Shown: piece by piece, positions 1 to 64,000 of the stretch
Layout: every line of letters begins with the position of its first letter
Position numbering within the stretch: the stretch's first letter is position 1
Origin: Runella sp. MFBS21
Lineage (GTDB): Bacteria > Bacteroidota > Bacteroidia > Cytophagales > Spirosomataceae
Assembly (NCBI RefSeq): GCF_029433105.1
Contig: NZ_JARNTW010000002.1
Span: forward strand, 227,744-291,743
Direction of reading: 5' to 3'
Length of the DNA stretch: 64,000 nucleotides
The notes under the pieces: generated by a model
What the model was told of the DNA's origin: nothing
What the model saw: the letters and a program-made list of their open reading frames with translations, nothing else
Databases searched by the model: none
Made by a program: the position numbers and the translations under genes

Positions 1-335
1 CAGGGTTGGTTTGGTTTATGTTGCCGTTGTTACTACTCCTAACCCTGCCAACGTTCTAAACGTTTGGCAGGGTTGGGTTGTGCCATTTCCAACGTTGGCA
101 GGGTTGGTTTGGTTTATGTTGCCGTTGTTACTATTCCTAACCCTGCCAACGTTCTAAACGTTTGGCAGGGTTGGTTGTGCCATTTCCAACGTTGGCAGGG
201 TTGGTTTGGTTTATGTTGCCGTTGTTACTATTCCTAACCCTGCCAACGTTCTAAACGTTTGGCAGGGTTGGTTTGGTTTATGTTGCCGTTGTTACTACTC
301 CTAACCCTGCCAACGTTCATACTCTGCCAACGTTC
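1..335. repeat. tandem array of hairpin-forming repeats
   Basis: Four head-to-tail units begin at positions 1, 99, 196 and 263, giving periods of 98, 97 and 67 bp. The third unit lacks about 30 bp and the last breaks down after about 320. Each unit carries an inverted repeat with arms AACCCTGCCAACG and CGTTTGGCAGGGTT around a short TCTAAA loop, so each can fold into a GC-rich hairpin. Sequence between the hairpins is also conserved, which is unlike CRISPR spacers. The array may continue left of the window. The rest of the stretch up to 493 shows no gene. Confidence 0.9.
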
Positions 336-493
336 AAAATGGCAAGGTGATTTAAAATTTGGCAAGTATTTTGTAGGTTCTATGGTAAATGTGCAAATTT
401 GGAAATGTATCGGAGGCCGTCGCTTGCGCCCTCATTTTGTGACAGTTCTGAAAATCAAACATTATTTTCTTTGCCCTAATCCTCTCTTATATC

Positions 494-2656
494 ATGTTTC
501 GTCTTTTAGTTATTCTGTTGGTATTGTTTATCCATGAAAGCGTTGCTCAGTCTATTCCTGAAGTAGCGTGTTTTCGGGATGTGGATGCCCTTGCTACCAC
601 TTGGGATACGGCTGCTACGGTGGCATTGAAAGGTACTCGTTTTACACCTAGTGTAGTTAATCAGTCATCTACGGTTCCTATTTTGTTTGAAAGTACTATT
701 GAAGGACAGCCTTCGGAAGTAAAAATAGAATTGGCTGATAAGTCGATAATTGCCTTGAATGACAAAGGTTTAGAAGGTGATAAAACTGGTAACGACGGCA
801 TATATTCTGCCCGCATTGCGCGCCCTTCTACGGGTTGGCAGCCTTTTTTGGGTTATCTGAAAGTTTCAGAAAATGGTGCTCAAGTAGCTCAACTCAACCT
901 AATTTTAATGGTATTGACGCCCGAAATGCCACTGGTACGTACTGTCAAGATAGACAACTCAACGCAGTTTTCGGATTATGTCTTTAACATGGTAGTGCCT
1001 TCCAACTCCTCCAATACCTTCGATGTACGACAAATCGCTCAAGGATTTTACAAACATCACGGCGACAATTTTGATTTTATCAATGTGGTGTTGGTGCCAG
1101 GTTATATTGGTAATCGTTATCACAGCTATGTGTCCAATGCCATTCAGGGGTTGGGAATGCCTATTGTGAACAATAGTGCTAGCTATGGCAGCAAGGGGAA
1201 GTTGTTGGGCTTCAATTTCTTTCCTGTGCCTTCTTTTTTTGATGCCGCTAGCAATGGCTACAATCACGAAATAGGGCATCAGTGGATTAATTATTTCAGT
1301 AATTCTTTTTTGAAAGAAGGTATTCCGCATTGGCCTATTTCTAATTTGGCAGCAGGGGTAATGGGATTTAGCATTGGCGGAGCAAATGGAGCTGGAGGGA
1401 GTTTTAGTCGAAAACTCGTAGAAGAAGGAAATTCTTTCAAACTCGTGGACGATAGCGTTAATTTTCCTCCTTATTTCAACGATTGGGAAATGTATCTGAT
1501 GGGGCTAATTCCGACTAATGAGGTGAGTTCGTTGGCTATTATTTTCAAAGACCAAACTACCTTCCCTACGGAGAATAGTTACCCAAAATCGGCTTTCAAT
1601 ATTTTTTCATTTTCAGACTTGATTCGAATTGTAGGAGAGAGGAGCCCCCGGTCGAGCCAAAGCCCCAAAGAGTTTACGATTGCAACGATTGTACTTTCTG
1701 AAACCCTGCTCAATGAAGAAGAAATGGCCTATTTTGATTTTATGGCCAAACGTGCCGAAGCCACATCCCAAGTAGCGGTTAGAGAGGGATTGTCTACCTA
1801 TATGGGCAAACCTTTTTTGGTAGCTACTCGCGGTAAAGCTACTTTGAAGGCAGCTCTCAATACCAATTTTTCGTGCGACCAAGTGCTTCCTAAACCTGTT
1901 TTGATTTCGGATAATAATTTTTCATTTTGTGAAGGGAGTAGCACAACGCTGAAAGTAGAAACCGCAGCGGCAAGTTATGTTTGGTACGTGGACGGTACAG
2001 TGATAACTGACCAGAAAACCAACACCTTGGTAGTGTCGAAAGCAGGTAGCTATGCAGTAGTAGCTCAGGATACCAAAGGCTGTAACAGCGTGCGTTCGGA
2101 CGAAAAAAAGGTGGAAAGTTTGCCTTTACCAGCGCGTCCAACGGTGGTAGCTGATGGTAACACTACGGTTTTTGCGCCCCAAAAAGTAAAGCTTACTGCC
2201 TCTACTTCGGAGGTAGTGACCTACCAATGGCAGAAAGAAAATGTAAATATTACTAATGCGACTCAGGCAACTTATGAGGCTGCCGAATCGGGTACTTACC
2301 GCGTTCAGGTAACAAGTCAGCGGGGGTGTATCAACTTTTCGGAAGCCATCAAAGTAGAAATTCAGCCCGTATTATCGACCTCTGTGTCGGTGCCTCAGCA
2401 GGTGGAGCTGATGAATTTTCCTAATCCTTTTAGCCAAACTACCCAAATCAAATTTGGCCTACCGTCGGCTGCTTCTGTGAGTTTGAAGATATACACCCAA
2501 ACAGGACGAGAAATCGGAAAAGTAGTGGAAGGTAAGTATGGGGCAGGGTGGCACGTACTAGATTTTGATGCCAAAACCCTGCCCGCAGGTTTGTATATTT
2601 ATCGATTAGAAACCAATCAATCGCATAAAGTGGAAAAGAAAATGATAGTGGAGTGA
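494..2656 (+). CDS. secreted HExxH metallopeptidase-like protein with type IX sorting domain
   Basis: A 720-residue exported protein. Residues 1-18 form a signal peptide ending VAQ. The middle carries NHEIGHQW (H258, E259, H262), the HExxH zinc motif of gluzincin-like peptidases. The third zinc ligand is not obvious, so the family is not assigned. Residues around 470-630 look like two Ig/PKD-type beta-sandwich modules that end in the usual 'TYRVQVTSQRGC' style strand. Residues about 640-720 match a T9SS type A sorting domain (NFPNPF, LKIYTQTGREI, GLYIYRLE), which sends the protein across the outer membrane and is then removed. The gene converges on the sulfatase at 2661 with only 4 bp between stop codons. 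It probably acts as a cell-surface or released protease. Substrate is unknown. Confidence 0.8.
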   Translation: MFRLLVILLVLFIHESVAQSIPEVACFRDVDALATTWDTAATVALKGTRFTPSVVNQSSTVPILFESTIEGQPSEVKIELADKSIIALNDKGLEGDKTGNDGIYSARIARPSTGWQPFLGYLKVSENGAQVAQLNLILMVLTPEMPLVRTVKIDNSTQFSDYVFNMVVPSNSSNTFDVRQIAQGFYKHHGDNFDFINVVLVPGYIGNRYHSYVSNAIQGLGMPIVNNSASYGSKGKLLGFNFFPVPSFFDAASNGYNHEIGHQWINYFSNSFLKEGIPHWPISNLAAGVMGFSIGGANGAGGSFSRKLVEEGNSFKLVDDSVNFPPYFNDWEMYLMGLIPTNEVSSLAIIFKDQTTFPTENSYPKSAFNIFSFSDLIRIVGERSPRSSQSPKEFTIATIVLSETLLNEEEMAYFDFMAKRAEATSQVAVREGLSTYMGKPFLVATRGKATLKAALNTNFSCDQVLPKPVLISDNNFSFCEGSSTTLKVETAAASYVWYVDGTVITDQKTNTLVVSKAGSYAVVAQDTKGCNSVRSDEKKVESLPLPARPTVVADGNTTVFAPQKVKLTASTSEVVTYQWQKENVNITNATQATYEAAESGTYRVQVTSQRGCINFSEAIKVEIQPVLSTSVSVPQQVELMNFPNPFSQTTQIKFGLPSAASVSLKIYTQTGREIGKVVEGKYGAGWHVLDFDAKTLPAGLYIYRLETNQSHKVEKKMIVE

Positions 2657-2660
2657 TGCA

Positions 2661-4133
2661 TTACTCCGCTTTTCCACTCGGGCGCACATTTTTGCCAACG
2701 CGTTTGGTGAGGTCATCTCCCAAATCTTCGCGGGCTTCTTCGGCTACTTTTTGGAGTTCGGCCAAAATCTCAGGATAAAGTTCCTTTACATCATATCGTT
2801 CGGCGGGGTCACGGCGAAGGTCGTAAAGGGCTAACGGAAATGGATGATTTTCGGGGGCTTTGCCCGGAAATCCATCATTGCCCGGAAGCTGACCTTCATA
2901 GGTGCGCCCTTCGTGCGGCAGTACGAGTTTCCAGTCATCACGGCGCACAGCTTCTAGGTTGTTTCGGCGATAGTAGTAATAAAAGTACTTTCGAGGCGTG
3001 GCTGAGAGGTCACCTTTGATGAGCGAAAGGATATTGACTCCGTCGATTTTCTTTTCGGGGAGTTTGGCGTCAGCGATGTGGGCAAGCGTGGGTAATAAGT
3101 CAATCGTCGAGGCTAGTTTGTTGCAAACGACTCCTTCGGGCGTTACTCCTTTCCAACGCACAATACAAGGCACTCGCTGCCCGCCTTCGAAGCTATTGCC
3201 TTTGCCTTCACGGAAGCCACCCGACGAGCCCGCATGATTGCCGTAATTGAGCCAAGGGCCGTTGTCGCTCGTAAAGATGACAATGGTGTTTTTGTCGAGG
3301 CCTGTTTCTTTCAGAGCCTTCATGATTTCTCCTACCGACCAGTCGATTTCCATCAATACATCCCCATAAGTACCTTGTTGGCTTTTGCCTTTAAATTTAG
3401 CCGAAGCTGCAATCGGCACGTGTGGCATTGAGTGAGGGAGATAGATAAAAAAGGGTTCTTTCTTATGTTTTTTGATAAAGTTGACGGCATTTTCGGTGTA
3501 GATACCCGTGAGCTTAGCTTGGTCGTCGAGGGTTTTGATTTCTTGTAGGGTATCTAAATTATGGATAAGAGGTAACAGCGGGAAGCTTTTTTTGCGATTG
3601 TCACTGGCGTTTGAGATAGGTTGCCCGTCGTAATGCACCGGCCACATATCGTTGGAATAAGGCAACCCCACATATTCGTCAAAGCCCTGCTTTGTAGGCA
3701 AGAAAGCAGGCTTGTCGCCCAAGTGCCACTTACCAAACATCGCCGTGGCGTAGCCTTTGGTTTTGAGTACTTCGGCAATGGTCGTCTCTTCGGGGTTAAG
3801 CCCTACTTTGGCATGAGGAAATAAAGCTCCCGAAATACCGACGCGATTGGGATAGCAGCCCGTAAGCAAGGCCGCGCGTGAAGCACTACATACGGCTTGG
3901 GCAGCCAAAAAATTGGTAAAGCGAACCCCTTCGGCGGCTAGCTTGTCGAGGTGAGGGGTGCGGTATTGTAAAGCTCCATAACAGCTCAAATCTCCATAGC
4001 CGAGATCGTCCATAAAAATCAAAATGACATTGGGCGGCGTAGCTTTGGGCGCTCTTTCGATTGATAAAAACCGAAAGGCAGAAACGGCTAGGAGTGAACC
4101 TAAACCGACCAATAGAAGAAGGGTTTTTCTCAT
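2661..4133 (-). CDS. sulfatase, S1 family (FGly type)
   Basis: A 490-residue periplasmic sulfatase with an N-terminal signal or anchor segment (residues 3-20). The metal-site start NVILIFMDDLGYGD carries D42 and D43. The catalytic signature is C82-S-A-S-R, in which the cysteine must be converted to formylglycine. This is followed by LLTG and GKWHLG, the other family motifs. It is the last gene of the minus-strand sigma-FecR-SusC-SusD-sulfatase-sulfatase locus, 16 bp after the other sulfatase. It should remove sulfate esters from imported glycan fragments. The maturing enzyme is not in the window. It is clearly diverged from its neighbour at 4150, so the two probably act on different sulfate positions (inference). 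Confidence 0.93.
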   Translation of the reverse strand: MRKTLLLLVGLGSLLAVSAFRFLSIERAPKATPPNVILIFMDDLGYGDLSCYGALQYRTPHLDKLAAEGVRFTNFLAAQAVCSASRAALLTGCYPNRVGISGALFPHAKVGLNPEETTIAEVLKTKGYATAMFGKWHLGDKPAFLPTKQGFDEYVGLPYSNDMWPVHYDGQPISNASDNRKKSFPLLPLIHNLDTLQEIKTLDDQAKLTGIYTENAVNFIKKHKKEPFFIYLPHSMPHVPIAASAKFKGKSQQGTYGDVLMEIDWSVGEIMKALKETGLDKNTIVIFTSDNGPWLNYGNHAGSSGGFREGKGNSFEGGQRVPCIVRWKGVTPEGVVCNKLASTIDLLPTLAHIADAKLPEKKIDGVNILSLIKGDLSATPRKYFYYYYRRNNLEAVRRDDWKLVLPHEGRTYEGQLPGNDGFPGKAPENHPFPLALYDLRRDPAERYDVKELYPEILAELQKVAEEAREDLGDDLTKRVGKNVRPSGKAE

Positions 4134-4149
4134 GATAGTGGGGGAAACG

Positions 4150-5625
4150 TTATTTTTTTACTTCAAATTTAGGGTCAACAAACTCCCAATCTTGAATGTG
4201 AGAGGGACGGTGTTCGCGTTTTACAATGGCATCAAATTGCGGAATAAGCTCGGGGTGTTGAGCAGCGATGTTGTTTTGTTCGCCTTCATCTTTCGACAAA
4301 TCGTAGACTTCCCAAGCGGCTTTAGGATTGGTTTTCATATTACGTTTGACCCCCTTCCAATTTCCAATTCTGACCGCTAACTGCCCTCCATTTTCGGGAA
4401 ATTCAAAATAAAGAAAATCATGTTTTTGCTGGCCCCCTTTTTGCAACAAGGTAGGTAAAAAAGAAATACCATCGGTAGGCAGGGCGGGTTTTGTGCGTAG
4501 AAGGTCGGCGCAGGTAGCCATTACATCATATTGCGTTGAAATATGGTCGGTGATTTGCCCAGCCTTGATTTTGTTTTTCCAATACGCAATCATCGGCATT
4601 CGGATACCTCCTTCATAGACATCCCTTTTGACTCCCTTGAAGGGACCGCTGCTTTCAAAAAAACGAGTATCTACGGCTTTGTCAAAAGTAGCGCCGTTGT
4701 CGCTCGAAAACATAATAATAGTATTTTCTTCAATGCCGAGTTTTTTTACCAAATTCCAGATTTGACCTACTTGCTCGTCAAGATACGAAATCATGGCAGC
4801 ATAGGTGGCATATTGGTAGCGAGTAGATGCATAGCCGTGTTGGCCACGATAGGGCTTGTCGTCAAACTGACCAAGGTAGGCTTTCACTGCTTCGGCAGGG
4901 GCTTGGAGTGACAAGTGAGGAAGCGTATAAGGCAAATACAAGAAAAATGGCTGGCTTTTGTGCTCCTTGATGAAGGCACTTGCTTGCTCGGTCATTTTGT
5001 CGATGGCATATTCGTTGCCGGTATAGTATTCGTAGTTTTCATCGCCCTCAGCCATCGGTTTATGGACTCTGATAAAGGTATTGTTGAGGGGTACTTTTTC
5101 ACCATTTTTCCAGAGGTGCGTTGGATAAAAATTATGAGACTGTTTCTGACAAAGCAGTCCATAAAAGAAATCAAAGCCTTGTTGGTTAGGATTGCCGGTG
5201 GTGTTGGCCATGCCCAAGCCCCATTTGCCCACGGCCCCTGTTTTGTAGCCCGCTTTTTGAAACAAATGCCCCAGCGTAAACGCACCTTCGTTGAGGGGCA
5301 TTTGGCCGCCTTCTTTGTCATCTTCAAAACCGCCTAGTTCATAATTGCCTCTGATATAGGTATGCCCCGTATGGCGACCCGTCATCAGACCACAGCGCGA
5401 AGGAGCACATACAGGAGCGGAAGAATAATGCTGCGTAAAGCGCATCCCTTGGGCGGCTAGTTGGTCTAGGTAAGGTGTTTTGATTTTTTTTTGACCATAA
5501 CATCCCAACTCTCCATATCCCAAATCATCGGCAAAAATGTAAATGACATTGGGTTTGGTAATGTTTTTTTGGGCATAGGCCAACTGCGTAAACAAGATAA
5601 GGGTTAGCAAGAACAGTCGTTGCAT
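4150..5625 (-). CDS. sulfatase, S1 family (FGly type)
   Basis: A 491-residue protein with a cleavable signal peptide (residues 1-19, ending AYAQ). NVIYIFADDLGYGELGCYG holds the calcium-ligand aspartates (D33, D34). The catalytic motif is C73-A-P-S-R followed by CGLMTGRHTGH, and GKWGLG replaces the more common GKWHLG. It hydrolyses sulfate esters, most likely in the periplasm. It sits between SusD (61 bp upstream) and the second sulfatase (16 bp downstream) on the minus strand and is presumably co-transcribed. An inverted repeat in the gap after susD may reduce transcription into it. Substrate position cannot be read from the sequence. Confidence 0.93.
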   Translation of the reverse strand: MQRLFLLTLILFTQLAYAQKNITKPNVIYIFADDLGYGELGCYGQKKIKTPYLDQLAAQGMRFTQHYSSAPVCAPSRCGLMTGRHTGHTYIRGNYELGGFEDDKEGGQMPLNEGAFTLGHLFQKAGYKTGAVGKWGLGMANTTGNPNQQGFDFFYGLLCQKQSHNFYPTHLWKNGEKVPLNNTFIRVHKPMAEGDENYEYYTGNEYAIDKMTEQASAFIKEHKSQPFFLYLPYTLPHLSLQAPAEAVKAYLGQFDDKPYRGQHGYASTRYQYATYAAMISYLDEQVGQIWNLVKKLGIEENTIIMFSSDNGATFDKAVDTRFFESSGPFKGVKRDVYEGGIRMPMIAYWKNKIKAGQITDHISTQYDVMATCADLLRTKPALPTDGISFLPTLLQKGGQQKHDFLYFEFPENGGQLAVRIGNWKGVKRNMKTNPKAAWEVYDLSKDEGEQNNIAAQHPELIPQFDAIVKREHRPSHIQDWEFVDPKFEVKK

Positions 5626-5646
5626 AATTCATAGTGTTATGGAGAA

Positions 5647-5678
5647 AGGGCTTAGAAAACATGGTGTCTCTAAGCCCT
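5647..5678 (-). promoter_or_regulatory. intraoperonic hairpin between susD and sulfatase
   Basis: Arms GGGCTTAG (5648-5655) and CTAAGCCC (5670-5677) pair around a 14-base loop. On the minus strand the hairpin is followed by a pyrimidine-rich TTTCTCC rather than a true U-run. It lies 9 bp after the susD stop. It could act as a weak terminator or as an mRNA-stabilising 3' end that lowers sulfatase expression relative to susCD. This role is inference. Confidence 0.5.
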
Positions 5679-5686
5679 GTAAAATA

Positions 5687-7258
5687 TTACCAACCCGCAT
5701 TTTGAGTTAGCTCAGGGTTGAGTTCGCGTTCTTTTTGGGGTATGGGCCACAAATAGTGCTTTTTCGCATCAAATACCCGCGTAAATGATGAAATCTGGAT
5801 GGTTTTGAGGGCAGTGCCGTCCACATAGGTCATACCAAATACATCGCCCGACATTACTTTCTCGGCGATTTTCCAACGGCGAATATCATACAAACGCAAT
5901 CCTTCAAATGCCAATTCTAAAGTACGCTCTTTGCGAACGGCCTCACGTGCTTGGGCTTGGGTGAGGTTGTTTTCTAATACTGGAAGTTTTACATCTGCTC
6001 TTTGGCGTACTTGATTGATAGCATCATATACCGAAGCGTCGATTTGATTTAGTTCGATTTTGGCCTCTGCGTAGGTCAATAGTACTTCGGCATAGCGCAA
6101 AAGGATGATATTGATACCGCAGTTGCCACCTGTGGCAAGGTCTTCTTTGTTGATGTATTTTTTCATCACAAAACCCGTAGAAGTCGCCAAATAAGTATTC
6201 CCAATCGCATCGGCAGTGCCGCTTGTAGGACGTGGGTCAAATTTTTTGCCATCAGGAAGATCGTCGCCCAATACAAAGATAGAGGCGCGTAAACGTGGGT
6301 CACGGTTTTTGTAAGGATCCTTGGGGTCAAAGCCACTCGTGGGGTCGGTGATGTCTTTGCCATTGGCCATCGGATAAGCATCTACGAGGGCTTTGGTCGG
6401 AACGTAAGTATTGTTGGCGGTACGTTGGCTATAAGGACCCATGTTGGCAAAGACATTGTTGGAATAATTGTCTTTGATGAATTGCTTGTCCAAAATGACT
6501 TCCGAATTATTTTCGGCTGCATACGAAAACAAGTTGGCATAGCTGGGATAAAGCGTGTAAGTTTTGGCATCGATGACGGCCTTGGCAGCATCGGCGGCTT
6601 CTTGATAGCGCCCCGCCCATAGAGCTGCTCTTGCTTTGAGGGCGAGTGCAGCGCCTTTGGTGACACGGCCTTTTTCGGTCTGCACCGCTGGTAAGTCATT
6701 GGCTGCTTCGGTTAGCTCTTTCGAAACAAAATCCCAAACCTGAGCCGAAGGAGTGCGTTTGAGGGTTCGCGACTCTTCAATGCCAATGTTGGTCACGACC
6801 AATGGCACGTCTCCAAACAGCCCCACAAGCTTGATATACTGATAAGCACGTAGGGTGCGAGCTTCGGCTTTCAAGCGAGCAATAAAAGCGGTATTGGTGG
6901 TTTGTACTTTGTCTATGTTGGTCAAAAAATCATTGGCCAAACGAATCCCACGGTAAGCCGCTGTCCACTCGGCTTGCGGACGCGAGTTGAGGGCATCATA
7001 AATACCCTTTTCAATATTTGATTCTGCCTGAAACACCTGGTTGACGTGGGCGATGTCGGTGATACCTTCGATGGCAAAAATATTTACTCCGTCGAGGGCA
7101 GGATAGAGGCCGTTGGAGGCCAAGGTGGCATCTTTTTCAGTTTTCCAGAAAATTTCGGACGAAATACGGTCGTTTGGAATCGTTTCGAGTAAGCCTCTTT
7201 CGCAACTAGCAAGCAGACTGACCACTGCTATTGCTGGGATGATATGTTTGATTTTCAT
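5687..7258 (-). CDS. SusD/RagB family outer-membrane glycan-binding lipoprotein
   Basis: About 523 residues from the ATG at 7258. A TTG at 7288 would add ten residues, but the 7258 start puts the basic N terminus directly before the hydrophobic stretch. The lipobox LLASC marks the lipidated cysteine. The alpha-helical SusD N-terminal part contains the usual RAYQYIKLVGLFGDVPLV strand. The C-terminal part ends YLWPIPQKERELNPELTQNAGW, the typical family ending. The protein forms the lid of the SusC transporter at 7315, lying 56 bp downstream of it, and binds the oligosaccharide. The two sulfatases downstream suggest a sulfated glycan. Confidence 0.95.
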   Translation of the reverse strand: MKIKHIIPAIAVVSLLASCERGLLETIPNDRISSEIFWKTEKDATLASNGLYPALDGVNIFAIEGITDIAHVNQVFQAESNIEKGIYDALNSRPQAEWTAAYRGIRLANDFLTNIDKVQTTNTAFIARLKAEARTLRAYQYIKLVGLFGDVPLVVTNIGIEESRTLKRTPSAQVWDFVSKELTEAANDLPAVQTEKGRVTKGAALALKARAALWAGRYQEAADAAKAVIDAKTYTLYPSYANLFSYAAENNSEVILDKQFIKDNYSNNVFANMGPYSQRTANNTYVPTKALVDAYPMANGKDITDPTSGFDPKDPYKNRDPRLRASIFVLGDDLPDGKKFDPRPTSGTADAIGNTYLATSTGFVMKKYINKEDLATGGNCGINIILLRYAEVLLTYAEAKIELNQIDASVYDAINQVRQRADVKLPVLENNLTQAQAREAVRKERTLELAFEGLRLYDIRRWKIAEKVMSGDVFGMTYVDGTALKTIQISSFTRVFDAKKHYLWPIPQKERELNPELTQNAGW

Positions 7259-7314
7259 CGTTTTAAGAGAAATATTTTGTTTTTTCAAATCAATAATGAT
7301 GAGAAAAAGGTGGA

Positions 7315-10300
7315 TTAAAATTGTAAATTAAGACCTACAGTTGCCAAGGAGGTTTGAGGATAGTAGGTGGCGCGTCCAGACTCGGCTTCGGGGTCGAGAT
7401 TCCATTCGTTAAGTTTGGAGAAAGTAAGCAAGTTGGTGGTACTTATATAAACCGTAGCGCGGTTGGCTTTTACTTTTTCCAAAATACCTTTGGGTAAAGT
7501 ATAAGACAATTGAATGGTTTTCAATCTCAAATAAGAACCGTCGATAATCATGCGGTCGGAGGTGTTGACGTTGCGCAAATCAAACTTAACAGGACGAGGG
7601 AAGCGCGCGTTGGGGTTTTCGGGAGTCCAGTAGTCGTTGGTGAAGATTTTGTGCGTAAAGCCTTCGTAGTTGCCCATTTCGGCCAATGCTCCCGACAAAC
7701 GAGTATCTACATCGGCTGCTCCTTGCCACTGCATAAAAAGGTTGAAGTTTTTGAAACTAAAGTTGGTGTTCAACCCAAAAGTGTATTTGGGGAAAGTAAG
7801 TCCCAGAAAAGTCATATCGTCACTGTTGATTTTGCCGTCGTTGTTAAGATCCACATATTTGACATCTCCTGGTTTGGTATTAGGCACAATAATGGGGTAG
7901 GCGTTGATTTGGTCAACGGTCTGAAAAAGCCCGTCGGTTTTGTAGCCCCAATGAGCATTGTAAGGCAAACCTTCTTTGATGATATAGCGTGGGTCAATGT
8001 CCGAACCGCTGATGTAGGGGCCTGTTTTGGCCAAATCTACCACTTTGTTGTTGTTTTGGGCAAAATTGACTCCTAAGTCATAGGCAAATCCGCTTTGGGT
8101 TTTGTTTCTGAAATTGATACCCAATTCGATTCCTTTGTTCTGAACTTTTCCGGCGTTTTGAGGAGGCGCATTTAGACCTACGGTGGTAGGAATCGGTAAA
8201 TTCAACAAAATCCCGTCGGTGAGTTTGTCATAATAATCAAAGGTAAAGCTCAGGCGATTGTTCCAAAGCTGTGCATCCAATCCAAGGTCAGTTTGGGTCG
8301 TGGTTTCCCAAGTAAGATTGGGATTGGCCAAATTGGATTGAACATAGCCTTGTACGACTGTTCCGCCAAAAGTATAAGTAGAAGAGTTGAGGGTTTGGAA
8401 ATAACTATACAAGCCTACCGCCTGATTTCCAGTTTTTCCCCATGACCCCCGTACTTTGAGTTCGTTGACTATGTTTTTGAGAGGTTCAAAGAAGGCTTCT
8501 TCTGATACCCGCCAACCTGCCGAAAAAGAGGGGAAAAAGCTGTAAACTTTGTCGCCCGTAAAACGTGACGAACCATCATAGCGGGCGTTGGCTTCAAAAA
8601 GGTATTTGTCGGCAAAGGTGTAATTCAAACGCCCAAAAAACGAACGAAGTCCCCATTGGGTATCATTACCACTGTTGTTTTTGTTGGTTTCTGAGCCTAC
8701 ACCTATTGATTGTACATCGTTGTTATAGAAATCTTCACGATAAGCACTGATGGTGTTGAATACGTTTTTGATTTCTGAATATCCTACCAGTGCTTTTACT
8801 TCATGCTGCCCGAAGGTATTGCTGTAGCCTAATAAGTTGTTGAGAGTAGTTTCGCGGGTATTGTTTCTAATCTCCGTGAGGTTGTTGCGCGGGATAGTTT
8901 TTCTTACCAACGAAGGATTGTAGTAATCCAAGACCGTGTAAGCATTGCTATAGTTTTTGCTTTGTTCAAAAGTATATCGTACGGCATACTGAGTCGTAAA
9001 TTTAAGATTTGGTACAATCTCCCATTCTACTTTTCCGCTTCCAAAGAGATAGTCTTGAATGTTTTTGGAAAGCCCTGCGATTTCGGCGTACATGAGAGGA
9101 TTGTTGCCTTGTGCACTTACGCCGTAGGTACCGTCGGGATATTTGGGTACTGCCCACAAAGAACCATGAAACATAGTATTGAACACGTTGTATTCGCTGA
9201 TAGGCGTTTGCCAGTTGGTATTACGATAATTGACGTCTAAACTAGCCGACAAACGAGACGATACTTTAAAATCAGTATTGGCTCTAAACTCCTTAATGTC
9301 GCTATTGAAGTTGGGGGCAATCCCGTCTTGTTTTTGATAACGAACGCCCACACGGCCTCTGAATACATCATTGCCGCCGCTAACGGCGATATTGTGGCTC
9401 ATTTGGGGAGCCGAACGAAGCACAGTATTAAACCAAGTATTGGGCAAAGGGAACTTGAGGCGGTCGGTGGCATTGACATACTCGGTGATTTGTGCTTCGG
9501 TGTATTTGGGAGCCGCACCTGAGTTGACATAGGCGACGTTTTGTAAGCGCATATAAGGCTCCAAATCCATCATTTGAGGTTTGTTGATGGCATTTTGGAT
9601 GGCATAAAAACCGCTATAATCCACCACTGCTTTACCCGACTTGGCGCGTTTGGTAGTCACTAGTACTACGCCATTGGCTGCCCGCGAACCGTAGATAGCT
9701 GTGGAAGAAGCATCTTTTAATACCGAAATACTTTCTACATCGTCGAGGTTGATGGTATTGAAAGGTTGCTCTACGCCGTCCACAATAAACAAGGGGTCGT
9801 TTGAACTAAGAGTGGTGATGCCACGCACGCGGATGGTGGCGTTGTTGCGAGCACCGGGCGAACCGCCACGGTCCAAAATAGTGACACCCGGTGCGATGCC
9901 TTGGAGTGCTTGGTTGGCATTCGATACGGGTCGGCGGGTAAGCTGTTCGCCTTTTACTTCGGCTACTGCACTCGTCAAACTTGTACGTTTCTGCACCCCA
10001 TACCCTACCACTACGACTTCGCCTAAGGCTTTGGTGTCGGTAGCGAGGGTAAGATTGATAGAAGTCTGATTGCCGACGGTTACTTCTTGGGGAAGATAGC
10101 CTACATAGCTAAACACCAAAATCGCTTTTTCATCGGGAACTGTGATCTGGAAAGTTCCACTGCCGTCGGTAGTAGTACCACGGTTGGTACCTTTAAGCAA
10201 AACGCTTACTCCAGGCAATCCTTGACCTGTTTCGTCGTTTACTTTTCCCGTAACTTTGATTTCTTGAGGAGCATTTTGAGTGATTCCATTTATCACCATA

Positions 10301-10752
10301 GTGTGATTGTAATTAGGCTGAATTACGCCCATATTCAACGACGAATGAGAGAGGCTCCGAGGGGTATTGACATGCCCGCTAGATTCGGTTTCATTCTCTC
10401 TTCGAGGGGTGGAGGATTGGGATTTTTGTGAGCGAATGATGTAAGTATTTCTTACTTTTTTGTAAGTCAAGCCTGCCGCAGGAAGCGTAGTGTCAAGTAT
10501 TTCTTTGATATTTCCTGAGATAGTCCCAATAGACAGTGTAAGATTTTCTAAATCAGAAGTTTTATAGACGAAATGAACGCTGTGTTGGTTTTCGATTTCG
10601 CGTAAGAAATCTTTAAGCAACCTGACAGATTTGCGCTCGGGGGCTTGTTGGGTGAGTCGGCTAGGGTAATTGGCGGCAAATACTTGGGCATGAGCTGCCT
10701 CGGATATGCCTACCATACCTGCTACAATCACTAAAAGTATGCGTTTGAACAT
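7315..10752 (-). CDS. SusC/RagA family TonB-dependent glycan transporter with STN domain
   Basis: 1145 residues. After a signal peptide (about 1-22) comes an STN secretin/TonB short N-terminal domain (about 45-110), the hallmark of transporters that signal to a FecR anti-sigma factor. Next are a carboxypeptidase-D regulatory-like domain (about 165-235), LGEVVVVGYGVQKR, a plug with FIVDGVEQP and the ITTLSSNDP region, and the outer-membrane barrel ending in an aromatic (NLQF). It imports oligosaccharides using TonB energy and reports their presence through the STN domain. It lies 17 bp after the FecR gene and 56 bp before susD, as expected for one transcription unit. Confidence 0.96.
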   Translation of the reverse strand: MFKRILLVIVAGMVGISEAAHAQVFAANYPSRLTQQAPERKSVRLLKDFLREIENQHSVHFVYKTSDLENLTLSIGTISGNIKEILDTTLPAAGLTYKKVRNTYIIRSQKSQSSTPRRENETESSGHVNTPRSLSHSSLNMGVIQPNYNHTMVINGITQNAPQEIKVTGKVNDETGQGLPGVSVLLKGTNRGTTTDGSGTFQITVPDEKAILVFSYVGYLPQEVTVGNQTSINLTLATDTKALGEVVVVGYGVQKRTSLTSAVAEVKGEQLTRRPVSNANQALQGIAPGVTILDRGGSPGARNNATIRVRGITTLSSNDPLFIVDGVEQPFNTINLDDVESISVLKDASSTAIYGSRAANGVVLVTTKRAKSGKAVVDYSGFYAIQNAINKPQMMDLEPYMRLQNVAYVNSGAAPKYTEAQITEYVNATDRLKFPLPNTWFNTVLRSAPQMSHNIAVSGGNDVFRGRVGVRYQKQDGIAPNFNSDIKEFRANTDFKVSSRLSASLDVNYRNTNWQTPISEYNVFNTMFHGSLWAVPKYPDGTYGVSAQGNNPLMYAEIAGLSKNIQDYLFGSGKVEWEIVPNLKFTTQYAVRYTFEQSKNYSNAYTVLDYYNPSLVRKTIPRNNLTEIRNNTRETTLNNLLGYSNTFGQHEVKALVGYSEIKNVFNTISAYREDFYNNDVQSIGVGSETNKNNSGNDTQWGLRSFFGRLNYTFADKYLFEANARYDGSSRFTGDKVYSFFPSFSAGWRVSEEAFFEPLKNIVNELKVRGSWGKTGNQAVGLYSYFQTLNSSTYTFGGTVVQGYVQSNLANPNLTWETTTQTDLGLDAQLWNNRLSFTFDYYDKLTDGILLNLPIPTTVGLNAPPQNAGKVQNKGIELGINFRNKTQSGFAYDLGVNFAQNNNKVVDLAKTGPYISGSDIDPRYIIKEGLPYNAHWGYKTDGLFQTVDQINAYPIIVPNTKPGDVKYVDLNNDGKINSDDMTFLGLTFPKYTFGLNTNFSFKNFNLFMQWQGAADVDTRLSGALAEMGNYEGFTHKIFTNDYWTPENPNARFPRPVKFDLRNVNTSDRMIIDGSYLRLKTIQLSYTLPKGILEKVKANRATVYISTTNLLTFSKLNEWNLDPEAESGRATYYPQTSLATVGLNLQF

Positions 10753-10769
10753 AGATGTAAGGGGTTTGA

Positions 10770-11789
10770 TTACTTGATAATGAGCTTATTGTTGGTTAAT
10801 TCAAAGTTTGTCTTGAGCAGATTGCCCATAATTTCACTGACTTCTTCTAGGCTGCCAGTACTGATGGTTCCCGAAATCTTTTCTTTGGCTAGTTGAGGGT
10901 TTTCGAAGATAACCTCTACGCCAAACGTATCTTCGATGCGCTGCGCTACTTCGGTCATACTTTCATCTTCTAGCAACCATATTTTTTCCTTCCATGAGCT
11001 GTAAAGCTCAGTTTTGACTTGTCGCTGAGTGAGCTGACGGGTAGCAGGACTAAACTCTGCCATATCACCAGGGCGGAGGGTGGCGGATTTGTCGGGAGCG
11101 TTGATTTGTACTTTTCCTGATGCCAATACTACTTTGGTAGTTTGGTGGCGATTGGAGACGTTAAACTCCGTTCCCAAAACTTCCACCTCCAAATCGTTGG
11201 TATATACCCTAAATTTAGAGTGAGTGGCCGTATGTTTGACCGAAAAAAACGCTTCTCCAGTAAGCCATACTTCACGGATATTTTTTTTAGAAAAATCTGA
11301 ATCATACTCAATTTTTGAATTGGCATTGAGTGTTACGATGGAGCCATCAGGAAGAGAAATCTCGCGCGTTTGTCCATAAGTTGTAGCGTATGTAAGATGC
11401 TGAGGATGTTGGAGATACCAATATCCTATTACTCCTGACAGTAGAACCACGCAGGCCGCCGCAATCCACTGAATGCGTGAAAACTTTCTGCGCTGTAGCG
11501 GGATAACAGGTGCATCGGCAGGCGAAAGAGGCATTTGAATAGTTGTCTCTATTCGATTTTTGAGAGCCCTGACCTTGGCTTCAGAGAGGTCGGGAAGCTC
11601 AAAATAGAGCGATTCAACAATCTTTTTTGCTTCGTTTAGCTCAGATTGTTTGTGGGGATAATGCTCCAAAAATGATAACCAATAAGCCTCGCTATCGGGA
11701 GTGGGGGTTCGTACCCATTCCTTAAAAAAATCATCGGCAGCTAAGGTTGTGGCATCACAAGAAGCATAGTTTTCATGAGGTGGTTTCAT
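10770..11789 (-). CDS. FecR-family anti-sigma factor
   Basis: 339 residues from the ATG at 11789 (MKPPHENYASCD). A TTG at 11828 would extend it by 13 residues but has nothing to support it. The cytoplasmic N-terminal part is followed by one membrane segment (about 120-140, IQWIAAACVVLLSGVIGYWY). The periplasmic FecR domain carries ISLPDGSIVTLNANSKI, VWLTGEAFFSV and VEVLGTEFNV. The C terminus is the DUF4974 module that docks on the SusC STN domain. It holds the ECF sigma factor at 11860 inactive until the transporter is loaded. It sits between the sigma and susC genes on the same strand. Confidence 0.94.
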   Translation of the reverse strand: MKPPHENYASCDATTLAADDFFKEWVRTPTPDSEAYWLSFLEHYPHKQSELNEAKKIVESLYFELPDLSEAKVRALKNRIETTIQMPLSPADAPVIPLQRRKFSRIQWIAAACVVLLSGVIGYWYLQHPQHLTYATTYGQTREISLPDGSIVTLNANSKIEYDSDFSKKNIREVWLTGEAFFSVKHTATHSKFRVYTNDLEVEVLGTEFNVSNRHQTTKVVLASGKVQINAPDKSATLRPGDMAEFSPATRQLTQRQVKTELYSSWKEKIWLLEDESMTEVAQRIEDTFGVEVIFENPQLAKEKISGTISTGSLEEVSEIMGNLLKTNFELTNNKLIIK

Positions 11790-11859
11790 GCGTTCTATTG
11801 GGTTTATATCCCATAGAGAAACGACCAAAGAAGATTACCTCTTTATTTTATAAAAAAAA

Positions 11860-12459
11860 TTAAAAATATTTAATAAGAAGAATGGTGAGAATTTCAAGTG
11901 CCAGATTTTCACGGAGTTGGGTGAGTGCTTTAAACACTAAATTATAAACTGAATGCCTACTAACGGCCATCAAATCGGCGATTTCTTCATAGCTAAGATT
12001 GTCATAAAACCTTAAGAGGAGGGCTTCTTTTTGGCGTTTAGGCAGCGATGCAATCTGCTGTGTAAGCTGGTTTTTTAGTTGAGTTTCTTGCTCCAAAGCC
12101 GTGATTTTAAAATCCACAGATTCTACATACTGGTGGTCATACTGGTCGGCATCCGAAAGCTCAGTATGACGGTTTTGCTTGGTGAGCAATTTAAGAAGTT
12201 TTGTTTTGAGAGCCTTAAACAAATAAAATTGAATATTGGAAGGCTCCACCACGCTCAAAGTGGAGCGGTAGAGCCACAAATCTTCGAATACATCATGTAT
12301 AGCATCCGTAATTAGTTCGTCATCGGTGCATATTCTCCGTCCAAATTTGAAAAGTACTTGGACATATGCATCATACAATTCGCCTAATGCCAAACTATCG
12401 CTCGCTTTGAGTCGCTGCCAAATATCCAATGAAGTAGGTACCACAGATTTGGGAGGCAT
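11860..12459 (-). CDS. ECF RNA polymerase sigma factor of the first SusCD locus
   Basis: 199 residues. Region 2 is around 25-95 (LGELYDAYVQVLFKFG, ITDAIHDVFEDLW) and region 4 is around 125-180 (IASLPKRQKEALLLRF, YEEIADLMAVSRHSVYNLV), the helix-turn-helix for the -35 element. It is the first gene of the minus-strand locus, followed after 70 bp by the FecR partner, and should direct transcription of susC onward. The region upstream of the ATG is very AT-rich, with no confident promoter match. Confidence 0.93.
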   Translation of the reverse strand: MPPKSVVPTSLDIWQRLKASDSLALGELYDAYVQVLFKFGRRICTDDELITDAIHDVFEDLWLYRSTLSVVEPSNIQFYLFKALKTKLLKLLTKQNRHTELSDADQYDHQYVESVDFKITALEQETQLKNQLTQQIASLPKRQKEALLLRFYDNLSYEEIADLMAVSRHSVYNLVFKALTQLRENLALEILTILLIKYF

Positions 12460-12581
12460 TTTGTGCTGAGTCTTTCGAGTTGATTCAAGATTTGTAAAAC
12501 TAAAAATATATAACCAATAGATTAAATAATTTTTTGAATTTTTGTAAATTTGTTGGAAAAGTACAAAGCTAACTTTATAAA

Positions 12582-12616
12582 TAAAAAAGTCGGAGAAGTT
12601 ATATCCTTCTCCGACT
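12582..12616 (-). terminator. rho-independent terminator of the ASKHA-like gene
   Basis: AGTCGGAGAA and TTCTCCGACT pair perfectly around a nine-base loop. On the minus strand the stem is followed by TTTTTTAT. It lies 21 bp after the stop of the gene at 12637 and insulates the sigma gene at 12459 from it. Confidence 0.88.
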
Positions 12617-12636
12617 GAAAGCTTATTCGCAAAAAA

Positions 12637-13659
12637 TTACTTTAAACCCAACAAAAATCCGATTGTAAAGTTGGCATCCCAATCAAAAACGAAGGTTTTG
12701 CAACCTGTAGCGTCGGCAATAGCTTTGTAAATATTACCCCCTGCTTTGGCTTTTGCTTTGTCGAGTTTGTAAGCCGTAGGAGCTTTCAAGACAGTATATC
12801 TTTCTTTTCCATTACGGATTTCTTTTGCTAAATCAAACGGCACCCCCCCGATGATAAAGCAAATATCTCTTTTGGAAGTAGGCACTTGCTTGGCTTTTGC
12901 GCCTACTTCTTCGTAAACTACATCATCGGCAGTGCCTTTTTCATAATATTTAGCTCCCGAAGCTTCCAAACTTTTGACACCCCCTCCAGCGGTAGTCCAA
13001 GCGATTTTGGTGTTGCCAGAACCAATGTCTGTAAAGAATCCACTATCGTAGTATTTGGCCGGTAAAGCCGCTTTCAGACCTAATGTTCCTTCTTGTTCAG
13101 GCGTAACGGTGTTGACTGTATAGCCCATATCTTTCAGTACTCGGATGATTTTTTGAGTAACATCCGCTTTCAAAGCTCCTGAGCTTACTACAAAGTGGAT
13201 GTTTTTGCCGCTTACACCGTGGTCAATCATGCCGCTGATGTACTTTTTGAGACCAACTCGGATGTCATAGTCAGAGGCCATGTTTTCGATGACCATGCTA
13301 TTGCCAAATTCTGCTTTTTCGAGTTTCCAGTTTTTGTCTTTGTCGACATTGACTACAAAAGAATTGAAGCCACTAGCTCCCAGTTCCACCACTCCTTTGA
13401 GAGTACCATCTACAGGCTCGGGAGCGGTGTATGAAAATGAAGTATTGTCGGAGGCCGCAGTGGAGGACGAGGACTCGCTGCTTGCGGTGTTGTCGTCAGA
13501 AGCTACTGATTCCGAAGTAGTGGCCTCACTATTGGGTGAAGTAGCCGTAATTTCCGTACCTCCTTTTTCATGATCGGGCCCAAAGAAATAATATCCTGCT
13601 CCGAGTGCCCCAGCGATGAGCAAAATCAAAGCGATTTTTCCTGCTCCAGTTAGATTCAT
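12637..13659 (-). CDS. membrane-anchored Ppx/GppA-like ASKHA-fold protein
   Basis: 340 residues. One membrane segment lies at about 7-27, followed by a Ser/Thr/Glu-rich linker (34-80). The rest resembles the first domain of exopolyphosphatase/GppA proteins: VELGASGFNS (91-100) at the phosphate-1 loop, FVVSSGALK (157-165), TPEQEGT (186-192) matching the EEA catalytic loop, FTDIGSGNTK (209-218) at phosphate-2, and FIIGGVPFD (268-276). The phosphate-2 loop lacks the normal GGGS, so nucleotide or polyphosphate hydrolysis is doubtful. A binding or assembly role is possible. It is encoded 314 bp after a coiled-coil gene on the same strand and has its own terminator. Cellular role unknown; the fold assignment is by motif reading only. 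Confidence 0.65.
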   Translation of the reverse strand: MNLTGAGKIALILLIAGALGAGYYFFGPDHEKGGTEITATSPNSEATTSESVASDDNTASSESSSSTAASDNTSFSYTAPEPVDGTLKGVVELGASGFNSFVVNVDKDKNWKLEKAEFGNSMVIENMASDYDIRVGLKKYISGMIDHGVSGKNIHFVVSSGALKADVTQKIIRVLKDMGYTVNTVTPEQEGTLGLKAALPAKYYDSGFFTDIGSGNTKIAWTTAGGGVKSLEASGAKYYEKGTADDVVYEEVGAKAKQVPTSKRDICFIIGGVPFDLAKEIRNGKERYTVLKAPTAYKLDKAKAKAGGNIYKAIADATGCKTFVFDWDANFTIGFLLGLK

Positions 13660-13705
13660 AGTCGTTTTTGGTTAATGAATAAAAGAATGATTTGTAATGC
13701 GGTTT

Positions 13706-13950
13706 ACCGATATATAGCCCCTACAGGGCATTTTGATGTTTGGTTTTACGATTTGCCGATATATAGCCCCTACGGGGCATTTTTGACATTTGGTTTAGGT
13801 TTATGATTTACCGATATGTAGCCCCTACGGGGCATTTTGGATGTTTGGTTTGGTTTTACGATTTACCGATATGTAGCCCCTACGGGGCATTTTGGATGTT
13901 TGGTTTGGTTTTACGATTTACCGATATGTAGCCCCTACAGGGCATTTTCA
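13706..13950. repeat. five-copy tandem repeat with GCCCC/GGGGC hairpin
   Basis: Five units start at 13706, 13755, 13810, 13865 and 13920, with periods 49, 55, 55 and 55. Each has the core ACCGATATGTAGCCCC followed by TACGGGGC, so that GCCCC and GGGGC pair over a three-base loop, and then a conserved TTTTGGATGTTTGGTTT filler. The first and last copies share the variant CTACAGGGC, while the three inner copies have CTACGGGGC. The filler is conserved, so this is not a CRISPR array. It fills most of the 314-bp gap between the coiled-coil gene and the ASKHA-like gene. No other feature is seen there. Confidence 0.92.
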
Positions 13951-13973
13951 AGCGCGTTATCGATGCAATTATC

Positions 13974-14699
13974 TTAGTTTGCTAGATATTGTTTGATACC
14001 AGTTTCAATCAAAGCAATCTCACTAGCTACGCCTTCTTTGGCGGCGATAGTAGCTTGGATTTTTTGTTCTATTTCAACGAATTTGTCCGTAAATTTACCG
14101 TCTATTCCGTTGAGAGTTGCTAATTTTTCAGCCTGTATTTTTTCTAAATTGCTAATTTCTTGCTTAAGCTTGGCTAATTGTTGCTCAATATTAGCTACTT
14201 CATTGTTCAATTGTTTTTGTTCGATGTCTTTTTCTGCATTGAGAGCTGTTTTCTTTTGCTCACCTGCGCTGATAGTTGCCTCAAAAGCTTTTTGAAGCTC
14301 AGTTTTGTAAAAATTGGCAGAATCAAGCAAAAATTGTTGATTACAATTAGGATTTAATAACTTAGCGCCTTCATATGCGGTTTTGAAGTGGTCTAAAGTA
14401 GGGCTGCTGCTCGTACGCAATAGCATCATTGAAAATTCATAAAAATCGAACCCTGGTTGATTTTTATCCTCTAATATTTTTTTGAATCGATTTCTTAATT
14501 CATCTACAAATTCTGTAGATGAAGGGGTGTTTAAGGGAGGGGGAACCGAAGGAGTACTAACAGGAGAAGGGGTAGTGGGAGAGGGGGCTGGGGAAGAAGT
14601 TTTTTTCTCTTCCTCTTTAGGTTCATCTAGCACCACAAACACGCCCGCTAGGTTGCGGAGCCAGCCACTTACTTTATTTTTTTGAGGTTCGTCTGCCAT
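13974..14699 (-). CDS. coiled-coil protein of unknown function
   Basis: 241 residues with no signal peptide or membrane span. Residues 1-30 are basic and Trp/Leu-containing (SGWLRNLAGVFVVLDEP). Residues about 32-65 form a Pro/Ser/Thr-rich linker. Residues 66-135 form a small helical region, and 135-215 form a long Lys/Glu/Gln-rich heptad-type coiled coil (IEQKQLNNEVANIEQQLAK). No family is recognised. It precedes the membrane-anchored Ppx-like gene on the same strand, separated only by tandem repeats, so the two may form a complex. That partnership is inference from position. Confidence 0.7.
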   Translation of the reverse strand: MADEPQKNKVSGWLRNLAGVFVVLDEPKEEEKKTSSPAPSPTTPSPVSTPSVPPPLNTPSSTEFVDELRNRFKKILEDKNQPGFDFYEFSMMLLRTSSSPTLDHFKTAYEGAKLLNPNCNQQFLLDSANFYKTELQKAFEATISAGEQKKTALNAEKDIEQKQLNNEVANIEQQLAKLKQEISNLEKIQAEKLATLNGIDGKFTDKFVEIEQKIQATIAAKEGVASEIALIETGIKQYLAN

Positions 14700-14997
14700 A
14701 GCGAATGTTTGAATTAAAAATCAGTGGAAAGTTATAAAAACCCTTGAAAACATAGCGTAAAGGTAGATAAGAATTTATTAGAGGGTTATGAAGGAGTACA
14801 AGAACGGTTGAAAATACGGTTGATTGAAGGATTTTTTAGGATAAATTTTATTTTTTTTTAAACTAAGGGTGGGGTCTTTGTCACTTCGCTTGACTGTATA
14901 GCTCAAAACCGCTAAACACCGAAAGCGAATGCATTATTCTTGGGATGATACGGCTGTATACCGGCGAGAAACCCACCCTGCTTTTTTGTCGGAAGCT

Positions 14998-15579
14998 ATG
15001 GAAGGAAAAATCGTTGATGACGAAGAAATTGTGAGGAGAATGTTCAGAGATGATCCTCGCAAAGCCTTTGAAGTACTTTTCAAGCGCCATTACGATAGGC
15101 TCTGCAACCATGCCATTCGGTTTGTGGTCTCTAAAGATATTGCCGAAGATATCGTAGCTGAGGTATTTACGGCATTTTGGCATCGCCGTTTGTTTGAGCA
15201 AGTGGCTACTTCTTATCGAGCCTACTTGTATCGAGCGGTAAGGTATCAAGCTTACAACTACTTGAAATGGGAGCTTCATCGCAGCGACTCTCTGGAAGGT
15301 GTGGATATATTGATGCATTTGCCTGAGCAAAATCCCGATGAGATTCTGCACTATAACGAACTGCATCATAAGATTGATGAAGTCATATTGCATCTTCCTA
15401 CTCAAAGCCGCAAGGCATTTTTGATGCATCGCATGGAAGGAAAAAAATACGGAGAGATTGCCGAGTCATTGGGCATATCGGTAAGTGCGGTGGAGAGGCT
15501 TGTGAGTAGAGCTTTGTCAAAACTACGTAGTGAGCTGAAGGGATTTTGGCTAGGATTACTTTTTATTTTTTGGATTTAA
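14998..15579 (+). CDS. ECF RNA polymerase sigma factor of the second SusCD locus
   Basis: 193 residues from the ATG at 14998 (MEGKIVDDEE), which places the first region-2 helix at the usual distance from the N terminus. An in-frame ATG at 14929 would add 23 residues of no recognisable sequence and remains possible. Region 2 includes FEVLFKRHYDRL and DIVAEVFTAFW. Region 4 includes LPTQSRKAFLMHRMEGKKYGEIAE and ISVSAVERLVSRAL. A hydrophobic Trp/Phe-rich tail ends the protein. It is the first gene of the plus-strand locus, with its FecR partner 8 bp downstream, and is divergent from the coiled-coil gene. Confidence 0.92.
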   Translation: MEGKIVDDEEIVRRMFRDDPRKAFEVLFKRHYDRLCNHAIRFVVSKDIAEDIVAEVFTAFWHRRLFEQVATSYRAYLYRAVRYQAYNYLKWELHRSDSLEGVDILMHLPEQNPDEILHYNELHHKIDEVILHLPTQSRKAFLMHRMEGKKYGEIAESLGISVSAVERLVSRALSKLRSELKGFWLGLLFIFWI

Positions 15580-15587
15580 CAACCGCC

Positions 15588-16601
15588 ATGATGGACTCAA
15601 ACCAAGTTCCTAAGTCTATTTTATTTGCCTTTTTTGAGGGAAAAGCCACCGCTATGCAGCGTAAAATGATAGAAGAGTGGCTAGAAACGCCTGCTAGTAG
15701 AGAATATTTTTATCAGTGTTTGGACGAATGGGAAGGCCAACATCCTCAGTATATATTGAGCGAGGAGCATGTTCACCAAGCTTTCAATCAGATTTTGGAT
15801 AATCCTCCTTTTGAGAGGCTTGAATCTGCGATAAAACCTGTTCATAAAACTATTTTTGGTTCAAAACAATGGTTGATAGCTGCCTCGCTAACATTGATGA
15901 TGCTCACAATGAGTTGGGTATTTCGCAAAACAATATTCTTCAAAACTTATCACACTGATTTTGCCCAAACCCAAACGCTGACTCTGCAGGACGGCAGTAC
16001 CGTCACACTCAATGCCAATAGCTCGCTATGGGTACCGCGCTTTGAGTTTTATAAAGACCAGAGAGAGGTGTGGCTCGAAGGAGAAGCAGAATTTAAAGTA
16101 ACCCACACGCATGACCATAAACGCTTTGTGGTCAAAACAGACTCGGATTTTGCTATTGAGGTGTTGGGGACGGAGTTTGTGGTTCAAACCCGCAAAAAAC
16201 AAAATAGCGTAGTGCTCAATCATGGGAAAGTGAAGGTAAACTACGCCCTAGGTAAAGCGCTCTATATGAAGCCAGGGGAGCTATTTGTGGTCAATAAACA
16301 ATCTGGCAAAGCAGAACTTAAGCAAGTCGCAAAGCCCCATCAATACAGTGCTTGGAAGCAGCACGAATTTTATTTTGATAATACCCCCTTCGTAGAAGTA
16401 GCCGAACTTATTCATGACCAATTTGGCCTGAAAATGAGCATTCCTGACTCAGCACTTGCCCAAAGAAAAATCACGGGTTATTTCAAGGCAAAACGCGCCG
16501 AAGATATGCTGTCGGCTCTTCAAATGTTGCTTGAAGTTCGATTTGAACGCAAAGAAAACAACGTAATAGAAATTCATACTCGTCCAATTATAAACCTTTG
16601 A
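15588..16601 (+). CDS. FecR-family anti-sigma factor
   Basis: 337 residues from the ATG at 15588 (a second ATG follows at 15591). An upstream in-frame TTG would overlap the sigma gene and is less likely. The cytoplasmic sigma-binding part contains FAFFEGKATAMQRKMIEEWL. A membrane segment follows (about 100-120), then the periplasmic FecR domain with LTLQDGSTVTLNANSSL, VWLEGEAEFKV and IEVLGTEFVV, and the C-terminal DUF4974 module. It should hold the sigma factor at 14998 and receive the signal from the STN domain of the transporter encoded 5 bp downstream. Confidence 0.94.
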   Translation: MMDSNQVPKSILFAFFEGKATAMQRKMIEEWLETPASREYFYQCLDEWEGQHPQYILSEEHVHQAFNQILDNPPFERLESAIKPVHKTIFGSKQWLIAASLTLMMLTMSWVFRKTIFFKTYHTDFAQTQTLTLQDGSTVTLNANSSLWVPRFEFYKDQREVWLEGEAEFKVTHTHDHKRFVVKTDSDFAIEVLGTEFVVQTRKKQNSVVLNHGKVKVNYALGKALYMKPGELFVVNKQSGKAELKQVAKPHQYSAWKQHEFYFDNTPFVEVAELIHDQFGLKMSIPDSALAQRKITGYFKAKRAEDMLSALQMLLEVRFERKENNVIEIHTRPIINL

Positions 16602-16606
16602 ATATT

Positions 16607-19600
16607 ATGAGGAATTCTTTACTGCTCACTATGAGGCTTTTGCTAGTAGTGATTGGCCTAAATCTATTACAGCCTTTGGCGTGGGCACAGTTGGTGGCAG
16701 CTGCACCTAAGTTGGCGGTTTCTCAGCAGCTTGCAGGAGGAAGCAAGTCAATTCCTTCAAACGCCATGTCGCTTAAAGAAGCCTTAAAAAAGTTAGGCCA
16801 AGAAAATCAGGTTAGTATTTTGTTTGAAGAGGTAGTAGTCAAAGACATGATGATATCTTCGACTTTGATTGAAAAAACAGATAAACTTGAATCAAAGCTG
16901 AAAAGTTTGCTGAAACCTTATGGCCTCACGGCCAAGAAAGTCGGAAGAGATGCTTATGTCATTGTAGAAGAAAAAACGAAGCAAAAAGAAAAAAGCAATG
17001 CTTCTGTCAAAGACACCCCTGAAGCTACTTTGGTAGAAGAACAAGAGGGGATAGCTCTGCAATCCAATATAGGTGTGCCAACGAAGTCTATTCAGTTGAT
17101 TGAAAAGGTCGTAAAAGGAAAAGTAGTAGATGAAAAAGGGGAAGTATTGGTAGGGGTCAATGTAGCTGTAAAAGGAACCACCAAGGGCACCTCGACCGAT
17201 ATAGAAGGCAATTACCAGATTAGTTTGCCAACAGAGGCTACTACTTTGGTTTTTAGTTTTATTGGATACGAAAAAAAGGAAATTTTGGTCAATGCTCAGA
17301 CCGTAATCAATATCACCTTGAGTAGTTCTAATCAGACCTTGGGAGAGGTAGTAGTGGTAGGATATGGGTCGCAGAAAAAATCCGAACTAGTGGGGTCGGT
17401 CTCTCAACTAAACGCCGATCAAATAGGCAAACGGCAAGTAACGCAAGTCTCCAATGCCCTCACGGGCCAAATGCCTGGCGTGACAGTGGTACAACGCTCA
17501 GGGCGCCCCGGTAGGAGTGCAGGCAATATCAATATCAGAGGGATAGGTTCGTTTGGGGCAGATGCTTCTCCTCTGATTTTGGTGGACAATATCCCCGTGG
17601 CAGATTTTAATGAAGTAGACCCAAATGATATTGAGAGTGTATCGGTACTCAAAGATGCCTCGTCAGCAGCGATTTATGGGGCACGCGCAGCCAATGGCGT
17701 AGTGCTTATTACGACCAAAATGGGCAAAGAAGGAAAGACCCAAATTGCTTACAATACTTACTTAGGGATTCAGTCGCCCACCAAATTTCCTGAAGTGGTA
17801 GATTCGTGGGAATATGCCACTCTTTATAATGAAGCAATTGGCAGTCAGCAATTTGCGGCGGATATTATTCAAAAATATAAAGATGGTACCGACCCTAAAT
17901 ACCCGAATGTGAAGTTTTTGGACGAAATCGCCAAAAATGGCTTGATTCAAAGTCACAACTTCTCTATCAATGGAGGAACTCAAAATTCACAATATGTGCT
18001 TTCGTTGGGGTATTTGGACCAGAGTGGGATTGTTGACAAAAACAATTTTAAGAGATACAATGTACGCCTGAACCTTACCAGTAAGCTTCACGAAAAATTG
18101 ACACTCTTTACGCGCTTATCAGCAGTAGGCAAAGCTATCTCAGAACCAAGTACGCCAGGTGGTCTTGATTTTAAGGGACTTACGCAGATTTTTTCGCAAG
18201 CAGTGCGTTTCCCTTCTATTCATCCCGCCAAACTAGAAGATGGTACTTATGGTAAAGGCCCTATCAATACAGGGACACCAGTATCTTGGATTGAAAGCGC
18301 GTCTTTCTATAATACCACCGGCATGGAACTCGTCGGCAATGCCCGCCTTGATTGGCAAGTGCTGCCAGATTTTAAAGTATCGGGGATTTTGGGATATACC
18401 AACAATAGCCTTAAAAACAAGGATTTTCAAGCAAGTCAGGTTATCGATCCTACTTTGACGCTTGGGCCTTCGGTGTTGTACAATGACCAATCTTCTCAAT
18501 CTTACGTGACGAGCCAAGCCTTGGCGGAGTATCGCAAACAGCTACAGAAGCATCAGTTCAATGTATTGGTGGGTTATTCTTTCGAAACACAACGTTATGA
18601 GTTTTTCTCAGCGCAGCGCGACAAACTCCCTAGCAATGATTTAACTCAAATCAACTTAGGTGCTCCCGACAATCAACGCGCTAACGGTTCGGCTTATGAG
18701 TGGGCGTTGCAGTCTATTTTTGGAAGGCTAAAATACGATTTTGCAGGTAAATATTTGTTTGAGTCAACGGTGCGCTATGATGGTTCATCGCGTTTTCCAA
18801 CCAATAATAAATACGCCTTCTTCCCGTCGATTGCGGGAGCGTGGCGGCTATCAGAAGAGGCATTTTTGAAAGATGTTAATTGGCTTCAAGACTTGAAAAT
18901 TAGGGCGTCTTGGGGGATTTTAGGTAATCAAAATATCTCTAATTATCCTTATCAGCAAACCTACGCCAGCGGACAAAACTACTCATGGGGAGGGCTTGTA
19001 TATCCGGGGGTGGCTTTGGCAGCCTTGCGCGACCCCAATATTCATTGGGAATCTACTCGTACGGCTGATGTGGGGATAGATGCTAGTTTTTGGAGTGGAA
19101 AACTAAACATAGGAGTTGGTTATTTTGATCGCTATACTTATGATATTTTGTTTCGCCCAAGTGCCAGTATTTCAAGCGTTTTGGGGGTAAGTATTTCTGA
19201 AACTAATACAGGGAAATTGACCAATAAAGGTTGGGAAATTACGGCTAATCACCAAAATAGAATAGGTGCGCTCAAATATCAAGTGGGAGGAAATTTAACC
19301 ATCACCAACAATGAAGTACTTGACTTAGGTGTAGGGAATGTCAAACAACCCAACGGCCTCATCGGAAATGGCTCTAATTTGTTTATTGGGTATCCTATCG
19401 GGATGTATTATGGGTACAAATCAGACGGCTTATTTATTAGTGAGGATGATATCAAAAACTACGCAGTTCAAACCAGTGTTAATCCTCGTCCGCGTCCAGG
19501 AGATATTCGTTACCAGGATATTTCGGGACCCGAAGGCAAGCCTGATGGTAAAGTAGATGCTAATTATGATCGTACTTATTTAGGGTCAACGATTCCTAAA

Positions 19601-20077
19601 TATACTTTCGGGTTCAACTTAGGTGCACAGTGGAAAAACTTTGATGTGAGTGCACTTTTGCAAGGTGTGGCGGGTGTCAAAGGAAACCTAGGGGGCTATG
19701 CTGGATATGCATTTTACAATACAGCCACGGCCCAAAAATGGCACCTCGACCGTTGGACTCCCGAAAATCCTCGCCGCGATGCGCCTTATCCTCGCTTAGA
19801 ACTTATTTCCAACCAAGGCACTCCTAATACCGTATCCTCAGATTTTTGGAATATCAGTGCTTCTTATCTGCGCATACGCAATGTACAGGTGGGCTATACT
19901 TTGCCAAAAATTAATAATAAAAAATTGAAAATGAGTCAATTGAGGTTTTATGCAGCGGCTGAAAACTTCAAGACTTGGAGTAAATATCGTCCTGGGTGGG
20001 ATCCTGAAATCAACACTTCTGGCGAGTTTTACCCCATTTTAGCCAACTTTACTTTTGGTGCTAACCTCAAATTCTAA
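16607..20077 (+). CDS. SusC/RagA family TonB-dependent glycan transporter with STN domain
   Basis: 1156 residues from the ATG at 16607. The reading frame could start at a TTG at 16598 that overlaps the FecR stop, but the ATG leads straight into the signal peptide (ends AWAQ). STN domain at about 55-115, carboxypeptidase regulatory-like domain at about 165-240 (VVKGKVVDEKGEVLVGVNV), then LGEVVVVGYGSQKK, a plug with LILVDNIPV, and a barrel ending FGANLKF. It imports a glycan across the outer membrane and signals through FecR. It is well diverged from the SusC at 7315, so the two loci probably recognise different ligands (inference). Confidence 0.96.
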   Translation: MRNSLLLTMRLLLVVIGLNLLQPLAWAQLVAAAPKLAVSQQLAGGSKSIPSNAMSLKEALKKLGQENQVSILFEEVVVKDMMISSTLIEKTDKLESKLKSLLKPYGLTAKKVGRDAYVIVEEKTKQKEKSNASVKDTPEATLVEEQEGIALQSNIGVPTKSIQLIEKVVKGKVVDEKGEVLVGVNVAVKGTTKGTSTDIEGNYQISLPTEATTLVFSFIGYEKKEILVNAQTVINITLSSSNQTLGEVVVVGYGSQKKSELVGSVSQLNADQIGKRQVTQVSNALTGQMPGVTVVQRSGRPGRSAGNINIRGIGSFGADASPLILVDNIPVADFNEVDPNDIESVSVLKDASSAAIYGARAANGVVLITTKMGKEGKTQIAYNTYLGIQSPTKFPEVVDSWEYATLYNEAIGSQQFAADIIQKYKDGTDPKYPNVKFLDEIAKNGLIQSHNFSINGGTQNSQYVLSLGYLDQSGIVDKNNFKRYNVRLNLTSKLHEKLTLFTRLSAVGKAISEPSTPGGLDFKGLTQIFSQAVRFPSIHPAKLEDGTYGKGPINTGTPVSWIESASFYNTTGMELVGNARLDWQVLPDFKVSGILGYTNNSLKNKDFQASQVIDPTLTLGPSVLYNDQSSQSYVTSQALAEYRKQLQKHQFNVLVGYSFETQRYEFFSAQRDKLPSNDLTQINLGAPDNQRANGSAYEWALQSIFGRLKYDFAGKYLFESTVRYDGSSRFPTNNKYAFFPSIAGAWRLSEEAFLKDVNWLQDLKIRASWGILGNQNISNYPYQQTYASGQNYSWGGLVYPGVALAALRDPNIHWESTRTADVGIDASFWSGKLNIGVGYFDRYTYDILFRPSASISSVLGVSISETNTGKLTNKGWEITANHQNRIGALKYQVGGNLTITNNEVLDLGVGNVKQPNGLIGNGSNLFIGYPIGMYYGYKSDGLFISEDDIKNYAVQTSVNPRPRPGDIRYQDISGPEGKPDGKVDANYDRTYLGSTIPKYTFGFNLGAQWKNFDVSALLQGVAGVKGNLGGYAGYAFYNTATAQKWHLDRWTPENPRRDAPYPRLELISNQGTPNTVSSDFWNISASYLRIRNVQVGYTLPKINNKKLKMSQLRFYAAAENFKTWSKYRPGWDPEINTSGEFYPILANFTFGANLKF

Positions 20078-20083
20078 ACCTCA

Positions 20084-21754
20084 ATGAAGACCTATATTTA
20101 TACTCAGCTCAAAAAAATTACCGCTTGGAACTTGTTAGTAGTTGGATTGATGACTGCTATAAGTTGTAAGGATGCCCTCGTAAAATCGCCTTTGACGGAG
20201 TTTGCCAGAGAAAGTTTTTGGCAAAGTGAAAGCAATGCAATGCTTGCGCTTGCGGGTGTTTATCGGGGCAACAATATTTATAATGTGGCAGAATTTAACC
20301 CTGCCGATTGGTGGTCGTACCACGGGCTTATTTTCTTAGAATTTGCCAGCGACAATGCTTACGACCGCCGTGGCGATAACTCCGCCGTTCATAAATTGAC
20401 CAATGGTACCAATCTTGCTACCAATGCTTATATGACCAACTACTGGACCAACAGCTACCTTCGAATTGCTCGTTGCCATGAGTTTTTGGAGAATATCGAT
20501 AGAGTCCCCATGGACGAGACCCGTAAAAAACGAATGGTTGCCGAAGTGAAATTTATCCGTGCATCGCAGTATTTTTATATGAGTCAATATTGGGGAGGAG
20601 TGCCATTGGTGACAAAATCCCTGACACCTTCCGAAGCCAATGCTCAAGTACGGGCCAGTAAGGCAGAAATAGTGAAGTTTACGGAAGATGAGTTTAAAGC
20701 ATCGGTGGCTGACTTGCCACGCCACAAAGATGTCGTAGCTGCGGAGCGTGGACGGGTCACCAAGCAAACTGTTCTGGCGTTTTTAGGGCGTTTGTATCTC
20801 GCCGAAAAACGCTATCAAGAAGCTGCTGATGTCTACAAACAAATCATTGATTTTGGCGACAACAGCATTGACCCCAACTATCTGAACTTATTTATACCAG
20901 CGGGTGAAAATAGCAATGAAATTATTTTTGCGAATCAGTTTGTAAACGACTTACAAGGTCAGGGATTTTTGCAGCATTGCTATCCTGCGGTTGCCAATGG
21001 CTGGCATATTTTCTGTCCTTTAGGCAGTATCGCCGAAGAATACGAATTTTCTGACGGTACTCCTTTCTCTTATACCGATTCGCGGTATGATTCAAAAAAC
21101 CTTGGCAAAAGCCGTGACCCACGTTTTGATTTTAACCTTATCTACAACAATGCATCTTTTAAAGGCCGCACTTATACCACGCATCCTGATGTGAGAGACT
21201 CTCCCGACCAACTCGGTGCAGGTAAACAAACCACTCAAACCGGCTATGGTATCCGTAAATTTAATGATGAATCATACAGCGGAAACTTACAGCAGTCTGG
21301 GGGCAATATACCAGTTATCAGATATGCGGAGGTGTTGTTAGGGTATTTGGAAGCAAAAATCGAAACAGGAGAAGTAACTCAGGCGCTTTTAGACCAGACT
21401 ATCAATTTGATTAGAAGGAGAGCTTCGGTGCAGATGCCTCCTATTACTTTCACCACTCTGACGCGCATAAAAGAACAAATGCGCCATGAGCGTCGGGTGG
21501 AACTTGCTTTTGAGGGGGTTCGCTATTGGGATTTGTTGCGTTGGGGAATTGCCCATCAGGTATTGAATGGTGATTTTTATGGTGCACCCTTCCCCGGTGC
21601 TAACAATATTCGCAAAAAAGGTACCACCATCGACCCCAACAGCCGCTGGTATGTCACTACTCGCGCATTTCGTCAGGGAGTGGATTACTTGTGGCCTATT
21701 CCGCAATCCGAAATCAATATCAACCCCAATTTAAAACAAAATCCAGGCTATTGA
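20084..21754 (+). CDS. SusD/RagB family outer-membrane glycan-binding lipoprotein
   Basis: 556 residues starting 6 bp after the susC stop. The lipobox is TAISC. Characteristic segments are FIRASQYFYMSQYWGGVPLV, RVTKQTVLAFLGRLYLAEKRY, the C-terminal MRHERRVELAFEGVRYWDLLRW, and the family ending YLWPIPQSEININPNLKQNPGY. It binds glycan at the cell surface as partner of the SusC at 16607 and is followed after 83 bp by a sulfatase. Confidence 0.95.
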   Translation: MKTYIYTQLKKITAWNLLVVGLMTAISCKDALVKSPLTEFARESFWQSESNAMLALAGVYRGNNIYNVAEFNPADWWSYHGLIFLEFASDNAYDRRGDNSAVHKLTNGTNLATNAYMTNYWTNSYLRIARCHEFLENIDRVPMDETRKKRMVAEVKFIRASQYFYMSQYWGGVPLVTKSLTPSEANAQVRASKAEIVKFTEDEFKASVADLPRHKDVVAAERGRVTKQTVLAFLGRLYLAEKRYQEAADVYKQIIDFGDNSIDPNYLNLFIPAGENSNEIIFANQFVNDLQGQGFLQHCYPAVANGWHIFCPLGSIAEEYEFSDGTPFSYTDSRYDSKNLGKSRDPRFDFNLIYNNASFKGRTYTTHPDVRDSPDQLGAGKQTTQTGYGIRKFNDESYSGNLQQSGGNIPVIRYAEVLLGYLEAKIETGEVTQALLDQTINLIRRRASVQMPPITFTTLTRIKEQMRHERRVELAFEGVRYWDLLRWGIAHQVLNGDFYGAPFPGANNIRKKGTTIDPNSRWYVTTRAFRQGVDYLWPIPQSEININPNLKQNPGY

Positions 21755-21837
21755 TTTTTGTGTCATTTTAAGGTAGTAATCTCACTATATTCGCACCATT
21801 TCTTTAGTTTCGACTTTCAATTTTACTTAGTGTTATT

Positions 21838-23346
21838 ATGTGGAAAACAAAAAAAATACTTGCGTTGTTGCTACTAGGATTGACCTTAGGGAGGGCCTAT
21901 AGCCAATCCAAACCCAATGTAGTCATCATTTATGCTGACGATTTGGGCTATGGTGATATAGGATGCTATGGTGCAAAAAAGGTTTCAACCCCCAATATTG
22001 ACAAGCTTGCTAAGGCAGGGCTTCGTTTTACCAATGCTCATACGAGTTCGGCTACTTGTACGCCTTCACGTTATTCTATGCTCACGGGCGAATACGCTTG
22101 GCGCAAACCCGGTACGGGTGTTGCTACGGGCGATGCGGCTGCTTTGATTTTGCCAGGGCGTAGTACGTTACCGCTGGTATTTCAGCAAGCAGGTTATAAA
22201 ACGGGTGTGGTAGGGAAATGGCATTTGGGGTTAGGGCCACAAGGGGGGCCCAATTGGAACGGCGACATCAAACCAAGTCCTTTGGATATTGGGTTTGATT
22301 ACTCCTACATCATGGCTGCTACTGGCGATCGCGTGCCGTGTGTATATGTCGAAAACAGGCGAGTCGTAAACCTAGATCCTACTGATCCTATCCAAGTGAG
22401 TTTTAAAGAGCCTATCGGCAACGAACCTACGGGGCGTGCCAATCCCGAATTGTTGAAAATGAAACATTCGCACGGTCATGATTTTACAATTATCAATGGT
22501 ATTGGACGCATTGGATACATGACAGGAGGAAAATCGGCGCGTTGGAAAGATGAAGATATGGCGGATATTTTTACAAGTAAAGCCGTAGAATTTATCGAAA
22601 AAAACAAAGCTGAACCCTTCTTCCTTTATTTTTCTACCCAAGACATCCACGTACCTCGTGTGCCACATCAGCGTTTTGTGGGTAAAAGTGGCATGGGACC
22701 TCGTGGTGATGTAATTGTCCAACTTGATTGGACGGTAGGCGAAGTAATGAAAGCTTTGGATAGACTCAATTTATCCAAGAATACCATTGTTGTTTTCTCG
22801 AGCGACAATGGCCCTGTTGTGGACGATGGCTATCAAGACCAAGCTGTGGAGCTTCTGAATGGACATACTCCTGCTGGTCCTTTGCGCGGCGGAAAATACA
22901 GTGCTTTTGACGCAGGTACACGTGTGCCGTTTATTGTACGCTGGCCGGGACAAGTGAAAGCAGGAGTGTCGGGCGCGGCAGTAAGTCAAGTCGATTTATT
23001 GGCTTCTTTTGCGGCATTCACGGGGCAGTCTTTTGATGCTACTACGGCCCCCGATACGCGCAATCAACTAGCGGCTTTATTGGGAAAAGACAAAAAAGGA
23101 CGTGATTTTATCATCGAACACGCAGGTACTTTTTCACTTCTGAAAGACAACTGGAAATACATCGAACCCAGCAAAGGCCCTAAAATGAGCGTACAAACCA
23201 ACACGGAGCTTGGCAACAACCCTGAGCCACAATTATATGATTTGTCAAAAGACTTAGGAGAAACCAACAATCTCGCTACCACCAATCCAACTAAGTTGAA
23301 AGAAATGCAGGATTTGTTGAGAGAGATTAAGGAGAAGCGGAAATAG
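21838..23346 (+). CDS. sulfatase, S1 family (FGly type)
   Basis: 502 residues with a cleavable signal peptide (1-23, ending AYSQ). NVVIIYADDLGYGDIGCYG holds D34 and D35. The catalytic signature is C74-T-P-S-R, followed by SMLTGEYAWR. GKWHLG and the late SSDNGP motif are also present. Length is normal for arylsulfatases. It is the last gene of the plus-strand SusCD locus and is followed by a strong terminator. It should desulfate the glycan imported by this locus. Confidence 0.93.
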   Translation: MWKTKKILALLLLGLTLGRAYSQSKPNVVIIYADDLGYGDIGCYGAKKVSTPNIDKLAKAGLRFTNAHTSSATCTPSRYSMLTGEYAWRKPGTGVATGDAAALILPGRSTLPLVFQQAGYKTGVVGKWHLGLGPQGGPNWNGDIKPSPLDIGFDYSYIMAATGDRVPCVYVENRRVVNLDPTDPIQVSFKEPIGNEPTGRANPELLKMKHSHGHDFTIINGIGRIGYMTGGKSARWKDEDMADIFTSKAVEFIEKNKAEPFFLYFSTQDIHVPRVPHQRFVGKSGMGPRGDVIVQLDWTVGEVMKALDRLNLSKNTIVVFSSDNGPVVDDGYQDQAVELLNGHTPAGPLRGGKYSAFDAGTRVPFIVRWPGQVKAGVSGAAVSQVDLLASFAAFTGQSFDATTAPDTRNQLAALLGKDKKGRDFIIEHAGTFSLLKDNWKYIEPSKGPKMSVQTNTELGNNPEPQLYDLSKDLGETNNLATTNPTKLKEMQDLLREIKEKRK

Positions 23347-23406
23347 AAGTAGGTAAATAATACATCAAAATACTACACCCTATTACCACTTGGTGAGAGG
23401 TATTAC

Positions 23407-23435
23407 AAAAACCGCCCTTTTATGGGGCGGTTTTT
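23407..23435 (+). terminator. rho-independent terminator of the second SusCD locus
   Basis: AAAAACCGCCC and GGGCGGTTTTT pair perfectly around a seven-base loop, with a T-run on the plus strand. It lies about 60 bp after the sulfatase stop and separates the locus from the KGGVGR cassette. Confidence 0.93.
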
Positions 23436-23541
23436 GTGGTTAAAAGGGTACAAATAGCTTTTAAAATAGGTAGCTGAAAAGGGTTGACAAATTCAAGTTT
23501 TTTCGTTTGCTTTAAGGTGAAAAATTTGCTTTTAGCTTCTG

Positions 23542-24462
23542 ATGATGTACGATATTTATAGTTTAGCGCTTGAAAATCTTCCCAAACTGCAAATTAGTTA
23601 TGAGGAGTGTCGTTATTGCATTGATGATGTATGTCTTCAAAATTTTGAAAATCACCTTCGAGAAAAAGGAGAAGTGACGGTAGCGACGTTTTCTGGCTTT
23701 GCCTTTCAAAATAGAGCTGATGGGGAATTGTATTGCTCAGGAAGAGAGGGGGATAAAGAAGGGCGCCAAAGAGAGCTGATACTATCAAGTATTTTACAAA
23801 AAGGCGCTTATCTAAACGCTTACGAGCGCTTTGACAGTGAAGAAGAACGAGGAGCTCATTTTAGCAAATTTAAAGGTGAACGAGCTACTTTTGACACTAC
23901 TTTTACAGAAGGACAAAAATTTAAATATCTCAATTTCAACAATGGGCAGCTAGGTATTCCTGCGTTTGGAGATTTTACGTTGGCTTTTCCGTTGAGTCAT
24001 TTTGAGGAGAATAACTTAGTATTTGTTAAATACAACAGTCTCATTCGGAAAGAAAAAGGACAAACACAATGTTTTTATTTTACTGAAAACAATGAGGCCG
24101 TATCTGTTGAAATCCTTGTTCAAGATTTAAGTACACTCGAACATTTTATCCCTCTCATCGTTTTAAAAAGAAAGGAAGATTTGGCAAATGGCACCGATAT
24201 TGACTACAATTTGTTAGTATTGAAACCTTTTGGAGATGCCTCCAACAAACACCGCGATTACGTAGAAGTAATTACATGGCAAGAGGTAAAAATTCAAACC
24301 GGGGTTCGGCTACGTGCCGAAAAGGAACGTTTTCAGGCATTGATTGATGCAATCATGACTCCTACGGTAGCTTTGGGGGCAGAAATTAGGAATATAACGG
24401 AGTTACAAACGTTGATTAGTAGCTATGAAACAAATAATCAACTAACTACAGAATTGGTTTAA
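23542..24462 (+). CDS. unrecognised protein, first gene of the KGGVGR ATPase cassette
   Basis: 306 residues, soluble, no signal peptide. The N-terminal 30 residues hold three cysteines (C23, C26, C31). Residues about 40-130 are charged. Residues about 130-260 look like a mixed beta domain (YLNFNNGQLGIPAFGDFTLAF, DYNLLVLKPFG). The C terminus is helical. No catalytic motif is recognised. Two start codons are in tandem (23542 and 23545). The next gene starts 3 bp after its stop, so it is surely co-transcribed with the ATPase at 25014. It may be a sensor or effector component. No function is claimed. Confidence 0.75.
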   Translation: MMYDIYSLALENLPKLQISYEECRYCIDDVCLQNFENHLREKGEVTVATFSGFAFQNRADGELYCSGREGDKEGRQRELILSSILQKGAYLNAYERFDSEEERGAHFSKFKGERATFDTTFTEGQKFKYLNFNNGQLGIPAFGDFTLAFPLSHFEENNLVFVKYNSLIRKEKGQTQCFYFTENNEAVSVEILVQDLSTLEHFIPLIVLKRKEDLANGTDIDYNLLVLKPFGDASNKHRDYVEVITWQEVKIQTGVRLRAEKERFQALIDAIMTPTVALGAEIRNITELQTLISSYETNNQLTTELV

Positions 24463-24465
24463 AGT

Positions 24466-25017
24466 ATGACCTTAACACTCATTGCAGCTACCTTCACCGA
24501 TGGATACGGTATAGTGGCAGATACACATGGCGAAGTTTATTTGGTAAAGCCTCCCTTTGATTTTCATGGGAAAGAACACTTGCCGTATGAGCAAATTAAG
24601 TCAACCATTTCACAATTCGGGTTTAGGGAGTTGAATGAGCATTTTCCTACTTGGGAGGCAGTTTTTGAACGATTACGCCAAATTGCGTGGCAAGCTCGTC
24701 GTGAAGCTGGAGATTCCAATACAACGATTTTGGAAGAAGATAAAAAAGCCTTTTTTCGTAGTATTCCCTCAGGCTTTTTGAGTGGTGCCGTTGAAAAAAT
24801 GGAAAGCTATTTGAAGGAAGAAAAGTATTATACCGCATTATTTGTTGGTGAAGCCTTGTTGGAGAATCATAATCTTTCTAAAAATGGAGAATTGTTTAAA
24901 CGAGTAAAAAAGGCTGTAGAAGATGCGGAACTCAAACGTCAAGAAATCACCTCACGCTTCAAAAACTTTAATCCTGATAAAGTACGAAATCCCCAATTCA
25001 ACCTTCAAATGGCATGA
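24466..25017 (+). CDS. unrecognised protein, second gene of the KGGVGR ATPase cassette
   Basis: 183 residues. A short N-terminal beta-like part (TLIAATFTDGYGIVADTHGEVY) is followed by helices, including IPSGFLSGAVEKMESYL and a TPR-like YYTALFVGEALLENH. No signal peptide, membrane span or known motif. Its TGA stop overlaps the ATG of the ATPase gene (ATGA at 25014-25017), indicating translational coupling and probably a fixed stoichiometry with it. It may be an adaptor. Function unknown. Confidence 0.75.
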   Translation: MTLTLIAATFTDGYGIVADTHGEVYLVKPPFDFHGKEHLPYEQIKSTISQFGFRELNEHFPTWEAVFERLRQIAWQARREAGDSNTTILEEDKKAFFRSIPSGFLSGAVEKMESYLKEEKYYTALFVGEALLENHNLSKNGELFKRVKKAVEDAELKRQEITSRFKNFNPDKVRNPQFNLQMA

Positions 25018-26570
25018 AAACCATTACCTTTTATTCATTCAAAGGTGGAGTGGGACGCTCATTGACACTTTCAAACATGGCACTTTGGCTAGCCGATGAA
25101 ATGAAAGCTAAAGTGTGCGTTATTGACTTTGACTTGGAAGCACCTGGGTTGCCTTACAAGTTTGATGATTTACAAAATCCAGAAGATCAAGAACGCTTGG
25201 CACATACTGAAGGAATTGTAGAGTATGTGGATGAATTTAACCAAACAGGCTTTCCTCCCGCTGATTTTACACGTTTTTATTTGTCCTTTACTACGGCCAA
25301 AGGAAACCCTATCTCATTGATTCCGGCGGGAAATCTGCAACAAGCCGATTATTGGCGAAAACTATTTGATATTAACTGGCAACAACTGTTTGAATATGAC
25401 GCTTCTACGGGTTACAGCAAAGGACTTTTGCTACTGGAAGATTTAAAAGGACGTATCGAAGCTGAACTTGCACCCGATTTTTTGTTGATTGATTCACGTA
25501 CAGGACTGACCGAAACGGCATCTATTACCTTAAAACTAATGGCCGATAAAGCTATCTTGGTAGGAATCAATAATCGCGAAAACCAAGACGGGCTATTTTG
25601 GGTACTTCGCAGTTTATACGCCGACCCTTCAAGTCGCAATTTACCTTATCACTTGGTGCTAAATCGTGTACCTATGCAATACGGCACAGGCCGTAAAGAA
25701 ATTGACCCCCGCGAAAAAATGCTTCGAGAAAGCTTCTTAAAACGCTTTGAATCCTTGGCCTCTCTTGACTACTTTGCTCAACGCTTCTCTATCATCCACG
25801 CCGACGACGAACAAGCGTTTGAAGAGAAACTTCAAGCGGGTTTTTACGTAGAATCACAGCCCAAAGTACAAATACGAAAAGATTATTGGGATGTATTTAC
25901 GCAAGTAACAAAGGAATATTTCACTGATGCACAATGGAACATTTTTGACAGAAAGCGAAAAGCGTATGAGCTGTATTACAAAGCGAAGTTTGATACAACG
26001 GATGTACAAACGCAAATTGATTTGATAAATGAGGCAATTGGCTATTGTGACGATGACGCGTTTTTGTATAATTATCGTTTTATTTTGGTTTATAATTCTG
26101 GGAATAAAGAAACCGTTCATTTGGATCTAGAGAAAGCTGTCGTACTTAAACCAGATGATGTTAAATTAAGATATAATTTGGGGGTTATATATGCTAGACA
26201 GAAGAAGTATGATTTAGCTATTGAGGCTTACTATAAAGCTATTAAAATAGACCCCAGTTACAATAAAGTGTGGCATAACTTAAGTAATAACTTCATTAAT
26301 TTTTCGTATCAGCAAAAAGAACCTCAAAAATCTGAAACACTACAGAAAGCACTTGAAGCGGCACAAAAATCCCAAGAATTAGGAGGGAAAGTTTATAACT
26401 TATCCTGTGTTTACTCTTTGTTCAATGACAAGCGAAATGCTCTATATTGGCTTCAACAAGCTCTAGAAAGAAAAGACGTTACAGTAGAACACGTCCAAAA
26501 AGACCGGGATTTTGATTCGCTACGCGAGGATGAGGATTTTAAAGCATTGCTTGCTCAATTCTCTTCCTGA
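25014..26570 (+). CDS. KGGVGR-motif MinD/ParA-type ATPase with TPR-like C terminus
   Basis: 518 residues. The N-terminal P-loop domain has the deviant Walker A motif FKGGVGRS (K10 is the signature lysine), the switch VIDFDLEAPG (D38, D40), and LLIDSRTGLTE (D160) at Walker B. This variant replaces the usual KGGVGKT with KGGVGR. Residues about 330-470 form TPR-like helices (YNLGVIYARQKKYDLAIEAYYKAI), and the end resembles the tail of TPR proteins (VQKDRDFDSLREDEDFKALL). KGGVGR ATPases are often found in bacterial conflict-type systems next to effector genes (family knowledge). Two unrecognised partners precede it in one tight operon. Not a chromosome-partition gene, since no ParB is nearby. Confidence 0.88.
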   Translation: MKTITFYSFKGGVGRSLTLSNMALWLADEMKAKVCVIDFDLEAPGLPYKFDDLQNPEDQERLAHTEGIVEYVDEFNQTGFPPADFTRFYLSFTTAKGNPISLIPAGNLQQADYWRKLFDINWQQLFEYDASTGYSKGLLLLEDLKGRIEAELAPDFLLIDSRTGLTETASITLKLMADKAILVGINNRENQDGLFWVLRSLYADPSSRNLPYHLVLNRVPMQYGTGRKEIDPREKMLRESFLKRFESLASLDYFAQRFSIIHADDEQAFEEKLQAGFYVESQPKVQIRKDYWDVFTQVTKEYFTDAQWNIFDRKRKAYELYYKAKFDTTDVQTQIDLINEAIGYCDDDAFLYNYRFILVYNSGNKETVHLDLEKAVVLKPDDVKLRYNLGVIYARQKKYDLAIEAYYKAIKIDPSYNKVWHNLSNNFINFSYQQKEPQKSETLQKALEAAQKSQELGGKVYNLSCVYSLFNDKRNALYWLQQALERKDVTVEHVQKDRDFDSLREDEDFKALLAQFSS

Positions 26571-26590
26571 TTGAAGCTATTCCTTTCCCT

Positions 26591-26875
26591 TCACCTCGCT
26601 CGAATCGACTTAATCTTTATCCAGCGTGCATCTTTATAGCCAGGTCTTTCGTCGGGTTCAAATCTTATCCATACCTTATTGTTTTCTTTCTCAAAAGAAG
26701 CGGGCACCGTGGCTCGGTACATGGTAGAATCTACCCACACAAACCATCCTCCACAATATCCACAAAAAGTATAATCGCGGTTGGCAATAGTGGCGGCTTG
26801 TTCTTTGAGGCGCACATTTTCGCAACTGCTCAAGGTGGCACTGCCTACCAATAAAACAAATATTACTTTTTTCAT
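26591..26875 (-). CDS. small lipoprotein of unknown function
   Basis: 94 residues with a lipobox (TLSSC, lipidated cysteine 18) after a clean signal peptide. The mature part holds a CGYCGGW segment and a short beta-rich C terminus (NKVWIRFEPDERPGYK). It converges with the KGGVGR ATPase gene, leaving 20 bp. No homologous family is recognised. The paired cysteines might bind metal or form a disulfide. Confidence 0.7.
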   Translation of the reverse strand: MKKVIFVLLVGSATLSSCENVRLKEQAATIANRDYTFCGYCGGWFVWVDSTMYRATVPASFEKENNKVWIRFEPDERPGYKDARWIKIKSIRAR

Positions 26876-26915
26876 TTACATCCCCTTTACCCCTAAGGAC
26901 TCTCAATAACAGTAA

Positions 26916-26951
26916 ATGGTTGGAAACCATGTAGTACAGGCATCCTGCCTG
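26916..26951. repeat. double small hairpin element
   Basis: Two adjacent inverted repeats, ATGGT/ACCAT (26916-26930) and CAGGC/GCCTG (26937-26951), lie between the small lipoprotein and the beta-lactamase-like gene. They look like a short dispersed repeat of the REP type, but only one copy is present here. Confidence 0.35.
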
Positions 26952-27024
26952 CGATATTGTAGTTGTATGAGAAATCAAATATGAATGGGAGGATATCTAA
27001 AACTTTATGCACAGTGTCTTATTA

Positions 27025-28236
27025 TCACCTAATTGCCGCTTTAAACACTGCTTCTCTGATAGGATTGGGATTAAAATAATCTTTTGTGGGCTGTAAACCC
27101 ATATTTTGGCGATTAATGAGGAGAATCACCGAAAGCTTTTGAGTAGGCACTACCACAATACTCGTTCCCGTAAAACCCGTATGACCAAAAGTGCCTGCGG
27201 GAGCATTTCGCATCAAGGCACTTTGAGTATCCATCATCCAGCCTAGGCCATTCTTAAAATTGTCTTGAGTTAAAAATAGCGACACGGTTTTGGAAGAAAT
27301 AAACTTTTTACCTCTGACCATACCTTTATTTTTGAGCATATCTACTAGTTTTTGGAGGTCATCGACGGGCGAGAAAAGCCCCGCCGCGCCCGAAATACCC
27401 TCGTTGGCGTACCAGGCGTTGCCATCATTTACTTCACCTTTGAGGAGGTATTGACGCCATCCATTCCAGCTTTTAGGGTCTAGTCCTTTTACCACAAATC
27501 CCAGCGTGGAGTCTTCTATCATGCGTTTTTCATAAGGATTTCCCATCGAAGTCGCTGCGATGAGGTTGGCGGCTTTGTCGGGATTGTAGGTGGTGTGGGT
27601 CATACGAAGAGGGGCAAAAATTTCGGTTTTTAGGTAAGCATCCAAGCTTTTTCCCGAAACCTTCTCGATGATTTCGCCCAAGAGCGTAAAACCCAAATCG
27701 GAATAGTGCCGACCTTCTCCTACGGGATATTTCAAAGGAAGTTGTTTGATAAAAGCATAGGTATCTGTTCGTTTGTTTGAGAAATAATACAAAGGATACC
27801 ATTCATACATGCCCGATGTATGCGTTAGGAGGTGGCGGAGGGTGATTTTGGCTTTTTCTCCTTCTTCAAAACCTGCTACATATCGTGCTACTGGGGCTTC
27901 TATATTGAGTTTTCCTTGGTCGTGGAGCTTCATGATTGCCGTAGTCGTACCTACTACTTTTGTCAATGATGCAATATCAAACAAATGATTGACGGTCATC
28001 CGTTCGGGGCGTTCTGCAATTGAACCGTCAAACTCTTTGAGCTGGGCATAGCCATAAGCTTTTTGAAGGAGTACTTTATCTCCTTTTTTGATAGTAACTA
28101 CCGCTCCGGGGATTTTTTTGTCGGCAATGTATTTTTCAATCACTGAACTGACTTCTTGGTCAAGTACTTGGATTGAGGGGGTTTGGGCAAGGGCAACCTG
28201 AACAAAAAAGAGCAATAAAAAAGCGACAGATTTCAT
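27025..28236 (-). CDS. serine hydrolase, beta-lactamase family (class C fold)
   Basis: 403 residues with a signal peptide (1-17, ending ALAQ). The catalytic SxxK motif is S90-L-T-K93. The second motif is Y178-S-D180, in place of the class C YxN. HTGFTG near residue 345 occupies the KTG position. These features are typical of the broad Beta-lactamase (PF00144) group that includes esterases, D-aminopeptidases and penicillin-binding-protein-like enzymes. It is periplasmic or surface located. There is no AmpR-type regulator nearby, so true beta-lactamase activity is not implied. Confidence 0.88.
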   Translation of the reverse strand: MKSVAFLLLFFVQVALAQTPSIQVLDQEVSSVIEKYIADKKIPGAVVTIKKGDKVLLQKAYGYAQLKEFDGSIAERPERMTVNHLFDIASLTKVVGTTTAIMKLHDQGKLNIEAPVARYVAGFEEGEKAKITLRHLLTHTSGMYEWYPLYYFSNKRTDTYAFIKQLPLKYPVGEGRHYSDLGFTLLGEIIEKVSGKSLDAYLKTEIFAPLRMTHTTYNPDKAANLIAATSMGNPYEKRMIEDSTLGFVVKGLDPKSWNGWRQYLLKGEVNDGNAWYANEGISGAAGLFSPVDDLQKLVDMLKNKGMVRGKKFISSKTVSLFLTQDNFKNGLGWMMDTQSALMRNAPAGTFGHTGFTGTSIVVVPTQKLSVILLINRQNMGLQPTKDYFNPNPIREAVFKAAIR

Positions 28237-28325
28237 CCAATGAATAGTAATGTTAGCGAAAAAGGTTTCTTGCGAAGATACACCTAAAAACCTTTTTATC
28301 CCTAATCAAAAATAGAATACGATGG

Positions 28326-29708
28326 CTAGCTACCTCCGCATCCGCCACAGCCACCACATCCTCCCGAGCCACATCCTCCACTTCCACAGCTAGCGGTGCC
28401 GCTATCACTAGCAGCATTAGAAGTAAAACTTGCTCCCCACCACCCTACGCCATCGCCTGAAGTAGGGGGTTTGTGAAAAAGGTGCGGGAGTGTGTGGCCA
28501 TCGGCAAAGGTATAAGTTGTATTGAAAAGCATAAATGTCAGGGCAGCAGTGCTTATGTCGTAACTCCATTCCGAGGCTTGATACGAATTTTGGGTGTCTT
28601 GATCGAGCAATGATGACTGACTTAGGATTATCCAAACCAGTACATAAAATACAAGCAGCAGCAATAAGAAAATGACGGGGCGGGCATTCAAGATTCCCTG
28701 AAAAACCCTAACAATACCAACCAATAACACCAACCACTGAAAAATATTGACCCATACACCTCGTGAAAGTGTTTGTTTAAGAGAAAGGGTCGCTTTGGAA
28801 ATGGTTTTTGCGAACGAAAATAAGCTATCTCGAAGAAGGTTAGCCGAGATATCTTTTTCATCGTAGGCTTGCAGCGAATACATCATCGGCTGGTGAATAC
28901 GTTTATCACAGACAAACTTGTCGCCCGTTTGGTAGTGGAGCCAACCCTTTTCAGCAAAATCAGTGACAAGTGTTAAAAACAAAGTTTCGGTATCTTTAAA
29001 GACAGCCGCAAAGTGATAGGGGTGGAGCTGTTGAGTAGCCGCTTGTAAGACCATTTTCTTAAAGTTAATTTTAAGATAAATGCCCCAGTATGCCCAAACT
29101 ATCAAAACCATATATGCCAACAAAAAGAAGGGGCCAGACAATGAAAACATAAATAGCGACAAGATACTCAGCGCCAAAGCTCCAATAGGCCAATACTCTT
29201 TGCCTTGCCATAGAGAAGGAGTTTGCCAATTAGGTTTGCGAAAGAGCGAATTAGGAGAAAGATAAATTTCTAAATCTAGTCCAGAAAGCAGTGACCAATA
29301 GTCGGTGGGAGGAATCTCTTGGAACTCTTTTACATAGGCTATCAAAGTGTCGGCGTACCATTGTTGATGGCGGAGATTTTCTTTTTCATCCCCTTTATTG
29401 GGATAGTGATGAAGCTGTTTTTGTAATATTTCGCCGCAGAGTTTTTGCCAGTAGCTTACAGTATAGGTCAAATGCAAATGCCAAACTTTGTCGATTACCT
29501 CCGAAGGTGAGGCACCTTGGGGCATAGTGAGACAGAGGTATAAAAACTTTTTGTATTCGGCGATGGCACGTTTGGCAAAATCACCCGTCCATTTTTCCTC
29601 TTTGGCGAGCTTGTCCGAAAACTGAACAGCAGCGGCTTCGGCTGAATCATCTAATTGAAAATTGCTTATTTTTTCCCAAAGCGCAGGGTTTGAAAGTTGA
29701 AATTCCAT
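28326..29708 (-). CDS. TIGR04222-like membrane protein with Gly/Cys-rich tail
   Basis: 460 residues. The N-terminal cytosolic helical part includes PSEVIDKVWHLHLTYTVSYW (about 70-90), similar to the conserved WHLHL segment of glycine-rich-domain proteins. Two membrane segments lie at about 173-210, and further ones around 320-365. The last 20 residues are CGSGGC-type repeats that end in GGCGGS. This arrangement matches the TIGR04222 membrane protein group, whose function is unknown. The tail could bind metal or be a processing signal (inference). It is oriented away from the repeat pair at 29748. Confidence 0.78.
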   Translation of the reverse strand: MEFQLSNPALWEKISNFQLDDSAEAAAVQFSDKLAKEEKWTGDFAKRAIAEYKKFLYLCLTMPQGASPSEVIDKVWHLHLTYTVSYWQKLCGEILQKQLHHYPNKGDEKENLRHQQWYADTLIAYVKEFQEIPPTDYWSLLSGLDLEIYLSPNSLFRKPNWQTPSLWQGKEYWPIGALALSILSLFMFSLSGPFFLLAYMVLIVWAYWGIYLKINFKKMVLQAATQQLHPYHFAAVFKDTETLFLTLVTDFAEKGWLHYQTGDKFVCDKRIHQPMMYSLQAYDEKDISANLLRDSLFSFAKTISKATLSLKQTLSRGVWVNIFQWLVLLVGIVRVFQGILNARPVIFLLLLLVFYVLVWIILSQSSLLDQDTQNSYQASEWSYDISTAALTFMLFNTTYTFADGHTLPHLFHKPPTSGDGVGWWGASFTSNAASDSGTASCGSGGCGSGGCGGCGGCGGS

Positions 29709-29747
29709 TTGAATAAAGATTAAGGTGATCTGATTTTGTTTACCAAT

Positions 29748-29810
29748 AGACTTTCTAAGTTTTTAAGGTGTTTGTTATGGGCTACGCATTGGCTTAAACT
29801 TAGAAAGTCT
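29748..29810. repeat. 63-bp inverted-repeat element, copy 1
   Basis: The unit begins AGACTTTCTAAGTTT and ends AAACTTAGAAAGTCT, a perfect 15-bp terminal inverted repeat, so the whole element can fold into a hairpin. It is identical to copy 2, which starts 80 bp downstream. It lies in the 380-bp gene-free stretch 29709-30088, where no other feature is seen. Confidence 0.92.
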
Positions 29811-29827
29811 TGCCTAGGGTTTTATTT

Positions 29828-29890
29828 AGACTTTCTAAGTTTTTAAGGTGTTTGTTATGGGCTACGCATTGGCTTAAACTTAGAAAGTCT
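29828..29890. repeat. 63-bp inverted-repeat element, copy 2
   Basis: Identical copy of the element at 29748-29810, in the same orientation, separated from it by 17 bp. It could be a non-autonomous mobile element (MITE) or a REP-type hairpin. No transposase is in the window. Confidence 0.92.
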
Positions 29891-30088
29891 CTCCTGGACT
29901 GTTAATTTATTTATCGAAAATTGAAGATTTTTGCGCCTTAAAGTCAAGGATAACTGCTAGCGGATTGCTATGTGAGAGGTGGCTACAGAGGGGTTACATT
30001 CTATTTTTCTAAAAAAAAGATAACTTGCATTTGCTTGTCAATAGCTTAATGTCTTATCAAGATTTTGTTTTAACAGAAGTAAAAAAAC

Positions 30089-31294
30089 ATGAATATTGAA
30101 GTAGCTCGCCCGTTGTTTGAGAAACTGTGGAATCAAGTGCTGGAATTGTATTTTCGAGAAGAATTAGGGCTTCCTTATACCGATTTTCGCATGCCGCCTC
30201 ATTCGATGAATCAGGTATTGGGAAACGCAAGTTGGTCTAAAAACAGCAGTTACGAAAAACAACAAAAAAGGCAATTGCCCGTCTTTGTGGGGCATGCTAC
30301 TTACCAAAAAAGCCTTGAGATTCACGAAAAAGGCATTGGCCCTGAAACCTATAAATTCGGTGGTAGTACCTTCCGCGACCGTCACGATGACCTTCTCAAA
30401 TCAGTAAAGACTTACATTGGTACTACCGATCATTTTATGTTGGCGCTTGTTCGGACCCTTGGCTATGCGACCCTCGACGACTATCGCCAAAGCCAAGGGT
30501 TTGATGCAAATGCCATTCGAACAAACCTAGGTAAATCCGCACCGGAGACTTCTCATTTAGAAAATGAACTTTTGACCCTCAACACCGATTTACAAAAGCT
30601 TTTAAGGGAAAATCGTATTCTTTATCAAAAGCAAAAACGAGGAAAAATAGTAGCCGTTGTCATTTTAATAGTACTCATAGGGTTGCTAGGAGCAGCTTTG
30701 TTTTGGCGAGGAGAAGACACGGGCGGGAAAGTAATCCGCTCTGTAGCCGACACCTCAACATTGGCAAAAGGTATCGTAGGAAACTGGTACAGTTATAATC
30801 GGAATTACGAAGCACGCGGCAAAAACGATGGTTATACGTTTAACCGCATTGCATGGCAAATTTCGGCGGATAAAAATGGATTTTTAGCCCTAAAACGCTA
30901 CTGGAAAGCCCTAGAATTTGACGGTTGGACGGAGTTTATTGGAGGTACTTCTCCTCAACTTCACTTTTTTGTAAATGTTTATCAAAATGGTAGTGGTTAC
31001 AAAAATCCCGTGGGCTATCGGCACTTTAATTGTGGAATTTGGGGCGAAAATCGGGATTGGATGCACGCAGATACGTTGAGTTGTATTTGTACATCTTACA
31101 ATTTCAGCGATAGTCATTTGGGAGAGCCTTTGGCTAGCCGTGAAATTCTCATTCGTCAATCTCAAGTTTCTTTTGATTCGCTAAAGGTAGGTGCCCAAAG
31201 TCTCACCTTATCAGAAGCTCCTTGGCTTGCACGTTTTTTGCCCAAAGACGAGAGTTATTTGTTCCAAAAACCGAAGAATTTTTTCAAAAAATAA
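30089..31294 (+). CDS. single-span membrane protein of unknown function
   Basis: 401 residues. Residues 1-155 are cytosolic in appearance, with a conserved-looking basic segment (GNASWSKNSSYEKQQKRQLP). A short coiled coil at about 156-184 leads into one membrane helix (186-206). The remaining 195 residues should be periplasmic and beta-rich, with three cysteines (CGIWGEN, CICTSY). No family is recognised. The layout of cytosolic head, stalk, single span and extracytosolic sensor or effector would fit a signalling protein. It sits after the 63-bp repeat pair. Confidence 0.65.
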   Translation: MNIEVARPLFEKLWNQVLELYFREELGLPYTDFRMPPHSMNQVLGNASWSKNSSYEKQQKRQLPVFVGHATYQKSLEIHEKGIGPETYKFGGSTFRDRHDDLLKSVKTYIGTTDHFMLALVRTLGYATLDDYRQSQGFDANAIRTNLGKSAPETSHLENELLTLNTDLQKLLRENRILYQKQKRGKIVAVVILIVLIGLLGAALFWRGEDTGGKVIRSVADTSTLAKGIVGNWYSYNRNYEARGKNDGYTFNRIAWQISADKNGFLALKRYWKALEFDGWTEFIGGTSPQLHFFVNVYQNGSGYKNPVGYRHFNCGIWGENRDWMHADTLSCICTSYNFSDSHLGEPLASREILIRQSQVSFDSLKVGAQSLTLSEAPWLARFLPKDESYLFQKPKNFFKK

Positions 31295-31299
31295 CGTTG

Positions 31300-31353
31300 A
31301 GACTCCTCAAGCTTTGTAGAAAGAGCAGGCAAAAAACTTGGGGAGTCTTCTTT
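31300..31353 (+). terminator. imperfect hairpin terminator
   Basis: AGACTCCTCAAGCTTTG (31300-31316) pairs, with G-U wobbles, with CAAAAAACTTGGGGAGTCT (31330-31348). It is followed by TCTTT on the plus strand, just after the stop of the gene at 30089. Confidence 0.55.
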
Positions 31354-31445
31354 AAAGGATTTTTGACTACAACAAAAGTCCTTTTGGCTAAATCCGCTTT
31401 TTTGATTCATCTGACCTTTGTGAAAGAATTTTAAACAAAGGAAAA

Positions 31446-33848
31446 ATGAACTTGAAAAGACAATTCAACAGCTCAGTTAGGGCATTCTTGGTTAGCTTAA
31501 TAAGTGTATCTGCTTTTGCCCAAGCTACTGGCAATTTAAAGGGCAAAATTATCGACCAAATCACCAAGCAGCCAATCATAGGGGCAAATATCCTGTTGGC
31601 CAATACCTCATTAGGGGCAGCAACAGACACCTCGGGAGTTTTTGAAGTAAACCGAATCCCTGCAGGAAATTACTCCGTTACGATTTCATCAGTAGGTTAC
31701 CAGACTCGAAAAATCACTGACATTATTATAAATGTAAGTAAGACCTACTATTCAGAGTTTGAGCTCTTAGAAGAAACCAACAAACTACAAGAAGTGAGCG
31801 TGAGGGTTTACAAAGGAGAAGTGAATCCCCTTACACCTGTATCTACATTCTTGATGTCTAGGGAGGAAATTTTCAGAAACCCAGGAGCACAAGGCGATAT
31901 TATGAGGGCTTTAGCGGTATTGCCTGGTGTTACGAGTAGCGGTTCTCAATTTTCGGCCATTGCCGCTCGTGGACAAGGAACACAAGACAATATTTATATG
32001 GTGGATGATATGCCAATGTTTACCCTCGCACATTTAGAGGCCGAGGGGTTTAACTCGGGATTTAATGACCCCAATGGTGGACGTTTTAGCATCTTCGCAC
32101 CAAAAATCATTGACAATGTTACTTTCCAAAACGGTGGCTTTGATGCGACCAATGGACGTAGATCATCCTCTTATTTAAGTCTTGGAATCAAAGAAGGAAA
32201 CAAAGCCACTTGGTCATTGAGCGGGCAGTTTGATTTGTTGGGGGCAACATTGGTAGCCGATGGCCCTTTGAGTAAAAAAACCAGTGTATTTGCCTCTGCA
32301 CGTTATCAAAACTTTGCCGCCTTGACCAATCTCTTGAATGTGAGCAGCGTAGGCTCTATTTCTTTTGGCGACTATCTAATTAAAACTACCACCGAGCTCA
32401 ACAAAAAAAATAAGCTATCGTTTGTTGTGATGGTTAACCCTGAAAGGCCCTACAGAAACATAGATGACGTTAGTTCAGGAGTAAATATCAACGAAGATAA
32501 CAGCGCAGGAAGCCTTTTATTTAACCATAAAGGCAGCAAAACCTTGGTAGGTCTCAATCTTAGAACCCTACTGAGTAGCAATAGTTATTGGAAAAATGTA
32601 CTGTACTATCGCTCATCGACGGTCAACAATAACTTCGGACGATACACTCCTTCGTTAGATGCCGAGGGCACAATTATAAACCCAAGATTTGGACATTTTG
32701 AAAATGACTTACGGCATATTACTAACAACCAACAAGAAATCGGGTACCGAAGTATTTATACAAAACGCTACAATAAACTTACCCTCACCGCTGGAGTGGA
32801 CGCCATGGTGGTAAATCTCGAATACGAACGACGCTTAAAACGTACGGATACCCTTTTTACCTTTCGGAGTACTGACATAAGACCCAACCCTAATCAATTT
32901 TATCAGGTTTTAGTGCCTTCATTGTTTAATACTTCTTACAATAACAGCGCTTTTAATGGGGCTGGCTATGTATCTTTTTCATGGCAACTAACCGATAAAA
33001 TCACTTTAAACCCTGGAGTGCGCTTTGATTATTTCGGATTTAACGAAGCCGCCCACATTTCGCCCCGATTAAGTGGTAGCATTGCCTTAAATGACAAACA
33101 AAGCGTCAATTTTGCTTCTGGTCTTTACTTTCAGGACATCGCCTATTCTGATGTGGCGAGTCAATCAAATGGGACGCATCTTAAAAACGAAGAGGCGTTC
33201 CACAATATACTCGGCTACAAAGTTCAATTTTCTCCCGACCTAAAATTTGTAGCTGAAGGATGGCATAAACAATTCTTTTACATGATAGTACAACCAAATC
33301 GTGTTCAGAGTCAATTAAACAACGAGGGGGATGGCTATGCCTATGGTGCCGATTTTAATTTGATTAAGAGGTTGTCTCGCAAGTATTTTGGTCAAATCGG
33401 CTATTCTTACATGGTAAGTAAAAGAAACGACAACAATGGGCAAGGCGAGTACGACTACACATTCAGTGTGCCACATACTTTTACCGCATTGGCCAGTTAC
33501 AAACCCAGCGATAAGTGGTTGTTTTCGGCAAAATTTCGATACAGTACTGGGCGGCCTACCGATGCTTATATCGTCCACGAAAATGTGTTGAACAATGCAA
33601 CTAGCCCCACTTATTCCCAAGAAATTACGACTATTAACGCAAATAGATTCCCTGACTATATCGCCTTGGATGTTCGAGTTGACTACTACAAACAGATGAG
33701 AGCAGGAACATTCTCTGCATTTCTGGACATCGCTAATTTTAACCAACGGTTCAACGTTGCCAATGAAGTTTTTGTGCCACAAACTGGCAGAGTATTCAAT
33801 ATTGGCTTAGGAGTTTTTCCAACTTTTGGAATAAGATTTGAAATTTAA
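31446..33848 (+). CDS. TonB-dependent outer-membrane receptor with carboxypeptidase-like domain
   Basis: 800 residues. Signal peptide 1-25 (ends AFAQ), a carboxypeptidase-D regulatory-like beta-sandwich (about 28-110, LKGKIIDQITKQPIIGANI), then a TonB plug (MRALAVLPGV, NIYMVDDMPMF), and a beta-barrel ending FGIRFEI. There is no STN domain, no SusD partner and no FecR next to it, so it is an orphan receptor rather than part of a glycan locus. Possible substrates include siderophores, cobalamin, metals or peptides. None is indicated by the neighbours. Confidence 0.92.
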   Translation: MNLKRQFNSSVRAFLVSLISVSAFAQATGNLKGKIIDQITKQPIIGANILLANTSLGAATDTSGVFEVNRIPAGNYSVTISSVGYQTRKITDIIINVSKTYYSEFELLEETNKLQEVSVRVYKGEVNPLTPVSTFLMSREEIFRNPGAQGDIMRALAVLPGVTSSGSQFSAIAARGQGTQDNIYMVDDMPMFTLAHLEAEGFNSGFNDPNGGRFSIFAPKIIDNVTFQNGGFDATNGRRSSSYLSLGIKEGNKATWSLSGQFDLLGATLVADGPLSKKTSVFASARYQNFAALTNLLNVSSVGSISFGDYLIKTTTELNKKNKLSFVVMVNPERPYRNIDDVSSGVNINEDNSAGSLLFNHKGSKTLVGLNLRTLLSSNSYWKNVLYYRSSTVNNNFGRYTPSLDAEGTIINPRFGHFENDLRHITNNQQEIGYRSIYTKRYNKLTLTAGVDAMVVNLEYERRLKRTDTLFTFRSTDIRPNPNQFYQVLVPSLFNTSYNNSAFNGAGYVSFSWQLTDKITLNPGVRFDYFGFNEAAHISPRLSGSIALNDKQSVNFASGLYFQDIAYSDVASQSNGTHLKNEEAFHNILGYKVQFSPDLKFVAEGWHKQFFYMIVQPNRVQSQLNNEGDGYAYGADFNLIKRLSRKYFGQIGYSYMVSKRNDNNGQGEYDYTFSVPHTFTALASYKPSDKWLFSAKFRYSTGRPTDAYIVHENVLNNATSPTYSQEITTINANRFPDYIALDVRVDYYKQMRAGTFSAFLDIANFNQRFNVANEVFVPQTGRVFNIGLGVFPTFGIRFEI

Positions 33849-34020
33849 AGACAATGAAATTTCAAACTGGTTGGCGCAACAACGCCCTGCTCATTACCTG
33901 CCAAAAATAATTTTGAGATTTTGTTTGGATTATAGTTTGTGAATCTATTTACTTTGCAACACAAAGTACTTTCAGGTATTTGATCACAGTCATTTTATCA
34001 TCCGTCAACACCTCATTTTT

Positions 34021-34359
34021 ATGACACCAACCAACGCTTTCGCCCCGCAGCCCTTTCAGCCTGCACCTTTCATCAAACGCTCTGTTATTGGAGCAAGTAT
34101 TGCGCTTGCCGTTATTGCTTTTTTTGTTTTTAGTGTTAATGCGCCAAAACCTGAGTGGGGGACTTTCTGGATGGTAAAACCACTCATTATTACCCCTTTG
34201 GCTGGAGCAGCGGGCGGCGGAGCTACTTACTTGGTAAGTCTGTTAGGTACACAAAACGGCTGGCAAAAAGCACTTGCTATTCTCGTGAGCGTGGTAGGAT
34301 ACATTATTGCCCTCTGGTTGGGGATTGTTCTAGGTCTCAACGGCACTTTGTGGAATTAA
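34021..34359 (+). CDS. small three-span membrane protein
   Basis: 112 residues. A Pro-rich N terminus is followed by three hydrophobic segments (about 21-42, 52-72 and 84-106). A GAAGGGATY stretch lies in the second. Homologues in Cytophagales are, as far as I recall, sometimes labelled KefB, but it lacks the size and domains of a KefB transporter, so that name is not adopted. The stop lies 1 bp before the DUF4153 gene's ATG at 34361, so the two are co-transcribed. The pair may form a complex. Confidence 0.7.
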   Translation: MTPTNAFAPQPFQPAPFIKRSVIGASIALAVIAFFVFSVNAPKPEWGTFWMVKPLIITPLAGAAGGGATYLVSLLGTQNGWQKALAILVSVVGYIIALWLGIVLGLNGTLWN

Positions 34360-34360
34360 G

Positions 34361-35602
34361 ATGAAAGAGCTACTTATTTCTCATATCAATGAGCCACAAC
34401 AGCTTGAGAAGCTGTACCGCTCCAATAAAGCCTTGTTCAAACGTGCTTTTAGCTCCGCTTATCCCGACCTACAGGGCAATACCATCGCCGAAGTTTGGCA
34501 CGAGCGCTTGAGTTACGAAAGCGACGATATTCAATGGGGTACAAGCCAAGACCTTGCTCTTGTAGTGGGGGCGTCTTTGGTGGCGGGTCTCATTGCCAAA
34601 CTCCCCGCTTTTGCCCAGCTCAACGAAGAGTTTTTTTACACCCGCAACATCGGATTTGTCATTTTTCCGCTTCTGACCGCCTATTTTGGTTGGAAAAACA
34701 ATGTTTCGACGAAGACAATGGCCATGCTTGCAGGAGCATTTGTAGTGGCAGCTATCTTTATTAATAGTCTTCCCGACCAACCCACAAGCGATACCCTAAC
34801 GCTATCTTGCATTCACCTTGTTTTGTTTTCGTGGTCTATTCTCGGATTTTCTTTTGTGGGCAATTCCAACAACTCCGAAAAACGGTTGGACTATCTCAAA
34901 TACAACGGCGATTTAGTGGTGATGACCACGCTGATTGTCATTTCGGGCGGCATATTAAGTGCGATTACCGTCGGCCTGTTTTCCTTGATTAATCTCGACA
35001 TCAGGAAGTTTTATTTTGAAAACATCGGTGTTTTCGGACTTGCGGCTGCCCCTTTGGTGGGCACTTACCTTACCCAAACCAATCCGCAGCTGGTGGGCAA
35101 AGTGTCGCCTGTTATTGCCAAAATTTTCAGTCCGTTGGTGTTGGTAATGCTAGTGGTGTACCTCGGCGCGATTGTGTATTCGGGCAAAGACCCATACAAC
35201 AACCGTGAGTTTTTGATGGTATTTAATGCCCTGCTCATTGGAGTGATGGCACTTATTTTCTTTTCGATTGCCGAAACCTCCAAAACGCTCCACAATCGCG
35301 CCCAAGTGTGGGTATTGTTTCTGTTGGCTACGCTCACCATTGTGGTCAATGGGGTAGCTTTATCAGCCATTTTGTTCCGAATTTCGGAATGGGGAATTAC
35401 CCCTAACCGAACGGCGGTATTGGGCGGAAACTTACTTATTTTAGTGAATTTGCTGCTCGTTATGATACAGCTTTCGAAAGTCCTCACTCAGAAAGCTACC
35501 CTCGCCGATGTAGGCAAAACGATTGCTATCTATTTACCTATTTACAGCCTCTGGACCATCGTCGTTACCTTCTTATTTCCGTTTTTATTTGGGTTTAAGT
35601 AA
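34361..35602 (+). CDS. DUF4153-family polytopic membrane protein
   Basis: 413 residues. A short cytosolic head (1-60) is followed by about ten or eleven membrane helices. The pattern of paired helices with ISGGILSAITVGLFSLINLDI, FGLAAAPLVGTYL and YSGKDPYNNREFL is characteristic of DUF4153. Function is unknown. It is translationally linked to the small membrane protein ending at 34359 and is followed by a terminator-like hairpin. Confidence 0.85.
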   Translation: MKELLISHINEPQQLEKLYRSNKALFKRAFSSAYPDLQGNTIAEVWHERLSYESDDIQWGTSQDLALVVGASLVAGLIAKLPAFAQLNEEFFYTRNIGFVIFPLLTAYFGWKNNVSTKTMAMLAGAFVVAAIFINSLPDQPTSDTLTLSCIHLVLFSWSILGFSFVGNSNNSEKRLDYLKYNGDLVVMTTLIVISGGILSAITVGLFSLINLDIRKFYFENIGVFGLAAAPLVGTYLTQTNPQLVGKVSPVIAKIFSPLVLVMLVVYLGAIVYSGKDPYNNREFLMVFNALLIGVMALIFFSIAETSKTLHNRAQVWVLFLLATLTIVVNGVALSAILFRISEWGITPNRTAVLGGNLLILVNLLLVMIQLSKVLTQKATLADVGKTIAIYLPIYSLWTIVVTFLFPFLFGFK

Positions 35603-35622
35603 TCACTACGGGGTTCGTTCTT

Positions 35623-35664
35623 AATCACTAGCACAGGTCGTTTGGCTTGTGTTAGTGGTTTTTT
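35623..35664 (+). terminator. hairpin terminator after DUF4153 gene
   Basis: AATCACTAGCACAGG (35623-35637) pairs with CTTGTGTTAGTGGTT (35646-35660), with G-U wobbles, followed by TTTTT on the plus strand. It lies 20 bp after the stop codon. Confidence 0.65.
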
Positions 35665-35802
35665 GTTTAAATTTGTTTTGCCCCTTTTTAAGACAACTGC
35701 ATCAATCTGGTGTTTGAAAGAATAATGGAAAACGAGCGAGTAGCCAAGTTAGACACTTTTGGAACAGCGGATTGAGACGGAAGAAGTCAAATACACAAGA
35801 TA

Positions 35803-36306
35803 TTACGGACATTTATCAACAACAAAAGGAAGCCAATAGGTGAAAAGTTGAGGAAAGGTTGATAAATTTTCTTTTAATACAGATAGTGACTCCCATTTAT
35901 ATTCTTCTACTTCATCAGGATTGGGCAAAGGGGTACCATCAAATAAGCCCCAAAAAACACTATCAAACTCATATTCAATCAAGCCATTTTCAAATGGAGT
36001 TTTGTAAATAAAATCTCCAACATGAGTCAAATGACAATCAAATCCCATTTCTTCTTGTAGTCGTAAGTGTACGCTAACGTCTATTAACTCATTGGGCTGT
36101 GGATGACTGCAACAGGTATTTGACCAAAGACCTCCTGAGTGATATTTATTTTGAGCGCGTTTTTGAAGAAGTACTTCTCCTTTTGAATTGTAAACCAAAA
36201 TGGAAAAGGCACGATGAAGTAAGCCTTTTTGATGAGCTTCTAACTTATCACAAATCCCCAATTCATTGTTTTGTATATCTACTAAAACTACTTTGTCTCT
36301 TATCAT
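35803..36306 (-). CDS. idi: isopentenyl-diphosphate delta-isomerase, type I
   Basis: 167 residues, NUDIX-fold enzyme that interconverts isopentenyl and dimethylallyl diphosphate. LLHRAFSILVYNSKGEVLLQKRA gives metal ligand H31. WSNTCCSHPQ holds the catalytic cysteine C66 and metal ligand H68. RLQEEMGF is the Nudix-type helix. YEFDSVFWG holds the catalytic glutamate (E113). Length is slightly short but complete. It stands alone on the minus strand. Other isoprenoid genes are not in the window. Confidence 0.93.
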   Translation of the reverse strand: MIRDKVVLVDIQNNELGICDKLEAHQKGLLHRAFSILVYNSKGEVLLQKRAQNKYHSGGLWSNTCCSHPQPNELIDVSVHLRLQEEMGFDCHLTHVGDFIYKTPFENGLIEYEFDSVFWGLFDGTPLPNPDEVEEYKWESLSVLKENLSTFPQLFTYWLPFVVDKCP

Positions 36307-36377
36307 AATGAGTTGCTATTGAGGAGCTGGAATTTCTGATGTATATATATTTTTGACTCGCTCATTTTCAATCAAAA

Positions 36378-36551
36378 ATGCAACAGGAACAGAACGTACA
36401 ATTTTATGCAATATATCTGAATAGTAACACTCCCCCAAAAAAACAAATAAGTGGTGCAATAAACCTCATTGTCGGAAGAACTAAAACTGATAAACAAGCA
36501 CGCAGAGCGGTACTTCTAGGAGTTTATCAGAAACGTGGAGTAGTGCACTAA
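36378..36551 (+). CDS. possible small protein of 57 residues
   Basis: An uninterrupted frame of 57 codons starting ATGCAACAGG. The product is basic in its second half and reads like a folded small protein (ISGAINLIVGRTKTDKQARR). Its TAA overlaps an ATG (TAATG) of a 37-codon frame that runs through the rpsJ terminator and is not called. It could be a genuine small gene, a decayed gene remnant, or chance. It lies in the 375-bp stretch 36307-36681, where no other feature except the terminator is seen. Confidence 0.35.
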   Translation: MQQEQNVQFYAIYLNSNTPPKKQISGAINLIVGRTKTDKQARRAVLLGVYQKRGVVH

Positions 36552-36631
36552 TGCAAAGAGAGGCCAATATAAATAAGGAATCGGGTAAAACCAACGGAAA
36601 ATTATTAAACGGTAAAGGGCGTAAAAACAAC

Positions 36632-36662
36632 AAAAGCCGACCCTTTGCAGCGTCGGCTTTTT
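36632..36662 (-). terminator. rho-independent terminator of rpsJ
   Basis: AAAAGCCGAC and GTCGGCTTTT pair perfectly around a ten-base loop. On the minus strand the stem is followed by TTTTGTTG. It lies 20 bp after the rpsJ stop, so transcription ends there rather than continuing into rplC as in most bacteria. Confidence 0.88.
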
Positions 36663-36681
36663 GAATTGGAAACCTTAGTCA

Positions 36682-36987
36682 TTAAACTTTAATTTCGACA
36701 TCAACCCCACTAGGCAATTCAAGTTTCATCAAAGCATCTACGGTTTTGGCGCTTGATGAGTGAATATCAATCAGACGCTTGTAGGTGCAAAGTTGGAATT
36801 GCTCACGTGATTTTTTGTTCACGTGGGGTGAACGCAACACCGTGTAGATTTGCTTCTCAGTAGGCAATGGAATAGGGCCGCTTACGACAGCACCTGTTGA
36901 TTTCACCGCCTTCACGATGCGGTCAGCCGATTTGTCCACCAAATTGTGGTCAAACGACTTGAGCTTGATACGAATTTTTTGGTTCAT
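36682..36987 (-). CDS. rpsJ: 30S ribosomal protein S10
   Basis: 101 residues, full length for S10. Motifs [48 protein letters not shown], and the C-terminal [11 protein letters not shown]. It binds 16S rRNA in the small subunit head and is also the NusE antitermination factor. It has its own promoter and terminator. fusA, normally next to it, lies 4.2 kb upstream beyond other genes, and the rplC-rplD genes that usually follow are absent. Confidence 0.97.
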
Positions 36988-37068
36988 TGTAATTCTGCTG
37001 GCTCAGATTTGTGTTTTTTGTAATCTTCGTCGAAAGAGCCATTTACTCCGACTTCGCTTTTGCGGGTG

Positions 37069-37076
37069 CAAAGGTA
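37069..37076 (-). promoter_or_regulatory. promoter -7 element of rpsJ
   Basis: On the minus strand TACCTTTG matches the Bacteroidota -7 consensus TAnnTTTG, about 80 bp before the rpsJ ATG. No good TTTG was found at the expected -33 spacing. Confidence 0.5.
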
Positions 37077-37129
37077 CGGAATTCTTCCCTTATATAAAAC
37101 AGAAAACAATTTAAAAAGAGCGACTTATC

Positions 37130-37729
37130 TTATTTTAAACCATATTTATCAACAATCGCTTGGCGTTGCTCAGGAAACATCGTTACCCCAAATCGTTTGT
37201 CGAGTGCGGCCATGCGTTTGGCAATAGTGGGATCCAAGGGTGTCAGGTTTTGTTTAGCCATGTCGGCATAGATTTGGTGAAAAAGTTCTTCCAGATATTC
37301 TTCAAAATTCTGGTTAAAATACAAATCCATAAAGCGAAGAGGTTTGTCAGAGGCGTTCCAAAAGGTGTGTACAAGACCTCGTGGACGTAAGTGAAAGCCT
37401 CCCGCCTGTACTTCATATATTTTATCACCCACAAGTACGGAAGCAGTTCCTTCTAATACATAACAGATTTCGTCCAAAGCTTTGTGTAGATGCGGCGGCG
37501 GTCCCATAGTTTTGGGAGCTACGGCTGCTTCAATGCACGAAAACTGATTGTTGGTTTGAGTACTTCTTACCCAAGTACGAATATCCAAGCCTCCTGGGCC
37601 AGGCTCTAATGGCGGAGCAGGTGGTAAATAAAAAGGTTGGAGAATGTCAGGAGGCATGGCAAAAGTATTGCCTGCGGCGGCGACTAACGTCCCTACAATA
37701 CTTGAAACTAAAAATTGATTGCGCTGCAT
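37130..37729 (-). CDS. cupin-domain protein
   Basis: 199 residues with a hydrophobic N terminus (7-22) that looks like a signal peptide or anchor. The cupin core is GPPPHLHKALDEICYVLEG (first motif with H, H and E ligands) and LRPRGLVHTFWNASDKPLRFMDLYF (second motif with H). A helical tail of about 50 residues follows. Metal binding is likely. The reaction cannot be inferred. It lies 25 bp after an NTF2-like gene on the same strand, so the two may be co-transcribed. Confidence 0.85.
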   Translation of the reverse strand: MQRNQFLVSSIVGTLVAAAGNTFAMPPDILQPFYLPPAPPLEPGPGGLDIRTWVRSTQTNNQFSCIEAAVAPKTMGPPPHLHKALDEICYVLEGTASVLVGDKIYEVQAGGFHLRPRGLVHTFWNASDKPLRFMDLYFNQNFEEYLEELFHQIYADMAKQNLTPLDPTIAKRMAALDKRFGVTMFPEQRQAIVDKYGLK

Positions 37730-37754
37730 GGTTGAAAAAGTTATAAATGGTGAA

Positions 37755-38201
37755 TTATTGTTTGGCCTTTGTTACTGCAGTCATATTCACGATTTTCCAT
37801 TCGTTTCCGATTTTTTCCAAAAAACGCCCTTCTACGGTTTCGGTGATTTTATTTTTTTCAATATCTTCCGAATGCTGATTGAATGTAACATAGGCTGCAT
37901 CGCCTTTGATATGTATATTCCAATCGCTACGCGTATTGTTGACTTTACGTGCTTTAGCTTTTGCCCATCGTTCGTCCATTGTTTTCCAGAGCGCATCACC
38001 TGTCAGCAAAATGCCATTATAGAGAAAAGAGGAGTAAGGTGCCTTTACCCAATGACTTAAGTAGGCTTTGTAGTTGGCAGCATCGCTGGCCGCTTTTTCA
38101 GCTTCTATGGTCTTTTTGATAGCTGCTATGTCAGTTGTTTGAGAGGAAGCCTTGCTATACAAAAAAGTGAGTACTAAGAGAGTTAGCATTAATTTTTTCA
38201 T
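37755..38201 (-). CDS. secreted SnoaL/DUF4440-like protein
   Basis: 148 residues from the ATG at 38201, which gives a proper signal peptide (MKKLMLTLLVLTFLYSKASSQ). The frame continues upstream to 38381 but that part lacks coding character. The mature part has the NTF2/SnoaL fold pattern: an N-terminal helix (IKKTIEAEKAASDAANYKAYL), then strands ending GRFLEKIGNEWKIVNMTAVT. Such proteins bind small molecules or act as isomerases. The specific role is unknown. The cupin gene follows 25 bp downstream. Confidence 0.8.
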   Translation of the reverse strand: MKKLMLTLLVLTFLYSKASSQTTDIAAIKKTIEAEKAASDAANYKAYLSHWVKAPYSSFLYNGILLTGDALWKTMDERWAKAKARKVNNTRSDWNIHIKGDAAYVTFNQHSEDIEKNKITETVEGRFLEKIGNEWKIVNMTAVTKAKQ

Positions 38202-38501
38202 GTGTTTGAAACGTTTGAAGTTGGGTATAAAAAATGATTTTAATCCTACAACGCCGCCGCGATTGTTAACTAAAATTGCTACAAATTTTTGGTGTGTTTC
38301 AAGCGAACTGAAGTGAGGAACGGAGGATATTGAGGGAAGGAAGCTGCTTATTGAGTGAATATATCTTTCGCGGTATTTCAAGCTTTTTGAGGCGTTCCCT
38401 CATCTTGTAATACCTTTCACTCAAAAAAAATGGGACTTCGCCAGCTCGTGGTAGTAGGGTGAGCAATAGATGTGTTAAATTTATATCTAAAAGAAAAGTG
38501 A
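38202..38501. other. intergenic region with weak inverted repeat
   Basis: A 300-bp divergent gap between the NTF2-like gene (minus) and the histidine kinase (plus). TTGAGTGAA (38351-38359) is repeated in inverted form as TTCACTCAA (38416-38424). No confident promoter or RNA gene is seen. Confidence 0.4.
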
Positions 38502-40355
38502 ATGAGGAAATGTAATTGGATATTGATGTTGCTGGTCGGAACACAGTTGAGTTTGGGGCAGTCGGCCAACATTGTCCAAGCTCATGATAGTTTGATGAAG
38601 CTTTTGCCTACTTTAAAAGCAGATACTACGCGCATTGATGTATTGAAAGAAATCGGGAAAACTTGGATTTCGAGAGACCCTGCTAAGGCCTTGCAATATG
38701 TGAATGAATCTATCGCACTTGCCCGAAAAATCAAAGACACGCATCGCGTCAAACTCGGATTGCTCAATCTGGGGTATCAATATAATGTATACGGCGAAAG
38801 TGGAAAAGCGATTGAAACGTTGCAAGAAACCTGTCGCTTAGCGCAAAAAGACCTTGATTCTCATACCGCTATGGTGGCCGTGGCCTTTATCTCAACGGCT
38901 TATGTAAAACAGGGAGACTTAGAAAATGCACTTCATTATGCTTGGTTTCCTTATTTTTATTTCCAAAGGCATTATCCCGCAAATTTGGCGTATCTGGAGC
39001 CTTTTATTGGTTCAACCATGAATGTTGGCGAAATCTATTTACACAAAGGGCGCTTAGATTCTGCGTTGTACTATATGCAAAGAAGCTATACCACTTTGAA
39101 AAAAAATATCCCCACCAATCGTTATTTTATTTTTCACATTCCTATGCTAATGGGAGAAATTCATCTTAAACTTCAAAACAAGAAACAAGCTCTGTTTTTT
39201 ATTAATGAAGGTTTGAAAAAGGCTTATGAACTTAGCGATAATACTGGGATTGTGGAAGGACATTTGAACTTAGCCAACTATTATCTCCAAGTCAGTCAGC
39301 CTGATTCTGTCCGTAGGAATGCTCTTTTAGTAATAGAACAAGCTTGGAAGTTGAAGAAATATGAGGCAGTCAGCGAAGCAGGATTATTGTTGAAGACATG
39401 GTATACGGAGCATAAAAACCCTGAAAAAGCGTTGTATTACAGTGATTTGGCCAGTGCTGCTAAAGACAGCCTGACCAATTTTGAAAAAGTAAAACAGGGT
39501 CAGCAATTGAGGTTTCGAGAGCAGCAATACCAACGAGACTTAGCCAATGCTCAAATAGATTATCAAAATCGTTTGGTGAGATATTGGCTCATAGCAGGAT
39601 TGGGAATCGTATTGTTGATTGTGGTGGCATTGTATCTTAACAATCGTCGAAAACAAAAGGATAATCTATTACTAAAAAATGAAATTAAACTTCAAGAAGC
39701 TGAATTTGCCAGCAAAATTGCTGAAACAGAAATGACGGCCTTGCGGGCACAGATGAACCCTCACTTTATTTTTAATTGCCTCAATTCCATTAAGTTATAT
39801 ACGCTTGAAAACGATGCACAGACAGCATCTGACTATTTGACAAAGTTTTCGAGATTGATTCGGTTGGTATTAGAAAACTCACGCTCTGAGAAAGTGACCC
39901 TTGCCAACGAATTGGAAACGCTACAATTGTATATAGAAATGGAAGCTATGCGTTTTAAGAATAAAGTGAAGTATCAACTAGAAGCTGATGATGAGATTGA
40001 CATACACTACATTGATATTCCTCCATTGTTGTTGCAGCCTTACATCGAAAATGCTATTTGGCATGGATTGATGCACAAAGAAGAGGGAGGAACCGTTATT
40101 ATAAAAATTGATTTAGAGCAAGAATATCTCTTACAAGTTAGTATCATTGACGACGGGATTGGCCGAGCGGCAGCGGCTGAGCTTAAAAGTAAATCAGCGA
40201 CCAAGAATAAGTCTTTTGGGCTAAAAATGACGTCCGAACGTATAGAGCTCATTAACCAACTTTACAAATCAAAAACCCAAGTACAGATCGAAGATTTGGT
40301 GGATGACAATGGAAATACCAAGGGTACAAAAGTCATTGTAAAAATACCTGTTTAA
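38502..40355 (+). CDS. TPR-containing sensor histidine kinase, LytS type
   Basis: 617 residues. A signal peptide (1-19, ending SLGQ) is followed by several TPR repeats in the periplasm (about 30-330), one membrane helix (about 353-375, YWLIAGLGIVLLIVVALYL), a coiled-coil linker, and the His_kinase domain with QMNPHFIFNCLNSIKLY (phosphoacceptor H421), the N-box LLLQPYIENAIWHGL, and a true G-box DDGIGR. It presumably phosphorylates the LytTR regulator encoded 2 bp downstream. The TPR domain probably senses a periplasmic protein or ligand. None is known. Confidence 0.92.
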   Translation: MRKCNWILMLLVGTQLSLGQSANIVQAHDSLMKLLPTLKADTTRIDVLKEIGKTWISRDPAKALQYVNESIALARKIKDTHRVKLGLLNLGYQYNVYGESGKAIETLQETCRLAQKDLDSHTAMVAVAFISTAYVKQGDLENALHYAWFPYFYFQRHYPANLAYLEPFIGSTMNVGEIYLHKGRLDSALYYMQRSYTTLKKNIPTNRYFIFHIPMLMGEIHLKLQNKKQALFFINEGLKKAYELSDNTGIVEGHLNLANYYLQVSQPDSVRRNALLVIEQAWKLKKYEAVSEAGLLLKTWYTEHKNPEKALYYSDLASAAKDSLTNFEKVKQGQQLRFREQQYQRDLANAQIDYQNRLVRYWLIAGLGIVLLIVVALYLNNRRKQKDNLLLKNEIKLQEAEFASKIAETEMTALRAQMNPHFIFNCLNSIKLYTLENDAQTASDYLTKFSRLIRLVLENSRSEKVTLANELETLQLYIEMEAMRFKNKVKYQLEADDEIDIHYIDIPPLLLQPYIENAIWHGLMHKEEGGTVIIKIDLEQEYLLQVSIIDDGIGRAAAAELKSKSATKNKSFGLKMTSERIELINQLYKSKTQVQIEDLVDDNGNTKGTKVIVKIPV

Positions 40356-40357
40356 GT

Positions 40358-41110
40358 ATGAAAGCGATTATTATCGACGACGAACCCGACTGTGTAAGGC
40401 TATTGGCTTTGCAGTTGAAAATGTACTGTTCGCAAGTAGAAGTAGTGGCAGAGTGTATCAGTAGCGAAGAAGGACTAAAAGCTATTCGGACTCAACAGCC
40501 CGACGTTGTTTTTTTGGATATTGAGATGCCTAAAATGAATGGCTTTCAACTATTGGAAATGGTAGGTGATTTGAATTTTGCCGTTGTGTTTGTGACTGCA
40601 TATGATAAGTTTGCAGTAAAAGCTTTCAAATTCAGTGCTATTGATTATTTGTTAAAACCAACTGATGCGAAAGATTTGCAAGCAGCAGTACAAAAAGTAG
40701 AACGGAGTCGCCGTACCGATAGCCGTCAGGTAGAATTGCTCAAGCAGCAATTGCTTTCATCCCACAACCCTACGAGAACATTTCCTGAAAAAATCGCATT
40801 ACCCTACCAAAATAGCGTGGTGTTTGTCGAGCTCAAAAGTGTTCTTTATTGCGAAGCTGATAACAATTATACGTTATTGTTTTTGGAAGGTGGACAAAAA
40901 TACTTAGTCTCTAAAACTTTACGAGATATTCAGGATACTCTGGAAGAACGTAATTTCATGAGAGTGAGTCGTCAGCATTTAGTAAACCTTGACAGAATTG
41001 TCAAATTTATGAAAGGTGAAGGCAATTATTTAGTGATGTCCGATGGCTTCACGATTCCCGTTGCTCGTAGTCAAAAAGAGAAACTAATGGAACGATTTGG
41101 GTGGTTATAA
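40358..41110 (+). CDS. LytTR-family response regulator
   Basis: 250 residues. The receiver domain has acidic pocket D7-D8 and phosphoacceptor D54 (VVFLDIEMP), T80 (FVTAYD) and the switch lysine in DYLLKP. The C-terminal LytTR DNA-binding domain contains LKSVLYCEADNNYTLLFL and MRVSRQHLVNLDRI. Such proteins bind paired direct repeats upstream of their targets. Its gene starts 2 bp after the kinase stop, so the two form one operon. Target genes are not visible here. Confidence 0.94.
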   Translation: MKAIIIDDEPDCVRLLALQLKMYCSQVEVVAECISSEEGLKAIRTQQPDVVFLDIEMPKMNGFQLLEMVGDLNFAVVFVTAYDKFAVKAFKFSAIDYLLKPTDAKDLQAAVQKVERSRRTDSRQVELLKQQLLSSHNPTRTFPEKIALPYQNSVVFVELKSVLYCEADNNYTLLFLEGGQKYLVSKTLRDIQDTLEERNFMRVSRQHLVNLDRIVKFMKGEGNYLVMSDGFTIPVARSQKEKLMERFGWL

Positions 41111-41118
41111 ACAAAAAG

Positions 41119-41143
41119 AAAAACCCCGATTTTCGGGGTTTTT
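41119..41143. terminator. bidirectional terminator between response regulator and fusA
   Basis: AAAAACCCCGA and TCGGGGTTTTT form a perfect stem around a three-base loop, with T-runs on both strands. It serves the plus-strand regulator and the minus-strand fusA. Confidence 0.95.
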
Positions 41144-41167
41144 CAGTATATAATCTATAAGGTAATT

Positions 41168-43276
41168 CTAACCTTTTGACTTTGCAATTACGGCTTCTGC
41201 CAAGTTGTTTGGCAAGAATTCGTAGTGAGAGAAAGTCAAGTTGGCAGTAGCACGACCTGACGACATCGTCCGAAGGTCTGTTACGTAACCAAACAACTCT
41301 GACAAAGGTACATCGGCTTTGATAACTTGGGCACCAGCGCGTGAATCCATACCTTTCATGATACCACGACGACGGTTTAAGTCACCTGTAATAGGACCTG
41401 TGTACTCTTCAGGAGTCAATACTTCAACTGCCATGATAGGCTCCAACAATTTTGGACCTGCTTGACGAGCGGCTTCTTTGAAACCTAATTTTGCGGCCAA
41501 TTCGAAAGAAAGTGAATCGGAGTCAACATCGTGGTAAGAACCGTGGAACAAACGCACTTTCATGCTTTCCAATTGGTATCCTGCCAAAGGCCCGTTGGCC
41601 ATTGCTGCTTCGAAGCCTTTTTGTACAGGTTGGATAAATTCGCGAGGAATAGCACCACCTACTACTTCGTTTACAAACTGAAGACCTTTTTTAGGCTCTT
41701 GACCTTGCTCGTGATCGTCACGTGGCCCGAGTTCAAATACGATATCGGCAAATTTACCGCGACCACCCGTTTGTTTCTTATAAACTTCACGGTGTTCGAT
41801 GTTTTTGGTAATCGCTTCTTTGTAAGCTACTTGTGGCGCACCTTGGTTTACTTCTACTTTGAACTCACGACGCATACGGTCGATGATGATTTCTAAGTGA
41901 AGCTCACCCATTCCTTTGATGATGGTCTGACCTGTCTCTTCGTTAGATTCTACTTGGAGAGTAGGATCTTCTTCGATAAGCTTACCGATTGCCTTAGAGA
42001 AGTTGTCTTGGTCAGCGGTTTTCTTAGGCTCAATCGCGTACCCGATTACTGGATCCGGGAATACCATTGATTCAAGAATGATTGGGTTTTTCTCATCAGA
42101 AAGGGTATCACCTGTTTTGATGTCTTTAAAACCTACTACCGCTCCGATGTCTCCCGCTTCCAAACGCTCAATGGCATTTTGCTTATTGGCGTGCATTTGG
42201 AAGATACGCGAAATACGCTCTTTGTTTTCTGAACGGTTGTTCAAAATATAAGAACCTGCTTCTAGTACCCCAGAATAAGCACGGATAAAACACAAACGAC
42301 CTACGTAAGGGTCAGTGGCGATTTTGAACGCTAGAGCAGAGAAAGGTTCATCTACGCTTGGTTTACGAGCGATTTCTTCTCCTGTATCAGGGTTAGTTCC
42401 TTTGATGCTTTCTTTGTCGAGTGGTGAAGGCAACAAAGCCATCACGTAGTCAAGCATGGTCTGTACACCTTTGTTTTTGAAAGAAGAGCCACAAAGCATT
42501 GGTACGATTTTCATGTCAATCGTAGCGGCACGCAAGGCAGTCAAGATTTCGTCTTCGGTGATAGAATCTGGATCTTCGAAGTATTTTTCCATCAACGACT
42601 CGTCGTATTCTGCTACTGCTTCGAGGAGTTTTTCGCGCCATTCGGCGGCTTCTTCCTTCATATCGTCAGGGATAGGTACGATTTCGTAAGTCATTCCTTT
42701 GTCATGCTCGTTCCAAATCATACCGCGGTTGTTGATCAAATCAACCACCCCTTTGAATTGGTCTTCTGCACCGATAGGCAATTGCAAAGGCACAGCATAG
42801 CTACCGAGCATTTCTTTTACTTGCTTGCATACGTTCAAGAAGTCAGCACCAGAGCGGTCCATTTTGTTGACGAATCCCAAACGAGCTACGTTATAGTTGT
42901 TGGCCAAACGCCAGTTAGTTTCAGATTGAGGCTCAACCCCGTCTACTGCACTAAACAAAAACACAAGACCATCTAATACGCGGAGTGAACGGTTTACTTC
43001 TACCGTAAAGTCAACGTGACCTGGAGTATCAATGATGTTGATATGGTACTTGTTATCTCTCCATTTCCAATCTACTGTTGTAGCGGCAGATGTAATAGTG
43101 ATACCGCGCTCTTGCTCTTGCGCCATCCAGTCCATCGTTGCAGCACCATCGTGCACTTCCCCGATTTTGTGGCTTACCCCTGCGTAATAAAGAATCCGCT
43201 CCGTTGTGGTGGTTTTACCAGCATCAATGTGAGCAGCAATCCCAATGTTTCTTGTGAATTTTAAATCACGTGCCAT
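41168..43276 (-). CDS. fusA: translation elongation factor G
   Basis: 702 residues from the ATG at 43276 ([18 protein letters not shown]). The frame continues 32 codons upstream, but the known N terminus starts here. GTPase motifs are [13 protein letters not shown] (G1), RGITI (G2), DTPGHVDF (G3) and NKMD (G4), followed by domains II to V including [12 protein letters not shown] and the [15 protein letters not shown] region. It drives ribosome translocation. A strong promoter lies at 43404-43435. rpsL and rpsG are not upstream, so the usual str operon is broken up in this genome. Confidence 0.97.
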
Positions 43277-43403
43277 GGTTTTTGTGATTGTTATTGAATC
43301 TGTTAAGTCTAAATTGCTTAAATTGTGGTGATAAGGCGGGCGGTTTTGCCTCAGAATTAGGCATATACGCACAAATTATGGTACCATTCTGAAAATCAGA
43401 GCG

Positions 43404-43435
43404 CAAAATTAGAGGTTTTACAGCGGAAAACCAAA
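43404..43435 (-). promoter_or_regulatory. promoter of fusA
   Basis: On the minus strand TTTG (43435-43432), a 20-bp spacer, then TAATTTTG (43411-43404) match the Bacteroidota TTTG and TAnnTTTG consensus. The fusA ATG lies 128 bp downstream, leaving a leader of about 120 nt. Confidence 0.72.
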
Positions 43436-43555
43436 CTTAGATTTATACAAATTTGCGGGAAGTGGGTTTTGTTGAGGCACTTACTTTGGCTGACTGAGGA
43501 AAGTTTGTAAATTGCCAGCACTAATTTTATTGCTAACATTCTTTTACTAATTCTT

Positions 43556-43945
43556 ATGCCTTCTATATTCAGCCGTATTGTTAATGGTGAAATCCCTTCT
43601 CACAAAATTGCCGAAACCGACGAATTCTTAGCTTTTTTAGATGTTTTCCCTTGTGCGCCTGGCCATACCTTAGTAATTACAAAAAAAGAGGTCGATTATA
43701 TTTTTGACTTGGAGGATGAGCTATACCAAGGACTGATGAAGTTTTCGAAGCAAGTGGCGGCAGCCGTCGAAAAAGCAATTCCTTGTAAGCGTATCGGCGT
43801 AGCAGTGGTGGGGTTGGAAGTGCCGCATGTGCACGTGCATTTGATTCCACTCAATAGCATGGCCGACATGAACTTCAACAATAAGCTTAAAATGAGCCAA
43901 GAAGAACTTGCCGAAATCGCCGCTCAAATTCGTGCCAAACTCTAA
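43556..43945 (+). CDS. HIT-family nucleotide hydrolase
   Basis: 129 residues. IFSRIVNGEIPSHKIAE is the family N terminus, and the catalytic triad HVHVHL lies at H91, H93 and H95, in which H93 is the usual nucleophile. The family cleaves dinucleoside polyphosphates, AMP-lysine and related nucleotides. Substrate here is undetermined. It is the first of two plus-strand genes, the GT-C membrane protein gene starting 16 bp downstream. Confidence 0.93.
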   Translation: MPSIFSRIVNGEIPSHKIAETDEFLAFLDVFPCAPGHTLVITKKEVDYIFDLEDELYQGLMKFSKQVAAAVEKAIPCKRIGVAVVGLEVPHVHVHLIPLNSMADMNFNNKLKMSQEELAEIAAQIRAKL

Positions 43946-43961
43946 TTCTTGATACTAACTG

Positions 43962-45569
43962 ATGAGTATTCCTAAGACGGCTGACAAATGGGCGGTTGTA
44001 GTGTTTTTCCTAGGTTACTTTTTGGTAGGGCTGTTGTCTTTTCGAGACTATGGTATTTCGTTTGATGAGCTTGTCAATCGTGCCAATGCCGTCGTATCGG
44101 CGCAGTACCTTACCGAATTGGCGGGAATAAAAGCCGATGCTTCAAACAATATCCCTAAGCTACATCAATACCGCGACAAAGACTACGGAGTGGTGTTTGA
44201 GTTGCCACTGCTCTTGGCCGAAAAAGCCCTTCGCCTCAATACCGACAACAAAAGCCAAACTCTTTTCTATTTTAGACATTTTTGTACTTTTTTGGTCTTT
44301 TTTGTAGGTGTTTTCTTCTTCTTCTTGACGGCTTATCGCTGGCTCAAAAATACCTACATTGCGCTTGTTGGTACTATTTTTTTGATACTGACACCGCGTA
44401 TTTTTGCCGAATCATTCTATAATGGAAAAGATGTAGTGTGTTTGGCTTTCTTTATGATTGCCACTTATTTTCTGATAGAGTTTGTGCGGTATCGTCGGTT
44501 TTGGGATGGGGTTTGGTTGGCGTTTTTTACGGCGGTCTCTATCAACATGCGTCCCACTGGACTGATTTTGCCGGTGGTTGCTATGGGTTGGCTGGTCATA
44601 GACTGGGTACAAATTCCCGCTTTCCGTCGCCGAATCTTGCAGATGGGAGCGATTCAGCTAGGACTAGTAATGTTTTTTACGGTGGCATTGTGGCCTTATT
44701 TGTGGGAAAATCCCGTCGCTCATTTTGGGCAGGTCCTCCAAAATATGAGCAAATTCCGCTTTACCTATCCTGTTTTGTTTTTGGGAAAAAATACCCTTGC
44801 CCCCGAACTACCGCGTTATTATGCCCTTCTATATGTACTAATCACTACCCCGATTGTTTATTTATTACTATGGGTTGTGGGTGGTTTTCGTATCATTCAA
44901 AATACCCTAAAAGACATTCACCACATAGGACTTCATCGAGAAGCTATTACTTTTTTAGGACTAAGTGTAGGTCCTTTTGTGGCAGTCGCACTTCTGCATT
45001 CAGTACTCTATGATGGTTGGCGACAGTTGTATTTTGCCTATGGTGCTTTTATGTTGGTAGCGATGAGAGGGCTTGTTTATCTTACCGAAGAAATCCCCCT
45101 ATCGAGATGGCTAAAAACTTCTCTGGTAGTAGTAGCTTCTTTTTATACCTTATATATAGGCTGGTGGATGTACCAAAACCATCCTTATCAAAATGTGTAT
45201 TTCAACACTTTAGCTCCTAGGCCGATTGCTTCTCATTTTGAGCGGGATTATTGGGGATTGTCGTACCGGCAAGCGTTGGAATATATCGCCTCGCACGACA
45301 ACCGGCCTAATCTCAAAGTCATTGCTAACTTAAAGCCTGGCTACCTCAATCAGATGATGCTGAGTGAAAGTGCTAAGAAAAGAATTCATTGCGAGCATAT
45401 CACTCCTGAAGAAAGAAAGCGAAAACACTCTTCGGAATTGGAATGTGATTATTTTATTACAGAATACCGTTATGCCCCTAGTCCTTTTCCTTATGAAAAA
45501 GAACTCTATTCGATTGAAGTAGACGGTTTCAAAATCATGTCAGTTTTTGACGGAAAACCAAAGAAATAA
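43962..45569 (+). CDS. GT-C membrane glycosyltransferase-like protein
   Basis: 535 residues with about eleven to twelve membrane helices. The first loop after helix 1 contains GISFDE (D35, E36), the acidic pair expected in GT-C transferases of the GT39/GT83 type that use lipid-linked sugar donors. The C-terminal 100 residues form a soluble periplasmic domain with two cysteines. It likely transfers a sugar from a polyprenyl phosphate to an envelope acceptor (inference). It follows the HIT gene by 16 bp with no terminator between. Confidence 0.78.
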   Translation: MSIPKTADKWAVVVFFLGYFLVGLLSFRDYGISFDELVNRANAVVSAQYLTELAGIKADASNNIPKLHQYRDKDYGVVFELPLLLAEKALRLNTDNKSQTLFYFRHFCTFLVFFVGVFFFFLTAYRWLKNTYIALVGTIFLILTPRIFAESFYNGKDVVCLAFFMIATYFLIEFVRYRRFWDGVWLAFFTAVSINMRPTGLILPVVAMGWLVIDWVQIPAFRRRILQMGAIQLGLVMFFTVALWPYLWENPVAHFGQVLQNMSKFRFTYPVLFLGKNTLAPELPRYYALLYVLITTPIVYLLLWVVGGFRIIQNTLKDIHHIGLHREAITFLGLSVGPFVAVALLHSVLYDGWRQLYFAYGAFMLVAMRGLVYLTEEIPLSRWLKTSLVVVASFYTLYIGWWMYQNHPYQNVYFNTLAPRPIASHFERDYWGLSYRQALEYIASHDNRPNLKVIANLKPGYLNQMMLSESAKKRIHCEHITPEERKRKHSSELECDYFITEYRYAPSPFPYEKELYSIEVDGFKIMSVFDGKPKK

Positions 45570-45617
45570 TTTCTCTTAGTTTTATAACTAAAAGTAATTA
45601 TGGATAAGATTTTATGA

Positions 45618-45649
45618 TTGGCGCTTGATAGGCTCATGAGCTACATTTG
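45618..45649 (+). promoter_or_regulatory. promoter of the ferredoxin reductase/ferredoxin pair
   Basis: TTG (45618-45620), a 21-bp spacer and TACATTTG (45642-45649) match the Bacteroidota consensus. The reductase ATG is 90 bp downstream. Confidence 0.55.
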
Positions 45650-45738
45650 TGTCTATAAAATGCTTGAGAGTTGCAAATGGACACTTTTGTCAGGCTTTCT
45701 ACTTTTAATTTCTTATTCATTGAAAATTACTAATAGTT

Positions 45739-46743
45739 ATGATTTTGACCGATATTTGTATTATAGGTGCTGGCCCAGTTGGGTTGTTTAGCGTTTTTGA
45801 AGCAGGACTTCTCAAGATGCGTTGCCACTTAATTGATGCATTGCCACAGGTGGGAGGGCAGCTTTCGGAGATTTATCCCCAAAAACCTATTTATGATATT
45901 CCGGGGTATCCTACTATCAAGGCACAGGAGCTGATTGATAACCTAATGGCTCAAATAGCTCCTTTTAAGCCCAGCTTTACTTTGGGTGAAAGAGTCGAAG
46001 CAATCGAGCGTCAGGAAGATGAATCTTTGGTTGTCAAAACTTCCGATGGAACCTTGGTCCACACCAAAGTAGTGGTGATTGCAGGGGGGTTAGGTTGCTT
46101 CGAACCTCGTAAGCCCGAAATTGCTGACTTGGAGACTTTTGAGGGGAAAGGTGTGGCGTATATGGTCAAAAATCCTGAATTATTTAGAGACAAACATATT
46201 GTGTTGGCAGGGGGAGGGGACTCTGCTTTAGATTGGACAGCTTATTTGTCGGAGGTAGCTAAGACTACGACGCTTATTCATAGAAGTGATACTTTTAGAG
46301 GTGCTCCCGACTCAGCCGAAAAGGTGTTTGAGTTGGCCGAAAAGGGAAAGATTAACTTGATTTTGCAATCCAATGTGGTGAGTTTACAGGGTAATGGCCA
46401 CTTAAAGGAAGTAGTAATAGTCGGCAAAGATAAGACCCCACGAGCTATTCGTTCGGATTATTTTATTCCACTTTTTGGACTCAGTCCTAAGCTAGGGCCT
46501 ATTGCAGATTGGGGGCTCAATATTAGTAAATCGGCTATTGAGGTAAATACCTTCGATTACTCTACCAACGTGGAGCGTATCTACGCTATTGGCGACATCA
46601 ATACTTATCCCGGAAAACTCAAGTTGATTTTGACGGGATTTCACGAAGCAGCCATGATGTGCCAAAGTGCTTTTAAGTACGTATACCCCAATCAGCACCT
46701 TAGTTTCAAATATACCACCGTCAACGGTGTTAATGCTTTTTAA
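45739..46743 (+). CDS. ferredoxin--NADP reductase, thioredoxin-reductase-like type
   Basis: 334 residues. FAD motif GAGPVG (10-15), VGGQLSEIYPQKPIYDIPG, and NAD(P) motif AGGGDSALDW (157-166), with the C-terminal AIGDINTYPGKL for FAD. There is no CxxC active-site pair, so it is not a thioredoxin reductase. This is the TrxR-like ferredoxin-NADP reductase class. The [2Fe-2S] ferredoxin gene starts 2 bp after its stop, so the two form an electron-transfer pair. Confidence 0.92.
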   Translation: MILTDICIIGAGPVGLFSVFEAGLLKMRCHLIDALPQVGGQLSEIYPQKPIYDIPGYPTIKAQELIDNLMAQIAPFKPSFTLGERVEAIERQEDESLVVKTSDGTLVHTKVVVIAGGLGCFEPRKPEIADLETFEGKGVAYMVKNPELFRDKHIVLAGGGDSALDWTAYLSEVAKTTTLIHRSDTFRGAPDSAEKVFELAEKGKINLILQSNVVSLQGNGHLKEVVIVGKDKTPRAIRSDYFIPLFGLSPKLGPIADWGLNISKSAIEVNTFDYSTNVERIYAIGDINTYPGKLKLILTGFHEAAMMCQSAFKYVYPNQHLSFKYTTVNGVNAF

Positions 46744-46745
46744 TC

Positions 46746-47063
46746 ATGATACAATTTACCGTAGAAGATAGAGTAGGTCAGCGTCAAGACCTCGAAATCC
46801 CCGAAGGAATCGGGCTAAATCTTATGGAAGTCCTCAAGGCTTCTGAATATCACATCTTGGCTACGTGCGGAGGTATGGCTTTGTGCGCTACTTGTCACGT
46901 AGAAGTACTCAACGGCGGAGACAATCTTCCGCCCATCAATGATGCCGAATTGGATATTCTCGATACCCTTCCTGCGGCTACTTCCTGTAGTCGTTTGGCG
47001 TGTCAGCTACGGGTTGATGAAACGATGATGGGTACTGTATTCAAAATAAAAGGTGAAGAATAA
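46746..47063 (+). CDS. [2Fe-2S] ferredoxin, adrenodoxin type
   Basis: 105 residues. Cluster ligands C41, C47, C50 and C86 follow the C-x5-C-x2-C-x35-C spacing (CGGMALCATC and SRLACQL). Acidic residues DAELDIL after the cluster loop are the usual docking site for the reductase. It probably receives electrons from the reductase encoded 2 bp upstream and passes them to an unidentified acceptor, such as a cytochrome P450 or desaturase. Confidence 0.94.
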   Translation: MIQFTVEDRVGQRQDLEIPEGIGLNLMEVLKASEYHILATCGGMALCATCHVEVLNGGDNLPPINDAELDILDTLPAATSCSRLACQLRVDETMMGTVFKIKGEE

Positions 47064-47125
47064 ATAAATCTAGGTGTTTGACAGCATTCCCATAACATAG
47101 ATCATCACGAATTTAGATGATTCAT

Positions 47126-47189
47126 AAAAAACCTTCTGATTGGTGTTTGAGTAAAGATTGGCCCTCAAATATCAATTAGAAGGTTTTTT
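47126..47189 (+). terminator. long hairpin, probable terminator after ferredoxin
   Basis: A 26-bp stem of AAAAAACCTTCTGATTGGTG.. (47126-47151) and its complement (47164-47189) with three G-T wobbles and a 12-base loop. It ends in TTTTTTA on the plus strand, 60 bp after the ferredoxin stop. It is longer than most terminators and may be a small mobile-element relic. Confidence 0.7.
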
Positions 47190-47235
47190 ATGCTTGTCAA
47201 AGCTATCTTTTTATGAATATTCTTCCCTTGAGTTA

Positions 47236-47358
47236 TTGTTTGACTTCTCCGAAGTCGTTTGTTTATTGTGGATACGTGTTAGCTACAAACGTTGGACCTC
47301 TCCGAGGCAGAATGGAAGAAAGGTGTTTTGGAAGAAGAGCTTCGGAGAAGTCAAACAA
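47236..47358. repeat. exact 19-bp inverted repeat in gene-free region
   Basis: TTGTTTGACTTCTCCGAAG (47236-47254) is repeated in exact inverted form at 47340-47358, with 85 bp between. It lies in the gene-free stretch 47064-47721, which besides this holds only the hairpin at 47126 and the promoter at 47634. No mraZ, which usually precedes rsmH, is present. Confidence 0.88.
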
Positions 47359-47633
47359 AAATCTTTTGATAACAAATTTTGAGCTTCTGATTCTATCTGG
47401 TATATGTTAGCTCTTACGCTTTCTAACCTTCGGGATAATTCTTTGATAAAAAACAGTTCTTATAAGTCTTTCTTTTTGAAGTAGTTTTAAAATTTTCCCT
47501 GAAAAAGAAAAAATACCTATCTTAGAGTTGAGACGAAATTTCTATCTTTGTCATACGAGAATATACTGTCGTTACCCCTTTGAAAATACAATCAATTGCC
47601 CGTTCGTCGTTAATTTGACGAATACTACCCTCC

Positions 47634-47659
47634 TTGTCTCGTCAAGTTCGTTATTTTTG
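47634..47659 (+). promoter_or_regulatory. possible promoter of rsmH operon
   Basis: TATTTTTG (47652-47659) matches the -7 consensus, and the only TTG nearby (47634-47636) is 15 bp away, shorter than the normal spacing. The start codon is 62 bp downstream. Confidence 0.35.
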
Positions 47660-47721
47660 CACGCCCCAAGCCGCAAGGTGAGGCGTTGTTTGAAATTGAC
47701 AGAGTAATATTAATCTAAAAA

Positions 47722-48624
47722 ATGTATCATAATCCGGTATTATTGGACGCCTGTGTAGATGGGTTAAATATTCATCCAGAAGGTATCTATGTGGATGTCA
47801 CTTTTGGAGGGGGAGGCCACTCAAAGGCTATTTTATCTCGTCTTGGTGATAAGGGTCGTTTGTTTGGTTTTGATCAAGACCCAGATGCTAAGCTCAATGC
47901 GCAGGCTATTGATGATAAGCGTCTTACGTTTGTGGATGCCAATTTTCGATTGCTTCAAAAATACCTCCGCCTGTACGGAGTGAGGCAAGTAGATGGGATT
48001 TTGGGAGACTTGGGGGTGTCGTCGCATCAGTTTGATACGCCCGAGCGCGGTTTTTCGACGCGATTTGATGCCCAACTTGATATGCGCATGAATCCGCGTG
48101 GTGGACTCAGTGCGCGCGAATTGGTAAATACTTATTCGGCAGAAGAACTACATCGGATATTTGGGATGTATGGTGAGCTACAAAATGCCAAAACCGCTGC
48201 CGCAGCGATTGTGGCAGCAAGAGCCAATCAGCCCATCGAAACGGTCAATGAGTTGAAGCAAAGCTTACAGCGCTATGCTCCTCGTGGTAAAGAAAACAAA
48301 TATTTTGCTCAGGTATTTCAGGCATTGCGCATAGAGGTAAACGATGAAATGGGAGCTTTGCAAGAATTTTTGACCCAAGCTGCCGAAGTCCTCAAACCTT
48401 CAGGAAGATTGGTAGTGATGTCTTATCATTCTTTGGAAGACCGATTGGTGAAAAATTTTATCGGAAAAGGAAAATTTTATGGAGAAGTGGAAAAAGACCT
48501 GTTTGGCAATGACCTCAAACCGCTTCAATCCATCACTCGTAAGCCCATCGAAGCTTCGCCAGAGGAGATTACCCAAAACTCACGGGCGCGAAGTGCTAAA
48601 CTGCGGATTGCCGAAAAATTATAA
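47722..48624 (+). CDS. rsmH: 16S rRNA (cytosine-1402-N4)-methyltransferase
   Basis: 300 residues. YHNPVLLDACVDGLNIHPEG, VDVTFGGGGHSKAIL (SAM loop), FGFDQDPDA, GILGDLGVSSHQFD, and the late SYHSLEDRLVKNF are family signatures. It methylates C1402 of 16S rRNA. It is the first gene of the division cluster here, with ftsL and ftsI following on the same strand after 46 bp and 29 bp gaps. mraZ is missing. Confidence 0.96.
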   Translation: MYHNPVLLDACVDGLNIHPEGIYVDVTFGGGGHSKAILSRLGDKGRLFGFDQDPDAKLNAQAIDDKRLTFVDANFRLLQKYLRLYGVRQVDGILGDLGVSSHQFDTPERGFSTRFDAQLDMRMNPRGGLSARELVNTYSAEELHRIFGMYGELQNAKTAAAAIVAARANQPIETVNELKQSLQRYAPRGKENKYFAQVFQALRIEVNDEMGALQEFLTQAAEVLKPSGRLVVMSYHSLEDRLVKNFIGKGKFYGEVEKDLFGNDLKPLQSITRKPIEASPEEITQNSRARSAKLRIAEKL

Positions 48625-48670
48625 ATTTAAAATAAACATTACTCTAACCCTTTTTTAAACACTCAAGCAT

Positions 48671-49054
48671 ATGGCTGTCAACGTATTAAATGCGCAAAAG
48701 AAACCCCGCAAGACGAGTGCTAACAATAGCAAGGTACTGACTTGGGTAGGTCAGTGGTTTAATGTGGAAAAACTGATTGGCGGTAAAGAATTTCCGGTTC
48801 ATTATTTAGACCGCGCTCTATTTTTACTAGGATTGGGGTTAGTGGTTATATTTTGTCGTATCAATGCTGAGCGCCAAATGCGACACATGCGCAAAGCGAA
48901 TGAAGAAGTCAATAACCTTCGTGCTGCTTACACCATTTTGAAAGCAAATTATATGAAAATGGGAAAACAGTCAGAACTAGCTCCCAAAGTCGAAAAGCTT
49001 GGCCTCAAAGAAAGCCGCATTACTCCGCAGAGAATTGAGGTCAAAAACCCTTAG
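48671..49054 (+). CDS. ftsL: FtsL-like cell division protein
   Basis: 127 residues. A basic cytosolic tail (1-48), one membrane helix (about 48-64, ALFLLGLGLVVIFC), and a periplasmic coiled coil (AERQMRHMRKANEEVNNLRAAYTILK). Size, topology and position between rsmH and ftsI identify it as FtsL, which bridges FtsQ, FtsB and FtsI at the septum. Sequence conservation is low, so the name rests mainly on context. Confidence 0.85.
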   Translation: MAVNVLNAQKKPRKTSANNSKVLTWVGQWFNVEKLIGGKEFPVHYLDRALFLLGLGLVVIFCRINAERQMRHMRKANEEVNNLRAAYTILKANYMKMGKQSELAPKVEKLGLKESRITPQRIEVKNP

Positions 49055-49083
49055 AGATTATAAAAATTTAGCTGCCTTAACCC

Positions 49084-51279
49084 ATGATAAAGAGACCTAA
49101 AAACATCAGAGACGACATTTTGCAGCGCTCATGGCTCATTACGGCGGGCCTTATAGCACTAGGAGTTTTTGTGATTTATCGGATATTTTATATCCAACAT
49201 TATGCTCTTTATAAAGGCAAACCTTGGATAGATTATATGTCAAAGACGGTCAGGATTGATACCATTCCGGCCATGAGAGGCAATATCTACTCCAATGATG
49301 GTAGCTTGATTGCTACTTCTTTGCCCTATTTTGAAGTATCTATCGACCCTTCGGTTGCAGATAGCACCTATTTCTATACCAGAGTAGATTCCTTGGCTAC
49401 TCTTTTTGCAAGTACTTTTAAGCAAAAAAGTAAAGAGGAATATCGCCGCGAATTGGTTTTTGCGCGGCATGAGTATGAGAAAAATGCTAGAAAAGGCAAT
49501 CGAAATATCCGTTTGCTCAAGCGTAAAATTACTTACCGAGAATATGACATCATTCTCAACCAAACCTTTAAAGCTTATCGTATCACCAAAGAAGGTAAAC
49601 AAGAACCCGTTTCTTGGAATGGGTGGCCATTTTTCAGAAGATTTGCTTCTACAGGACGTAGCAAAGGAGGCAAGCTTACCATTTCTTATGAAAGATATAA
49701 TCCTTTTGGCTCTCTAGCAGAGCGTACCATTGGGTATCTTGATAGAGGTACTAGACGGGGGCTAGTGGGCATTGAAGCGAGCTTTGACAAAAAACTTGCT
49801 GGATCGCCAGGGGTAGGCCTTTTTAGAGTGCTGGACGATCAAACTTTCATGCCCAACGAAGATGATGCAGGCTTGCAACCTATCAATGGCTATGATTTGT
49901 ATACTACGCTAGACGTTAATTTTCAGGATATTGCCGAGACTGCCCTCCGAAATACCCTTCAACGCTACAAGGCTTCGCATGGTTGTGTAATTGTGATGGA
50001 AGTACAAACGGGCGAAATCAGAGCCATTGCGAATCTATCCAGATACGGCGATTCGACTTACCGCGAAACCTACAATCACGCATTGGCAGGACGTGCCAAT
50101 CCAGGTTCTACTTTTAAGTTGGCTACTATGCTAGCGGGCTTTGAGGAGGGATTGCCGTTACAAAAAATGTATCATACAGGTGATGGGATAGCCAAATATA
50201 GTACTGCTACGATCAGAGATACCAAACGAACCGGTCATGGCAGTATTACGGCACAGCAAGTGTTTGAAAAATCCTCAAACGTGGGAGTACACTTGATCAT
50301 GAAAGATTATTTTTATGCCAATCCTGCCAAATACTTAGGGTATCTCAAGCGCTTTCATTTACGGGAAGGCACTCAAATTCAGATGCTGGGCGAGCCGATT
50401 CCGAAGGTGCGCACTCCTTCCGATAAGTTGTGGAGTAAAACTTCATTGACTTATATGAGTTATGGATATGAATCTGAACTGACACCCTTGCAGATGTTGG
50501 CTTTTTACAATGCTATCGCCAATGATGGCTATTGGGTAAAGCCGATTTTGGTGAAGCAAATAAAGCAGGCCGATGAGATTGTTCAGGAGATTTTGCCCAC
50601 CCAAAGTGCCGAAAAAATAGCGGCTGAAAATTCGCTTCGTAAAGCAAGACTTATCTTGGAAGGGGTAGTGGAGAGAGGTACGGCTACCAATATCCGTAAC
50701 CCAAACTGCAAAATTGCGGGTAAGACAGGTACAGCTCAAAAGCTCGTCAATGGACGCTACGTGCCAGGACTTTATAATACTTCTTTTATAGGGTATTTTC
50801 CTGCTAATGCCCCCAGATATACTTGTCTAGTGATGGTAGATAGTCCGCGTGGATTTAGTATGGAACAATTGTATGCAGGAAGTGTGGCCGCTCCAGTTTT
50901 CAAAGAAGTGGCTGACCGCATTATTGGATACGATATTACGATGCATCCGCCTTTGACCAACAAAAAAAATAAAACCTCAGAAATGTCGCGTCAGCTGCGA
51001 GCGGGGCATGCTGAAGACTTAAGGATTATTTCGGAAGAAATGGACATAGAATCGCCAGTCAATGTAGACGGGTGGGTCGAAGCCAAAAAAGCGAGTGAGG
51101 GCTTGAAATGGGAAAATCGTGATGCAGATCCCAATAAGCTCCCAAATTTGAAAGGAATGACGTTGCGAGATGCCCTCTATTTATTAGAAAATCATGGTTT
51201 TAAGGTAAAATACCAAGGTAAAGGCAAGGTAGCTTCCTATGAATATAAACAGGGTTTTTATCATCTCATTCTCACCTAA
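49084..51279 (+). CDS. ftsI: division-specific transpeptidase, penicillin-binding protein 3 (FtsI)
   Basis: 731 residues. A membrane anchor (about 17-36), a PBP dimer domain starting IPAMRGNIYSNDGSL, and the transpeptidase domain with S342-T-F-K345 (acylated serine), S397-S-N and K547-T-G-T. The C-terminal part is PASTA-like (LPNLKGMTLRDALYLLENHGFKV) but ends abruptly after GKVASYEYKQGFYHLILT, shorter than a full PASTA domain. A terminator follows 20 bp later, and murE, expected next, is absent. It cross-links septal peptidoglycan with FtsW. Confidence 0.95.
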   Translation: MIKRPKNIRDDILQRSWLITAGLIALGVFVIYRIFYIQHYALYKGKPWIDYMSKTVRIDTIPAMRGNIYSNDGSLIATSLPYFEVSIDPSVADSTYFYTRVDSLATLFASTFKQKSKEEYRRELVFARHEYEKNARKGNRNIRLLKRKITYREYDIILNQTFKAYRITKEGKQEPVSWNGWPFFRRFASTGRSKGGKLTISYERYNPFGSLAERTIGYLDRGTRRGLVGIEASFDKKLAGSPGVGLFRVLDDQTFMPNEDDAGLQPINGYDLYTTLDVNFQDIAETALRNTLQRYKASHGCVIVMEVQTGEIRAIANLSRYGDSTYRETYNHALAGRANPGSTFKLATMLAGFEEGLPLQKMYHTGDGIAKYSTATIRDTKRTGHGSITAQQVFEKSSNVGVHLIMKDYFYANPAKYLGYLKRFHLREGTQIQMLGEPIPKVRTPSDKLWSKTSLTYMSYGYESELTPLQMLAFYNAIANDGYWVKPILVKQIKQADEIVQEILPTQSAEKIAAENSLRKARLILEGVVERGTATNIRNPNCKIAGKTGTAQKLVNGRYVPGLYNTSFIGYFPANAPRYTCLVMVDSPRGFSMEQLYAGSVAAPVFKEVADRIIGYDITMHPPLTNKKNKTSEMSRQLRAGHAEDLRIISEEMDIESPVNVDGWVEAKKASEGLKWENRDADPNKLPNLKGMTLRDALYLLENHGFKVKYQGKGKVASYEYKQGFYHLILT

Positions 51280-51299
51280 AAGTAGCTATAAAGTTGATA

Positions 51300-51324
51300 A
51301 AAGGGGGCTTGAAAAGCCCCCTTT
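51300..51324. terminator. bidirectional terminator after ftsI
   Basis: AAAGGGGGCTT and AAGCCCCCTTT form a perfect stem around GAA, with T-rich flank on the plus strand. It lies 20 bp after the ftsI stop and 5 bp before the end of the minus-strand isomerase gene, serving both. Confidence 0.93.
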
Positions 51325-51328
51325 GCTT

Positions 51329-52201
51329 TTATCCCCATTTTGCTTTTTGGATATTCTCCATGCTTATTTTGACACTTTCGAGGGGAGGGCGTTTGCATAC
51401 GTCTTGTTCTACAAAATAATGTTTAAGCCCTGCTTTCTTGGCGTGTTTAAACAACACCCCGAAGTCAATACTGCCTAATCCTACTTCGGCAAACTCTTTT
51501 TCGGGCGTGTTGGCCATATCTTTGAGGTGCCAAAGTGGGAAACGTCCAGGATAATTATTGAAATATTCGACCGCCTGCTCGTTGGCTTTGGCTACCCAGT
51601 ACAAATCAATTTCCATGAGGATGTTGGTATTTTTTAACAACAAATCATAAGGTTTTTGACCGTCTACTTTCTGGGTAAACTCAAAATCATGGTTGTGGTA
51701 GCCAAATCCCAGTCCTGCTTTTTTTGTAACTTCTTGGCCTTTGTTGAGTTGATCGATGAGTTGTTTATAATCTTCAGGTTTGCGCTCATCGTCAAATAGA
51801 TAGGCAATGACGGCGTATTTTTGTCCGATAGCTGCGGCATCATCTACTACTTTTTCCCAGTTTCTGATGAGTCCATCTGCATTGGCCATGGCTTTGCTTC
51901 GACCTGTAAGATAGTGACCACTGATAGCTTCTAAGCCATTGTCTTTTAAGATTTTGAGGTACTCGGAGGGAGTCTTACCAAAAAACTTCCCTTGTCCATA
52001 CCCAAAGTTTTCTACTTTTTTGTACCCTAGTTTGGCTACTTCGGCCAATATTTTTTCGATGCCTTCTTTTTGGATGTCGTTACGAAGTGTATAAAGCTGT
52101 AGCCCTACCGACTTGGCGTTGGGATTGGCTTGCGCCTGAATGCCGAGCAGTGCCAATGCACTCATGCTAGCAGTTTGTTGTAGGAAGATTCTACGGTTCA
52201 T
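51329..52201 (-). CDS. Tat-exported sugar phosphate isomerase/epimerase-like protein
   Basis: 290 residues, xylose-isomerase-like TIM-barrel. The N terminus NRRIFLQQTASMSALALLG is a twin-arginine signal. Barrel segments include GLQLYTLRNDI, LEAISGHYL, GFGYHNHDFEF, MEIDLYWVAKA and PLWHLKDM, with the metal-binding His, Glu and Asp residues at the expected strands. The substrate is unknown. Such proteins in Bacteroidota often act on oxidised sugars. It lies convergent to ftsI. Confidence 0.88.
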   Translation of the reverse strand: MNRRIFLQQTASMSALALLGIQAQANPNAKSVGLQLYTLRNDIQKEGIEKILAEVAKLGYKKVENFGYGQGKFFGKTPSEYLKILKDNGLEAISGHYLTGRSKAMANADGLIRNWEKVVDDAAAIGQKYAVIAYLFDDERKPEDYKQLIDQLNKGQEVTKKAGLGFGYHNHDFEFTQKVDGQKPYDLLLKNTNILMEIDLYWVAKANEQAVEYFNNYPGRFPLWHLKDMANTPEKEFAEVGLGSIDFGVLFKHAKKAGLKHYFVEQDVCKRPPLESVKISMENIQKAKWG

Positions 52202-52315
52202 TGGTGGTAATTTAAGGGATTGATAAATAGGTTAATAAATGAAAAATGAAACAAAGGGGAGCTGAAAAACCTGGTTTTGGAAAAAGAGACTACACCTCGC
52301 TACTCCTGTCGGACA

Positions 52316-52341
52316 CAAATGTAACTAGAATGTATTTGCAA
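52316..52341 (-). promoter_or_regulatory. possible promoter of the isomerase gene
   Basis: On the minus strand TTG (52341-52339), a 15-bp spacer and TACATTTG (52323-52316) lie about 115 bp before the ATG. The spacing is short. The remainder of the 454-bp stretch 52202-52655 shows no gene or clear repeat. Confidence 0.4.
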
Positions 52342-52655
52342 CATAACAGTTTTTTGTAGTCTTTATTTTAGTTAGGTGCATGCAAGTATATGAAGGAAAA
52401 CAGATGGAAGCGGAAAGTTTGAGACGTAAAAAAATAGTATAATGGAAAAAATGCGAACTTAGTATAACTAATAATAACTTGCCCAAGTGGTGATTAGGTC
52501 GAAATGTAGTATTAACTTTTCGACCCAAAGCATGTAAGCTAAATAGTTTTAAGCAATGATTATTTGGAACAAAAAGAAAACAGCATCAAGATGCAACATC
52601 TCGCATCGAAAGCACATCTTTTAGAAAAACAAAACTACAACCGACATAAAAAACC

Positions 52656-53393
52656 ATGAAAACTAGTCCTTTTATCCGCTTCTCTTCCCTGGTCTTTGCC
52701 AGTATTTTTATGCTGTTTGCGTGCTCTTTTTCTTCCGAAAACACCAACTATACCCAAGATGACGAGCGTACTTCGCGTACTTTAAATCACAAGGGATTTG
52801 ACCGCCTATCGCTTGGAAGTGCCTTTGAAATCATCGTCACCAAAGGCAACTATTCCGTCAAACTCGAAGGCCGCCGCCAAGACCTCGACGATTTGGAATC
52901 GGCCGTAGTAGGCGACAAACTTCGAATTCGCTACAAAGATTCTTTTAATTGGAACCGTAACCGCAAAAAAGTAACCGTTACGATTTCGATGCCTACTCTC
53001 AAAGGCCTTGACCTCTCAGGTGCTACCAATTCAAGAGTATCAGGATTCAATGATTTAGGAACCCTCGATTTGGATATTTCGGGAGCGTCTAAGTCTGATA
53101 TTCAGGTGAAAGCCCAAAAAATCATCATGGATATTTCGGGAGCCTCTACTATCACCTTGGTAGGGTCGGCGCAACGTTTAGAAGGTGAGATTTCGGGTGC
53201 TACTTCGTTGAGAGCGTATGATTTTCCGGTGAAAGAAGCGATTTTGGATGTATCGGGCGCAAGCAGTATTCGAGTGAGTGTCAATGGTAAACTCGACGTA
53301 GAAGCAAGTGGCGCTAGCAATGTGCGCTATCGTGGTACGGCTTCTGTCCGCTCTAATACCTCAGGCGCAAGCTCTGTAAGAAGCGAATCATAG
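52656..53393 (+). CDS. DUF2807 (head GIN domain) lipoprotein
   Basis: 245 residues. Signal peptide with lipobox (MLFAC, cysteine 23). The mature part is a repetitive right-handed beta-helix with seven or more copies of a D/E-SGAS motif (LDLSGATNS, LDISGASKS, MDISGASTI, GEISGATSL, LDVSGASSI, VEASGASNV, SNTSGASSV). DUF2807 proteins are common in Bacteroidota near two-component systems. Their role is unknown, possibly surface-exposed adhesion or signalling. It converges with the response regulator at 53445. Confidence 0.9.
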   Translation: MKTSPFIRFSSLVFASIFMLFACSFSSENTNYTQDDERTSRTLNHKGFDRLSLGSAFEIIVTKGNYSVKLEGRRQDLDDLESAVVGDKLRIRYKDSFNWNRNRKKVTVTISMPTLKGLDLSGATNSRVSGFNDLGTLDLDISGASKSDIQVKAQKIIMDISGASTITLVGSAQRLEGEISGATSLRAYDFPVKEAILDVSGASSIRVSVNGKLDVEASGASNVRYRGTASVRSNTSGASSVRSES

Positions 53394-53399
53394 GTCCAC

Positions 53400-53438
53400 A
53401 ACGCAGTTAGCGCTCAAAGCGCTGACTGCGTTTAAGTT
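53400..53438. terminator. bidirectional terminator between DUF2807 gene and response regulator
   Basis: A 15-bp stem, AACGCAGTTAGCGCT and AGCGCTGACTGCGTT (one G-T wobble), around CAA. TTTAAGTTTT follows on the plus strand. It lies 7 bp after the DUF2807 stop. Confidence 0.85.
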
Positions 53439-53444
53439 TTACTT

Positions 53445-54206
53445 CTAGCGGTCAATCCAACGTTTAAAAACCGGCGCTTTTTCGCGGCTTATTTCTACTT
53501 CGGGCACATGCTGATTTTTTAGTTTTACATACAACTTCCCTGAGGTATCTCCTTTATAACTTTCAATGGCACGTTGATTAATGATTTGGCGACGTCCTGC
53601 CCTGAAAAACTCCGAAGGATTGAGAATATCTTCGATTTCGTCGAGGGTATTTTGCTCAGCTACGTATTTTTGCCCGTCGTGGGTTACTACATAAATTACT
53701 TGATCCAGATAAAACACATCAATATCGCTGAGCATAATCGGCAACGACGCATTTCGGTGTTGCACAATGAGTTTTTCTTTATAGACTCTATTTTGGTGAG
53801 AAGGGTGATTGACGAGCGATTGTAATAATTCGTTGGAAATAGTGTTGTTTTTTTGGATTGCTTTAAATTTCTCTAAAGCACGGATAAGATCCTCTTCATC
53901 AATAGGTTTTAGTAAATAATCAATACCGTTTACCTTGAATGCTTTGATGGCGTATTCGTCGTAGGCAGTGGCAAATATGATGGGGCATTTGATGTCGAAA
54001 TAGTTGAACAAATCAAAGCTGATGCCGTCTGAAAGCTGAATATCCATAAACAACAAATCAGGCTCGGCGTTTTGCATAAACCACCTGCGAGCAGTTTTAA
54101 CACTGTGCAATATATCCAAAACTTCTACTTGGGGGGCGATATCCTTCAGCATTCGTTGGAGTTGTTCGGCGATGAGGATTTCGTCTTCAACAATTAAAAC
54201 TTTCAT
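53445..54206 (-). CDS. LytTR-family response regulator, partner of the globin-linked kinase
   Basis: 253 residues. Receiver with E7-D8, phosphoacceptor D55 (LLFMDIQLSD), and IDYLLKP. The C-terminal LytTR domain has IDVFYLDQVIYVVTHDGQKY and FFRAGRRQIINQRAI. It is encoded 24 bp after a sensorless histidine kinase in a globin-kinase-regulator unit. It likely relays the state of the globin to DNA (inference). Target promoters are unknown. It ends at the shared terminator at 53400. Confidence 0.94.
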   Translation of the reverse strand: MKVLIVEDEILIAEQLQRMLKDIAPQVEVLDILHSVKTARRWFMQNAEPDLLFMDIQLSDGISFDLFNYFDIKCPIIFATAYDEYAIKAFKVNGIDYLLKPIDEEDLIRALEKFKAIQKNNTISNELLQSLVNHPSHQNRVYKEKLIVQHRNASLPIMLSDIDVFYLDQVIYVVTHDGQKYVAEQNTLDEIEDILNPSEFFRAGRRQIINQRAIESYKGDTSGKLYVKLKNQHVPEVEISREKAPVFKRWIDR

Positions 54207-54230
54207 GATTAGAGTGTTGAGGGAGTGGTT

Positions 54231-54869
54231 CTAAGATTCTTTATTTAAAAGCGGAACAATGACCCTGAAAGTGCTTTCGGTTTGTTCGATAGTAAGTGGA
54301 ACTGTCGATAAATAATTATACAGATTTCCTAAGCTTTGGAGGGTTTCTTGCCGTTTGGCTTCTAAAATTTGTTTTTTCTGTAGGTTGTTTTCTATGACTA
54401 GTGCATATCCTGCTACTTCGATACTTATACAGAGTGGGGAGTCGGGATCGGTGATGTTGTGACGGGTGGCGTTTTCGACCAATATCTGCAAAACAGCTGG
54501 CACAATTTGCGCCTGAAGTACCTTCGAATTAGTATGAGCTTTGATGTGGATCTTTAGACCCTTTCCAAATCGCGTTTGTAACAAATCAGCATAGTCTCTA
54601 ATAAAGCTCAGTTCGTCGGTCAAAGTTACTAGAGGTGTGTCGCGGGTAGAAAGTATATAGCGATACACTCTCGTAAGCTGACTCAAAAACTTGACAGCAA
54701 GGCGCGGGTCACTATGAATGAGGCTCTCCAAAGTAGCGAGGCTATTGAAGAGAAAGTGAGGATTAAGTTGACTAATTAAATTCTGATACTTGACATCCGA
54801 ATTGATAGTCTCAAAAGAATACTCACGGGCCTTGCCGGGAGCGATAGGTATTTTGGCGCGGCGATTCAT
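54231..54869 (-). CDS. sensorless LytS-type histidine kinase
   Basis: 212 residues, soluble, without any membrane or input domain. LISQLNPHFLFNSLATLESL gives phosphoacceptor H38. PAVLQILVENATRHN is the ATP N-box. The G-boxes usual for this family are not recognisable (only ENNLQKKQ follows), as is also true of the kinase domain of the large protein at 55409, which it resembles closely. Its ATG follows the globin stop directly with no gap, so the two are translated together. The globin is the obvious candidate for its missing input domain. Confidence 0.88.
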   Translation of the reverse strand: MNRRAKIPIAPGKAREYSFETINSDVKYQNLISQLNPHFLFNSLATLESLIHSDPRLAVKFLSQLTRVYRYILSTRDTPLVTLTDELSFIRDYADLLQTRFGKGLKIHIKAHTNSKVLQAQIVPAVLQILVENATRHNITDPDSPLCISIEVAGYALVIENNLQKKQILEAKRQETLQSLGNLYNYLSTVPLTIEQTESTFRVIVPLLNKES

Positions 54870-55298
54870 TCAGGCGTCGGTTTTGGAGTAGGCCGCTTCT
54901 ATCATCACACTCGACATAAGTTGGTACACTTCTTCCCAAGCTTGGCGAATATCAGGCGTAAACTCATCTTTTAGGATTTCTTCCAATGTCCACATAAAAG
55001 ACTCACTTACTGCAGTATAATGCGAAGCCTCAACGCCATATTTGATATGTCTTTTGCCCAAATCCTGAAGGAGTGGTATGAGCTCATCAAGATTATCTAA
55101 TGAGCATACGGCAAAACTAATAACCTGAAAGAGTTTGATTCCTTGGGTTTGGAGATCACTTTTAAAGAGGGGCTTTACTTCGGGCAATATCTCAAATAAT
55201 CGTTGATAGAATAGCTGAGCGGCCCGTTCGGCACGGGGTACTACCCGAGCAAAGCTGGTTTGGATAAGCTTTTTTTGTGGGGGTTCGATATTATTCAT
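54870..55298 (-). CDS. single-domain globin
   Basis: 142 residues, globin fold of the flavohaemoglobin/Vitreoscilla type but with no reductase domain. Y31 (RAAQLFYQRLFEILP) fits the distal B10 tyrosine, and H84 (LGKRHIKYGVEASHY) the proximal haem-ligand histidine. EEVYQLMSSVMIEAAY is the C-terminal helix. It probably binds oxygen or nitric oxide. Its stop codon abuts the start codon of a sensorless kinase, and a promoter lies just upstream, so it heads a globin-kinase-regulator operon. A signalling rather than detoxifying role is inferred from this. Confidence 0.9.
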   Translation of the reverse strand: MNNIEPPQKKLIQTSFARVVPRAERAAQLFYQRLFEILPEVKPLFKSDLQTQGIKLFQVISFAVCSLDNLDELIPLLQDLGKRHIKYGVEASHYTAVSESFMWTLEEILKDEFTPDIRQAWEEVYQLMSSVMIEAAYSKTDA

Positions 55299-55317
55299 AG
55301 TTCTTTAAGGAGGTTCG

Positions 55318-55352
55318 CAAAGCTAACAAGAGGTAGAGAGGTCTTAAACAAA
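55318..55352 (-). promoter_or_regulatory. promoter of the globin-kinase-regulator unit
   Basis: On the minus strand TTTG (55352-55349), a 23-bp spacer and TAGCTTTG (55325-55318) match the Bacteroidota consensus. The globin ATG is 20 bp downstream, leaving a short leader. This indicates transcription independent of the large kinase upstream. Confidence 0.55.
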
Positions 55353-55408
55353 AAAACATTAAGTCGTTGGTTTTGTGAGTTATGTCTGCTAAACCAACGG
55401 CTAAGCCG

Positions 55409-58400
55409 TTAATCAATCAAGGGTACATATACCCGAAAATGCTCATCGGTTTCCACGATCTTCAGTGGCTTGTCGGTCAGATAACTATACAAGGCTCTAA
55501 AATCGCCAAGGCCTTTTTTGTTGGATGTGGTTACGGTTATTCTTTTTTGAAGGTTGTTTTCAAAAACTAAGTAACCGTCTTTGGTGCTGATTTGAATCCA
55601 CAATGGAGATTCCAATGTGGTAGTATTATGCTTGATAGCATTTTCGATGAGATTTTGGAACGTGACGGGTACTACCTTTTGATTTAAAATGTCGTCGGGA
55701 AGATTTAACTCGATTTTCAAACCCGCTCCATATCGCATATGCAATAAGCTTACAAAATCGTTGGCAAAACGAAGCTCTTGTTCGAGGCTAACTACTTCGT
55801 GGTCATCGTTTTCGATTAAATAACGGTACACTTTTGTAAGTTGCCGTAAGTATTTAGAAGCGAGCTTATAATCTTTATAAATCAAGCTATCTAATACCGC
55901 TAGACTATTGAACAGAAAGTGCGGGTTAAGCTGATTTACTAGATTTTGGTATCTCGACAACAGCTTTTCCCGTTCGAGCAATATAGCTTTTCGCTCAGTT
56001 TCGGCCTGTTGTTTTTGGGCTAATTCAAATTTTTGTTGATAGGTCAATTTCTCGGTAAGTTCTTGATTGAGCTGTTTTTGGAGGGTACGTTGTTCTTCCA
56101 ATAATTTTACTTCGAGGGCGTGCTCTCGCTCAATCATTTTTACCCGCCACAAATAATAGTAAATACCTGTACCAATGATAGTCATGCCCAACAATATCCT
56201 AAACCACCAAGTCTGCCAAAAAGGGGGATAAATAATAATAGGAAGACGATAAGGGACGGTGTTCCAAAGGCCATCATTATTAGCGGCTTTGACGTGCAAA
56301 ACATACTCTCCCGGCGGCACATTAAGATAGTTGAGGGTAGCCTGTTGGCTTGGCGGACTCCAGCGTTTTTCGAGATTTTCAAGCCAAAACGTAAAAAGGT
56401 TATTTTCGGAATGATCGTAGCTTAGAGCAGAAGCTTCTATGGTTAGGTCATTTTCGTCGTAGCTAAGGCTAACAGGGCGGTCTGATTTGGGAATCAAGGT
56501 AGAGAGCTTCTCTTTGCCATATACTTTGAGTGAAGTAATCACCACCGGCGGCACATAATTATTGGGTTTGACGTGTTCGGGGTGAAACTTTACCAAGCCA
56601 TACAGCCCTCCAAAGTAAAGATTTCCCTCTGAATCTTTGAGGACGGACTTGGTCTCAATAGAAAGTACTTTAAGGTTATCGGCTCTTCCAAAAGACACAA
56701 AACGCTTGGTAAAGGCATCATACTTACAGAGTCCATTGGCGGTCCCCATCCAGAGGGTATTGCCTACCATCACTAAAGCCGAAACGTAATTGTTGACCAA
56801 GCCATCTCGGGTAAAATAATTAGTGAATTCTTGGGTTTTTGTATCTAAGTAAGCGAGCCCATTATCTGTCCCCATCCATATATTTCCCTTGTTATCTTCG
56901 GCAAAAGACATGACGCCGTTGTCAGGTAGGCTTTTAGGATTGTCTTCTTGATATCGATAGGTTTTTACGGTTTTCAAATCATGACTAATACAGAGCACTT
57001 CATCTACGCCGCAGCCTGCCCAAAGGTTGTTTTTGCTATCTACGTACAAACTGTTAAAGCGATTGGGAGGCAGGCGCCTGATACGCTCATCATTGAAACG
57101 ATTGGCAAATGTTTTGGTTTTGGGGTCAAAAATATTGAGTCCTTCATCGGTTCCTATGTACAGTTGACCGCCAGGTCTAGGATAAACATCGTACACGTTT
57201 TTGCCTGCTACAAAATCTTGCCGACTAAGATTAGAGGGAGGAGAAGGCATGGTTTCGTTGGGCAAAAAATCGTACACTTCTATTTGACCCGTGCTTGGAA
57301 TCAAGTGATGAAAATGGGAATGTGTCCCAAACCACACTTCATCGTGAGGGTCTACCCATACGCAATTGACGGCATGGTCGGTTGGGGCTTTAGGGTCTTT
57401 AGGTTCGTATTTATAAATCTTATAAGCATTGGTTTGCTGATTGACCCAAAGCATACCATTGTCGGTTGCTAGCCATAGGTTATTAGCGCGGTCAATTCCG
57501 ACTCGGTTGATAGCCGCCCCATTGGCAGAGCTTGGTTTATAGCCTGTTTTATCAAGTGGTGACGAAAAGGACTGGTTAGAAGGATGAAAACGACTGATGC
57601 CTTTGTATGCTGTAGTAAACCATAGCACTCCCGAGTGGTCTTGAAAAATAGCCCTCACATAGTTAGAACTAAGGCTATTGGGGTTACTAATATCACTTTG
57701 ATACTGCTGAAATTTTTGTTGAGCTTCATTGTAAGAAAATACTCCCTCTCCTTGTGTACTAATCCAAAGCTTACCATCTTTTGCAAAAAATAAACAACTA
57801 ATCTCGCGGGCTTGTGGCATAGGGATGCCAATGCGTGTAAAATGTCCAGTGCTCGGGTTTAGTTCTGATAAGGAGCCATTGCGATTACCTATAATGATAT
57901 GCCCTGTTTTAGGATGCTTAACAAGCGCCGAAACAGAGTTGTCAGGAATACTACCTAGTTCGTCGCTTTTGCAAAAAACTTCAAAAGTTTTTTCTACATA
58001 ATCATAGTGATAAAGCCCCAAGTCAGTCCCAATCCAGACAGTATTACGGTCGACGAGGAGTGTTCGGATAGAATAAACCGATGACTTGGAAGATTCGTCA
58101 GTAGGGAGCTTAAGAAGTTCAGATTTTTTAGTTTTGGGGTCAAAAACAATCACCCCGTGGGCAGTAGCGAGCCAAAGTTTACCACGTTTGTCTTCCCCAA
58201 TCGCCCTGATATAATCGGAGCGGTCGCCGTATTGATTGAAGTGAAATCTTTCAAAACGCTGTGTTTTAAAATCAAATCGATTAAATCCATGCTGTGTTCC
58301 CACCCATAAGGTACCATTTTTAGACAAAAAAACCGACCTTACAATAATATCAGACAATGAATAAGGGTTTTGGCGGTCGTGGTCAAATACCAAACATCGT

Positions 58401-58606
58401 GTACCATCATACCGTGTCAATCCTGCCAAAGTACCTACCCATATAAAGCCTGAAGTGTCTTGTACGATACCCGTGGCATAGTGAATCGGAAGACCTTGCT
58501 CGGGGCTTAAATGTTGAAAAGAAATATCAGAAGACTGCGCACCCGCATTCCACAACCTACAGCAACAAAATAAAAATATAAAAATGGTGATGAAGCGGAA
58601 GTGCAT
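55409..58606 (-). CDS. large two-component sensor kinase with Reg_prop beta-propellers, LytS type
   Basis: 1065 residues. A signal peptide (1-23) is followed by about fourteen Reg_prop repeats (FIWVGTLAGLTRYDG style), predicted to form two periplasmic beta-propellers (about 30-680), a Y_Y_Y domain (about 700-770, FWLENLEKRWSPPS), one membrane helix (about 775-800), a coiled-coil linker, and a His_kinase domain with QLNPHFLFNSLAVLDSL (H896) and QNLIENAIKHN. No classic G-box is seen. This resembles hybrid sensors for glycan degradation products but has no receiver or AraC output, so it must use a separate regulator, probably the LytTR protein at 53445. Confidence 0.93.
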   Translation of the reverse strand: MHFRFITIFIFLFCCCRLWNAGAQSSDISFQHLSPEQGLPIHYATGIVQDTSGFIWVGTLAGLTRYDGTRCLVFDHDRQNPYSLSDIIVRSVFLSKNGTLWVGTQHGFNRFDFKTQRFERFHFNQYGDRSDYIRAIGEDKRGKLWLATAHGVIVFDPKTKKSELLKLPTDESSKSSVYSIRTLLVDRNTVWIGTDLGLYHYDYVEKTFEVFCKSDELGSIPDNSVSALVKHPKTGHIIIGNRNGSLSELNPSTGHFTRIGIPMPQAREISCLFFAKDGKLWISTQGEGVFSYNEAQQKFQQYQSDISNPNSLSSNYVRAIFQDHSGVLWFTTAYKGISRFHPSNQSFSSPLDKTGYKPSSANGAAINRVGIDRANNLWLATDNGMLWVNQQTNAYKIYKYEPKDPKAPTDHAVNCVWVDPHDEVWFGTHSHFHHLIPSTGQIEVYDFLPNETMPSPPSNLSRQDFVAGKNVYDVYPRPGGQLYIGTDEGLNIFDPKTKTFANRFNDERIRRLPPNRFNSLYVDSKNNLWAGCGVDEVLCISHDLKTVKTYRYQEDNPKSLPDNGVMSFAEDNKGNIWMGTDNGLAYLDTKTQEFTNYFTRDGLVNNYVSALVMVGNTLWMGTANGLCKYDAFTKRFVSFGRADNLKVLSIETKSVLKDSEGNLYFGGLYGLVKFHPEHVKPNNYVPPVVITSLKVYGKEKLSTLIPKSDRPVSLSYDENDLTIEASALSYDHSENNLFTFWLENLEKRWSPPSQQATLNYLNVPPGEYVLHVKAANNDGLWNTVPYRLPIIIYPPFWQTWWFRILLGMTIIGTGIYYYLWRVKMIEREHALEVKLLEEQRTLQKQLNQELTEKLTYQQKFELAQKQQAETERKAILLEREKLLSRYQNLVNQLNPHFLFNSLAVLDSLIYKDYKLASKYLRQLTKVYRYLIENDDHEVVSLEQELRFANDFVSLLHMRYGAGLKIELNLPDDILNQKVVPVTFQNLIENAIKHNTTTLESPLWIQISTKDGYLVFENNLQKRITVTTSNKKGLGDFRALYSYLTDKPLKIVETDEHFRVYVPLID

Positions 58607-58924
58607 TCGGAGTCGTTGAAATGATATGATCTGTAAAGTTGCAAAAAAAAGAACGGTATCTGAAAAAGTATAGCGGGTGAAAATAACATCAGAAAAAGCA
58701 ACGAAAAAAGAAAAAAACTTGAGACGTAGATTATGAACAGTGAAGCGTAGGAAATCTGAATTTGAACCGTAGGAAAACAGTTTTGAGAAGCCCTAGCCTC
58801 AACCGAATAATAAGTGAGTTACTGTATAGTTTGAAATGGTAAATAACTTTGCTGAAAAACAGATACTTACGTGGTCGTATTAAGGCCAGTAAGGAAATGA
58901 AATAGCAATAAACATTTATTAATC
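58607..58924. other. divergent intergenic region
   Basis: 318 bp between the large kinase (minus) and the DUF3592 gene (plus). AT-rich, with no convincing promoter match, repeat or small gene seen. Confidence 0.5.
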
Positions 58925-59626
58925 ATGTGGTTGAAAAATAATTTTTGGACTTTCTTTTGTGGCTTATTTGCATTAGTGGGTACCATTTTTGGCATCGTGG
59001 CTTATGCAAGTTGGAACTCTACCCAAACCCTCAAACGCAAAGGCGTAGAAACAGTGGGTACGGTAGAGGGATTTAATCGGAACCGAAATGGCTCCTCGGC
59101 TCCCGTGATAGTGTACACCACTCGCGAGGGTGTAGAGGCTCGGTATTATTCTTCTACCTATTCGAGTCCGCCCGCTTATGACCTTGGCGAAGAAGTCAAA
59201 CTGTGGTATATGCCTGACAAACCCGACGATGTGGTATTGAGTGGGATAGATTCGTGGTTATTCTCCGTTATCTTCGGTGCTTTTGCGGCCATTTTTGCTG
59301 GAATTGGCTATGGCGGGTTGATAGGAATATGGCGAAAAAATCGTAACAAAGAAAAGCTGAAAGAAAGCGGGCAAACTATCTTGGCCGATGTAGTAGATGT
59401 AAGATTCAATGCTTCTTTGAGAATTGGCGGCAAAAGCCCTTGGGTCATCGTAGCTCAGTATTTTGAGCCTCACTCCCAAAAGGTTTATACCTATGAGAGC
59501 GACAATATTTGGTACAATCCCTCGCCTTTTCTGACGCTTGGACAAAAAATCAAGGTGCGGGTAGAGCCGCAAAATTATGCGGTTTATGAGGTAGATATTT
59601 CGTTTTTACCATCTGTAGGTAACTAA
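58925..59626 (+). CDS. DUF3592-family membrane protein
   Basis: 233 residues. Two membrane helices (about 8-28 and 108-133) each precede a DUF3592 beta domain: GVETVGTVEGFNRNRNGSSAPVIVY with YDLGEEVKLWYMPDKPDDVVL, and ILADVVDVRFNASL with LGQKIKVRVEPQNYAVYEVD. Function of the family is unknown. It is a single-gene unit followed by a terminator. Confidence 0.88.
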   Translation: MWLKNNFWTFFCGLFALVGTIFGIVAYASWNSTQTLKRKGVETVGTVEGFNRNRNGSSAPVIVYTTREGVEARYYSSTYSSPPAYDLGEEVKLWYMPDKPDDVVLSGIDSWLFSVIFGAFAAIFAGIGYGGLIGIWRKNRNKEKLKESGQTILADVVDVRFNASLRIGGKSPWVIVAQYFEPHSQKVYTYESDNIWYNPSPFLTLGQKIKVRVEPQNYAVYEVDISFLPSVGN

Positions 59627-59635
59627 GATGTAGCG

Positions 59636-59663
59636 AACACAGGGAGGCTTCTCCGTGTTTTTT
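59636..59663 (+). terminator. terminator after DUF3592 gene
   Basis: AACAC-GGGAG pairs, with one bulge, with CTCC-GTGTT (59636-59658), followed by TTTTT on the plus strand, 10 bp after the stop. Confidence 0.65.
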
Positions 59664-59707
59664 GTTAGTTTTGGGGCATAGTTTTATCCCAACAACTCAT
59701 TTATTCA

Positions 59708-60175
59708 ATGGAACCATTAGACTGCCTCAACCAAGTTGCTGATTTTCACCGTACCTTTAAACATCCTATTTTAGAAACTCCCCAAATCCCTTCTGAAGAC
59801 CGCTGTAAGCTTAGAGTAGCGCTGATTGCTGAAGAGTTGAAGGAGCTGGAAGTAGCGATTTTGGAGAAAGATATTGTAGGCGTAGCCGACGCTCTCGCCG
59901 ATATTCAATATGTACTTTCGGGGGCAGTATTGGAATTTGGATTGGGCCATAAATTCAAAGCCTTGTTTGACGAAGTGCAGCGCTCCAACATGAGCAAGGC
60001 TTGTAACTCTATCGAAGAAGCCGAAGCTACCATCAAACATTTTCAGGACAAAGGCACCGATTGTTATTACAAAGAAGACAATGGTAAGTACCTCGTTTAT
60101 CGCACTTCCGACAATAAAACTTTGAAATCGGTATTTTATTCACCCGCTGATTTAGAAGGCGTTTTGAACCAATAA
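59708..60175 (+). CDS. MazG-like nucleoside triphosphate pyrophosphohydrolase
   Basis: 155 residues, all-alpha NTP pyrophosphatase fold. ALIAEELKELEVAILEKD followed by GVADALADIQYVL supplies the E-E-x2-E and D-x3-D magnesium sites. Residues 100-155 form a C-terminal extension of unknown role. Members remove pyrophosphate from NTPs or modified nucleotides. The specific substrate is not known. It is a single-gene unit. Confidence 0.88.
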   Translation: MEPLDCLNQVADFHRTFKHPILETPQIPSEDRCKLRVALIAEELKELEVAILEKDIVGVADALADIQYVLSGAVLEFGLGHKFKALFDEVQRSNMSKACNSIEEAEATIKHFQDKGTDCYYKEDNGKYLVYRTSDNKTLKSVFYSPADLEGVLNQ

Positions 60176-60181
60176 ATAAAA

Positions 60182-60216
60182 CTTGGCAGGCCTGAAAAAA
60201 CATCAAGCCTGCCAAG
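60182..60216. terminator. inverted repeat between convergent genes
   Basis: CTTGGCAGGC (60182-60191) and GCCTGCCAAG (60207-60216) pair perfectly over a 15-base loop, in the 47-bp gap between the MazG-like gene and the minus-strand glycosyltransferase gene. No T-run follows on the plus strand, so termination efficiency is uncertain. Confidence 0.6.
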
Positions 60217-60222
60217 CAATTA

Positions 60223-61923
60223 TCATTGATTCAAAGACTCCGAAATTTTTTGATAGTCAGGTTTTCTTCTGAAAAATACAAACCCATTTTCTTCTTTTAT
60301 TAGCTCCAGATTGGGATGAATACGGTACGGCTCGGCGCGGTCGATTCGTGAAATCAAAAAAGTAGGTTTATCTACGGGTCCATTGATGAGCCATTCTTCA
60401 CTACTTGCTTCAGGACGTACACCGGGAGGTTTTTTGAAATAAAAAAACTGCGCATAACTCTTAAACCCAATGGGCCACACATAAATATCCTGTCCCCTCT
60501 TGGATTCATAAAAATCAATGACAGTTTGCTGCGTATAGCCTTCGATTTTGGGGACCACTATGGCAGTATAACTAAACATCAATAGAGCTGTGGCAAAAAA
60601 TACGGCCCTGATAGCCAGTAGTTTGTTTTGGTTTTTGAGGAACAATGGCACACAAATGATACAAAAGTAACCTACGCCAAAAAACCATTCATATCCTTTC
60701 CACTCCACAGGTGCCTGTAAATTGCCGACTACGAATGTGTCGTCAATATAGGGCGTAAAAAAGGCGGTATAAATACCAATCAGCGGCACTGCCATGAGAG
60801 CAAGAGAAAGTACAAAACCCACCATAATAAAAAGTGTACTCACCCATCTTGGCCATGTAACTTGGTTTTGAAGCCATCGATATAGCCACAATGCCGCCAA
60901 AAACGACAGTGGGAAGTAAGTCATGGAGCTATAATGCACGATTTTGGTCTTCACGATTGAGAATACAATCATTACTACCCAAAACAAACATAACATCATC
61001 AATGGAAAGCCTTGAGGAAGTGGGTTGTTAGTAGTTTTTCCAAATTTTTTGATCAAAGGAGCAAAAATCGCCGATACGTAAGGAAGACCCAGTACTGAAA
61101 TAGGAAAGCATCCTATCAATACTACTACAAAATGATAATAGAAAGGCTGACCGTGGTCGGCTTCGGAGGTAGCTCCAAGTCGATACAGGTACTCCAAGAA
61201 GGCCACAAAGGTAGCCCACCCACTTTCCCAAATAATAGCCAACATCCAGCCTAAGGTAAGTAAGCCCGCCGTGAGGCCAAAAATAAAAAGGTTTTTGAAT
61301 GAATAAATGGGTGATTGGGAGTGAGATTTTGATTGAAAATAACTCAACGCCCAGTAGGTTCCCAAAGTAAGGGTAGGTATGCCTACTCCCACGGGGCCTT
61401 TGGTCCAGACGGCTAATCCTGCAAAGACACCCGCCCAAAAAAAACGTAAAGGTTTGTCGGAAGGAAAAAGCAAAACGACGCTCAAAAACATGAAATAATT
61501 GAACCAAGGGTCGATGATGCCCGATTTGAAATACAAATGTGGCGTAATAGAACCTAGATAAGCCAATACCCATAAGAAACCGAAACGGGCATTGTAGAGA
61601 CGTTTGCCTAAAAAATAAAAAGTCAAAAGCGTGATGAGACCAATGACCGCATTAGGAAAACGCGCCGCAAATTCGTTGACTCCGAAGATTTTCATAGAAA
61701 GAGCCTGTAGCCAAATAAATAAGGGTGGTTTTTCCCAAAAAGGTTGGTAGTCGATTTGGACACGAAGGTACTTGCCCGTCATGAGCATTTCACGTGCCGA
61801 TTCGGCAAAATTGATTTCGTCCCAGTCAAATAAATGTACTTTACCCAAAAAAGGAACAAAAAAAACGATAGCCAACAACGCGACCGCCCAAGGTTTTTCG
61901 AATATAGATTGTTGATTTTTCAT
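60223..61923 (-). CDS. GT39-type glycosyltransferase, ArnT-like
   Basis: 566 residues from the ATG at 61923, which overlaps the PAP2 stop as ATGA. An upstream in-frame TTG at 61956 is less likely. About twelve membrane helices. The first periplasmic loop holds LFDWDEINFAESAREML (D33, D35, E36), the GT39 acidic catalytic site, followed by PPLFIWLQ. A periplasmic C-terminal domain follows. Enzymes of this type transfer sugars from undecaprenyl phosphate to lipid A or proteins. It is translationally coupled to a PAP2 phosphatase, which suggests that both act on polyprenyl carriers or lipid A. Confidence 0.9.
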   Translation of the reverse strand: MKNQQSIFEKPWAVALLAIVFFVPFLGKVHLFDWDEINFAESAREMLMTGKYLRVQIDYQPFWEKPPLFIWLQALSMKIFGVNEFAARFPNAVIGLITLLTFYFLGKRLYNARFGFLWVLAYLGSITPHLYFKSGIIDPWFNYFMFLSVVLLFPSDKPLRFFWAGVFAGLAVWTKGPVGVGIPTLTLGTYWALSYFQSKSHSQSPIYSFKNLFIFGLTAGLLTLGWMLAIIWESGWATFVAFLEYLYRLGATSEADHGQPFYYHFVVVLIGCFPISVLGLPYVSAIFAPLIKKFGKTTNNPLPQGFPLMMLCLFWVVMIVFSIVKTKIVHYSSMTYFPLSFLAALWLYRWLQNQVTWPRWVSTLFIMVGFVLSLALMAVPLIGIYTAFFTPYIDDTFVVGNLQAPVEWKGYEWFFGVGYFCIICVPLFLKNQNKLLAIRAVFFATALLMFSYTAIVVPKIEGYTQQTVIDFYESKRGQDIYVWPIGFKSYAQFFYFKKPPGVRPEASSEEWLINGPVDKPTFLISRIDRAEPYRIHPNLELIKEENGFVFFRRKPDYQKISESLNQ

Positions 61924-62552
61924 GACAAACTTGTTTGTTTCATGCGTTGTTTCCAAAAAAACGCTACTCCCAATGCCGTAATGCTACCCAGCATCGAACC
62001 TACGAATACATCTACCAAAAAATGTTGGAGTAAATACATTCTCGAAAACCCTACCAGCGAGGCAGCTACCAGACACATAAACTTTAAAAAAGGGGATTTG
62101 GCCCAAATGGCAATAAGGGCAAAAAAAGCAAAAGCAGAAGTAGTATGTCCTGACGGAAAACTATTCCATTGGCTTAGTTCTACCCCCGAAACAGTGTGTA
62201 AATGCTGCATCATTCCCGAAAAATACTGAGCAGGGCGAGGTTCTTTGGGAAAACCAAAGTTTTTGATGAGTTGTGCCAATATCCCCGAAATAGCATAGGC
62301 AGCGATGATGAGAGCCCCCTTGATTCGTGACCAATACATCAGGATAAGACCTACACCGATGCAAAAAATCCCATCGCCTACGTGAGTATAATATTTGAAA
62401 AACACATCCGCCCATGTACTATGATGTCGATTGATTTCTAGACTAATGATGCCTTGTCGATACAGAAGCTGATAAGTGCCCAATACTAGCAAGAGAAGGC
62501 AATAAGGTGCGATAAAAGGTAAGTTGTAACGTAGCGCGCGAAAAAAGTTCAT
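61920..62552 (-). CDS. PAP2-family membrane phosphatase
   Basis: 210 residues from the ATG at 62552. A GTG at 62570 would give six more residues but lies upstream of the -7-like box TATCTTTG, so the ATG is preferred. Six membrane helices. The three PAP2 motifs are KNFGFPKEPRP (K97 to R106-P107), PSGH (133-136) and SR...LLQHFLVD (R171, H177, D181). It likely removes phosphate from undecaprenyl pyrophosphate or lipid A. It overlaps the GT39 gene by 4 bp. Confidence 0.92.
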   Translation of the reverse strand: MNFFRALRYNLPFIAPYCLLLLVLGTYQLLYRQGIISLEINRHHSTWADVFFKYYTHVGDGIFCIGVGLILMYWSRIKGALIIAAYAISGILAQLIKNFGFPKEPRPAQYFSGMMQHLHTVSGVELSQWNSFPSGHTTSAFAFFALIAIWAKSPFLKFMCLVAASLVGFSRMYLLQHFLVDVFVGSMLGSITALGVAFFWKQRMKQTSLS

Positions 62553-62628
62553 GATGCAAAGATAGGCCACTTGAAAATAAAATTACCATCTTTACGTTGT
62601 GTATGCGTTTACAACTTTTCAAATTTTT

Positions 62629-63459
62629 ATGAAAAAACTATTCTTCTTCGGTTTGTTTAGTACTTTTTTGGTGAGCTTTCAGGCGGTGGCTCAAAAAGTA
62701 CTCCAAGAGGTTATTGTGGAGTACGTGGTTTTTCGTACCAGCAATACGGTCAATAATCTGTTGGCAAAAAATAAACCTATCAAAGTTACACTTCCTAAAG
62801 GTACAGCAGGGGCTTTTTATAGAATTACGGTTTACAACAACGAGAAAGTAAACACTTGGGATACTTTTTACAAGAATCTGCGGGTTATCAATCCTGATAC
62901 TTTGAGCAAAGAAGGCTTTGATTTTAGGCCCTATTTGGCAGAACCCAACGGCGAATTGAGCGTAGATGTGGCTTTCTTTACGGACAAAAAAGCAGCGAGC
63001 GATTTTGACTCTGGCAAAGAAGCAACTGCCTGCTACAAAGTAGAAGATACCAAAACTGCAGTAGGTATGTTGGATAAAACTTGCGTGGGAGAAGAGTTGT
63101 ATTTTGTGGTAAAGAAAAAAGAAAAGTCAACCTTAGCGACGGTAAAAGTCGAAATAGTAGCTTTGGCCGACATCGCCACCGACCCTGTCAATGATCGTTA
63201 CCCTTTTTCAATTCAAAACGAACTTAGTAACGAAATCGCCTATGAAGTAAGCGGAGACCGTATTAATTGGCAGGCATTTTTCTTACCTACCAAAAAGAAG
63301 GCCGAATTTAAACTTGCTGATAGCCAAGTGTATATGAGAATAAGCACCGTTGACAAAGCAAGTGAAGAATACAAAGTAGAATCGGGCAAAAAGTACCGGT
63401 TGTATTGGAACAAGGATAAAAATAGCATTGATTTAGGCGAAATATCCCCTAAAAAATAA
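62629..63459 (+). CDS. secreted protein of unknown function
   Basis: 276 residues from the ATG at 62629 (MKKLFFFGLFSTFLVSFQAVAQ), a signal peptide. The frame could start at a GTG at 62599 but this would precede the signal. The mature part is beta-rich, with a conserved-looking FYRITVYNNEKVNTWDTFYK and the later FSIQNELSNEIAYEVSGDR, which look like two beta-sandwich modules. No family is recognised. It stands alone and is followed by a terminator. Confidence 0.8.
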   Translation: MKKLFFFGLFSTFLVSFQAVAQKVLQEVIVEYVVFRTSNTVNNLLAKNKPIKVTLPKGTAGAFYRITVYNNEKVNTWDTFYKNLRVINPDTLSKEGFDFRPYLAEPNGELSVDVAFFTDKKAASDFDSGKEATACYKVEDTKTAVGMLDKTCVGEELYFVVKKKEKSTLATVKVEIVALADIATDPVNDRYPFSIQNELSNEIAYEVSGDRINWQAFFLPTKKKAEFKLADSQVYMRISTVDKASEEYKVESGKKYRLYWNKDKNSIDLGEISPKK

Positions 63460-63473
63460 TCATTCTCAGATAG

Positions 63474-63510
63474 AACCCCGGCTGCGTTCAAAACGCAGCC
63501 AGGGTTTTTT
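63474..63510 (+). terminator. terminator after the secreted protein
   Basis: AACCC-CGGCTGCGTT and AACGCAGCC-AGGGTT form a long stem with a T-run on the plus strand. It lies 15 bp after the stop codon. Confidence 0.88.
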
Positions 63511-63515
63511 GTACG

Positions 63516-63767
63516 CTACTCGGGGGTGTTGGTAGTACCAAGCTGTTTTGCCCAACGCGCCATGATAGGTGCTTCAAGTCGTTTTTCGCGGTATTCGTCG
63601 GGGTTCATGATTGGAATACCATACACAATGGGATAATATCGCGAACAAGCAGGGCAGGAAAGTAAGCCTTCGATGATGTTTTGGTTGACATCCTGGGTAA
63701 TGATTGTCAGCTTGAGATCTTGTTTATCAAACGGACAGCAAAGTTTATGAATGAGCGTTGCTTTCAT
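63516..63767 (-). CDS. Trm112-like zinc-binding protein
   Basis: 83 residues. LCCPFDK (C10, C11) and SCPACSRYYPI (C38, C41) fit the zinc-binding C4 site of the Trm112/YcaR family, with the YPIVYGIPIM strand that follows in the family. Members activate methyltransferases or have unknown roles in bacteria. Its start overlaps the thiE stop region by 23 bp, so it is probably co-transcribed with thiE. Confidence 0.85.
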   Translation of the reverse strand: MKATLIHKLCCPFDKQDLKLTIITQDVNQNIIEGLLSCPACSRYYPIVYGIPIMNPDEYREKRLEAPIMARWAKQLGTTNTPE

Positions 63768-64000
63768 GGTTGAGGAAATGATTTTTAAATTGGATAGTAG
63801 TTTTAAATGGGTCGTCTGATTTCATAATGCCCGAAATCAACGCCACGCCATCAATACCGCAAGGAATAAGCGAATCAATATTGCCTAAGCTAATACCACC
63901 TGCCACAAAAATGGGAAGTGGAGTAGAGGCTCGCGCTTGTATGACGGTGGCGGGCTGGACGATTTCACAAGAATCAGCAGCAGAAGTAGGAAACATCGAG
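63745..64000 (-). CDS. thiE: thiamine-phosphate synthase, C-terminal part (truncated by window edge)
   Basis: The frame stays open to the window edge, and the visible 84 residues are the end of a TIM-barrel enzyme. PIFVAGGISLGNIDSLI and GIDGVALISGIM match the phosphate-binding end of ThiE, which joins HMP-pyrophosphate and thiazole phosphate. A TenI-type relative cannot be excluded from this fragment. It overlaps the Trm112-like gene by 23 bp. Confidence 0.72.
   Translation of the reverse strand, partial: SMFPTSAADSCEIVQPATVIQARASTPLPIFVAGGISLGNIDSLIPCGIDGVALISGIMKSDDPFKTTIQFKNHFLNHESNAHS

Follow-up and report, generated by a model that had tools for sequence, protein, structure and literature searches.

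The window, the whole 64,000-nucleotide stretch of Runella sp. MFBS21 DNA analysed here, carries three tandem genes on the forward strand, designated A (23542..24462, 306 aa), B (24466..25017, 183 aa), and C (25014..26570, 518 aa). A and B, recognised as open reading frames and by their codon-position pattern, represent orphan families without significant family match, and C encodes a KGGVGR-motif ATPase of MinD/ParA (SIMIBI) kind with C-terminal TPRs. A gap of 3 bp (24463-24465) separates A from B, and a 4-bp overlap, ATGA (25014-25017), joins B to C. The original prediction had described this layout, and its coordinates and lengths were confirmed from the open reading frames; its claim of a single unit of fixed stoichiometry was overstated, because an overlap does not show this. 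What the overlap suggests is translational coupling of B and C.

Upstream of A, a strong hairpin was found by RNA folding at 23402..23440 of the forward strand (-26 kcal/mol, z -6.1, none of 200 shuffles as good), and it is missing from the output of the consensus scan. Situated between the cassette and the sulfatase gene that precedes it, the hairpin is a probable terminator and probably isolates the cassette from that gene. Downstream of C, on the reverse strand, the open reading frame list contains a 94-aa gene (26591..26875), lipoprotein-like as read by eye from its N-terminus. This gene has no PADLOC match and is probably unrelated in function to the cassette, although it lies within the same insert.

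Features and conservation of the three genes

C matches the NCBIfam family NF047398 (AAA_KGGVGR) over residues 1-201 with 144.2 bits, above the curated cut-off of 90 (E 5.6e-42), and belongs to this family by score and by its KGGxGR P-loop. The KGGVGR motif occupies residues 10-15, and DFDLEAPG and LLIDSRTG stretches are also present. The canonical ParA/MinD P-loop is KGGxGK[ST], and the position held by arginine in KGGVGR is that of the usual Walker A lysine of P-loop ATPases; in the deviant P-loop of C this lysine is replaced by arginine and the first lysine of the motif is kept. C does not qualify as a ParA/MinD partition or division ATPase, given this replacement and a score of 21.3 bits against the MinD equivalog, which requires 212.9. 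No ParB or MinC/MinE partner was recognised by eye among the window open reading frames. The C-terminal part of C matches TPR_END_plus, the "TPR end-of-group" domain (NCBIfam, E 4.5e-23), and TPR_1 (Pfam, E 9.1e-11).

In contrast to the results for C, searches of Pfam, NCBIfam, PADLOC, and PHROGs gave nothing significant for A or B, and no housekeeping family was found for either protein in these collections. Pfam searches of A, B, and their orthologues with HMMER filters on gave no HEPN match up to E 10. No TIR or FxsC match was found for A or B in Pfam, or in NCBIfam for the window proteins, and these collections gave no nuclease or NADase match for B. A toxin motif or fold was seen in neither protein. 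A similarity of A to PCNA among solved structures (E 3.8e-4 over 44 residues, no single stretch passing; 0.45 for a second PCNA) was dismissed as chance, and B matched no solved structure by sequence up to E 10. The AlphaFold2 model of B, built from an alignment of two rows, reached pLDDT 78 and pTM 0.67, and predicts a beta-containing N-terminal part (about residues 1-60) followed by a helical, TPR-like C-terminal half; such an arrangement would fit an adaptor. The model of A (pLDDT 34) is uninformative on its fold. The original description of the third gene as a MinD/ParA-type KGGVGR ATPase with a TPR-like tail thus agrees with the family and TPR matches, and its statement that both partners are unrecognised was borne out. 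It had also named membership of the partners in housekeeping families as evidence against its reading, and neither A nor B matched one.

Only one other genome, G019, was found to contain the three genes, in the same order and with the same overlap, at a locus that shares coordinates with a Cytophagales MAG contig (L001). Protein identities between the two cassettes are 67% (A), 65% (B), and 67% (C). The fractions of differences at codon positions 1/2/3 are 0.24/0.20/0.48 for A (288 codons), 0.20/0.17/0.59 for B (183 codons), and 0.25/0.17/0.55 for C (512 codons), in a comparison of two cassettes in total that therefore carries no co-variation evidence. With differences concentrated at third positions, all three behave as real genes, and the pattern is a sequence signature of purifying selection on them. 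The A orthologue (L001:2774-3670) has one in-frame TAA near its start, 5' of a long well-conserved stretch, and the B and C orthologues are open. This stop may reflect loss of A, a later start codon, or an assembly error. The stop, together with the great rarity of the cassette, would also fit a decayed or neutral cargo remnant having no present function. However, none of the three window genes is interrupted, and third positions of codons account for most differences between the two cassettes (for A, the only gene that yielded both rates, dN is 0.23 and dS 2.1), and we regard a remnant as improbable.

Distribution and insertion site

A and B proved rare in the genome samples searched, which overlap between the searches. 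Among 149 relatives, A and B are each present in 2; the family yielded B in 2 of 222 genomes, the order an accepted A in 2 of 291, and the class A in 1 of 198. Six further order-level matches to A, all partial (E 3.8e-4 to 0.006), were dismissed on score with their loci unread. B was matched in 5 of 395 phylum genomes, but four of these matches were weak and partial (E 0.001-0.008) and were dismissed, one after inspection of its locus (L008) and three on tblastn alone. A pattern scan for A on the genome contigs of close relatives gave one locus. No match was found on viral contigs, neither A nor B was found on plasmids, and phages gave none for A and none for the ATPase domain of C. C-like ATPases were detected in 10 of 149 relatives at E<=1e-15, the window genome and G019 included, and in 2 of 395 phylum genomes at E<=1e-20, the window genome included. 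An open-access literature search returned no paper describing the cassette, as judged by title, and none for "KGGVGR".

Comparison with same-genus genomes places the cassette in an insert at 23351..27034. A blastn alignment of window positions 21001-29000 with G008 breaks off after 23350 and continues from 27035; G008 has 123 bp in place of 23351-27034, with 92% and 91% DNA identity in the flanks. In G008, G004, G001, G010, and G007, the upstream sulfatase gene adjoins the downstream serine-hydrolase gene without the cassette. Since the flanking genes are adjacent in these five congeners, the cassette is accessory. Neither A nor B was found in any of 12 other same-genus genomes, of which the remaining seven are uninformative on the site (flanks on different contigs in G006, the sulfatase only in five, neither gene in one). 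G004, G001, and G010 have other short sequence at the site, which blastn did not align to the insert. More generally, the sulfatase-hydrolase intergenic site (window 23346-27034) is occupied by different short sequences in different congeners, and some of these include what by eye looks like a lipoprotein-like gene; the site has the look of one where insertions vary. No integrase or transposase was noticed in the insert. The cassette has a GC content of 37-41%, as compared to 42-48% in windows 14500 to 22999, a weak contrast given that other parts of the profile also show 38-41%.

MinD/ParA-type ATPases position other proteins, and the three genes could in principle form a host regulatory module (e.g., for positioning or envelope stress), with the ATPase as a spatial switch and no toxin involved. 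The other open reading frames of the window, which by eye look like SusC/D, sulfatase, and housekeeping rather than defence genes, are in keeping with such a role, as is the positioning activity of this ATPase type. On the other hand, a distribution of 2 of 222 family genomes and absence at the site in congeners are unlike housekeeping, and the recognisable partners of related ATPases, described below, are of TIR, HEPN, and MqsA type. We therefore consider a host module unlikely.

Partner genes of related ATPases

Twenty-five non-orthologous loci encoding related ATPases were collected, comprising all nine genome matches and 16 of 22 matched plasmid records. The upstream gene could be read in 24 of them (nine chromosomal and 15 annotated plasmid loci; L045, without annotation, was left out). 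Neither A nor B occurs in any of the 25 (tblastn at E<=1; profiles recover the known orthologue only), the sole tblastn match being a 49-residue match to B at E 0.049 attributed to chance. The upstream gene nonetheless lies within 30 bp of the ATPase gene or overlaps it in 22 of 24 loci, the exceptions being L046 (68 bp) and L051 (80 bp).

The recognisable upstream partners are TIR, HEPN, MqsA-like or other HTH proteins; most partners reach no Pfam cut-off, and some are wholly unrecognised. A TIR gene precedes the ATPase gene in L024, and in L049 a TIR domain is part of the ATPase protein itself. L021 and L023 have an FxsC-like upstream gene below cut-off, and the upstream genes of L022 and L028 align to that of L021 at 27 and 29% identity. 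HEPN at the Pfam cut-off is found in L035 and L044, and the upstream gene of L051 is weakly AbiV-like; the term HEPN-like for L025, L026, L036, L046, L047, L050, and L053 rests on inspection by eye and on clade rather than on a match. An MqsA-type antitoxin match reaches the cut-off in L031 and L033 and falls just short of it in L032; L034 and L048 have weakly HTH genes.

Some of these loci have further features. The MqsA-type gene overlaps or adjoins the KGGVGR ATPase gene (L031:5492-7860, L032:5440-7860, L033:5498-7875), and no MqsR toxin is annotated in the stretches shown of these three loci, for which the plasmid gene tables are incomplete. A three-gene cassette recurs on plasmids (L036:5066-8402, L044:2629-5959, L046:2743-5932, L050:2683-5862, L051:2629-5908, L053:2735-5930), consisting of a HEPN or HEPN-like gene (130-181 aa), the KGGVGR ATPase gene (410-464 aa), and a 480-503-aa gene, which in the two tested gave weak NACHT/AAA matches below cut-off. 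L036 has a TIR gene nearby, and L051 is flanked by a BREX-2 pglX gene on one side and a DUF6079 gene on the other; the accessible part of a BREX paper (PMC12839542) does not mention "MinD", "SIMIBI" or "ParA-like". In L029 (genome G386), two orphan genes (284 and 187 aa) precede the ATPase gene, a layout like that of the window in which neither gene resembles A or B in sequence. Downstream of the ATPase gene in this locus (L029:1206-6806) lie two asparaginase-like genes, recognised by Pfam for the first, which overlaps the ATPase gene, and by eye for the second.

The placement of KGGVGR ATPases in conflict-type systems, put forward in the original prediction, is thus supported by relatives that adjoin TIR, HEPN, and MqsA-type genes. 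ATPase homologues without the two partners, which that prediction had named as evidence against itself, do exist among the distant loci (25 of 25), mostly with another small gene in place, whereas the close homologue keeps both partners (1 of 1).

A tree was built from 26 of 27 ATPase domains, a small sample picked by similarity to C (G139 was missed by the extraction pattern), and the 26 domains caught by this pattern all have KGGxGR. Ten HEPN or HEPN-like loci form one clade (98/93) together with G095, whose 99-aa upstream open reading frame is not classified. A clade of eight (96/98) contains the TIR and FxsC-like loci along with Pseudanabaena (unknown partner), R. beringeri (unread), and Rhizobium CC1099 (HTH). 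It is also in this clade that L048, with its HTH partner, falls. The MqsA-type loci group with Polymorphobacter (85/87), the window and G019 form a branch of their own (99/92), and G386 stands alone on a long branch. The branching order among these groups is poorly supported. ATPase clade and partner type travel together largely, not wholly, and the window cassette represents a separate partner type.

B ends in QFNLQMA (window 24985-25014) and its orthologue in QFTLDIQ. An F-x-L within the last 17 residues, a span picked after the tails were seen, is present in B, its orthologue, and 6 of 24 non-orthologous partners, as compared to 17 of 255 control open reading frames (7 of these 255 when only the last 9 residues are counted). 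By clade, these are all four partners of the MqsA/Polymorphobacter clade, three of which are homologous, and two of the HEPN clade (Nostoc and Gemmobacter); the HTH partner of L048 has no such tail. As a hint only, F-x-L could be a docking tail.

The position of B raises the alternative that B is the effector and A a sensor or antitoxin-like partner. Like the toxin or toxin-like gene of the relatives, B is directly upstream of, and overlaps, the ATPase gene, and its size is in line with that of their partners (HEPN or HEPN-like 130-187 aa, MqsA-like 167-185 aa, TIR 200 aa). However, its C-terminal half is predicted to form an array of TPR-like helices, an architecture that usually serves for binding; it matched neither a nuclease nor an NADase, and the gene broken in G019 is A, not B. 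We find it rather doubtful that B acts as the effector.

Discussion

Our results are consistent with the idea that the cassette is an effector module, horizontally acquired and gated by its ATPase, with A and/or B in place of a known partner, a reading to which we give an even chance. Of the two orphans, A is favoured as the effector: it is the larger, it is the one broken in G019, and B has the appearance of a binding protein; a stop confined to A is what would be expected if A were the costly part. B would then be the adaptor, or possibly a second effector. In the scenario we envisage, C would bind nucleotide through its deviant P-loop, with arginine for the Walker A lysine, and its TPR tail would serve as a sensor or scaffold. 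C would keep A inactive in a complex, directly or via the small adaptor B, until a trigger, phage or other stress, alters the nucleotide or TPR state of C and releases A, which would then harm or stall the cell. Complex formation, the roles of A and B, the trigger, and the outcome are all put forward here as predictions. Against this reading, A and B show no toxin motif or fold, and the 10 neighbours tested include no defence gene. Also against it, most upstream partners of the related ATPases stay below the Pfam cut-offs, and the HTH partner of L048 belongs to the TIR/FxsC-like clade. The original suggestion of an undescribed defence or stress system is plausible if the cassette is taken as a variant within a known kind of conflict module; the cassette is accessory and occurs as a unit in two genomes, but defence context is lacking, as PADLOC gave no hit in 10 of 11 neighbouring genes (15546 to 35602, the TonB-receptor gene left out).

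More tentatively, A and B could be founders of two new effector/adaptor families on partner-swapping KGGVGR ATPases that gate HEPN, TIR, and MqsA-associated effectors, possibly via the F-x-L tail of B and of MqsA/HTH-type partners in this branch. If so, KGGVGR ATPases would be a general nucleotide-driven switch with interchangeable effectors, and the ATPase could be used as bait for effector families missed by all profiles, of which A and B would be examples. As the tree largely follows partner type, the switch idea can be tested on a larger set. The KGGVGR ATPase class is known in pieces, and our open-access search found no paper joining these partner types under one ATPase.

Among known systems, the pair of HEPN (MAE_18760) and a ParA/Soj-like ATPase has been predicted to be a toxin-antitoxin system, with the antitoxin role proposed for the ATPase and exerted through a nucleotide-dependent change or through phosphorylation (Anantharaman et al. 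2013, PMC3710099). Our proposal that C restrains A through B until triggered is carried over by analogy from the accessible part of that work. As in that pair, a small gene adjoins a SIMIBI ParA/Soj-like ATPase gene, a likeness at the level of ATPase kind; unlike that pair as described there, A and B have no HEPN match, the genes number three rather than two, and the window ATPase has TPRs. MinD/ParA-like domains, predicted to be inactive, have also been described in predicted conflict systems, and a coupled AP-ATPase with a MinD/ParA-like domain in peptide-processing systems (Kaur et al. 2020, PMC7159879). Unlike these systems, as far as the available text of that paper describes them, the window has no MoxR, vWA, radical SAM, or FxSxx-type gene by eye in its open reading frame list. 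C also matches models of the PADLOC phage defence candidate PDC-M28B (E 7.7e-24 over residues 2-193; 2.8e-07 for a second model), over the shared ATPase domain only, and A and B match no PADLOC model. Finally, the cassette resembles the TIR/FxsC-like and KGGVGR pairs (L021-L024, L028; fused in L049) in that an ATPase of this class is directly preceded by another gene, or in the fused case itself carries the TIR domain, but differs from them in that their partner is TIR or FxsC-like (the latter below cut-off) instead of A and B, and in that their ATPases fall in a separate clade.
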